Positions 1 to 41,094 of a stretch of 41,094 nt of DNA are shown piece after piece. The notes beneath the pieces were generated by a model. That model was not told the origin of the DNA, ran no database searches, and saw nothing but the letters and a program-made list of their open reading frames with translations. How positions within the stretch are numbered: the stretch's first letter is position 1; each line of letters begins with the position of its first letter. Position numbers and translations under genes: made by a program. The stretch is from a virus. The DNA lies in the IMG/VR virus record IMGVR_UViG_3300032181_000394, positions 1 to 41,094 of that record. The stretch is one strand, 5' to 3'.

Positions 1-202
1 GGTGCCCACTCTCCTGAGCGACCTCTAAAGCGCCTCTGACCGCCTCCTGACCCTGGTCTATGAGACTGTATAGTTCACCACGGGTATACTCATAGTCTTT
101 TTGACGATCATCGTCAGTTTTATCCACCTTTACTGGTGGTTTATCCTCAACAGGTTCTGCACTAATGTTGAGGATATCCTCCATGTTATCTTCTAAGCTC
201 AT
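1..202 (-). CDS. 16: gp16 terminase small subunit, N-terminal part (cut by window edge)
   Basis: This is the first 67 codons of a gene that runs off the left edge. The protein begins MSLEDNMEDILNISAEP and is rich in acidic and polar residues, followed by a segment (YEYTRGELYSLIDQGQEA) predicted to start helical. It resembles the N-terminus of the cyanophage T4-like gp16 small terminase, which forms a ring that helps the large terminase gp17 recognise and package concatemeric DNA; T4 gp16 is 164 aa. The start ATG overlaps the gp15 stop codon as ATGA, indicating translational coupling. A second ATG at codon 7 (182-184) is a possible alternative start. Position directly after gp15 matches T4 gene order. 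Identification rests on order plus remembered family N-terminus; the DNA-binding core lies outside the window. Confidence 0.72.
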   Translation of the reverse strand, partial: MSLEDNMEDILNISAEPVEDKPPVKVDKTDDDRQKDYEYTRGELYSLIDQGQEAVRGALEVAQESGH

Positions 203-1002
203 AGGTAAGTAATCCCTTCATTAAATCCAAAATCGTCATCTGCTGTTAGCAGTGCATCATCAGCGGCATCAATCTGACCATCATTGTTGATATCAGTTTT
301 TGCTTTTGGTGAATAAGTTCTTTCAATATTTCTTCTATTGACTGCAAGGTCACCAAGAGTTTCATATACAATTGCTTTTCTGATAACATCAGACTGTGTA
401 TATGGACCGTAGAAGTAAGTCTTAGCAGTGAATGTCATGGTGTATGTAATATACCTACGATTTAAGAAACTATCGTCCCATTGATCATCGTAAGAAATAT
501 TATTCAATACAATAGCAACATCTCTTTTTTCATCCATATCTGGAATCATATTGAGTGTTACTGAAAATGATGGTTGGAAGTATGGAAGAATCTGTTCAAT
601 GATTTGTAAAGCATCATCTTGAGATTTTCCAATAATACCAAGTTCAAAAGTCATATTATAAGGAACAGGAACATATTGAACTTTGACTTCATTACCATTA
701 TCATCAATGATGTTTCTGTATTTTTGAATTGGTGATGTTTTACGGGTAGGATCGTAATCAATGCCTGTCATCTCAAAGTAGAGACGTGGTAATGTGATTG
801 CTACTTTTCTTCCTACATCTGGATTTTGTTCCAGGCGAGTTAGAAACTTTTGCTTTGGACCATATGCCAGAGGGACTTTTTCTTCTTCTAAAACATTGCC
901 AGTTTCTGGATCTTTCTTCTTTAACGTAATGTTATTGAAGAGTGTTCCAAAAGCAATAATGTTTTTACGAGTAATCTCGTTATAAAAATGTGATCCTAAC
1001 AT
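199..1002 (-). CDS. 15: gp15 tail sheath stabiliser / tail completion protein
   Basis: The 267-aa product is close to T4 gp15 (272 aa), which forms a hexameric cap on the contracted-tail tube and sheath end and joins the tail to the neck proteins gp13 and gp14. The N-terminus MLGSHFYNEITRKNIIAFG is the typical start of cyanophage gp15, and the central region (RYITYTMTFTAKTYFYGP) is characteristic of the family. The start codon overlaps the gp14 stop as TAATG, and the end overlaps gp16 as ATGA. An oddity is the C-terminus: residues 237-248 read D-I-N-N-D-G-Q-I-D-A-A-D, a good match to an EF-hand or dockerin-type calcium-binding loop. Such a loop is not part of T4 gp15 as I know it, though related cyanophage gp15 proteins may share it. 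Confidence 0.9.
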   Translation of the reverse strand: MLGSHFYNEITRKNIIAFGTLFNNITLKKKDPETGNVLEEEKVPLAYGPKQKFLTRLEQNPDVGRKVAITLPRLYFEMTGIDYDPTRKTSPIQKYRNIIDDNGNEVKVQYVPVPYNMTFELGIIGKSQDDALQIIEQILPYFQPSFSVTLNMIPDMDEKRDVAIVLNNISYDDQWDDSFLNRRYITYTMTFTAKTYFYGPYTQSDVIRKAIVYETLGDLAVNRRNIERTYSPKAKTDINNDGQIDAADDALLTADDDFGFNEGITYL

Positions 1003-2120
1003 TAGAAGCTACCTGTCTGATTTCCAAATTCACCGAATGGATTTCCTTCCGTCCAATCAATAATATCATCTGCACTATCTTCGATCACTCTATTTTGATC
1101 GTAGGTGCTATTCGTATTATTTAGAGTGTCATATGACTCAGGACTCCACTTGGCACCTGAAGTTAGACCAGTTATGGTTTCTGCAGTGGTAAAAGTTCCT
1201 GTTCTATTAATGACTTGGAGGTCTCTGGTTGAGGAATCCCAAGATTTGACTTCTGCTCGGTTATCTTTAGGTGAGTAATCAATAGTGATATCAGGAGCAG
1301 TTGTATAACCACTACCCCCATTAGTGATGAGGATACCAGTAACAAGACCGCTCGAACTAACCGTTGCAGTGGCTGTTGCTCCATTTCCTCCTCCTCCAGA
1401 AATTGTAACTGTGGGTGGTAATGCAGAATTGTAATGAAGTCCACTGTCAGTAATAGTAATGCCATCTACGGCATCACCATCTGTTGTTGCTGTTGCCTTA
1501 GCGAGGAATTCATCTCCAACAACTTCTTCGCCAACTATGAAGTCACCAGATCCACCAGGATCCATGACCAGTTTGATTGCACTGGAGAATGTAGTTTCAA
1601 TCTCATCGATTTCTGCTACACCAGTAGAAATATCATCACTGCCATATTCATAGATCTCGGCAGTCATGGTATAATATTGTATTTTTCCAAACTGATAGAA
1701 AGGTTGCTCTCTTTCTACAAATTTGATTTCATATAAATCTTTTGTTAATGGGAAATATAACAAGTCACCTTCGTTCGGTCTACCATCAACAGTAAGGTTG
1801 TATCCAGTAGAAGCTTCATCCCAACGTCTAGTTGACACTCTGAACTTTACCTCATCAGTAATTCTGAGTCCAAACTTACTGATGAATTCCGATGTGTCAC
1901 CAAAACCTTCTACATTCTGCAGAAGCATTTCAATTTGAAACTGACTTTCGTATTTTGAATATACGATATCATCAAGGGTGTAGTCTTGTAGAATAGTTCT
2001 TGGCATATAGTAGATGTCAGAACCAAACAGTTTAATCTGTTCGTCTACAAGATCCTGGTAGAGACCTTGCTCTCCAGAATCTCCTTGATAATATGTTGGG
2101 AAATAAGGACTAGTAGGCAT
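1002..2120 (-). CDS. 14: gp14 neck protein, enlarged by beta-module insertion
   Basis: The product is 372 aa against 256 aa for T4 gp14, a head-completion/neck protein joining the portal vertex to the tail. Residues 1-185 follow the T4 pattern: a stretch equivalent to 'YYVPREY' (here IYYMPRTIL), then NVEGFGDTSEFISKFGLRITDEV and EGDLLYFPLTKDLYEIKFVE, as in T4. The C-terminus NPFGEFG also resembles the T4 end. Residues about 187-330 are extra: glycine-rich beta modules with ITDSGLHYNSALPP and ITNGGSGYTTAP, the GSGY type seen throughout the giant proteins here. Start lies 1 nt after the gp13 stop (TAAGATG). It is probably co-translated with gp13. The insertion should form a surface knob at the neck, which is inference. 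Confidence 0.9.
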   Translation of the reverse strand: MPTSPYFPTYYQGDSGEQGLYQDLVDEQIKLFGSDIYYMPRTILQDYTLDDIVYSKYESQFQIEMLLQNVEGFGDTSEFISKFGLRITDEVKFRVSTRRWDEASTGYNLTVDGRPNEGDLLYFPLTKDLYEIKFVEREQPFYQFGKIQYYTMTAEIYEYGSDDISTGVAEIDEIETTFSSAIKLVMDPGGSGDFIVGEEVVGDEFLAKATATTDGDAVDGITITDSGLHYNSALPPTVTISGGGGNGATATATVSSSGLVTGILITNGGSGYTTAPDITIDYSPKDNRAEVKSWDSSTRDLQVINRTGTFTTAETITGLTSGAKWSPESYDTLNNTNSTYDQNRVIEDSADDIIDWTEGNPFGEFGNQTGSF

Positions 2121-2121
2121 C

Positions 2122-2922
2122 TTATCCGATCATATCCATTGGTGGAATAGCATACTTGCTGAGAACTTCTGATTCGATTTTCTCAATTTCTGCTAGAGCG
2201 TCGGTATATAATTCTCTTCCATTGAGGGTGATACCACCAGGCAACTGAACATTGTTATACTTAATCAAGTTCTGACCCCACTGCTTCTTCATAAGAGCAG
2301 TAGCATACTTCTTGACAAACATATCATTATACATCTCAGTTGCATCTGAAGGATCAATCATACGATGACATTCAATCAGAATGTTAGATCCATTCTTGAG
2401 GAAGTCTTTGTCAAGATCCATATAGAGACGATCACGACGCGCTGTAAATCTGAACTGTTGGAATGAACCATTGTTCAGAACCATATCTAGAGTTTCTAGA
2501 TACTGCTTAGTCATATAATAGTTGAGAATATCAAGTGACCCAAATGCATATAGATCATTAAGGAACAGTTGATACTCAACACCAAAAAGATTAGAACGGA
2601 TTGAGTTACTAACGAGACCAAATACTTTCGTAATACCAGTTACATGAGCTGGAATTGGAATGTAGTTGGTTGTTTCTTTCCAGTCAGTTGTGCCATTACT
2701 AGTTGTTACACTAGCAGCAAACCTCGTTTTGTCGTCAGCAGTGATTTCGTGGAATAGATATGCACGCTCCATACCGTTATAGCAGTTCTCTTGGAAGAAC
2801 TGAAACGTATCATCAATAACGTTGTTTACCTGTTCGTCGTCAATATTAACTTGTAGGACAGGTTCACCCAACTGTCTCTTACAATAAGTTATGAGATCAG
2901 CTCTTGAGTTTGGAGATGCCAT
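2122..2922 (-). CDS. 13: gp13 neck protein
   Basis: This 266-aa protein corresponds to T4 gp13 (309 aa), the neck protein that binds the portal and closes the filled head before the tail attaches. The N-terminus MASPNSRADLITYCKRQLG followed by VNIDDEQVNNVIDDTFQFFQE is the hallmark of cyanophage gp13, as is the later ILIECHRMIDPSDATEMYND. I chose ATG at 2922 rather than the TTG at 2931, because the protein family starts at MASPNSR and TTG would only add three residues. The likely ribosome binding site AGAAGGGA lies about 13 nt upstream, inside the right arm of a strong terminator-like hairpin. Followed after 1 nt by gp14. Confidence 0.92.
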   Translation of the reverse strand: MASPNSRADLITYCKRQLGEPVLQVNIDDEQVNNVIDDTFQFFQENCYNGMERAYLFHEITADDKTRFAASVTTSNGTTDWKETTNYIPIPAHVTGITKVFGLVSNSIRSNLFGVEYQLFLNDLYAFGSLDILNYYMTKQYLETLDMVLNNGSFQQFRFTARRDRLYMDLDKDFLKNGSNILIECHRMIDPSDATEMYNDMFVKKYATALMKKQWGQNLIKYNNVQLPGGITLNGRELYTDALAEIEKIESEVLSKYAIPPMDMIG

Positions 2923-2929
2923 TACACAC

Positions 2930-2967
2930 AAAAAATCCCTTCTTACCTATTTAGGAAGAAGGGATTT
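2930..2967 (-). terminator. Strong intrinsic terminator after the 68-aa gene; overlaps gp13 RBS
   Basis: On the minus strand, 12-nt arms at 2956-2967 and 2933-2944 (AAATCCCTTCTT / AAGAAGGGATTT) are perfectly complementary. The inner part can pair further as CCTA/TAGG, and the right arm runs into six T residues. This is the form of a Rho-independent terminator. It sits 6 nt after the stop of the 68-aa gene and 7 nt before the gp13 ATG, and its right arm holds the purine-rich AGAAGGGA that should serve as the gp13 ribosome binding site. It could therefore stop incoming transcripts, block gp13 translation, or both. Confidence 0.8.
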
Positions 2968-2969
2968 AG

Positions 2970-2977
2970 TATTTATT
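2970..2977 (-). promoter_or_regulatory. T4-type late promoter for gp13-gp16 (AATAAATA)
   Basis: The minus strand reads AATAAATA, one base off the T4 late consensus TATAAATA and fitting the NATAAATA form used by cyanophages. It overlaps the TAA stop of the 68-aa gene and lies just upstream of the terminator hairpin. T4 late transcripts start several bases after this box, so initiation would fall within the first arm of the hairpin and trim it. It is the best candidate for late expression of the neck and terminase genes. Confidence 0.6.
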
Positions 2978-3179
2978 CTACTACTTCAGTAGGTGCTGCT
3001 TCTGCTGGAGGTTCCTCAGTCCCATCACCTTCTGATAGAATCCTTAGAGTTTCTAGACCACCAAGTAGTTTGGTGCGATACTCATTCGCTTTTGCTAGGT
3101 TTTCTTGTAGTTCATCAATTTGCTTCTCTGCGTCAGCAAGTTGCTTTTCAAAATTTTCTTTGAGTTGTGTCGAATCCAT
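2973..3179 (-). CDS. Small coiled-coil protein, 68 aa
   Basis: The product starts MDSTQLKENFEKQLADAEKQ and continues with heptad-patterned leucines and charged residues to about residue 48, predicting a helical coiled coil. It ends in an acidic, proline/alanine-rich tail (EGDGTEEPPAEAAPTEVVE). I recognise it as a small protein often found before gp13 in T4-like cyanophages, but no function is known to me. A multimeric coiled coil beside the neck genes could stand where T4 carries the fibritin gene wac, but at 68 aa it lacks a fibritin head domain; this is speculation. The gene has its own perfect sigma70 promoter upstream and an intrinsic terminator downstream. There is no clear Shine-Dalgarno sequence before the ATG. 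Confidence 0.75.
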   Translation of the reverse strand: MDSTQLKENFEKQLADAEKQIDELQENLAKANEYRTKLLGGLETLRILSEGDGTEEPPAEAAPTEVVE

Positions 3180-3184
3180 AGTTA

Positions 3185-3196
3185 GAATTGCAATTC
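3185..3196. other. Perfect 12-bp palindrome in 5' leader of the 68-aa gene
   Basis: GAATTGCAATTC is an exact dyad lying 6 nt upstream of the 68-aa start codon and inside the predicted transcript leader. It could be an operator for a dimeric regulator or a chance match in AT-rich DNA. It has no loop, so it is a poor RNA hairpin. Confidence 0.3.
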
Positions 3197-3205
3197 AGTC
3201 AATGA

Positions 3206-3213
3206 TATTTATG
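3206..3213 (-). promoter_or_regulatory. Possible late promoter (CATAAATA) before the 68-aa gene
   Basis: The minus strand reads CATAAATA, one mismatch from the T4 late consensus. It lies 27 nt upstream of the 68-aa ATG and only 3 nt downstream of the -10 box of the sigma70 promoter. The same gene could thus be read by unmodified host polymerase and by the late gp55-type sigma complex. Confidence 0.5.
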
Positions 3214-3216
3214 ATG

Positions 3217-3245
3217 ATTATAAATGATCTTTTTTGTCGTGTCAA
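3217..3245 (-). promoter_or_regulatory. Perfect-consensus sigma70 promoter (TTGACA-17-TATAAT)
   Basis: On the minus strand TTGACA (3240-3245) and TATAAT (3217-3222) are separated by exactly 17 nt, the full bacterial sigma70 consensus. The TGA stop codon of the 1072-aa gene (3242-3244) lies inside the -35 box. The start site would be about 30 nt upstream of the 68-aa ATG. It is the only such site I saw in a gap in this late region. Confidence 0.75.
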
Positions 3246-6200
3246 CCGTAATATATTACTTCGTCAGATTTTCTGACTTTTACACGATCATCGTCAGAAC
3301 CACTTGATGTTCCTTCTAGGTCATGATCCCATGGAGTAACCCAAATATCACTATCTACTGGAATTTCGGTAATCAATCTACCTTCAGAATCTGTAGTCGT
3401 ACCTCTATCAGATTTAACTTTTTCGTCAATTCTTCTGCCGACTACCATCCAAGAAATAGTGTCAGATGATGTTTCATCTTGACATTCGATTGTCAATACA
3501 CCATTTTCAACTCTTCCTCTTACTGCAGACCAACCACTTTCATTTGTAGTAAAACATTGGATATCGCCATTTAGAGCAACAAAAGTTCCCGCAGTCATTC
3601 CAAAGTGTTCATCAATGTTAATTGAAACAGAACCATTTGACAAAGTAGAAGAACCTCTATAGATAAGATCTAACTGTGGACTCTCAACGGTTGCATGTAA
3701 CAAGAAATGTGAGTCTCTTAGGGATTCTAGTGGGTGTTTAATTTGGAAGTTCTTTGTTCCATTTACAGTTAGGTTTCCACTGAACGTGCTGGTTCCATTT
3801 GATTGACCGCAATCAATCTGACCTGCACGAAGTCTTGAATTTCCATCATCTTTATAACCAACATCAGAACAGAAATGCCACGATCCAGGAGCACCATTCG
3901 TTGTGCCATCATTGTGCCAAATATGGTCTACGTTACTATCATCACCACCTCTTGATGTAATGAGAGCATGGTTAGCAAAATAGATCGATCCATTTACATA
4001 AAGATAAATTTCATTAGTTGCATCAGTATATACTGTTGATCCACCGTTGATAGTTACTCTGCCGTCAATGCGACTCTTCATGGATGATGTATTATCATCC
4101 AGATATAGTCCCCATTTGTTAGTAATGATACTTTCTGTTGTAGTTCCGTTGTTTGATCCTAATCTATATGCTCCAGAGAACAAATAGGCGTTTGTCATGG
4201 TTCCGCCATCTGCTCTAATATAACTGTGATGAGCTCGTGCGTTGTTAACAGTTGCTCTATGATTAGTTGAGTTTTCACCACATCTTAAGTATTGATATGA
4301 TCCTCTCATATCATTTGTTCTAGCAGTTCCTCTAGCAGCTGAGAATCCATAATACGCCCAACCTTGGTTAGTATAACAAGTTGAGGAATCATACAATCCA
4401 TTTCTTACTTCAGTATAATATCCCCACTGTCTATCAGATCTACCACCACGATATGCACGGTTATACATGTGATAACCATATAGAGATGGAATATATGCTC
4501 CATAAACATTATAACTATGCCCTCTATATGATTGTGCAGTGCCAGTTCTAGAAACACCCATTCTACGGTTATTTTCATTACCAGTTCGGGTGTAATTGTA
4601 TGTCATGTGAACTGGGCAATAATTTACCCACCCTTTCTGTCTATTAGATTCACCAATCCAAAAATCATTTCTGGACATATAGTGACTGTCAGACCAGTCT
4701 CTATAAATTCTTAAACCACCAGATGATGCATCTGGATATGTATCATTGTTGGAATAGTTGCCACTAATTACTAGTGTTCTTGCTGGGTTTGCTGCGTCAG
4801 ATTTAAAATACCAAGTTCTATACCAGTTCCAACTTACAGATTGAGATGTAGAAGCACTACCACAATCAAAGATAGATGTTCTTATCCATCTTCCAAAACA
4901 ATTGCCTCCTGAAACGTTCGCTGGACCAGTCCATCCCGAAGTATTAATTCTAAGTCTAATCCTTCCATCACCTTGAATTCTATAGACTGATCTCGCTCCA
5001 TCAATACCACCACCAACTCCAGTAATTCTTAATCCTGTTCCGTATTGATAAGCATGTGATTCTCCGTCAGCATTCAGTCCAAGTGTGAGATATACATTGA
5101 CAGTGCTGGCCGTCGCTGGTGCAGTTGTTGGCCAACCAGTTACATTAGTAATTGGGAATGGACCATAAATTCTTGAAACATCATCTGTTAGAATTATTTG
5201 AGATGGAGTTCCTGATGATGTAGTGCCATCACTAGTATTAATAGTGCCATTGTTTCCAGTTATACTAGAAATTGTAAATTCTTTTCCATACCATCTACCA
5301 CCCCATTGACTGCTATTTTCTGGTTTAACATTTGGATATCCGCCTGCAGTGTTATCTGGAACTGTGTTGAGAGTACTTCCTCTATAGAATAATTGATTCC
5401 TGAACCAATAATTTGTTCTGTTGGAAGTATTCCAACTTTCGTAATCAATACGGGCAACATTATTAATATGTGCAGTATTGTTATTATTTCCGTATCTAAT
5501 ACTAGAATTTACAAAAGATGTAGAACTAATACCCCCTTCCCATAATCCAATATGTCCTGGTTTTGAAGGACTTTCATCAGCCTGAGTATCTCTAATTCTA
5601 ATACCACCATCAATTTCTAAAACTGATCTACTATCATTGCCAGTAGAAATATCTTTATTAATACCAACTCTTTCTGCAGATGCATTTAAAATATTGTCAT
5701 CTCCACCTGGACGCAATCTTACATAACCAGCATTCTGACCTTGAACTTGGAATGCTTCTACCGTATCTCCTTCTGCATCTGCTGGAGTTGCAATACCAGT
5801 AAATGGAACTCCACCATCATTAGATCTCATAAAGAATTTTGAGATCCACTGACCACCAGTAGTTCCTAACTGATAACCTTCTGATGGTTGGTTGGATGAA
5901 TATGAAATTGGTCTGATATCGACCATACTACCTGGATTATTTGTGGCAAGACCAAGATCTCCGTTAGCAGTCAACGACATTCTCAGTTGACCTGTTCCGA
6001 GATTACTCAGATTATCTCCACTATCACCAGCATAAAAATCTAGTCTCTGCCCAACACCAAATACATGAGTAGATCCGATGCCAACTGAATATCTATTATT
6101 AATTTCATCTGGAAGTGTAATAGCAGGAGAGTTATCAGTTGGGTTTACATGGAATCTACCTACAGATTTTTTAGTTCCTACTGAAGTAGATCCTGAGAAT

Positions 6201-6460
6201 GGAGATAGTAATACTGTGCCATCTACATTATATGCTAAAACAGGAACACCAGACTCGTCTGTTACAGCAAAAGTTTCATTCGCTGATAAATTATTATCAA
6301 GATTGGAAAGCAGTCCAGCACCACCCTCATATGATAATGAGTTATCATCTTCTACCAGAAGTTTGATTGGAGCATTGTTGAATCCAACAAACGAAATCTC
6401 TGGTTTCGGCTCGGCATCATTATTAGGTGTTATAAGAATATCCTTATCAGTGTTTGCCAT
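3242..6460 (-). CDS. Large tail-fibre-like structural protein, 1072 aa
   Basis: No catalytic motif is visible. The N-terminal half contains fibre-type segments such as VGRFHVNPTDNSPAITLPD and LRMSLTANGDLGLATNNPGS, typical of beta-rich phage tail fibres. The middle (about 4040-4680) is unusually rich in Tyr, Trp, Arg and Asn, for example YRGGRSDRQWGYYTEVRNG, and may be a receptor-contacting region. It is followed by DHIWHNDGTTNGAPGSWHF, a motif common near fibre tips. The C-terminus (from about 3762) has KNFQIKHPLESLRDSHFLLH then VESPQLDLIYRG, a domain also found at the end of the 3658-aa protein. The gene has a GATAAATA box upstream and only a weak ribosome site. It is likely a tail fibre or adhesin; the exact place on the virion is unknown. 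Confidence 0.75.
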   Translation of the reverse strand: MANTDKDILITPNNDAEPKPEISFVGFNNAPIKLLVEDDNSLSYEGGAGLLSNLDNNLSANETFAVTDESGVPVLAYNVDGTVLLSPFSGSTSVGTKKSVGRFHVNPTDNSPAITLPDEINNRYSVGIGSTHVFGVGQRLDFYAGDSGDNLSNLGTGQLRMSLTANGDLGLATNNPGSMVDIRPISYSSNQPSEGYQLGTTGGQWISKFFMRSNDGGVPFTGIATPADAEGDTVEAFQVQGQNAGYVRLRPGGDDNILNASAERVGINKDISTGNDSRSVLEIDGGIRIRDTQADESPSKPGHIGLWEGGISSTSFVNSSIRYGNNNNTAHINNVARIDYESWNTSNRTNYWFRNQLFYRGSTLNTVPDNTAGGYPNVKPENSSQWGGRWYGKEFTISSITGNNGTINTSDGTTSSGTPSQIILTDDVSRIYGPFPITNVTGWPTTAPATASTVNVYLTLGLNADGESHAYQYGTGLRITGVGGGIDGARSVYRIQGDGRIRLRINTSGWTGPANVSGGNCFGRWIRTSIFDCGSASTSQSVSWNWYRTWYFKSDAANPARTLVISGNYSNNDTYPDASSGGLRIYRDWSDSHYMSRNDFWIGESNRQKGWVNYCPVHMTYNYTRTGNENNRRMGVSRTGTAQSYRGHSYNVYGAYIPSLYGYHMYNRAYRGGRSDRQWGYYTEVRNGLYDSSTCYTNQGWAYYGFSAARGTARTNDMRGSYQYLRCGENSTNHRATVNNARAHHSYIRADGGTMTNAYLFSGAYRLGSNNGTTTESIITNKWGLYLDDNTSSMKSRIDGRVTINGGSTVYTDATNEIYLYVNGSIYFANHALITSRGGDDSNVDHIWHNDGTTNGAPGSWHFCSDVGYKDDGNSRLRAGQIDCGQSNGTSTFSGNLTVNGTKNFQIKHPLESLRDSHFLLHATVESPQLDLIYRGSSTLSNGSVSINIDEHFGMTAGTFVALNGDIQCFTTNESGWSAVRGRVENGVLTIECQDETSSDTISWMVVGRRIDEKVKSDRGTTTDSEGRLITEIPVDSDIWVTPWDHDLEGTSSGSDDDRVKVRKSDEVIYYG

Positions 6461-6488
6461 CTTGCTTTATAACTGTTTGTTTATTGAG

Positions 6489-6496
6489 TATTTATC
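6489..6496 (-). promoter_or_regulatory. Late promoter (GATAAATA) for the 1072-aa gene
   Basis: The minus strand reads GATAAATA, one base from the T4 late consensus, in the 38-nt gap between the LamG gene and the 1072-aa gene. It lies 28 nt upstream of the ATG, as expected for a late promoter with a short leader. Confidence 0.55.
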
Positions 6497-6498
6497 AA

Positions 6499-7281
6499 TC
6501 AAAGACCATACCTTGCTTTTTGAGCATTGTAATTGTGTTTGATTTCATCAGCTGTAAATGTTTTACCATCATAAAATTTGATGCTCTTGATATAACCAAA
6601 GAAATTATTGGTTGGTCCAATCGAAGATCCAACTGATGTTGATTCTGAACCATTACCAATAATTCCAAATCTTGGAGTTTCAGTAGTATCCTGACTACCA
6701 ATTGCACCATATGCTGCAGTTGTTGTTCCTATAATTTCTCCATCGATGAAGAAATCGATTTGAGAAGATGTGAATGCAACTCCAACTTGATGCCAAGCAT
6801 CATCTCTCAAGTTAGGAGAATTTGGAGCTGCAATATCAAAAGTTCCAGCAGTTGTTGTAAATGAAAGGCATAATAATCCATCTGATGCAGGGGAAGTTAG
6901 TGCATCTAATCCAATACCAAATCTAAAAACAGAACTTCTATCAAACGAAATAATAATTCTTTCGTCACTTGTATGGGTAGTTGCAGTAGAACTATTTTTT
7001 ACCCATGCTTCTAGAGTCATATTATTAATTTGATCACTTGAACCAGTTAGATAATTGATATCCTCTACTGTAAGACAATCTGAGTTTGCATCATTTGGAA
7101 AAAATAGAGCATCTTCTCCAGTATTGTAAGTAATATTGGTAGTATTTCTTGCCCCACCAACTGTGTTTGTAGCAAAGTTATGCCACTCACCATCAGTATT
7201 ATTCCACCCAAGTGGATTGCCAGAATCAAAATGTAGTGTTAGATTTTCTGTGATAATTTTAGGTCCTATTGTAAGTCCCAT
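6499..7281 (-). CDS. LamG / concanavalin A-like lectin domain protein, 260 aa
   Basis: The whole protein matches the laminin-G-like (concanavalin A-like jelly-roll) fold used for sugar binding. The opening NLTLHFDSGNPLGWNN is like the 'LVLHLDAGN' start of many phage LamG proteins. A central MTLEAWVKNSS, then DAWHQVGVAFTSSQIDFFID, and the end FFGYIKSIKFYDGKTFTADE are the usual strand signatures of the family. There is no signal peptide or membrane segment. It lies between two giant fibre genes, 1 nt after the end of the 3658-aa gene, with a perfect GGAGG ribosome site ahead of its ATG. A role as a fibre-tip or virion-surface sugar-binding protein is inferred; the ligand is unknown. Confidence 0.8.
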   Translation of the reverse strand: MGLTIGPKIITENLTLHFDSGNPLGWNNTDGEWHNFATNTVGGARNTTNITYNTGEDALFFPNDANSDCLTVEDINYLTGSSDQINNMTLEAWVKNSSTATTHTSDERIIISFDRSSVFRFGIGLDALTSPASDGLLCLSFTTTAGTFDIAAPNSPNLRDDAWHQVGVAFTSSQIDFFIDGEIIGTTTAAYGAIGSQDTTETPRFGIIGNGSESTSVGSSIGPTNNFFGYIKSIKFYDGKTFTADEIKHNYNAQKARYGL

Positions 7282-7282
7282 A

Positions 7283-10200
7283 TCATTCCTCCGTTAGTTC
7301 TACTTCTGTTTGTAACTTGTCAATATCCTTACGCTCTGCCTGGATGAAGTAGAACGCTGCACCACCACCTATGTATACTTTATTATCCTCAATCTTATCT
7401 ACCCATGAATGGTGATTACCAATTGGGGTAAGTTGAACTGTGATGCTATTTTCATCAACCAACTCAGTCCAGTATTCTGGAAGTTCAACGATATCATCTC
7501 TAGTTTTACCACGGACATATACGCCATGCTCAGGACCTTCAAGTGATCCGTAGACTAGTTGATAATTTTCCTTGGTTGGGTGATCAATTACGAAGGACTT
7601 GCTGGTTGCAGCAAGAGTTCCTTCAACCTTGAGTTTGTAATTTGAGGTTGGAGATTGTGTTCCAATTACAGCATTTCCATCTTTGTTGATTTGCATCAAC
7701 TGAGTTACTGCTGCACCACCTGCTTCTCTACCAACAAAGAAGTTTGCAGTGTCATTTTCTGAAATATGCAATCTTACCTGACCAGGATATTCTGGATCAT
7801 TATTCTTAGCAAGAATAAGTTTGGAATCAAATGCGTTTTCTAGGAATGCATCTGCCACCAAAGTAATTCTTGTTCCAGCAGTAGTAATCTTAGATTCACT
7901 ATTGGCAGAGAATTCAAAGTAACCAGATAGAGTTAGTTTTGCCTGCTCATTACCTTGATAAGTTGCGGTAAGTGGACCACCACCATCTGGATCTACTTCA
8001 GTTTGCTCAAGACGCATGAGTTCGCGTCGTGTCGCTGATGGAGTATAAACAGTCCAGACATGATATTCATCTCCATTATCTTGAGTGTAGTATTCAAGGT
8101 ATGAATTTGTATCCCCATCTTCATCATTCTTAAAGAAGATACCAGCACCATCAGTGTTCATTGCCCACTTGATGCCAGTGTTGGTCTGGTTGAACTGGAG
8201 ATCTCCAGACATTGTATCACCAGACTTCAGAACGTTAAGTGATGCAGCACCTCTTAGACTTCCAATAACGGTATTGAAAGAAACATTACCATCGGGATCT
8301 CTTAGAACACCTTTACTGTTTGCAGATGTGTCGTATGAATCTGGATCTGTATAGGTATAGTCAATTCCATCTAGAGTTACAGTTCCAGATAGATGTGTAG
8401 GAGCAGTTGATCCTGCTGTTTGTCCAGCACCTGGAGATGTAATAGTGTAGATCTTGTTACCATCAACAGAAACACGATCTCCTTCATTGTATTGAGCAGC
8501 TGCTACCCATGCTGCTGGATAGAAGATACCAGAAACGAATTGAACATTACCTGAGTGCCATACTGGGTTACCATTTACCTGTAAGTCACTACAGGAAATA
8601 TTCATATTACCTGTTCCTGTTGTAGTGCTACCACCACTGACAGTCATAGCAACGTCAAATCCAAATTGATCAGCAAACGTGCTACCACTAGATTGGAATC
8701 TAATAGAAGGTGATGTAATCTGATCTTGGTTTCCTAAGATATAGAAAGGATTACCAGTATTATCTGAAGTTAGATTGTGCTTAGATACACTGTAATCAGA
8801 TCTCTTGGTAATACTCCAATCAGCAATAGCATAATAAGTTGCTGGTCTTACCGCATTACCAACCTTAACGATTTCTTCGTCCAAGACACCAGAAACTAGT
8901 TCTGCAGTAACTATAGTCCATGGATTTGTAACTTTTCCTATAAACTCTAGATCATTAATAGTTCCTCCAACATGAGTTGGTGGAGTAGTTCCAGAATTGG
9001 AGATTGCTGCAGTGGAACGATAGATGTTGTATCCATATTGAATGAGTCTATCCAATACATAAGCAGTATTTTCTGCCCAGTAGAAATCAGACTCTTCAGT
9101 GTTTACAGTGTAGTCAAGAACCTTAATCGTTCCTTTGTTAACGTTAGTAACAGTGTAGAGATTTAGTCTTACTTCACCTGCAGCAATTTGAGTATCAAGT
9201 TCATCTAGTTCCGTAGTATTAGCAAATCCTTCGAGATATAGATCATAGAATAGACCATTGTTTGGACTTTGGAAATCAGGATTTGGAGCAGTAACTCTAA
9301 TTCTGTTGTTAACATCCTTCTGTGATAGTTGATCTGGAAGTCTTCTATTACTCAGAGTTCCAGAATTTATGTTGAGTGCATTTGTTACCCAAGATAATTC
9401 TCTATCATCTAGTTGGTCTGCATTGAGTCCACTAGATGGACCGTCGTTACCTGCGGACCACATTTTCTTATATGTGTTCCAGTTACCAGTTACTGTTGAA
9501 GCAACTGTTGCAACAATTCTTGCATTAGTATAACCAATAAAGGTAAACTCTGCTGTTCCTCCAGTTGCAGTAGCAGCACCAGATTCATGTTGTGGTGGAT
9601 CGTTTGGATTTGTTCCAGAACTACCTGCTAGAGTTACTCTATAAATGAATCCTCTTGCTTCGGTATTACCAACATAAATTACATCATTAAATGCATAGTT
9701 TACATTTGCTTCCCAGTGGTTATATCTGGTTCTACCATTATCCAAACCAAAATAAGATTCTGGTAGCGTAACTACGAATGTTCCTGCAGCATTTCCAGTT
9801 TCATCGTAACCATGACCACTATCGGTCATAGTGACAGAAGAAATATTACCACTGCTATTAACAATGATAGTTGCTCTTAGACCAGTTCCTTCTCCACCAC
9901 CAAGAGGAACATCTTCATACGTTCCTTGAACATAACCGTTACCACCATCAGCAAGAGTCAATGCAGAAACAAAGTTTCCACCTGTTCCTCTGATGAATAG
10001 GTTATTGTTATCCGTAAATGCTAAACCATTGACAGCACCAGCAGAGAAGTCTGTGGCAGAAGATCTTGGTCTTCTGAATGTCAAGTTTTGATGCTGTGAT
10101 CCTCCATCATCTAAGAATTGGTATTTCAGATTAGTTTCAGGAATGTTAGCAATCGTTAGGTTATTCTTATATGCTAACTGTGCTCCTTCTGGAGTTGCTG

Positions 10201-13200
10201 TTGGTTGAGTGTTAACAGTTTTGGTGTCAACAATTTCAAGCAGACCTGCAGAACCAGCAGATCCAGTGATGTTAATCTCATAGTCTTCTCCACTCTCTAA
10301 CTTAGTGGGTCCAACAGTTCCATCAATAAAGTTGTTGCCATTCTGGTAGTATAGACCTTCCTGACCATCAAGTTTATCTGCGTCTAAACCGACACCATCA
10401 CCTTCTTTGATTTGGATTCCACCATCAGAGAAGAAGTTAAACTGTTCTTTCCAAACTTTTACAACACCAACAGTGCTGAAGTTATTTGCAGAAACAGTAT
10501 TACCACTCAGTCTCTTGATATCAACATCAACTGTTCCGAAGTTTAATTGTCTTGTAGCAAGTTTTGCTAGCAAGTCTGCATCATCTCCAGTTCCACCTTG
10601 ATTTACCGTAATCGATGATGGCAGTGGAGAAACATCAAAGTCTGTATCATAACCAACGCCACCATCAGTAATTGTTACTCTAGCAACAACACCATCAGAA
10701 ACTGTAGCAGTTGCTGCTGCACTTGCACCTGCACCACCAACTGAAGTGAATATTACTTGTAGACCTTGTGCAAGACCGTTGCCACCGTCAAGAATATAAA
10801 CGTTGGTAACTACACCTGCACTAATTTCAGAAATTGCTCTTGGACCAACTACTGGAGATCCTTGTGCATCTTCAAATGAAACTGCTGGAGGTTCTAAATA
10901 TCCACCACCACCATTTGTGACATCAATTTTTTGAACTGCTCCATCGGAAATAATGAAGTTTGCTGTTGCACCAGATGCTCCTTGGTTTGGATTTCCAGCA
11001 CCTGCTTGAGCACCAAGTAATGTTGCATCAGAGTAAGTTCCTACTTGATATTCCGAACCACCATCTCTGATGTAAACTTCCTCAATGTAAGAACCTCTAC
11101 TGAACTGAGATCCTAGAAGAATTGGAGTATCATTATCGGCAACTCTTACAAACTGAGTGACTGGTGCATACTTTTGATCACCACGCAAGAATGAATTTGA
11201 GTTTGCTGGGAAGTTTGTATCAGCAACACCCAATCTTGCGGTAGCAATAATACCAGATGTAATGAAAGAAGCATCAATATTAGATGATGTCAACTGAACC
11301 CAGTTGTTAATATTCTGTGCAGAAGTGTTAACTGCATCAGTAACAGTAACAGTGAATGGTTGATCGTTTGGATTTCCAACAAAGAAGTCTGTAATTGTAT
11401 CACCACTGTTTACTTTGATGTTGTTTTCAATGGTAATTGCAATTCTGGATCTTGCAGTTGCTTCAGCAGAAGCAAAAGCACCAGTAGAATCTCCTGGATC
11501 GTTTGTAATTGTAACAATTGGATCGCTATTGTATCCAGAACCTACATTTGTAAGTTCCAAAGAAGCGAGACGATTATTAGCAATTGTTGCAGTAGCAGTT
11601 GCTTGATCTCCAACATATAAGTAATCTACATCACCATGTGTTACAGTTCCACTTGTATGTGATGGTTGTGTTGTGCTGGATATTGCAGTAGCTCTTACAG
11701 TATAAACATTCTGTATACCACTACCACCAAGATCTAAATGTGAATAATACTTAAGTGCAACGCCATATCCATATGTGTCAACGTTATTCCAACCTCTTCC
11801 AATGTATTCATAAGCAAAAGAATCACCCATGGTTAGATTTTGTCTCAAACCACTATGTGTTGGTTCGTTGCCAGCAGTTGTTAACGTATCTACTGCAGTA
11901 ACTCGATATACATTACCGTTACTTGCAACAACAATATCACCGACAGCAGGTGATATACCAACCGCCCATTCAACACTATCAACAAAAGTGTATTCAACAT
12001 CATCATGAATTACTGCACCAGACGTGTGTGTTGGAGGAGTTGCTGATCCACCTGGCAAAGTAGAGGTATTGGTGATAGTATAAAGATTACCATTGTTAGC
12101 AATCTGTTCACTTGAATATACTCTTTGACTGATCTTCGAGGCTGCTGAAGTTCCGATGTAAATGCTTGGAGGAGCAGTGTAGTTACTACCAGGATCCGAA
12201 ATAAACAGAGTATCAATATATCCTTCGGTGTAACTAGTGATAGTTCCTTGCGAAGTAGATGGAGATGCTGTAATAACATCACCATTTGAGAATGAATAAT
12301 GTGGATCTGGTTGAATTTCAAGAACTTGGAACTCAGAGTCGTTGTTCAAAATGAAGGACAGACTGATGTCTTGCTGAATTGCGATGTCACCAGCAAGTGC
12401 TCCTTCTAGCGCAAGTCTTTCTGCCTGATCTGCAACGGTAAAGACGTTGAATGGTCTCAGTGCTGGTAACTGGTCAATATTAATACGACCGTTGTCACCA
12501 AGTTCTACAAGTGCTCTTGGAGTTGGGTTTGTAGAATATGTTTTGTTGATGAAGTTACCGAGATTGTTAGTGATATAATCTCTAACTGCTTTTTGTGTTG
12601 GTAGTAATGAATTGGAAGCGTCAATACCTCCCAAAGTATTGTCAGCAGAGAATCCTTCAATAGTGATATCTCCACCAGAAATCTTCAGGAAGCTAACTTC
12701 GGAAATTTCAACCGTTCCACCAAAGGTGATGTTACCAGTTCTGTTTTCTACCTTAGCAAAGTAACCAATCTTGAAGTCGCCAAGTTCATCGGTTCCAGAA
12801 GAATAAACTCTTCCATATGCCTGTGAAACTTGCTCGAAGTCTTTAGTTGCTGTGCTACCAGTCTGACCACCATTCTGTGGTAGTGCATTGTAATCATTAC
12901 CAGAACCAGCATATTCCCAGGTATGTGAGGAGGAGTTAACAATAGATGGTCTATGGAACTTGACAATTTTACCAATTAGTTTATCTCTGTTTAGAACGGT
13001 AAGATTAAAGATACCATCGTTTCTTGTTAGACCACTAAGAACTTCAGTCTCATCTAAAATTTCTTCTGTAAGTTGTAATAATGTATCAATAGATGCTTGA
13101 ACATCTGTGCAATCACCAGTAGTATAATTAATTGGATCACTATCACCATTTGTAGTATCACTATCAGTGATAGTTAAATCTCTGTAAGGAGTTTCAACAG

Positions 13201-16200
13201 TATACTGTGCTACATAGTTTCCATTCTGTATTTCTTGTGCAGTGAGAGTTACACCAGGCTTTCTTAGAAGGTTGTTGATAGCAAGTTTTGAGAGTACAGA
13301 AGCAACACGGAATACTGCTTTCGTTCCATCTTCAAATCCATTAACGTGAATAACACCACCATTTACAGCATCGATGTATAACTTTGCTGCATCCCAAGTA
13401 TTTGAGTTTGAATCTTGGAGTAAGTCTTTTGCCCAAGATTGAACTGTTAGTCTAGTATCTCTACGACACTTTTCAATATCTGGTTGGAATCCAATTGTTT
13501 CACCAGAACTAACAATTAATTGGAATTCATTTGTATCTAATGTTGCAGCTGCAGTTGCGACATATTGTGTTGCAATGTAGTAATCTCCACCAGGAGTCAA
13601 AACAATATCACCAACTTCATATGTATTTCCTGAAGTATATGCTGTAGCAAGAGTGGTATAGTTTTCAATAATACCAACTGCTTCATCTCCAATGTAATCT
13701 CCATTGTTAAACAGGAGATTATATGCATCAGTATAACGGTTGCTATTGCCAGTAATTCGCATTACTGGAGAAACACCAGTGTTAACATCTGGAGCTCCAT
13801 CAATTTCAAGTTCGACAGTAAATGGAGCACTAGCAGTAGATGCTACTACTTTGTTAATGAAGTATTCTCCACCACCAGAAACACCTTGGATATGGTTCTC
13901 CACACCACCAATCTTCATGACGTAGTGCTCTAGAGGTCTTCCTCCAAGACTATTAACTTCAAATGTTGGACGACCAACTTCATCAAAAATAATGTTTTCA
14001 ATGATACCTTCATTGAAACTATATGCTTCCTCTCTATATCCTTGTGCTCTCAATGCATACGTTCCGAAGTTCGTAGCGGAGTTGGTAACAGAAGCATAAC
14101 CACCTGTATCAGCAAGGATACCATCTTGGCAGAAAATTACGAAGCAAGAAACTAACTGAGTATATCCATCTTTGATAACTTTGTATCCAATACCGCCAAA
14201 CGAAATAATCGTAAACGCAGCAGCAACCATCGACTTACCTTGCTCAGGTAGGTTTGGTCTAGGAACGTTTGGTGTAGCGACTTTAGTTCCATCAATCTCA
14301 CAACCACCGCCACCAATGAACGAAATTACTGATGAGTTGAAGATGTATGGAGATACTTCAATGATAGGAAGATCGTCCCAAGGATCTCTGACAGCAACAA
14401 CGTTACCATCTTCGTCGGTTAGTGCAGACGATGGTAATGTTCTAGTTGGAGATAGTCCTCCATCCAGAATGTCTAGAACAATATCAAATAGAGTATATAC
14501 AGTAGATACTACGTTTGCACAAGCTCCATCACCATATGTTGTTGATACTACAGGTTCAGTTCTTGTGATTCCATTTAAATTACCAACACCATTAGTGTCA
14601 TCACCAATTGCTTGAGTTAGAATACCAAATAAATTATTGATAGTTCCTGCTTCAGTCTGACAAGTTAAGTATGACTGATATGCTGTTACTGCATTGCTAG
14701 ATGCTCTTACGAAAGTATGTGCTGATTGTGGTAGATGCTTAACCGAATTTGCAGTAGAACCTGTGAATGTATGCTCAGACTGTGGTTCGTGCTTGACAGC
14801 ATTATTAGTAGCACTTACAAATGTATGAGTGTATTGCTCACCTACAGGAGAAGCACCAACATTTACAGTAATATTACCAGTTTGACGCTCAATGCCATTT
14901 GCTGTAGCACTCACAAACTGATGAGCACCAGTGTAAGAAGAATCTCCTACGTTAATTTCAAATGTGTTGGAAGTTACATTAAAGATTGGTAACCAACGAC
15001 CAGATGGATAATCATATCCAGCACGAGGATATGACTTCTGAACAGTATTGCCATCTAAATCACATGTATATGTAAGAGAACCATCAGCAATCTTAACGTA
15101 ATCACCATTACTAAATCCATGACCTGCAACAGTAAATGTTACAACACCTGTTGAAGCATCATATGGAGCATCTGTTGCTGTGTGTTGAGAAGCAGCGACA
15201 TTAGTAATGGTAAGAGATTGACCAGCTGCAGGGTCGGTTGTTCTTGGGTATGCATGAATAGTCTGGTTACCATCTTTAGCACATGTGAATGAAATAGATT
15301 CATCTTCTAGGACAATACCTCTACCAACTCCAAGACCATGCTGTCCAATAGCAAGAGTTAAATCACCAGTTCCAGCATCGTAAGATGCAGTTGTTGGGGT
15401 GAAATATTGATTAGGAGCAGAAGCACCAACGTTTAAAGTGATCGTATCTGCAGATACTGCAGCAATAGGAATAGAACGACCTGCATAAGGATCAATTCCA
15501 GGACGAGGATATGTCTTTGTAGACTGGTTGTTGTCCATGTCGCAGGTGAATGACAAAGAATTGTCATCAATAACAACACCTTCGCCAACAGATAGTGTGT
15601 GAGCACCGATAGTTAATACTAAGGTTCCTGCCGATGGACTATAAACTGCAGCAGTTGGAGTGAACTGTTGATCTGGACCAGAAGCACCAACGTTAACAGT
15701 AACTGTATTTGTAGTTACTGCCGTAATTTCTAAGTTGCTTGAATACGCAAGTTGACCAGGACCAGGAAGTGCGTGTTCAGTCTTGTTACCATCCATGGCA
15801 CAAGTGAACACAAATGATTCTCTATCCAATCCGATAGCATTGGATGTTGTCAATCCATGAGCACTACCAAAAGTAATTACAAAATCTCCAGTAGCAGGAT
15901 CGTAAGTAGCATCAGTTGGAGTGAATTGACCAATCTCAACAGCGTCAATTGTAATTGATGTATCTCTATATTGAAGGAAACCGTGAGATCCTTGAACAGT
16001 GATTACATTGTTGCTGATTACATCTACAGCAAGATCTCTTGCTTTGTTATATGCAAAGACAGATTCATCTCTTTCACCATCTTCAATGGTTCTTGGGTAA
16101 GTTACACCATTGAGTGTATTGGTAATATAAACATTACCAGCATCATATGTCTTACTATTTCCACCATATAAGAGGTCATATGTAATTTCATCTAGGTTTG

Positions 16201-18259
16201 ATAGAATATCATCGATGCAATCTTGATTGGCAGTTCCGTTTGGTGGAGTCCATGAAGGGAACTGTTGGGTCATCAAATAGAATGCTTCATGTGCAATGAA
16301 GTCCTTATTCTTTTGAATAAGTCTATATGCATCACCTGCCTTTTGAGATACCGCTTGCGTGGGATCTACAATAATCGTATTGTCAGTATATGGAGAAATT
16401 GAGGTGTAAGTTCCTGCTGCAAGAATATTTCTAAGTGCTTCAATAGAAAGTTCTCTTGCTTCACGAATAGCATATTTTGTTTCTTCTAACTCTCCATCAA
16501 CATAAGCAACAGCGCCACCAAGTAGATACTTTTCTCCTGCTTCTACAGACGCAGCATTTCCACCATAGAACAAGTCATGTGATACATGATCAATAATTGT
16601 TTTAAGATCTCTCTTACATTTGGTAGCATCAAAACTTGTATTAGGAAATTCTGCCTGAACTCTTCCTAATGCTTCTTCTGCAACATATTCTTTATTTCGT
16701 TGAATCAAATCAACGGCATCTTGATAACGGAAAGAATTTGTTTCTGTTGATGGGAATTTAAATGGTGAGTTTAGTAGTGTTGCTACAATATAGTGATCAC
16801 TAGATTCTAGTGTTACTGCTGGAGGAGCATATGTAGAACTACCACCACTAATACCAACAATGTCTGTTGGAGTATCTTTGTATACTACAAACTTCGTGCT
16901 GAATCCGTCTGTAGTTTCAATACGATGAGAGATTTTCTGTCTACCATTAAATCTTGCTAGGTCGCCATATGCTCCACTGCTAGCAAATCCATCAATATCT
17001 ACATATTGTCCTACTTCATAATCATGATATTGGTCAACTTCAAAAATAAGACCATCTGGATATGTATCAGATGCTTCGATACTCAATACAGAATATAAAG
17101 TATGTGAAGTTACATGCTTTACAACTTCTACTTCAATTCTTTGAGAGTTAACTCTATCTGCAATTAGAGTAGCAGGGTTTCCATTATCATCATATGTAAT
17201 AGTGTCTGCTCTTAGAATAGCACCAGTTACCTCTTCAAGAATAAAAGAACCACTTAGGTTAGTTCCTTCATCAAAAGTAACTTCTGTAATTGTTGCACTA
17301 CCACCAGAACTGGAGGTTACAGTTTTTCCTGCTTCCAATCCTGTTACAGGAGAATTTTCGCTGAAGATTACTTCAAACTTTGGAGCACCAAAATATTGAT
17401 AACCAACTTCAAAGTTCCTACCAGTAGTTCCTCCTAAATTTTTGTCGTAATAGATTCTTTGCTTATCGTCAAATACATAAGCAAAATTCCAAGTATCGAT
17501 AGCATTACCATTGGCATCAATCTGATCTCGGAAAGTGAGACCAAAAACATAGTTTTCACTGGCAGCTTTGAACATGTTCTTGCCAGCGTTTCTTGGTCTA
17601 CAAATGACCAAACGAATATTGTCACCAACAACTGAACATTTTGGTGGCAATGAAATTGGGTTGTCTTCTAGATATTCACCACCAGCAACGATTAGAGTTT
17701 CTTTCTGGTCGGTAATTGATGCTAACTGAGCACCACGTTTAATAGTTTTTACAGGTTTCGTTGCAGATCTACCATCAAAGGTATCGTCTCCAATCTGCTC
17801 GGAAACATAGATACGACCACCAACGTCATTTGTAGCAATATTGTAAACAAAGTTAGTCGTAGCAACTTTGTTGCTATCATCTCTGAAAGACGGAGTTTCC
17901 GACGTTGGGAAAAAAGTCTGACCAGTATCAGGATCTGTAAATGTTGTTAGGTTTGGCGCTTTCAGATTTAACTGTGGATTGACAATCGTGTCAATATCCA
18001 AGTTGTTAATTCTTGCAGTATCTGAAATGATCGAAGTGGTCGTTCTAATTTGACCATCAACGTCCAATTCAAACAGAGGATCCTCTGTATTAATACCAAC
18101 ACGGATTAGTTTATCACCCCCTACATCGGTTTGCTTGGCGAAAATTGCAGTCTTCTCATCTGCAGCACCACCGATAGTAACCTTTGCGGTGGTATCATTT
18201 TTAATCTGCAAATTGGAGGATACAATCCTTTCCTTATCCGCATTAAATTCTAACGCCAT
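7283..18259 (-). CDS. Giant modular tail fibre protein, 3658 aa
   Basis: This is the largest gene in the window and lacks any recognised T4 counterpart. From the N-terminus it shows: a fibre-type start (VGINTEDPLFELDVDGQIRT); first part of a pectate-lyase-like beta-helix at about residues 148-245 (GRIYVSEQIGDDTFDG, PISLPPKCSVVGDN); two helical FGGN repeats; four FTC repeats and short HTFVSAT repeats; the second part of the beta-helix at about residues 1300-1420 (GGIGYKVIKDGYTQLVSCF); a third, divergent FGGN repeat; several GSGY and PTH-SGTV modules; fibre-shaft motifs (GVGLDADKLDGQEGLYY, NPVWHSGNV); and the C-terminal HP...EGPEHGVYVRG domain. It must be a long fibre or baseplate spike. An AATAAATA late box and AGAAGG precede the ATG. 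Confidence is high for a virion fibre, low for its exact position. Confidence 0.8.
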   Translation of the reverse strand: MALEFNADKERIVSSNLQIKNDTTAKVTIGGAADEKTAIFAKQTDVGGDKLIRVGINTEDPLFELDVDGQIRTTTSIISDTARINNLDIDTIVNPQLNLKAPNLTTFTDPDTGQTFFPTSETPSFRDDSNKVATTNFVYNIATNDVGGRIYVSEQIGDDTFDGRSATKPVKTIKRGAQLASITDQKETLIVAGGEYLEDNPISLPPKCSVVGDNIRLVICRPRNAGKNMFKAASENYVFGLTFRDQIDANGNAIDTWNFAYVFDDKQRIYYDKNLGGTTGRNFEVGYQYFGAPKFEVIFSENSPVTGLEAGKTVTSSSGGSATITEVTFDEGTNLSGSFILEEVTGAILRADTITYDDNGNPATLIADRVNSQRIEVEVVKHVTSHTLYSVLSIEASDTYPDGLIFEVDQYHDYEVGQYVDIDGFASSGAYGDLARFNGRQKISHRIETTDGFSTKFVVYKDTPTDIVGISGGSSTYAPPAVTLESSDHYIVATLLNSPFKFPSTETNSFRYQDAVDLIQRNKEYVAEEALGRVQAEFPNTSFDATKCKRDLKTIIDHVSHDLFYGGNAASVEAGEKYLLGGAVAYVDGELEETKYAIREARELSIEALRNILAAGTYTSISPYTDNTIIVDPTQAVSQKAGDAYRLIQKNKDFIAHEAFYLMTQQFPSWTPPNGTANQDCIDDILSNLDEITYDLLYGGNSKTYDAGNVYITNTLNGVTYPRTIEDGERDESVFAYNKARDLAVDVISNNVITVQGSHGFLQYRDTSITIDAVEIGQFTPTDATYDPATGDFVITFGSAHGLTTSNAIGLDRESFVFTCAMDGNKTEHALPGPGQLAYSSNLEITAVTTNTVTVNVGASGPDQQFTPTAAVYSPSAGTLVLTIGAHTLSVGEGVVIDDNSLSFTCDMDNNQSTKTYPRPGIDPYAGRSIPIAAVSADTITLNVGASAPNQYFTPTTASYDAGTGDLTLAIGQHGLGVGRGIVLEDESISFTCAKDGNQTIHAYPRTTDPAAGQSLTITNVAASQHTATDAPYDASTGVVTFTVAGHGFSNGDYVKIADGSLTYTCDLDGNTVQKSYPRAGYDYPSGRWLPIFNVTSNTFEINVGDSSYTGAHQFVSATANGIERQTGNITVNVGASPVGEQYTHTFVSATNNAVKHEPQSEHTFTGSTANSVKHLPQSAHTFVRASSNAVTAYQSYLTCQTEAGTINNLFGILTQAIGDDTNGVGNLNGITRTEPVVSTTYGDGACANVVSTVYTLFDIVLDILDGGLSPTRTLPSSALTDEDGNVVAVRDPWDDLPIIEVSPYIFNSSVISFIGGGGCEIDGTKVATPNVPRPNLPEQGKSMVAAAFTIISFGGIGYKVIKDGYTQLVSCFVIFCQDGILADTGGYASVTNSATNFGTYALRAQGYREEAYSFNEGIIENIIFDEVGRPTFEVNSLGGRPLEHYVMKIGGVENHIQGVSGGGEYFINKVVASTASAPFTVELEIDGAPDVNTGVSPVMRITGNSNRYTDAYNLLFNNGDYIGDEAVGIIENYTTLATAYTSGNTYEVGDIVLTPGGDYYIATQYVATAAATLDTNEFQLIVSSGETIGFQPDIEKCRRDTRLTVQSWAKDLLQDSNSNTWDAAKLYIDAVNGGVIHVNGFEDGTKAVFRVASVLSKLAINNLLRKPGVTLTAQEIQNGNYVAQYTVETPYRDLTITDSDTTNGDSDPINYTTGDCTDVQASIDTLLQLTEEILDETEVLSGLTRNDGIFNLTVLNRDKLIGKIVKFHRPSIVNSSSHTWEYAGSGNDYNALPQNGGQTGSTATKDFEQVSQAYGRVYSSGTDELGDFKIGYFAKVENRTGNITFGGTVEISEVSFLKISGGDITIEGFSADNTLGGIDASNSLLPTQKAVRDYITNNLGNFINKTYSTNPTPRALVELGDNGRINIDQLPALRPFNVFTVADQAERLALEGALAGDIAIQQDISLSFILNNDSEFQVLEIQPDPHYSFSNGDVITASPSTSQGTITSYTEGYIDTLFISDPGSNYTAPPSIYIGTSAASKISQRVYSSEQIANNGNLYTITNTSTLPGGSATPPTHTSGAVIHDDVEYTFVDSVEWAVGISPAVGDIVVASNGNVYRVTAVDTLTTAGNEPTHSGLRQNLTMGDSFAYEYIGRGWNNVDTYGYGVALKYYSHLDLGGSGIQNVYTVRATAISSTTQPSHTSGTVTHGDVDYLYVGDQATATATIANNRLASLELTNVGSGYNSDPIVTITNDPGDSTGAFASAEATARSRIAITIENNIKVNSGDTITDFFVGNPNDQPFTVTVTDAVNTSAQNINNWVQLTSSNIDASFITSGIIATARLGVADTNFPANSNSFLRGDQKYAPVTQFVRVADNDTPILLGSQFSRGSYIEEVYIRDGGSEYQVGTYSDATLLGAQAGAGNPNQGASGATANFIISDGAVQKIDVTNGGGGYLEPPAVSFEDAQGSPVVGPRAISEISAGVVTNVYILDGGNGLAQGLQVIFTSVGGAGASAAATATVSDGVVARVTITDGGVGYDTDFDVSPLPSSITVNQGGTGDDADLLAKLATRQLNFGTVDVDIKRLSGNTVSANNFSTVGVVKVWKEQFNFFSDGGIQIKEGDGVGLDADKLDGQEGLYYQNGNNFIDGTVGPTKLESGEDYEINITGSAGSAGLLEIVDTKTVNTQPTATPEGAQLAYKNNLTIANIPETNLKYQFLDDGGSQHQNLTFRRPRSSATDFSAGAVNGLAFTDNNNLFIRGTGGNFVSALTLADGGNGYVQGTYEDVPLGGGEGTGLRATIIVNSSGNISSVTMTDSGHGYDETGNAAGTFVVTLPESYFGLDNGRTRYNHWEANVNYAFNDVIYVGNTEARGFIYRVTLAGSSGTNPNDPPQHESGAATATGGTAEFTFIGYTNARIVATVASTVTGNWNTYKKMWSAGNDGPSSGLNADQLDDRELSWVTNALNINSGTLSNRRLPDQLSQKDVNNRIRVTAPNPDFQSPNNGLFYDLYLEGFANTTELDELDTQIAAGEVRLNLYTVTNVNKGTIKVLDYTVNTEESDFYWAENTAYVLDRLIQYGYNIYRSTAAISNSGTTPPTHVGGTINDLEFIGKVTNPWTIVTAELVSGVLDEEIVKVGNAVRPATYYAIADWSITKRSDYSVSKHNLTSDNTGNPFYILGNQDQITSPSIRFQSSGSTFADQFGFDVAMTVSGGSTTTGTGNMNISCSDLQVNGNPVWHSGNVQFVSGIFYPAAWVAAAQYNEGDRVSVDGNKIYTITSPGAGQTAGSTAPTHLSGTVTLDGIDYTYTDPDSYDTSANSKGVLRDPDGNVSFNTVIGSLRGAASLNVLKSGDTMSGDLQFNQTNTGIKWAMNTDGAGIFFKNDEDGDTNSYLEYYTQDNGDEYHVWTVYTPSATRRELMRLEQTEVDPDGGGPLTATYQGNEQAKLTLSGYFEFSANSESKITTAGTRITLVADAFLENAFDSKLILAKNNDPEYPGQVRLHISENDTANFFVGREAGGAAVTQLMQINKDGNAVIGTQSPTSNYKLKVEGTLAATSKSFVIDHPTKENYQLVYGSLEGPEHGVYVRGKTRDDIVELPEYWTELVDENSITVQLTPIGNHHSWVDKIEDNKVYIGGGAAFYFIQAERKDIDKLQTEVELTEE
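13258..13742 (-). repeat. FGGN helical repeat, divergent copy in the 3658-aa protein
   Basis: This encodes RYTDAYNLLFNNGDYIGDEA, then an inserted beta module (YEVGDIVLTPGGDYYIATQ), then EKCRRDTRLTVQSWAKDLLQ and a closing helical stretch. The order matches the other FGGN repeats, but the FGGN box itself has decayed to QDSN. Confidence 0.6.
14688..14935 (-). repeat. Short HTFVSATxNAVKH repeats
   Basis: Four units in a row within the 3658-aa protein: HQFVSATANGIER, HTFVSATNNAVKHEPQS, HTFTGSTANSVKHLPQS and HTFVRASSNAVTAYQ. They follow directly on the FTC repeats and look like a short beta array. Confidence 0.65.
14925..15931 (-). repeat. Four tandem FTC repeats in the 3658-aa protein
   Basis: Four units of about 75-87 aa each carry one cysteine in a conserved context: FTCAMDGNKT (about 15786-15810), FTCDMDNNQS (15528-15550), FTCAKDGNQT (15267-15291) and YTCDLDGNTV (15047-15070). 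Each is followed by a Pro box (YPR in units 2-4; altered to LPGPG in unit 1) and then by a VNVGAS-type end. The regular single Cys per unit is notable. Confidence 0.75.
16003..16335 (-). repeat. FGGN helical repeat, second copy in the 3658-aa protein
   Basis: This encodes AYRLIQKNKDFIAHEAFYL, then EITYDLLYGGNSKTYDAGN, then SVFAYNKARDLAVDVISN. The helical first part, the YGGN core and the closing helix occur in the same order as in the neighbouring copy and in the gp7-position protein. Confidence 0.7.
16421..16733 (-). repeat. FGGN helical repeat, first copy in the 3658-aa protein
   Basis: This encodes FRYQDAVDLIQRNKEYVAEE, then TKCKRDLKTIIDHVSHDLFY and GGNAASVEAGEKY, then ARELSIEALRNIL. It is the clearest copy in this protein and is followed closely by the second. 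Confidence 0.7.
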
Positions 18260-18281
18260 TTTATGCCTTCTGTCGTAACTT

Positions 18282-18289
18282 TATTTATT
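18282..18289 (-). promoter_or_regulatory. Late promoter (AATAAATA) for the 3658-aa gene
   Basis: The minus strand reads AATAAATA in the 44-nt gap after the 96-aa gene, 22 nt upstream of the giant gene's ATG. It fits the NATAAATA late box. The leader holds AGAAGG as a ribosome site. Confidence 0.6.
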
Positions 18290-18303
18290 ATGGTAAATGG
18301 TAA

Positions 18304-18594
18304 TCAATCTTCTACACTTGATTCTTGTTCTAAGATATCCGAATCATCAAAGCAATCTACATAAAAATCAATAACCCCAAAATTCAAATCTAACTCTTCT
18401 TCTATAGACATACGAATTTCATCAAACTGTTCTTCCTTAGAATAAAATTGAACCATAAGTTCAGTATCATTATCTTCTAGAATTTGAAAGTCTTCAATTT
18501 CTGCGGAATCTACATTAAAATATTCCAAATAAACTTCTCTATTAAATCCAGGTCCCTTTTCAAAATTTAATTGATATTCAGTTAGTTTTTCCAT
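18304..18594 (-). CDS. Acidic hypothetical protein, 96 aa
   Basis: I do not recognise this protein. It starts MEKLTEYQLNFEKGPGFNRE and is strongly acidic, with dense Asp/Glu throughout and an end DSDILEQESSVED. There is no signal peptide, membrane segment or repeat. It sits between a 256-aa structural gene and the giant fibre, each side separated by a late-promoter-bearing gap, so it is likely expressed late. A small acidic protein here could be an assembly chaperone or DNA-mimic-like factor, but nothing in the sequence proves either. The ribosome site is weak. Confidence 0.65.
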   Translation of the reverse strand: MEKLTEYQLNFEKGPGFNREVYLEYFNVDSAEIEDFQILEDNDTELMVQFYSKEEQFDEIRMSIEEELDLNFGVIDFYVDCFDDSDILEQESSVED

Positions 18595-18616
18595 TTTATT
18601 AAGTGAAGTCTCTGTC

Positions 18617-18624
18617 TATTTATT
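18617..18624 (-). promoter_or_regulatory. Late promoter (AATAAATA) for the 96-aa gene
   Basis: The minus strand reads AATAAATA and overlaps the TAA stop codon of the 256-aa gene (18620-18622), 22 nt upstream of the 96-aa ATG. The same stop/promoter overlap is seen before gp13. Confidence 0.6.
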
Positions 18625-19390
18625 CTCTTTGTGCTATCACATTAGTAATATGTGCAATGCATTGAACACCAGAACCATAGTTTTCAAGAGTTCCATTCGC
18701 AGATACTGATACTTGATATCCAAACGTTTGGTTTGAATTATTTACAAGTGGAATAACAGTCCAAGTATGTCCAGGAGGAACATTATCTTTAGTGACACTT
18801 GTTAAAACTCCAGCAAGAGTTAAATTATTTGCATTGTCACTCAATACCGTTGTTTCTATTTTTAAAGACAATTCCCAACTTTGTCCATAAGGAACAGAGA
18901 TTTCTAATGGAGAGTTGACAATTGGATTTACTGCATCAAAAACTGTTCCAGTAAAAAATGTGAATACACTGCTAGAAATAACTTCAGATACAGCATATGT
19001 TCCATCTTGAGATGAGTTGGGCGCATCAAAAATTACAGTGACATTTTGACCTGCAACTAACCCATGATCTGGAAGAGTAACTGTAACTACAGATTCATTT
19101 GCATTTACATTATAAGAAGCAAGTGGGTATCCTTTCCAAGTTAAAATACAATCCGCTTGAGAGAATGCTACCCTATTTGCTGGAAGATTGACAAAATCAT
19201 CTAATGTTACAGTAGATGATGTATCATTTGCGGTATTATATGAAATGAAATCTTTTTTAGATGCTGAAGTAAATGCAGAGTTAACTACCTCTACACTATT
19301 TGCTGCGGTAACGTTTCTACTAGAATCGATAATAGTATCTTCCGCAACAGCAAATCCAGCATCTGAATGTAATGGTTTTAATTGAGGCAT
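18620..19390 (-). CDS. Structural protein with beta-sandwich features, 256 aa
   Basis: This is not a protein I can name. It starts MPQLKPLHSDAGFAVAEDTI. A central segment, VVTVTLPDHGLVAGQNVTVI followed by DGTYAVSEVISSSVFTFFTG, is the 'HG..VG..V.V.......G.Y.V......FTF' beta pattern found repeatedly in phage tail and fibre proteins. The rest is Ser/Thr/Asn/Val rich, without membrane segments. It follows the 1747-aa gene by 6 nt and has a strong AGGAG ribosome site about 10 nt before the ATG, so high expression is likely. By position in the block replacing T4 genes 9-wac it is probably a fibre or baseplate accessory protein. Confidence 0.7.
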   Translation of the reverse strand: MPQLKPLHSDAGFAVAEDTIIDSSRNVTAANSVEVVNSAFTSASKKDFISYNTANDTSSTVTLDDFVNLPANRVAFSQADCILTWKGYPLASYNVNANESVVTVTLPDHGLVAGQNVTVIFDAPNSSQDGTYAVSEVISSSVFTFFTGTVFDAVNPIVNSPLEISVPYGQSWELSLKIETTVLSDNANNLTLAGVLTSVTKDNVPPGHTWTVIPLVNNSNQTFGYQVSVSANGTLENYGSGVQCIAHITNVIAQRE

Positions 19391-19396
19391 TTATCG

Positions 19397-22300
19397 TTAT
19401 CTCCTGATTAGTTGCGAAACCACTTTAATGTTATATAGAGCAGTATTGCTTGCTGTAGAGTGTGCAAAGTTGACAATAATATTCTTTGGAGAAGAAGTGT
19501 CAAGACTTAATGTAACATCTCCAAGAAGAGCATTATCATATAATTTATTCGTTTCAGTGTAAAGAATATCATTACCATTTTCTTTAATTAGATATGAAAT
19601 TTCAGAATACTGCCTTTGAGGATTTGACGTTGGAGTTGCAAACTGTTCTTCAATCTCAACAAAAATCTTACCAGAAACCGCAGTGTCCCAGGAGGATAGA
19701 GTAATACCAACAGATGTTGTAACTGAACTATCAAGTTGACCAGTATTTGAAATTAACTTTGTGTCAAGAAGTTCAAACTCTTTTAATTCATAATCTAATA
19801 CTTTCTGATAGTTATCAGATGCAGATCCATACCCTTTATTGAAAGATAAAGAACCATCACTAGTAATCTTATAAATCTGATTACTATTTGATGATGATGG
19901 ATTGAATCCAAAACTTATATCAGATAGTCCAGATTGGATCTTGAATTCACTGCTGTCTGGATTAAATACCAGATCAGTGGTATTAATATGGAAATCGTCT
20001 GTTACGACAAAATTAATGTTACGTGATTTAAAATCTAAAGTTCCAAATACTTTTCTTACATATGTTAGATCAACTGTTCCGTTGGTTACTGTTCCAGTTG
20101 TATGAACTGGTGGAGTGGAGGCATCTAATGTTCCTGTAGAATCTACAGAATAAACATTATCACCATAGTAAATATAATTTACATCGGGCAGAGTTGCCAG
20201 TGTTGCATCAGCACCCGCTACCCATTCATCAATACCAGTCAGATCATCATTTTGTATGGTTGAGATTGAACGATAAGTAAGTTTGTTTTGCTCTACAAAC
20301 TGACTTAATACTCCATCGTTGTAGAATCTAATCGTATTGTCATCATCACCAGGATTGAGTTCTGCTGAAATGAATGTATTGCCATCTACATCTCGAACAC
20401 CACCAAGAGAAACATAATAACCCTGAACCAATCCTTCAAATTGATTTCTATCTGTATTAAATCTAATAGAACCAGTTAGTGATGTTACAGGTCTCTGTGA
20501 ATCATCACCAGAAGGAAGTGCTAATGCTCCAACACCAGAAACAATTGTTTGCGAGTTTGCATCTGAACTTAGAGTTAAATTTCCAGATGAAGTTGCAATA
20601 GTATTATTATTGATTGTTAAAGTAGTTCCAACCGCAATACCATCTGGATCTACTGTAAGTTTCTTTGCAATGAGTTCGCCATTAACACTATTGAATTGAA
20701 TATTGTTAAATACTTCCAGGGAATCAACAGTTAAACTAAAAGCACTTGGTTGATAATCATACCAAACTAACGTAGCAGTTCCACTAACTTGACTGGAATC
20801 TGTTGTAGCTACTGTAAATGCATTACCAGAACCTGTAGTCAGAGACGATACTGTGAAAGTTGCTGGACCAGATGAGAATGTTTCTCCTTCTTCATCAGTG
20901 TAATCGCCAAATGTTGCACCAGCAATAGTAATTTCATCACCGATGGCGTATCCACTTCCGCCATCAGTTACAGTAACAGAAGTGATACTTCCAGAAGAAC
21001 TAATCGATGCAGAGAATACTGCTCCAATTCCATTTCCAGTAGTTGAATCTTGAGTTAAATTTGAATAACTGCCATCTGGTTCATAGTCTCCAGATTCTGA
21101 TGTAATTGTTACGTTGAGGATTTTTGAATTTAGTAGTGCATCATCAATTCTTAGAGAATCGCCTTGATTATATCCAAAACCAGATAAGTCATTTTGTGGA
21201 GTAATAGTAGCAATTTGTCCACTTGCATTTGTAGTTACATCAACCTTTAATCCAGTTCCAGTTCCAGTAACACTAATGACATCCAATTCTGTGTATGTTT
21301 CAGATGCGGGATATCCAGAACCAGCATTTGTAATGTTAACAGAACCAACGGCATCTTCGCCAAATACAGGAGAGGTTGTTCCAAGAGAACCACCAATACT
21401 TACTCTATAGACATAATCACCGCCATCAGAATAAACATAATCTCCTGCAGTTACTGTAGATCCATTAGAAAAAGATACATATCCAGATCTTGTAGATAGA
21501 TCTGTAAAAGAACTTGGTAGATTTAATATATCACCTACAGAATATCCAGCACCATAATCTGTAATTTCTAAGAAAGAAACTCCACTAAGATCGGTGATTG
21601 TAAATTCTAAATTTGATGTTGGTTGGACAGATGTCTGCTCTTGACCTTGCTCATCAGTATATGATAGATCTGTATAATCAATAGTAAGAACTTCGTTGCG
21701 ATCATATAATCCATTTCCTGGATTTGTGACCTCAACTTTAGTAACTACTCCACCACCAATAGTAATATTTGCAACTGCTCCACTGCCACTTCCTGCACCA
21801 CCAATATCTGCAACAGTTACTTGGAACCCAGAACCAGTTAAAGTATCAGCAGACTCAATTTCAAACTCTGCACCAGATCCAAACGTAGCATTAGAGACAA
21901 CAATTTGTCCTTGCATCGCTGCATGGTTTCCACAAACATAATAATATGTTCCTGAAGTTGCTAGACTTGTATCAAATACGACATTTCCACTAGTTTCACC
22001 TTGACCAGTTACAACATTTACTTCATATGCAGAATCATATCCACCAGTTTCGGAATCTAGTTGAGTTACAATATAAAAAGGATGTCCAGTAGCATTAACA
22101 CTAATAGTTAATGTGTCTCCTAAATTTACATTGATTGTAGGATCATCAGCACTGCTGTGAGTAGTAACAGCATCTGTTCCAGAAATTGAAAAATGATCTG
22201 CGTTGTTATTAGTCGCTGTTAATGTAAATGACGATACGGTGTATAAATCGCTTCCAGATACACTTAATGTATCGCCTACATCATATCCAGAACCAGATGC

Positions 22301-24640
22301 ATCAATTTCTACATTAGTTACAGCACCACCAGAAACTGTAATATCTGCCGTTGCAGATGAACCGCTAGAAGAAACATTGGTTAATGAAACACCATTGTAT
22401 GTTCCATTTTCATATCCAGATCCACCGTTGTTAATTAACAGTTGGGATCCAGAGACTAGTAGGGGTCCTCCAATATCTGCAGTTACTGCACTCAATACAT
22501 CGTTTACTGCATATGCAGAACCTCTTGCCTGAACATTAACTGCAGTTACAGAACCACCTGTTACTGTAATATTTGCCGTTGCGGATGAACCGCTAGAAGA
22601 AACATTGGTTAAAGAAACATCAGTGTATGTTCCATCAGAATAATTAGAACCACCTGTAATTGTTCCAAAGTTACTAATAGCACCAGGAACTAGTGCTGCA
22701 TATTCAAGAGGAATTCCTGTGTAATTTGCATCAGTATATCCAGAACCACCAGAACTAATAGTTCCACTGAAACCTACTGTTAGATTAACTGTAAAGTCAG
22801 CACCTGTTCCACCATCAAGAACAACATTGGTATATAATCCATAAGCAAATCCTCTTCCTGTAACAAGAGTAAAGTCGTCAATTTGCTCATTGATCAGTGT
22901 TAGTGGTTTATAGAAATCAATTGCGCTACTGGAGAATGTTGCCATATCTCCATTATATGCCGATAAACCAATTTCGTTTAAATCTTTCTTGTAAAGTCCT
23001 AGTGTTTTATCAGTAGTAAAACTGAAAGATGGTTCTAGACTTGCACCGTCTCCAGCATAGAAATCACCACTAGCTTGAACATTACCAGTAACTGTTAATT
23101 TTTCTGGAATTGGTTCATCTGGACCATCATCTAAACCAATCGAAACTGCAGAATCTGCGTCTACTGCAGCATAAAAATTATTGTAAATTTTTGAGGTTCC
23201 GTTGACCTCAAACATGTAATCCTCTACAGTATTGCCTGTAGGACCATTAATTGAAACTTTATTATTAAGATCATCAATTTGGAAAAGATCTGATGCTAGA
23301 GAAATATCACCATTGATAGTTCCTCCACCCTGAACAGTAATTCCTCCATCACTGGTGATATCACCAGTAACAGAAATACTTTCACCAGAAAGAGTAGCAC
23401 CTGTTAAAGTTCCTTGTAAACTTAAATTGCCAATAGTTGCAGTTCCTTGAACTGTAAGATTTGTTCCAAAATATCCAGTTGTTGCAACATCAATCGTATT
23501 AAAAGTTGCATCGCCTAATGTGGTAATCTGTGCTCTGGTAACAGGATCACCAGCAAGAGAAACAACAAATTCTGCATCTGTAGTTGCAGATAAATCTGGA
23601 CTGATAATATCACCATCAGTATATCCAGTTCCAGGTTGATTTAATGTTAATCCTGTTGTTTGATCAATCGCTCCAACACTGGAAAAGGTGAATACAAAAT
23701 TTCCATCACCACCTGCTAGTGTTGCAGATACCGTATCATTTGCCGCATACCCAGTTCCACTCCATGCAGTGGGAGGTGTAACGCTAGTTACAGTTTTGTA
23801 TGTTGAAACTACTTCTAACTGGAATCCAGCACCACCACTAGTATATTGAGTTTGGGTTTCTGGATCAGTCCAAACTAAATCACTATTATTTACTGTTAGA
23901 ATATCACCTACAGTGTAATTGGCATTACCTTCACTTGTTATTGTGAAACTTGATATTGTTCCACCTGCATCTACAACTAAAGTAACAGTAGCACCAGATC
24001 CAGTGCTACTTCCTTGTAATGCAATATTTGAAAATGTTTGTTCTGCATCATAACCACTTCCTGCAGTCAATGTAGATGTTGCTAGACCTCCAACTACAAT
24101 ATCTGCAGTTCCATTAGAACCTGAAGAACTTATATTTGTTAAAGATTCTGCGTTATATACTCCAGGAGTATATCCAGCACCAGCATTTGTAACTGACCCT
24201 TCAAATGCTAAGACTGTAAAATCTACTGTTAATCCGTTTCCAGTTCCTCCAGTCGTTGCTTGGTCTACATAATCCCCAGGAGTATATCCAGATCCTACTG
24301 TAGGAAGACCACCAGATGTATTAAAGTTTATAGATCCAGAATCTTGAGATTCGTAAATGAAATCTACAAAAGGTTGGACTCTTGTATTACTAACATTTAG
24401 AGCATTTGATCCCGCAGAAGCAATGCTAATTACTCCATCTGCAGATTTAAATAACCCAAGATCAACGTCAGTATCAAAAAATAGTGCAGGAGAACTAGCA
24501 GTTCCATCCGTTAATCGGACGACACTGCTGAACCCCGTCCCGTCAACATAGTCTCTAAAATCAAGACCAAGAGTGTTGATTATCTGACGTTGCTCTTCAA
24601 AGGTATTACTTCGTAGGACTTCTCTAAGTGTTGCTGGCAT
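19397..24640 (-). CDS. Fibre-like structural protein with embedded cupredoxin domain, 1747 aa
   Basis: The start MPATLREVLRSNTFEEQRQI is followed by a fibre motif (SSPALFFDTDVDLGLFKSAD) that recurs later (PSFSFTTDKTLGLYKKDLNE). Most of the protein is a long series of GSGY beta modules, for example NGGSGYENGTYNGVSLTNV. Residues about 820-917 are different: they look like a cupredoxin, with strand INVNLGDTLTISVNATGHPF, then YYYVCGNHAAMQGQIVV. His853, Cys903, His906 and Met909 supply a complete type-1 copper ligand set with amicyanin-like Cys-x2-His-x2-Met spacing. A PTH-SGTV module and a separate C-terminal domain (KIFVEEIEEQF, NIIVNFAHSTASN) follow. The gene start overlaps the end of the preceding 68-aa gene by 17 nt. 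A tail or fibre role is inferred from composition and place. Confidence 0.8.
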   Translation of the reverse strand: MPATLREVLRSNTFEEQRQIINTLGLDFRDYVDGTGFSSVVRLTDGTASSPALFFDTDVDLGLFKSADGVISIASAGSNALNVSNTRVQPFVDFIYESQDSGSINFNTSGGLPTVGSGYTPGDYVDQATTGGTGNGLTVDFTVLAFEGSVTNAGAGYTPGVYNAESLTNISSSGSNGTADIVVGGLATSTLTAGSGYDAEQTFSNIALQGSSTGSGATVTLVVDAGGTISSFTITSEGNANYTVGDILTVNNSDLVWTDPETQTQYTSGGAGFQLEVVSTYKTVTSVTPPTAWSGTGYAANDTVSATLAGGDGNFVFTFSSVGAIDQTTGLTLNQPGTGYTDGDIISPDLSATTDAEFVVSLAGDPVTRAQITTLGDATFNTIDVATTGYFGTNLTVQGTATIGNLSLQGTLTGATLSGESISVTGDITSDGGITVQGGGTINGDISLASDLFQIDDLNNKVSINGPTGNTVEDYMFEVNGTSKIYNNFYAAVDADSAVSIGLDDGPDEPIPEKLTVTGNVQASGDFYAGDGASLEPSFSFTTDKTLGLYKKDLNEIGLSAYNGDMATFSSSAIDFYKPLTLINEQIDDFTLVTGRGFAYGLYTNVVLDGGTGADFTVNLTVGFSGTISSGGSGYTDANYTGIPLEYAALVPGAISNFGTITGGSNYSDGTYTDVSLTNVSSSGSSATANITVTGGSVTAVNVQARGSAYAVNDVLSAVTADIGGPLLVSGSQLLINNGGSGYENGTYNGVSLTNVSSSGSSATADITVSGGAVTNVEIDASGSGYDVGDTLSVSGSDLYTVSSFTLTATNNNADHFSISGTDAVTTHSSADDPTINVNLGDTLTISVNATGHPFYIVTQLDSETGGYDSAYEVNVVTGQGETSGNVVFDTSLATSGTYYYVCGNHAAMQGQIVVSNATFGSGAEFEIESADTLTGSGFQVTVADIGGAGSGSGAVANITIGGGVVTKVEVTNPGNGLYDRNEVLTIDYTDLSYTDEQGQEQTSVQPTSNLEFTITDLSGVSFLEITDYGAGYSVGDILNLPSSFTDLSTRSGYVSFSNGSTVTAGDYVYSDGGDYVYRVSIGGSLGTTSPVFGEDAVGSVNITNAGSGYPASETYTELDVISVTGTGTGLKVDVTTNASGQIATITPQNDLSGFGYNQGDSLRIDDALLNSKILNVTITSESGDYEPDGSYSNLTQDSTTGNGIGAVFSASISSSGSITSVTVTDGGSGYAIGDEITIAGATFGDYTDEEGETFSSGPATFTVSSLTTGSGNAFTVATTDSSQVSGTATLVWYDYQPSAFSLTVDSLEVFNNIQFNSVNGELIAKKLTVDPDGIAVGTTLTINNNTIATSSGNLTLSSDANSQTIVSGVGALALPSGDDSQRPVTSLTGSIRFNTDRNQFEGLVQGYYVSLGGVRDVDGNTFISAELNPGDDDNTIRFYNDGVLSQFVEQNKLTYRSISTIQNDDLTGIDEWVAGADATLATLPDVNYIYYGDNVYSVDSTGTLDASTPPVHTTGTVTNGTVDLTYVRKVFGTLDFKSRNINFVVTDDFHINTTDLVFNPDSSEFKIQSGLSDISFGFNPSSSNSNQIYKITSDGSLSFNKGYGSASDNYQKVLDYELKEFELLDTKLISNTGQLDSSVTTSVGITLSSWDTAVSGKIFVEIEEQFATPTSNPQRQYSEISYLIKENGNDILYTETNKLYDNALLGDVTLSLDTSSPKNIIVNFAHSTASNTALYNIKVVSQLIRR
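21890..22183 (-). other. Region encoding a cupredoxin (type-1 copper) domain
   Basis: Residues about 820-917 of the 1747-aa protein. Ligand codons: His853 at 22082-22084, Cys903 at 21932-21934, His906 at 21923-21925, Met909 at 21914-21916. The His-to-Cys distance of 50 residues is near that of plastocyanin (47), and the Cys-x2-His-x2-Met loop is that of amicyanin. The flanks are ordinary GSGY modules, so this is a discrete inserted domain. Confidence 0.75.
22335..22634 (-). repeat. Near-identical 72-nt direct repeat, 228 nt apart
   Basis: Bases 22335-22406 and 22563-22634 align without gaps with five mismatches by eye. They encode two copies of SLTNVSSSGSSATA plus flanks in adjacent GSGY units. 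The 228-nt spacing is exactly 76 codons. A more diverged relative lies at about 24101-24170. This points to recent in-frame duplication. Confidence 0.75.
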
Positions 24641-24830
24641 GTCTTATTAACTCTTTCAGAAGATTTTTAATTTCAGAGACTTCATTCTTCAATATATTTA
24701 TGTCATCTAGGGCAGAGTTAAAAGTATTGCTAAAACTGCTTCTCTGAGGTTTTTGAGTGTTTATAATTGCACCCGTAGTCGTGTCTCTATATAGACCCTC
24801 ATGCCCCTTTACTTTCAGATATTGTTTCAT
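24624..24830 (-). CDS. Small protein with C-terminal coiled coil, 68 aa
   Basis: The N-terminus MKQYLKVKGHEGLYRDTTTG followed by AIINTQ is a pattern I recognise from small proteins of T4-like marine phages, which often sit among the baseplate/fibre genes. From about residue 40 (DDINILKNEVSEIKNLLKEL) it forms a heptad-like amphipathic helix suited to a coiled coil. Its ATG overlaps the stop of the 2716-aa gene by 1 nt (TGATG), and its own end overlaps the 1747-aa gene by 17 nt, so it is tightly coupled to both. No function is established; a small oligomeric connector or chaperone for the adjacent fibres is a guess. Confidence 0.75.
   Translation of the reverse strand: MKQYLKVKGHEGLYRDTTTGAIINTQKPQRSSFSNTFNSALDDINILKNEVSEIKNLLKELIRHASNT
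24695..24702 (-). promoter_or_regulatory. Possible late promoter (CATAAATA) inside the 68-aa gene
   Basis: The minus strand reads CATAAATA 54 nt upstream of the 1747-aa start. It lies within coding sequence, so it may be chance, but it would supply a late promoter for the 1747-aa and 256-aa genes, which otherwise have none nearby. Confidence 0.35.
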
Positions 24831-27800
24831 CAGAACGATGCAACTGCTCTTAGATCTTGGACCTTAGGAACATATGCTGGATCAGTAGTTTGCATTACAA
24901 CTTTCACAGCAAATGAACTAAAGGATGGCAATCCAGAATCACTGTAAGTGAATTCTTGATATGCTTTCTGACTTTCAAAATCTCCAGAAATTGTATTTGA
25001 AGAAGTTGGAAGCATTTCAGCATCGGGACTACCATCAGCATTGAATGCTGCCCAATCAATATCATTGAAATTCTCTTGAGAAGAATCTTGTTTAATCTTG
25101 TAATAGACCTTAATATCGGAGATCTCTTTTACATTCGCTGTTAGTCTAACATCAAGTGCTGTGCCAGACATGTTCATTGCAATCTCCTTAGTTACATATT
25201 TTGCTAGAGATGAACCATTCTTAGAATTTGTTTCAGAAACAAAGTCAACACCATCTTCAAATTCCATAGAAATTACTTTCAGGAATTTAACATCAGAAGT
25301 TGCAACACCGTTGATATAAATCAAATCATTTGCTCTAAAGATATCACTATCTTGATTTCCTATCGCTGCCTTTCTTGCAAAAGAACTTCCGACAGTAATC
25401 TCAGAAACATAATCATCATTGATTGGTCGCTTATCATTTTCAACAATCAATTCTTGAGATTGAGAATCCCAATAGATAACCTTTCCAGAAATCTTATTGA
25501 TGTAAGTAACAGTGGTATCATCTGGACTCATACCAAGAACAGTTTCGCCAACATCGAAGGATGGATTGACTTTAACAACTCCTGGATTGGTGTTGCTGGT
25601 TGGAGCGATAGTTAATGTGACACCATCAAAATCTCCACCAGTTGCAGATTGTTCTGAGAAGTATAGTGTTTCATTCGCTGTGAATGAATTTAATGTGGTC
25701 AATCTTACCCAAATTACACCACTGTCATACTTGAGAACTTCACCTCTTGCTTGAGATGCAGTTCCTTGAACAGTTTGTCCGAGGTCAATAGCATCATTTG
25801 TTCCAGAAACAGCAAAGTAGTAAATTGGGAAGAAACGTAGTTTTTGATACCTCTTTCCATATCTATCTTCTTGACCTTTACCATCTTCAACACGGTTGCT
25901 GGATAGTTTAATCGAAGAATATCTTACATCAACTACAGGCGATAGATAAGAAACATCGGAAGAAAGTTCTAATCTATATGTTAATGAATTTGAAAGATCA
26001 TTGATTGTTTGGTTGATATTTGATGCAATCATCTTTTGATTGCCGAAGAATTGCTCTTCATTCAAGAAAGTCTTTTCGTAATCGGAAACTGAATATGAAG
26101 TATAGTTCAGTGTTTGAGAATCTACAGGAACAACATTAGTAGTTCTTACGAAGGAATTAATCTGAGTTCCTTCTGTCTGTAAATACTGAACTTGTGCGTA
26201 TAACTTTTCATACTTTCTATTGTGTGAAGCAAGAACAGATCCGCCACCAATTTCACTTCCACCTGCTCTATATGGAGCAATGATTGTATAACTATCAAGT
26301 CCAACGTTAGAGACTTGGAATAGGTTAGTGTTGAGAGTTGCGCTGGTAATGCCACCAACATCAAGAGCATCTTTGAAGAAGACATACGAATGTCCACGGT
26401 CTTCAAAACCATGATCTCTGTGGTTAACTCTGAGAACTGTGTTATTGTTCTTGAATAGTGGTGATGTAGCAGTTGATCCAGATCTTGCTGAAGTTTCTAT
26501 TGGGTTGAGATCAAGTTCTTCATATCCAAGAGACTCATTCTTGAGATATAGATTTGCTGTTTTGCTAATATCAAATTCTGCTCTGTATAGAGTAAACTTG
26601 ATATCTTCAAATAAGTCTTCAGACCAAGAGTCGGTATTTTGTGACTTATAAACTGATCCTAATCCAGGTTGACTTGTGACAGTGACATTGGTTGAAATAT
26701 CAGACTGTCCAAGTTCGGATGTCCATAGATTATAATCGGTAGAGTCCGTTTCAATTACAAGAGCATATGTTGCATTATTTTGTAAGTAAACTGGATGCTT
26801 AAATCTGAAGTGTGTTGGAGTAATAGACTCGGTAACTCCCTCAACATCGGTAGAAACTCCCATCAATACTGCAGGAGTATCAACTTCAATACGTGCTTTA
26901 ATAATAGCACCAGAATTTCCACTACCAGTTCCCTTTACAACAATTGATGGATTCTCAGTGTATCCTGTTCCAGGAATTGTGATATCAGCATCATAAACCT
27001 TGCCACCAGAAACTTTACATACGGCAGTAGCAGTAGAACCACCAGGAAGTTGAGGACTTTCGATGGTTAGAATTGCGCTATCATATCCACTTCCAGTGTT
27101 GCTAACTGTAAGTTCTACAATTTTTCCAGAATCTTTTGCGATGGTCAAAGTGAGACCCGCTGCATTCTGAGCATTGAAAGATGTCAGTGATGGTGATGTA
27201 ATAGTTTCATTCTGCAAGAATACAGTTCCATTATGATTAGAAAGTATTAAAGTATATACTTGCTCATTATCGAGGTTGATAGATCCATCAGTCAATGGAG
27301 TTACTTCAACATCATTTTTATCATACACTCTAGAGATAGGACCAGATGCTCCAGATTGAGAACCTAAAACATTTTCACCTTGCTGAACTGAGAGGTTTCC
27401 ACTAGCATAGACTCTAAGTCTAGTCTCTGGATTCAATACAGATACAGATCCAGGAACAATGTTCTTAGCAGGTTTTCCTAGATCAACATTGGTTAGATAA
27501 ACTCTAATTGGGATAGAAGAACTCTTCTTGCTGAAGAAGAGGTCTACGCCAGTTGAGAATACACCACCATTGTAATTTTCTACCTTAAAGGTTTGTGCCA
27601 ATGGATTTGGTTTTAGTTCAATGTCAGTATTGCTTTCTGTTGACTGAACACCTTCATTTGCTTTGAAGACTGAAGGTCTTGTAGAAATGATAGATTGTGG
27701 GTTGTCGGGAAGTGCTCCCATCGAATAATACTTAACTTCACCGTAAGTGTCTACGATTGTCTTATCTTCATCAGTAGAACTGGAAGTAAACCTAATGGTC

Positions 27801-30800
27801 TTTTCTCCAGTAGCGAACTTAAGACCGTCTACGGTATTGTCATAAACAACAGTTTCAATATCACCTGTCCATGAAGTTCCTTGTGCAGGTGGATATCCAG
27901 AAGGAATAATGATAATACCACTAGCATTACCATTTTCGTCGGTAACAATTGATCCGCCAAATGATGATGGTGAATTACCAGCAACTCCTGTAAATCTAAT
28001 ATCGGGAACTACATATCTACCAATGTTTCTACCATCCATGAAGACAAACATCTCTGTCTCTGGTTTCATTCTTCTTACAGAGAACTTGACTGCCTTGCCT
28101 CTAGCAAAAAGTTGCAGAGCATTTACAACCGATTTGCCACCAACAACTTTCTTGCCAATACCTTGTGCAAGTTCAAAGTTCTGAGGACTAATATTTGAAC
28201 TACTTGCAACAGAAGCAGACTCAACACTAGAAACTGATTTCTCAGATGTAATTGAAGTGAGTGGTTCGATGTTATAGAAAGTTCTATCCGTTCCTACCCA
28301 GTTGATGATGAAGTTATTGTAAATGCTTGAGAATGACTCATATACATTCTGTTTAGCAGAGAAAATTGTAAAGAGTCCAGTATTATCATTTACGAGAATT
28401 GGTTCTGTAGAATCATCATACCACTGATCAATGAATGGATCTAACTCCACATCTCCAGCATATTGGAGAACAACGAATGGGTTTGGATTGATTGTCTTCG
28501 TAGCAAATACGTTCTGAACTAGATTCAGATCGGTAAATGGTAGAGTGACAATACCATCATTGAATGAATATCCATTAATAACTCTTTCGTCATTTGCAGG
28601 ATTAACTTCTACGAGACCAAGTGAATCTTCTCTTGCTTGTGGTCTCAATACTGCCTGTTGAGTATCAATTGAACATCTATAGTCAATTGACTGCAAGTTT
28701 CCAACTTTATGACTTTCAAAATTATCTACAAGGAATCCACTCTTAAATCTGTCTAGACCAAGATCATCTTTAATCTGCATGTTTAGAGCTTGCTGCTCTA
28801 GAATGCTAAGAGTCGTATAGTGCTCTAGACGTTCAATGCGCTTCTCTAATTTGCCAATGTCACGCATTGTGTAGCGACGGTTATCGACTGGAATAACCTT
28901 TACGTCTTTATTGGAAACTGTGAACGAAGGAATGTAAACATAGCACAACGCAATCGCGTCATCAACCATATCTGGTTTTGCTGGGTTTAGTGAAGAATTT
29001 CCTTGCTTAACAATGAATTCTCCCTTCTTCGTCAAGAAGACACCATCAATTCTATCGAGATATTGTGATTCACTGAACGAAATTGTGAATTCTAAGTTTG
29101 TATCAACTGCAGGTGTGCTGGCAGCAATACCACCAGAACCAGTGAAGTTGATAAAGTCTCCAGAAGAAAGCAGTGACTTATCTTGGAATCCACTAATAAC
29201 TGAACTGCTATCTACCTTTGGTCTAAAGTCAATAACGTCTTTCAGTGAAACTGTTCCATAAACTGAAGAATTGAATAGGGGAATCGCATCCTCACCAACA
29301 CCTGCTTCATGTAGATATGAATCTACGGTGCAGAAATCTCCTTGAGAATGATCAAAGTAATCGAATCCAACAACAATCTGTCCATCTGGTGCATCAAAAC
29401 CAGACTTAAGAACGATTCTGGAAACATCTAAGAAGGTATCTCTTTGACCATCATCAAACGTAAATCTGTTTGTAATATCTTCTCCACTTACAAGTGTTCC
29501 TTCAGTATCTACAACTGGTGGATTCTGACCACCAAGATAAACATATCTTAGATTGTAGACATCAGAGTAACTATAGCTTTGAGTGTCTTCACTATCATAA
29601 TCAAATCCTCTGAGAGGAATAGTTCTATCGCCAGCAGCAGCAATAGAAATTCTCTTGTTGGTGATGGCAGTCTTCAGTCTTGGTTTTGCTTTTGTTACTT
29701 CTAACGTAGCACTTAATTTTAATTTAGGATATGGAGCAGAAAGGTTTGTTCCAAAGAAATCATCTGGAAGAACAATTCTAACACTACCAGAAGTCAAACC
29801 ACTAGTAGAATCCGTTGATGTATCAATCTTTACATAACTGTCATCAATGTAAAGAATATCACCATTTGAAATGGTAGTAGAGGAACCTTTGTCTAAAACG
29901 GTTACGATATAATTTTCTTTCGTATATCTGACAAATCTTTGGGTTCCAAATGGAAGTTGAGCAGCAAACGTTAAGTTACCACCACCCGAAGATGCTTCAA
30001 CAACAAAGTCTCTTCTAAAGTAATACTTAAACTTAGAATCAGAGACATCTTTTACGAGAGTCTTAATTTGCTTACTGCCAGTTGGGAAAATTAGTGTAGA
30101 AGAATTGCTATTCTTTTGTCTAGGTCTAATTCTAACTACAGAAGAATTTACAACATCTGCATGTAAAGCAGAGTCTAGGAAGATTCTTGTTTTAGTAGAT
30201 CCAGATGGACTACTGGTAGACTGAACAATAACTCTGTTTACAACGCTATCAGCATCTGTAAACTGGATGATATCTCCCTGCTGAACATACTTACCAGCAT
30301 CATCGCCAAATCCAGTAGACTCAAGATATCTCCATCCTTCTGCTCCAGAGAATGAGAATGCACCAACGTTGGTTACGTTTGAATATTTGTCATCTGATAG
30401 TTCTACGTCAGCAGTAAATTTGTTTGTATTGCCTGGACCAAATACTGAGTAGAATGATTTAACATTTTCGGAAGAGTAATTGACTACAGTATCTTTGAAT
30501 AGAACTGCATAAGCACCAACTTCTGGATTTGGTGCAGTAACACCTTCTGAAACAACCGCTTTAACTTCTGGTGGTGCAGAGTAAGTTTGTAGTAAAGAAT
30601 TTCTGTTTAGAATAGAAATCTTATAGCAAACGCCCCCATTGTCAATATTTGGTTTTACGATCGATGGATCGAAATCAATACCATCCAGAGAAATTTTAGT
30701 AGTGTTTGCAGAATAACCACCTTGGTTCCTCTTGTTAACAACAAAGTGTGAAATCGTATTCTCAATAGCAATTCTTCTTACATTGTTGTCTTCGTCAGAA

Positions 30801-32980
30801 ATAGTTTCTCCTGGTTGGAACTTTCCAGAAAGAGTTTTGACGAAGAGGGTATTGCCAGTGGAGTAGAACCCGTTGGTAAGTCCCTCTATGACTCCGTAAG
30901 CGCCGCTTTTTGCTCCTAGGATGTATTTCCCTGCTTTAAACGTTCCAGACGTTATATCGGCATCTAGAGTGATCTTAGTGAAGTATAGTGGATTGAAGTA
31001 GCTTAATGAGAATATACCATTATATGCTGTTCTTCCTTGTCCAAGTCTTCCTTTAGAAATGATCTTGTCAGTATCAGGATTGAATCCCGATGGATAGTCA
31101 TTAAAGTAGAAGTTCTTTGGTTTAGCAACACCAACCAATGGAGTAATCAAATCGTTGTAATCTTTTACAACTGCCCATTCATCGGAACCTGTATTCTTTG
31201 CATCATTTTCTGAGAGATACAATAGAGTTTCATTATTTGCAGCACCATCTTGATACTCTCTAAAATAAGTATGGAGATGATCTTTTCTGCCGTAAATGGT
31301 TAGTTCTAAGAATGTAGATCCAGCGGCAATATCTGGTCTACTTACGATTGATCTTGAAAGAACTTTTACAGCATCAACTTCAAAAGGCTCTACAAAAGTT
31401 TTTCTAAACCAAAGAGTTCCATAATCTGTTAGGAAATTTGCATCAGTAATACCAGAGAATGGACGATCCAATCTTCTAGCATCCAAGTAGATAGTCTTGA
31501 TTGCAATGTCTTCATTATTGAAGATTACATCATCAGAACCAACAAATTGATATTGTTGTCCTCTTCTATCGATAGTTTGCTTGTAATCGGTAGATAGTTC
31601 AGTGTTATTAGTTCCTACGCTACCATCATTAAAGACAGAGTAGAAATATACATTAGGATATGCAGTTAGTTCAGATCCTTCAGCGTTAAGTGGAATAGAA
31701 CCAAATACATTAGTAATATTGAAGGTAGAAAGACCACTTCCTTTAATAGTTACATTATCTCTTTCAAGGACATCTCTTGCTTTATTGATTGTAACATACT
31801 TCGTTTCTTTGTTTACAATCTCATATCCTCGAACATATGCTTTACCAGAACTGATAGAAGCAACCATCTTTGAACTTGCTTCTTCAACTGATAAACCATT
31901 AACAGTATTCGTCTGTCTGTTTAGACTATAGAAACCATTATTGTTATTCTTCTGATAATACTCTCTGACATCAATGTCGAAATCTTCTACAACGTAATCA
32001 CCAGATTCGTCAAATGTTCTTCTTGCTAGAGTATCTTCTAGAAGTCTATAATCTGCTTGCTTTACTTTCTTCTCAACTACACCAGACTTAATTTTCAGTA
32101 ACTGGATAAAGTTTTTGTCTGTAGCATCCGCATATCCAAACTTAGTTAAATCTACCTTGATTCTAAGTCTAGATGCTCCAGGAGAAGCAAAGTTTGAATA
32201 ACCTCTTGCATTATCATACAGAGAACTATCTTCTTCTGAAGTTACAATGCTTTCTGAAATGGTAAAACCAACTTTTGATGATGGTTTATTGTAATACTTG
32301 TCGATAACCAATAGTTGTTCGTCATTTCTTACGAAGAAACCATTGATAAAATAAATTCCTTGCTCTACTTTTACAGCAGAAGCAAGTCCCATTGCTGGAC
32401 TAGAAAGGGTTGAAGCAACACCAGTATCTGGATCAGTAACTCTAATGCTGGTAGGTAGAACGCTACCATCAGTTCCTACGACTAGAAGAGGAGTGTTGAT
32501 ACCATCAACTACTTCCAGAGTTTCACCTTGCCTGAATGTTGCTTCATCTGCTGCATCACCACTATTGATATACTTTACAAAAATAGTGTCAGATTCTGTT
32601 TCTGAGGAATATTCTGCTGCAACTACAGTCGCAACAACACCAGAAGTAATTCCCTTTAACTTTTGACCAACTAAGGTTTTGATATCATACTTTCTGTATA
32701 CAATATCATCTCCATCGCTAATTGCTACTTCCGAAATGGAAGACAATTTAACGTAGTTTAAATTAGTATTTAAACCAACTTCTCCAGGTATGACAAGTTC
32801 CCCTTGTTTAAATTGGAACTTGCCATAACTTTCAATTTGATTTTGCAGTATGGATTGTAGAGTAGTTAGCTCTCTGCTTTGAATCGAGTATCCAGGTCTA
32901 AAAAGAACCTTGTAGAAATTTTTAGAAGCGTCGAAATCGTCAAAGAAAGGCTCTACGTTTAAGTTGGTTTTTTGTGGCAT
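24830..32980 (-). CDS. DUF4815-like large baseplate/tail structural protein, 2716 aa
   Basis: The N-terminus (MPQKTNLNVEPFFDDFDASK then FYKVLFRPGYSIQSRELTTL and QSILQNQIESYGKF) matches the DUF4815 type of phage structural proteins found in T4-like marine phages. Later family-like segments include ETEMFVFMDGRNIGRYVVPD and NPLAQTFKVENYNGGVFSTG. Between them are inserted beta modules: AKSGAYGVIEG...GKFQPGETIS (about 30770-30980), two GSGY units (TGSGYDSAILTI, GTGYTENPSIVVKG at about 26930-27130) and others. The end is LPSFSSFAVKVVMQTTDPAY. It follows gp8 after 42 nt, the place of T4 gp9/gp10, which suggests a baseplate wedge or fibre-attachment role. No late box is seen just upstream, so it is probably read through from the promoter ahead of gp8. 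Confidence 0.75.
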   Translation of the reverse strand: MPQKTNLNVEPFFDDFDASKNFYKVLFRPGYSIQSRELTTLQSILQNQIESYGKFQFKQGELVIPGEVGLNTNLNYVKLSSISEVAISDGDDIVYRKYDIKTLVGQKLKGITSGVVATVVAAEYSSETESDTIFVKYINSGDAADEATFRQGETLEVVDGINTPLLVVGTDGSVLPTSIRVTDPDTGVASTLSSPAMGLASAVKVEQGIYFINGFFVRNDEQLLVIDKYYNKPSSKVGFTISESIVTSEEDSSLYDNARGYSNFASPGASRLRIKVDLTKFGYADATDKNFIQLLKIKSGVVEKKVKQADYRLLEDTLARRTFDESGDYVVEDFDIDVREYYQKNNNNGFYSLNRQTNTVNGLSVEEASSKMVASISSGKAYVRGYEIVNKETKYVTINKARDVLERDNVTIKGSGLSTFNITNVFGSIPLNAEGSELTAYPNVYFYSVFNDGSVGTNNTELSTDYKQTIDRRGQQYQFVGSDDVIFNNEDIAIKTIYLDARRLDRPFSGITDANFLTDYGTLWFRKTFVEPFEVDAVKVLSRSIVSRPDIAAGSTFLELTIYGRKDHLHTYFREYQDGAANNETLLYLSENDAKNTGSDEWAVVKDYNDLITPLVGVAKPKNFYFNDYPSGFNPDTDKIISKGRLGQGRTAYNGIFSLSYFNPLYFTKITLDADITSGTFKAGKYILGAKSGAYGVIEGLTNGFYSTGNTLFVKTLSGKFQPGETISDEDNNVRRIAIENTISHFVVNKRNQGGYSANTTKISLDGIDFDPSIVKPNIDNGGVCYKISILNRNSLLQTYSAPPEVKAVVSEGVTAPNPEVGAYAVLFKDTVVNYSSENVKSFYSVFGPGNTNKFTADVELSDDKYSNVTNVGAFSFSGAEGWRYLESTGFGDDAGKYVQQGDIIQFTDADSVVNRVIVQSTSSPSGSTKTRIFLDSALHADVVNSSVVRIRPRQKNSNSSTLIFPTGSKQIKTLVKDVSDSKFKYYFRRDFVVEASSGGGNLTFAAQLPFGTQRFVRYTKENYIVTVLDKGSSTTISNGDILYIDDSYVKIDTSTDSTSGLTSGSVRIVLPDDFFGTNLSAPYPKLKLSATLEVTKAKPRLKTAITNKRISIAAAGDRTIPLRGFDYDSEDTQSYSYSDVYNLRYVYLGGQNPPVVDTEGTLVSGEDITNRFTFDDGQRDTFLDVSRIVLKSGFDAPDGQIVVGFDYFDHSQGDFCTVDSYLHEAGVGEDAIPLFNSSVYGTVSLKDVIDFRPKVDSSSVISGFQDKSLLSSGDFINFTGSGGIAASTPAVDTNLEFTISFSESQYLDRIDGVFLTKKGEFIVKQGNSSLNPAKPDMVDDAIALCYVYIPSFTVSNKDVKVIPVDNRRYTMRDIGKLEKRIERLEHYTTLSILEQQALNMQIKDDLGLDRFKSGFLVDNFESHKVGNLQSIDYRCSIDTQQAVLRPQAREDSLGLVEVNPANDERVINGYSFNDGIVTLPFTDLNLVQNVFATKTINPNPFVVLQYAGDVELDPFIDQWYDDSTEPILVNDNTGLFTIFSAKQNVYESFSSIYNNFIINWVGTDRTFYNIEPLTSITSEKSVSSVESASVASSSNISPQNFELAQGIGKKVVGGKSVVNALQLFARGKAVKFSVRRMKPETEMFVFMDGRNIGRYVVPDIRFTGVAGNSPSSFGGSIVTDENGNASGIIIIPSGYPPAQGTSWTGDIETVVYDNTVDGLKFATGEKTIRFTSSSTDEDKTIVDTYGEVKYYSMGALPDNPQSIISTRPSVFKANEGVQSTESNTDIELKPNPLAQTFKVENYNGGVFSTGVDLFFSKKSSSIPIRVYLTNVDLGKPAKNIVPGSVSVLNPETRLRVYASGNLSVQQGENVLGSQSGASGPISRVYDKNDVEVTPLTDGSINLDNEQVYTLILSNHNGTVFLQNETITSPSLTSFNAQNAAGLTLTIAKDSGKIVELTVSNTGSGYDSAILTIESPQLPGGSTATAVCKVSGGKVYDADITIPGTGYTENPSIVVKGTGSGNSGAIIKARIEVDTPAVLMGVSTDVEGVTESITPTHFRFKHPVYLQNNATYALVIETDSTDYNLWTSELGQSDISTNVTVTSQPGLGSVYKSQNTDSWSEDLFEDIKFTLYRAEFDISKTANLYLKNESLGYEELDLNPIETSARSGSTATSPLFKNNNTVLRVNHRDHGFEDRGHSYVFFKDALDVGGITSATLNTNLFQVSNVGLDSYTIIAPYRAGGSEIGGGSVLASHNRKYEKLYAQVQYLQTEGTQINSFVRTTNVVPVDSQTLNYTSYSVSDYEKTFLNEEQFFGNQKMIASNINQTINDLSNSLTYRLELSSDVSYLSPVVDVRYSSIKLSSNRVEDGKGQEDRYGKRYQKLRFFPIYYFAVSGTNDAIDLGQTVQGTASQARGEVLKYDSGVIWVRLTTLNSFTANETLYFSEQSATGGDFDGVTLTIAPTSNTNPGVVKVNPSFDVGETVLGMSPDDTTVTYINKISGKVIYWDSQSQELIVENDKRPINDDYVSEITVGSSFARKAAIGNQDSDIFRANDLIYINGVATSDVKFLKVISMEFEDGVDFVSETNSKNGSSLAKYVTKEIAMNMSGTALDVRLTANVKEISDIKVYYKIKQDSSQENFNDIDWAAFNADGSPDAEMLPTSSNTISGDFESQKAYQEFTYSDSGLPSFSSFAVKVVMQTTDPAYVPKVQDLRAVASF

Positions 32981-33022
32981 CTGACTTGTATCTACTTAAA
33001 CTAAGTTTGAAAGCAGACTAAA

Positions 33023-34861
33023 TCAGAACTCGATAACTAGCTTGATATCTTCAATCTGGTCAGCAGCTCTAGTGATTAGTCTTCTATTCTCTATGTATAT
33101 GACATCTCCAGAGTTCTGTTCGATTTCTGGAAGAGAAACACCATTGGTGAAACTACCGAATAGGGTATCACTTGCTGCTTGGTTGTAAGTATTGTCGATA
33201 CTTCCATCTGCAAGAGAGGTTTCACCATCAAGGTTTGCAGCAAGAGATTCATCGAATGCTCTTACAACACCGTTGTCTTGGTGATAGTCAACGCTTTGGA
33301 AGATCTTAAGAATACCATTTGGGCTTCCTGCAGCATCTGGAGTCCAGGAAACGACCTGACCTTTTGCAGTTCCACCAGTTACAGCTTGAGTAACGACTTC
33401 ATCTACGATGTAGTCTGCACCTGTTCCAGTGATTCTAAATGCGGTTAGACCATTTAGAGTATCTGCGGTTGCATAAGTTGTAGTTCCTCTCTCGTAAGGA
33501 TCGCGGATAATACCGATTCTACGGAAGTCGTTATCAACAGGGAAGTCACCGAAACCTTCGTCATAAGAGAGACGAATATTGGTCATAACTCGCTTACCAT
33601 TGAGTTCGAGTTCCATGTCTCCACCGTGACCTGCTTGTGGAGGTAGGATAACTTCAACTTTACCAGTTGCACCAGCGTTAACGCTAGCACTTGAAGTTAG
33701 AGCAGCATCGTCAAATAGACCGTATGCAGTTGCACCCGATCCTGTTCCTGTTGCAATTGCGACCGTGCCGTAAGTATAACCCGATCCTCTTTCTTGAACT
33801 ACTGCATTTGTGATCGAACCGCTATCTAGGGTTAGAGCAACAATAGCGCCAGAACCATCGCCATTTACTGGAGCATAATAGGTTCCATTGGTAGCATTGA
33901 TGTTTGAACCAGTATCAGTGGTAATATATGCATCGATAGCACCAACAACAACCTTAGATGCAGTGTCAACTCTGGTTGGGTCGGTAGGAAGAACGATTGG
34001 CAGGAAGTCAGTAGATAGGAATCTTAGAACGTCATCGGTTGACATGGTATACATGAACTTCCACTTATATGTTCCACCAGACTCTTCATAGATGCCTGTA
34101 GCAGAATCATATGTTCCAGCAGAAGGAGTTAGTGAAGGTTCTTCAGTGGATGCTTGACCGTTGAGGTTAGAGAAGTCAGTTCCATTGTAGAGGCACTTGA
34201 ATACCTGATACTGTTGGTTCATGACATAGAACTTTGCTTCGCCAATGGTGTTAGCACCAGTAGCGGACTGAAGACCAACTCTACCTGTTTGAGTTGAGAA
34301 ATAATCTGGTCTCCACATATCATATGTGGTGTTAGTCTGCCAGTTATATCTCTTAATTACAGTTCTTACATAATCATTGGTGATTCTCTTTGCTGCAATG
34401 ATATCATCATATACAGAATACTTCTCTTCTTGGTTGTCTACTGGAAGAGGTGCTGCTTCATCGGTTGCATATCTGTAGATACCGACCTTTGCCTGAGCAC
34501 CACCTGCGGTTTCTAGTGTTTGTCCTACTGTTGGAACACTAGCAACGCCTTGTGTGCCATTGATGTTATAGAGTAGAAGTGAATCTTGGAAAACTTGTCT
34601 TACAATGCCTTTGAATGAACCTGTTGCGTAGTTAGCACCGATGTATACTTCATCACCAACGGCGAAACTACCACCTGATTGAGAATAGATCTCAATGAAT
34701 GCATCCCATCTTTGGGGGCGACCAACGAAGAAGTAAAGTCTCGTCCTTTCGTCACCAACTTCAGGATCACCACCCGACCCCGCTGTAGTGCCTTCGGTTA
34801 AAGACTCGATAAACTGCTTCGCGTTAAAAATTCTAAATTTATCTGAAATAATTGCAGGCAT
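33023..34861 (-). CDS. 8: gp8 baseplate wedge protein, enlarged
   Basis: The product is 612 aa against 334 aa for T4 gp8, a dimeric wedge component of the baseplate. The T4-like parts are the start (IISDKFRIFNAKQFIES, RLYFFVGRPQRWD), the middle (YQVFKCLYNGTDF, YKWKFMYTMSTDDVLRFL) and the end (SGDVIYIENRRLITRAADQ), which parallels the T4 C-terminus HSGEMIYMENRPPIIMAMDQ. Extra material sits in three places: residues about 61-130 (FAVGDEVYIG...), the GSGY unit at about 33690-33960 (ERGSGYTYGTVAIA), and a third module at about 33240-33475 (DEVVTQAVTGGTAKGQVVSW). AAGGA precedes the ATG and a doubled late promoter lies upstream. It is a confident assignment. Confidence 0.9.
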   Translation of the reverse strand: MPAIISDKFRIFNAKQFIESLTEGTTAGSGGDPEVGDERTRLYFFVGRPQRWDAFIEIYSQSGGSFAVGDEVYIGANYATGSFKGIVRQVFQDSLLLYNINGTQGVASVPTVGQTLETAGGAQAKVGIYRYATDEAAPLPVDNQEEKYSVYDDIIAAKRITNDYVRTVIKRYNWQTNTTYDMWRPDYFSTQTGRVGLQSATGANTIGEAKFYVMNQQYQVFKCLYNGTDFSNLNGQASTEEPSLTPSAGTYDSATGIYEESGGTYKWKFMYTMSTDDVLRFLSTDFLPIVLPTDPTRVDTASKVVVGAIDAYITTDTGSNINATNGTYYAPVNGDGSGAIVALTLDSGSITNAVVQERGSGYTYGTVAIATGTGSGATAYGLFDDAALTSSASVNAGATGKVEVILPPQAGHGGDMELELNGKRVMTNIRLSYDEGFGDFPVDNDFRRIGIIRDPYERGTTTYATADTLNGLTAFRITGTGADYIVDEVVTQAVTGGTAKGQVVSWTPDAAGSPNGILKIFQSVDYHQDNGVVRAFDESLAANLDGETSLADGSIDNTYNQAASDTLFGSFTNGVSLPEIEQNSGDVIYIENRRLITRAADQIEDIKLVIEF

Positions 34862-34896
34862 TTCTTTATCCTTGAATATAAAGTGGACGAGTTTTC

Positions 34897-34924
34897 GTAA
34901 GTTATTTATATTTATACAACTTAC
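34897..34924. repeat. 7-bp inverted repeat framing the gp8 late promoters
   Basis: GTAAGTT (34897-34903) and AACTTAC (34918-34924) are perfect inverted copies separated by 14 nt that hold the late promoter doublet. It may be a weak hairpin in read-through RNA or a protein-binding dyad. Confidence 0.45.
34903..34916 (-). promoter_or_regulatory. Doubled perfect late promoter (TATAAATATAAATA) for gp8
   Basis: The minus strand holds two exact T4 late boxes, TATAAATA, overlapping by two bases, 42 nt upstream of the gp8 ATG in the 68-nt gap after the gp7-position gene. It is the strongest late promoter in the window and probably drives gp8 and the downstream baseplate/fibre genes. Confidence 0.8.
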
Positions 34925-34929
34925 ACAAA

Positions 34930-37900
34930 TTAGTATATTATTGCGTGTGGGATGATTAAAGCATCGACCTCAACAAAGGTGGTAGAACCTCTTACAAATG
35001 TGACGCCAGTAAACGCCGTCGCGGTTTTACCAGTGTAATGAATTACAGTATAATCCCCAACACCTTCCTCAGTAATATATAGATGACCTTCGGTATGGAA
35101 TCCTGCAGTTGTTGCAACATTAAGTTGACTAATTGATGCAGTATTTTGTTGAGATCCTGCTACAGTAGTAATAGGATTGTTAAAAGAAGGAAGAACATAA
35201 TCAAATGGATTTCCATGACTATCAACGGTGGAAGAAACTCTAGTATCTCCAATAGTCAATCCAGGGTAATACCAATCAAACTGTTCAATACTATCGAAAT
35301 CTGGAATTACATCTAGATGACCAAAATCAAGTTGAGAAACAAATACATTACCAAATGTATGAGTTGATATTCCTAGAACCGCTTGTGTATAATGATCTCC
35401 CTTCAAATTAGTCTCATAGCGAAGATCTACTGCACCAGTAGATGATTGTCTTGTAATTTGAATTTCAGTGCCTGTAACAGTTGTTACAGCAGACGTAGAA
35501 ATAATACTGGTGACCTTAGTTGGTGCTTCTGTGACAGTAACAAGGTTGATTTCACTTTCAACAACACCAGAGATTCCAGACTCTGGAAGGACAGTAACAG
35601 TTTCTGTTAGTAGTCTTATATACTCACCTGCAGGGTGATTCTGAATGGTTGTTCCAAACAGTCCTCTTTCTACATCAAGAATACGACCTTCTTGCTTAGT
35701 TGCATAAGATACAAACTCATCACCAATGAACAATCTTCCTTCATCTGGGAATCTTGCAGTGCTTAGGATGTAAGCGTAGTCTGCTGTATCAGACATTGGA
35801 GCAGAAAGAATTGTTCCAATGTCCTGAGTTGAATCTAAAGCATTTGCTTCAGGAACCTTAGCAGTTTCAAGTGAAATAATGCCAGTAATAAATCTGGAAG
35901 TTCTATCAGAATATAGAGTTACATCAGTAGAAATTGGTTTGACCGCAGTCTTAATATAAGTGAAAGTATCATGATCCGAATCAATATCTGCAAAAGACTT
36001 ATATGCTGTTGTAATGAATGGATTGATTCCAAGTTGAGTGTATGGTTCAATATATGGATGAATCTCTTCGACAAACTTAATAGTTGTCTCAGCAGCTACC
36101 GCAGAATCAATAACTTCTGGTCTTACCGTTACAGAAACCCACGTATTAGTGTCTTCTGGTGCTTCTGGCATAGTCTTGTCAGAAGATGATGTAGTCCATC
36201 CAGATGTAATAAATCTTTGGAGATTGAACTCGTTATATGGTTCAATATAAGGATTAATTACCTCAGTAACTCTTCTATAAGTATCATCTACATCGATAGC
36301 AATATCGAGATCTAGATCGACCGTAGTTAGAACCTTTGTATAAGGAACTTCTGGTGCGTCTGGGAGAGGAATTTCACCAACAGGAGCGGTCCATGAAGTA
36401 GTAAATACAGGATCTACATTTGGAAGAATTGTAAATTCTCCAACAGGAAGTTCTACATATGGATAGATTTCCTGAGTAATCTGTCTCGATGCTTCTTTTG
36501 GAGAATCGAGAATCTCGAAAGAAGTGTATACAATTGGTTGGACGCCACCAACAATTAGAGTAACTTCTGCACTTGGAAGTGGTAAGAATACACGAAGATC
36601 AAGTCTGTAAAGGAATCTGAAAGTAATGCCATAAGATACTTTCTTTTCTTTAATTCTTGTGTATCCACGAGTAGTGATTACCTGAGGTGGTTGGGTGTAT
36701 CCAGATCCAGGATCTGTGATATAAACATCAACAACATCACCATCAATAACTAGAACCTCTGCTCTTGCACCACCACCAAATTCATCTCTAGGAACAAATT
36801 TCAAGAATGGAGCAGTAACATAACCATAAGCAGTTTGTTTGTCCTTATAATTGTTTTCAACATACAATTGTAAGTTTCTCTTATTCCAAACTAGTTTTGT
36901 GATTCCTCCAGTAACAGGATCTACTTCTGCCACTGCAGCAAGACCTTCACCATCAGTATATCCATTATATCCAGTAGCAGTTAATTCTGCCTGAATAAAG
37001 TTCGGAACTTCTTCTCCTGGTCTAAAATCTCGTGTTTTAGCAAAATCAGGAATAGTTGTAATAGTTCTGCGAGATTTTTCGCCATCAATTTTAATTTTAT
37101 CTCCTGGTCTCAGGTTGACGAATGGACCAGATTTTTCATCCCAATATTCTCTTGCTCCGCCAGGTCTCTTATAGAATAGAGCAATAGCATCTCTGGTAAG
37201 AAGTCTCTCGTCATCAACATTTTTATAATAATCAAATGTTGCGACTAGATCACCATCTAATTGATATGCTCTAAACTCCAAAGTTCTCAATGAAGGATTG
37301 TTGTATTGTTGAACAACATCATACCAAGTAGGAGCAGAAGACAATACAATAACAGAATCTGGTTGAATATCATATAGATTCCACCTACTACCAAGAATTA
37401 AATTAGATACATATGGTTCTGTAAATTCGGAATACTTGAAATTGCCAAGTATCTGGAAGTTAGTTGTGCTTCCACTGATCAATTCATAAACATATACATC
37501 AGATCTTCTGTTATTAACAAAATACCAAACAGAAAGATCTGCAGTTGTTGGATATGATGGTAAAGTTTCTTCTTCAGTAATTGTTAAAGTAACTTCGTTT
37601 ACATATGTTTCTGGTTCAAAATCGTAGAATGTGAGTTTCTGATCTAAATCTCTACCATATAATACGAGAACATCGACTCTATTTGCAACAGTAGTTCCAT
37701 CCTCTAAGGTAGTAGAAACAAGAGGTTTCTTAAATGTGATTGTAGAACCACTTTGAACATAAGAATCTCCTCTTCTCTGGAATACACCATCGACGAAAAC
37801 GTAAGCATATCTGTCATCATCGATATACTTAATCTTTCCATCCTCAGAATCATATAGTGGGAAAGGACCAGTTCCTTTGATACGAACCAAATCGCTGTCT

Positions 37901-40900
37901 ATGACTGCCTTTTCGTAACTTCCTGTTCTAACGATAAACGTTTTATCAACGGCAAGAGGTTCCTGAACAGTTAATACGTTGTCTTCTTGTTCCCATCTTG
38001 GAGCTTCAGAGAAACGAATAATATCAGGAACTAATGGATCTTCAGATCTGATGATATCATAACTATCATATAACTGAACAACACCATTAATGAATACGAG
38101 AAGGTCTTCACTTGGTGCGGTTTTTACTCTTGCTCCACCTTCATAGTATAATTCAAAATCGGTATTCTCACCATCAATGAAGTCTGGATTTGTTTTTGGA
38201 ACAGAATTTGGACCATTATTGAGAACTCCGTCTAGGACACCGTTAAGAGACTTGATTGACTCTACGACGTTATTGCACTCCTCTGCTAGCAAGAGTGGAT
38301 CTGGGATTAAATTGTAATTGGAATACGTTCTCCTAGTAGTCCAATTACCTGCTCTTTGATTATTTTCTGGTTCTGGTTGTATCAAACCAATACCATCCAT
38401 CAATAGAGTGTCAATAATTCCAGCATAAGAATTCAATGCAGACTCTACCTCAGCACACTGTGGGAAATACTGATTGGGATCATCTAGAATATTTGTGTCA
38501 TAATATGGAGTTTCATTGGTGTAATTTCCAGAAGGTAGTGATCCTCTCATGGCAAGAACCATAAGAGAAACTGCAAATTTGTATGCTGCTACGGACTCTG
38601 CAAGTTCGTTGTTAATATGCTTTACTCTATTGCCAATATAATAAGACTTCGCAAAATCTACAATTTTAGTGGTGCCACCAAAACGTAAGTTGTGGACAAC
38701 AGCATCCACTAAAAGACCAGTGTCTCTCTTACACTTGGTTTCATCTGGGATTTGTAATGTTGGATACGTTGTCTTGACCCATCCAATAGTTTCTTCTTGA
38801 ATGTAAGTTCTGTTTGCTTCAATTAGATTAGAAGCATCATAGAATGTGCCATTATTGATCTTACTTAAGGAGAACGTTGCTTGAGGAATGTTATTAACCG
38901 AATAGGTAGATGTTAACGTCGTAGTTCCACCGCTAGCAACAGAAACAGTTCCAACTTCAATGTTGCCTTCGTTAACAACAGTGGTAACAGTAGTGTCAAC
39001 TGAAATGACTTCTGTCGATCCAGTTGTCACCACTAAAGCAGTGGATGCTGCTATTCTTGCATTGCTAGAGACTCTAATTTGAGTATCATTGACAACTTCT
39101 GTTACTTTTGTATCTTCTGGGAACTGTGATCCACTGCTTACGTTCATTCCAACAACAATTCCAAATGTATCTGGAACTGTAATTACATTAGATGTTGGGG
39201 TAATGACAGCATTTGTTACAGTGTAATCCCAGTTTCTAAGAGCAGCAGAACATAATTTCGCTGCATACTTGAATGTATCTAAACTTTCAGTAAGTTCATT
39301 ATCAATATGATCTAATGCATTGGTAGACAAGAAGTATGAAGAACCTGCTTCATGAACCTTTCTGTTTCCGCCAAATCTAATATCATGCTCGATAGCATCC
39401 AAGATAAGTCTAATATCTCTAGAACATTTCTGCTCATAGATGTTCCATGGAACATTTGGATGAGTCTCAATTGCATATCCAATCGATTCTTCTACAATAA
39501 AGTCTTTGTTAAATTTAATCTGATTTGCAGAATCAATCCATCTACCACCTCTTTGGAAGAAGTTTCTAATTTTCTTCAGATACTCTGTATTAAGATCATC
39601 ACGCTTAAATCTAAATGATCTGCAATGGAATTTTTGTGCTGGAACAACTTGAGACTCTACGGTGTTTTCTCCAAGAGGAGCAACTGCAAATGTAATGTTA
39701 GATCCACTTACAGTAAATGCTTCTCCTGGTTCTTGGACTACACCATCAATAGTTACTAGTAATTGCTGCTCATTGAATGGCGTGATTGGTAAGTTTGTTG
39801 ACTTATCAATCATTACAAACGTCTTAGTTCCAGATACAACGCCAGTAACAGGGTCGATTACACCATCAAATGGAGTATTAAGGATAATTTCAGTTGCATA
39901 TGTCTCAGTATTATTCTGAGCATTGACATATACTGTTCCAGCACCATACTGTTCATCAATATTGTTGAAATTGACGAATGACTGCTGAATAGTTCTAAAC
40001 TGATTATGTTGTGAAATTTGAGGAACACTCAAATCAATCTTTGTGCAACTTACTGCTCCACCCTTCTTGATACTGCTCTTTTGCTCAGTATTGACAATTA
40101 CTTCGCCAAATACTTTAAATCCTGCTGGGTGAGTTGTTTGCAAAATCAAATCTCTCCAAACATTAATTGGAGTCTTTGATTTAATTACATATGAATAGTC
40201 TTGATAGAAATACGAATCTGTAATTCTTTGAGTATAATGACTGAGTTTTCCTCTATCTGAGGTGTAAAAACCGATATTGTCAGAGAAAGATTTTATAGAT
40301 GGACTAAACTCAGATACAGAGATTTCTTCTACTTTAGCAGTGTTATTTTTTGCACTACCTTTAATAGTAAGACCCTTGATAAACTCTCCAGTTACCGACT
40401 CTAATCTAAGAATATTTGTTCCTTGTCTAAAACCATTTTTAGAAACAACACCAGAAGCATATTCCACGCCAAGGTATTCTTGTGTGACTTTTTCACCAAC
40501 AGAAAATGCTTTCTGCTCAAAGTTAGAAATCCTTAATTGAGTATTAGAAAAATACTTTCTTCTATGTGAAGTATCCGTATTGAACAAGAATCCACTAGAA
40601 GTAACTTCAACTGATTCTGGAACTCCAATATCATTAGACTCCAAATAACAGTCTACATCAGTCTCTATGACTCTTACTTCTGGTAGTTCGGTATAATCAA
40701 ATCCTTTATTTGTAACATATGCATAAACAATGGATCCATTTTGATTGACCAATTCAATCTCTGCTCTGAGACCATTGCCATCAATAATTGCTTTTGGTTT
40801 TCTATACTTAGATCCACCTTCTTTAACAACAACATTTGCAATGTTATTATTGAGATTATCATATGTTAATTCTAACGTTGCTCTATTTTCTTCCGATGGA

Positions 40901-41094
40901 AGAATACCAAGAACTGGGGGAATAATGTCATACCCTTCTCCAACGTTATCAATTTTAATTGCATGTGGTTGACCAATAGCAGATTTTCCACTAGTGGTAT
41001 ATGACATGGTTCCAGAACCATCATATTGTGGTGGTTTATCGTATGAATATACAAATACATTATTAGTCTTGTATATTACCTGTTTTTCTCCTTC
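34930..41094 (-). CDS. Large baseplate protein in gp7 position (5' end missing)
   Basis: An open frame of 2054 codons runs off the right edge. The frame is open for 29 codons before the first in-window ATG at 41007 (reading VFVYSYDKPPQYDGSG), so that ATG is internal. It lies just before gp8, where T4 has gp7 (1032 aa, wedge initiator), but it is much longer and sequence similarity to gp7 is not obvious to me. Modules in order: GSGY-like units (NVGEGYDIIPP), a 'VGEKV...SGVV' unit, an IDGVVQ motif (repeated twice later as FINGVVQLYDSY and FVDGVFQRRGDSY), two FGGN helical repeats, GSGYTQPP, three IxPYIEPY repeats, and C-terminal 'FP.EG.L.IG.E...Y' units. There is no enzyme motif. gp7-like role is from position only. 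Confidence 0.7.
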   Translation of the reverse strand, partial: EGEKQVIYKTNNVFVYSYDKPPQYDGSGTMSYTTSGKSAIGQPHAIKIDNVGEGYDIIPPVLGILPSEENRATLELTYDNLNNNIANVVVKEGGSKYRKPKAIIDGNGLRAEIELVNQNGSIVYAYVTNKGFDYTELPEVRVIETDVDCYLESNDIGVPESVEVTSSGFLFNTDTSHRRKYFSNTQLRISNFEQKAFSVGEKVTQEYLGVEYASGVVSKNGFRQGTNILRLESVTGEFIKGLTIKGSAKNNTAKVEEISVSEFSPSIKSFSDNIGFYTSDRGKLSHYTQRITDSYFYQDYSYVIKSKTPINVWRDLILQTTHPAGFKVFGEVIVNTEQKSSIKKGGAVSCTKIDLSVPQISQHNQFRTIQQSFVNFNNIDEQYGAGTVYVNAQNNTETYATEIILNTPFDGVIDPVTGVVSGTKTFVMIDKSTNLPITPFNEQQLLVTIDGVVQEPGEAFTVSGSNITFAVAPLGENTVESQVVPAQKFHCRSFRFKRDDLNTEYLKKIRNFFQRGGRWIDSANQIKFNKDFIVEESIGYAIETHPNVPWNIYEQKCSRDIRLILDAIEHDIRFGGNRKVHEAGSSYFLSTNALDHIDNELTESLDTFKYAAKLCSAALRNWDYTVTNAVITPTSNVITVPDTFGIVVGMNVSSGSQFPEDTKVTEVVNDTQIRVSSNARIAASTALVVTTGSTEVISVDTTVTTVVNEGNIEVGTVSVASGGTTTLTSTYSVNNIPQATFSLSKINNGTFYDASNLIEANRTYIQEETIGWVKTTYPTLQIPDETKCKRDTGLLVDAVVHNLRFGGTTKIVDFAKSYYIGNRVKHINNELAESVAAYKFAVSLMVLAMRGSLPSGNYTNETPYYDTNILDDPNQYFPQCAEVESALNSYAGIIDTLLMDGIGLIQPEPENNQRAGNWTTRRTYSNYNLIPDPLLLAEECNNVVESIKSLNGVLDGVLNNGPNSVPKTNPDFIDGENTDFELYYEGGARVKTAPSEDLLVFINGVVQLYDSYDIIRSEDPLVPDIIRFSEAPRWEQEDNVLTVQEPLAVDKTFIVRTGSYEKAVIDSDLVRIKGTGPFPLYDSEDGKIKYIDDDRYAYVFVDGVFQRRGDSYVQSGSTITFKKPLVSTTLEDGTTVANRVDVLVLYGRDLDQKLTFYDFEPETYVNEVTLTITEEETLPSYPTTADLSVWYFVNNRRSDVYVYELISGSTTNFQILGNFKYSEFTEPYVSNLILGSRWNLYDIQPDSVIVLSSAPTWYDVVQQYNNPSLRTLEFRAYQLDGDLVATFDYYKNVDDERLLTRDAIALFYKRPGGAREYWDEKSGPFVNLRPGDKIKIDGEKSRRTITTIPDFAKTRDFRPGEEVPNFIQAELTATGYNGYTDGEGLAAVAEVDPVTGGITKLVWNKRNLQLYVENNYKDKQTAYGYVTAPFLKFVPRDEFGGGARAEVLVIDGDVVDVYITDPGSGYTQPPQVITTRGYTRIKEKKVSYGITFRFLYRLDLRVFLPLPSAEVTLIVGGVQPIVYTSFEILDSPKEASRQITQEIYPYVELPVGEFTILPNVDPVFTTSWTAPVGEIPLPDAPEVPYTKVLTTVDLDLDIAIDVDDTYRRVTEVINPYIEPYNEFNLQRFITSGWTTSSSDKTMPEAPEDTNTWVSVTVRPEVIDSAVAAETTIKFVEEIHPYIEPYTQLGINPFITTAYKSFADIDSDHDTFTYIKTAVKPISTDVTLYSDRTSRFITGIISLETAKVPEANALDSTQDIGTILSAPMSDTADYAYILSTARFPDEGRLFIGDEFVSYATKQEGRILDVERGLFGTTIQNHPAGEYIRLLTETVTVLPESGISGVVESEINLVTVTEAPTKVTSIISTSAVTTVTGTEIQITRQSSTGAVDLRYETNLKGDHYTQAVLGISTHTFGNVFVSQLDFGHLDVIPDFDSIEQFDWYYPGLTIGDTRVSSTVDSHGNPFDYVLPSFNNPITTVAGSQQNTASISQLNVATTAGFHTEGHLYITEEGVGDYTVIHYTGKTATAFTGVTFVRGSTTFVEVDALIIPHAIIY
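35890..36486 (-). repeat. Three tandem PYIEPY repeats of about 64-70 aa
   Basis: Units start RQITQEIYPYVELPVGEF (36486), RRVTEVINPYIEPYNEF (about 36276) and IKFVEEIHPYIEPYTQL (about 36084). Each continues with a PF/RFITxxW-type segment and the first two with a PEAPE-like acidic proline box. They lie in the C-terminal third of the gp7-position protein. Confidence 0.7.
38545..38850 (-). repeat. FGGN helical repeat, second copy in the gp7-position protein
   Basis: This encodes FYDASNLIEANRTYIQEETI, then TKCKRDTGLLVDAVVHNLRF and GGTTKIVDFAKSYY, then INNELAESVAAYKFAVSLMV. It is the same layout as the copies in the 3658-aa protein. Confidence 0.75.
39229..39543 (-). repeat. FGGN helical repeat, first copy in the gp7-position protein
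   Basis: This encodes WIDSANQIKFNKDFIVEESI, then QKCSRDIRLILDAIEHDIRF and GGNRKVHEAGSSYF, then IDNELTESLDTFKYAAKLCS. It shows the best full consensus of the family. Confidence 0.75.

Follow-up and report, generated by a model that had tools for sequence, protein, structure and literature searches.

The window, that is, the whole stretch of 41,094 nucleotides that was analysed, carries on its minus strand a small gene with putative control elements of its own, located between a large fibre/adhesin-like gene and the gp13 neck gene. The following features were identified at this locus:

3242..6460, minus strand: fibre/adhesin-like gene (1072 aa) of a variable island, upstream of the small gene; its C-terminal end is replaced in the close relative L005
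3244-3242, minus strand: TGA stop codon of this fibre-like gene, inside the -35 hexamer
3240..3245, minus strand: -35 hexamer TTGACA, identical in the close relatives L004 and L005
3217..3222, minus strand: -10 hexamer TATAAT, separated from the -35 hexamer by a 17-nt spacer and identical in L004 and L005
3206..3213, minus strand: predicted T4-type (gp55) late promoter box CATAAATA; 66/73 homologous loci have an upstream box of the late type
3185..3196, minus strand: perfect palindrome GAATTGCAATTC in the 5' leader, common only to the window, L004 and L005
2973..3179, minus strand: 68-aa gene of the family phrog_580 / T4-GC_834 (profile match), with the conserved motif EYxxKLxGGLETLxLL
2970..2977, minus strand: AATAAATA at the stop codon of the 68-aa gene, found in about half of the homologous loci
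2930..2967, minus strand: intrinsic terminator, with a hairpin (2967-2933) and the T-run TTTTTT (2935-2930)
2948..2955, minus strand: CCTAAATA, a box of the late type inside the loop of the terminator; the gp13 ATG follows 33 nt later
2122..2922, minus strand: gp13, neck protein / head-tail adaptor Ad2, with its ATG at 2922-2920; gp14 and gp15 come next

The 68-aa protein and its gene neighbourhood

An earlier note on this DNA had described a 68-aa coiled-coil gene between a perfect host-type promoter and a strong intrinsic terminator, and all three elements were recovered. The open reading frame is present at 3179-2973, and AlphaFold predicted one single helix for its product (residues 3-50), followed by a low-confidence tail that is disordered and acidic (mean pLDDT 85). 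The protein matched the profile of phrog_580 (E = 1.1e-15) and no other PHROG; in S-PM2 (S-PM2p095) and its relatives it is annotated as T4-GC_834. A Pfam match to Relaxase_C was rejected, being below the cut-off of that family and typical of coiled coils, and the profile search for PDB relatives gave just weak, unrelated helical matches with E-values above 0.1. Among the closest relatives the open reading frame changes mainly at third codon positions, and the Rfam search yielded no match up to E = 1, which argues against the short functional RNA that had been suggested.

The gene is widespread in cyanomyoviruses, where it was found at dozens of loci with a variable fibre/adhesin island on one side and gp13 on the other. 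Most relatives carry it directly upstream of gp13. S-CAM1 has it at another site, behind a tail-fibre gene; in S-CAM3 it lies ahead of an L-shaped-tail-fibre-assembly gene, and on contig L009 the homolog comes after a gene with a match to a tail-protein family. P-TIM40, S-BM3, P-RSM4 and S-RIM2 lack the small gene at this position, and gp13 is directly preceded there by a large structural gene. Taken across the relatives, this pattern points to an association of the gene with the fibre island. For the window copy of the 1072-aa fibre/adhesin-like gene itself, no PHROG or Pfam match was obtained.

Since the gene has an established position beside gp13 and/or the fibre island, a role in virion assembly is favoured over the regulator or anti-host factor proposed in the earlier note, and a fibre/tail assembly function appears likelier than either of these. 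An anti-host or RNA function found no support beyond the promoter itself. Based on gene context and predicted helicity, the protein probably assists the folding or attachment of trimeric fibres, in the manner of a small coiled-coil chaperone for fibres. The tail-fibre chaperone gp57A of T4 is likewise small, helical, of similar length and linked to fibres, a likeness by analogy only: it differs in having no detectable sequence relationship to the 68-aa protein and a different gene neighbourhood, and homology to gp57A (phrog_1002) was rejected at an hhalign probability of 0.9%. A fibre-assembly helper would nevertheless provide a function hypothesis for the widespread protein family phrog_580.

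Host-type and late promoters upstream of the 68-aa gene

The TTGACA-17-TATAAT promoter is exact (3245-3217, minus strand). It is the sole exact match in the whole window, did not occur in 100 dinucleotide shuffles, and represents the sole 12/12 site within two scanned 20-kb stretches. A chance origin of this host-type promoter is very unlikely, and because it is also kept in two relatives, expression of the gene before the late phase is plausible. The corresponding transcription start is predicted near 3210.

The proposal that the gene is expressed early through sigma70 is therefore supported in part: early expression is plausible, but not control by sigma70 only. Directly downstream of the -10 hexamer and before the start codon lies the late box CATAAATA, which had been missed, with a predicted late start near 3200. 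The predicted sigma70 start falls inside this box, which would put the two polymerases in competition for one stretch of DNA.

Conservation of the two promoter types was compared over 73 non-identical loci differing in their flanks, the window included, many of which are related contigs and not independent events. A late-type box was found upstream of the gene in 66 of them (NATAAATA in 53 and CTAAATA in 13), mostly about 35 nt before the gene start. Within the range of -45 to -20, 65 of 72 loci carried such a box, compared with a mean of 1.4 and a maximum of 5 in shuffled sequences. Among further isolates it was present in four out of six; in the two isolates lacking it, the gene begins 2 nt past the upstream open reading frame. 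Both sequence and position of the box, about one helical turn upstream of the predicted start, match a T4-type late promoter (NATAAATA or CTAAATA), and both are conserved. Across the window the bare ATAAATA core showed no excess (8 occurrences, 12.7 expected by chance), and single boxes were therefore judged by position and conservation and not by count.

Identity of both hexamers in related phages, which the earlier note had put forward for checking, was confirmed for L004 and L005, but the perfect sigma70 promoter occurs in just 3/73 loci, namely the window and these two close relatives. Judged by this distribution, the conserved control feature is the putative late box and not the sigma70 promoter, and the gene is best described as a conserved, predicted late gene that has gained a second, host-type promoter in a small lineage.

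Searching IMG/VR for sigma70-late-ATGGA in exactly this arrangement gave 33 stretches, of which only those from the L004 and L005 contigs encode the family. When the window, L004 and L005 were compared, none of the 19 motif columns varied, against 8 of the 21 columns between the motifs (hypergeometric p = 0.0026; 0.015 for the sigma70 hexamers alone). The 5' leader and the first codons are likewise nearly invariant in these three sequences, so conservation of the hexamers may partly result from recent common descent. In L005 a different sequence has taken the place of the upstream fibre gene's end; nucleotide homology picks up again at window position 3247, right in front of TTGACA. One further homolog of phrog_580, divergent and located on a 116-kb contig (L009:2850-3195), is preceded by TTGACA-17-TATGAT (11/12), with no late box and no gp13 neighbour; this is possibly an independent case of host-promoter control.

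Some additional features of this region were observed. The replacement in L005 amounts to a C-terminal exchange of the fibre gene between close relatives (L005:227-2938 versus window 3242-6460) with its junction immediately before the promoter. The leader palindrome GAATTGCAATTC is a possible operator or translational control site. In many homologs, e.g. those of L208, L229 and L245, the ATG is preceded by a common leader element, CACACWCYATTCANNGTGATAACT, which lacks a Shine-Dalgarno sequence.

Terminator and late box of gp13

The strong intrinsic terminator described earlier was confirmed at 2967-2930, where a stable stem (-20.4 kcal/mol, z = -5.6) is followed by a T run; the terminator scanner had skipped this hairpin owing to a bulge and to its loop rules. 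The structure is conserved. In 20 distinct hairpins, 95.5% of the pair cells were standard and four pairs had changed on both sides (13 cells), giving a stem covariation score that was reached by none of 500 shuffles.

The loop of this terminator contains the late-type box CCTAAATA, and in S-PM2 and Syn1 GATAAATA occupies the same place. A late-type box was present 27-37 nt before gp13 in 64/64 loci with a readable adjoining gp13, at -32 to -37 in all except one locus, where it lies at -27. In L212, L239, L240 and L270 the stem has decayed (5' arm gone) and CCTAAATA is kept, while L209 has an unrelated hairpin followed by a separate TATAAATA. Because the box is kept where the stem is lost or replaced, the comparison indicates that it is under selection of its own, and it represents the probable late promoter of gp13. 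The hairpin thus ends one unit and probably also starts the gp13 unit. This probable late promoter inside a conserved terminator loop is the best new element at the locus; it suggests that terminator and late promoter are combined in one compact element ahead of the neck genes. The AATAAATA at the stop codon of the 68-aa gene is a possible second late box for gp13.

In another part of the window, two overlapping TATAAATA boxes were seen in the loop of a further hairpin (GTAAGTT...AACTTAC, 34903-34925) with no T-run, upstream of a gp8-like baseplate gene (33023-34861). This could be a second case of a late box in a hairpin, or chance.

Proposed regulation and alternative explanations

Drawing on the sequence elements, their conservation, the stem covariation and the gene context, we propose a model that predicts promoter activity, timing, terminator efficiency and protein function. 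We consider it probable, with reasonable and not strong confidence, that the 68-aa gene is a monocistronic late gene of a T4-like cyanomyovirus for a small helical protein of the fibre/neck assembly region, with an ancestral late box and terminator to which a sigma70 promoter was added. The ancestral control would rely on a late box of the gp55 type, some 35 nt ahead of the gene, and on the intrinsic terminator behind it. Unmodified host polymerase would read the gene via TTGACA/TATAAT before gp55 is made, and the late gp55 polymerase would take over afterwards from CATAAATA. Both transcripts would end at 2930, the terminator keeping the earlier transcription out of gp13, and gp13 with the following neck genes would be transcribed from the late box in the terminator loop. 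Late transcription initiated in the loop is predicted to begin near 2942, about 20 nt ahead of the gp13 ATG. For a fibre-assembly helper, being made earlier than the fibres it serves would be an advantage. More tentatively, the two novel aspects may be combined: the terminator loop could serve as the late promoter of the neck operon, one short conserved element closing the fibre-side unit and letting the neck unit restart only with gp55, and the host promoter could have been added in this lineage for early supply of the fibre helper. This combined version is possible, although we hold it with limited confidence.

Three other explanations were considered. The sigma70 match might have little or no function, with the gene expressed late only from CATAAATA and the hexamers kept by chance, descent or some other constraint. 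Overlap of the -35 hexamer with the TGA stop codon of the fibre gene would fit this, as would the restriction of the site to three related sequences whose surrounding leader is nearly invariant. However, chance is not expected to produce a 12/12 site at optimal spacing, and the site is kept in L005 despite the replaced fibre end adjoining it and while positions between the motifs have changed, which makes such late-only expression rather unlikely. We regard as improbable that an early product, either the protein or an RNA of about 280 nt, acts on the host or on regulation independently of virion assembly. The perfect host promoter in a closed unit, as well as the L009 homolog with its 11/12 sigma70 site and no late box, would be in line with such a product, but a late-type box is far more common at these loci than the perfect sigma70 promoter (66/73 versus 3/73), the constant neighbours are gp13 and/or the fibre island, and the Rfam result and the codon-position pattern speak against the RNA version.

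A recently acquired promoter-gene-terminator cassette unrelated to its neighbours, as in the morons of lambdoid phages, would explain why the gene has its own promoter and terminator and is absent from this site in other cyanophage clades. Lambdoid morons likewise sit in a late region with a promoter and a terminator to themselves, whereas the 68-aa gene is a conserved resident with predicted late regulation like that of its neighbours, and neither a compositional outlier nor a recent insertion. It lies beside the same gp13 neighbour at dozens of cyanomyovirus loci, appears to move with the fibre island, and has a near-typical G+C content (41.1%; the window as a whole has 37.8% and the genes next to it 38-40%). 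Assignment to the moron class was rejected on account of this wide distribution, synteny and composition, and the explanation has only a minimal probability.

Comparison with known systems

Overlapping early and late promoters have been described for middle-gene homologues of RB49, S-PM2 and Syn9 (PMC2984593), and sigma70 and gp55 motifs are found upstream of cyanophage psbA (PMC5931967). In this class, formed by T4-like phages without MotA/AsiA, sigma70 -35/-10 elements and a gp55-type box share one upstream region, and both promoter types were likewise found upstream of the 68-aa gene. The predicted arrangement thus resembles ones already known in T4-like cyanophages. The cyanophage genes for which both promoter types have been published belong mostly to the replication/middle or the photosynthesis group (PMC2984593, PMC5931967), and they make 'early plus late' expression a better fit than 'early instead of late'. 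Unlike the RB49, S-PM2 and psbA examples, the present case concerns a small fibre/neck-linked gene within a late structural cluster, and in a small lineage only. By Q-PCR, some S-PM2 genes with T4 middle homologues did not show a middle profile (PMC2984593), which means that sequence alone does not reveal timing. Expression timing in T4-like cyanophages without MotA and AsiA is only partly understood, and the locus offers a clear natural comparison, in which almost the same gene has a conserved late box either together with a perfect host promoter or on its own.

The late boxes agree in sequence and in spacing to the start codon with the late promoters of T4 (TATAAATA; PMC2988020) and of phage Aeh1, for which CTAAATA is the reported late consensus core (PMC1524935), but the gp13 copy differs from these by its location within the loop of an intrinsic terminator. 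Other members of phrog_580 / T4-GC_834 share with the window the homologous protein, usually directly upstream of gp13, the late-type box and the same terminator; unlike the window, they lack the perfect sigma70 promoter.

Among the IMG/VR matches listed, the exact sigma70 plus late tandem was also found before T4-like replication genes (SSB, DNA polymerase, primase, exonuclease and NAD DNA ligase) and before Hsp20 genes. Many of the marine viral contigs listed have this tandem before a short NAD-dependent DNA ligase-like gene (L042, L046, L047, L067, L073, L096, L101, L105 and L140).
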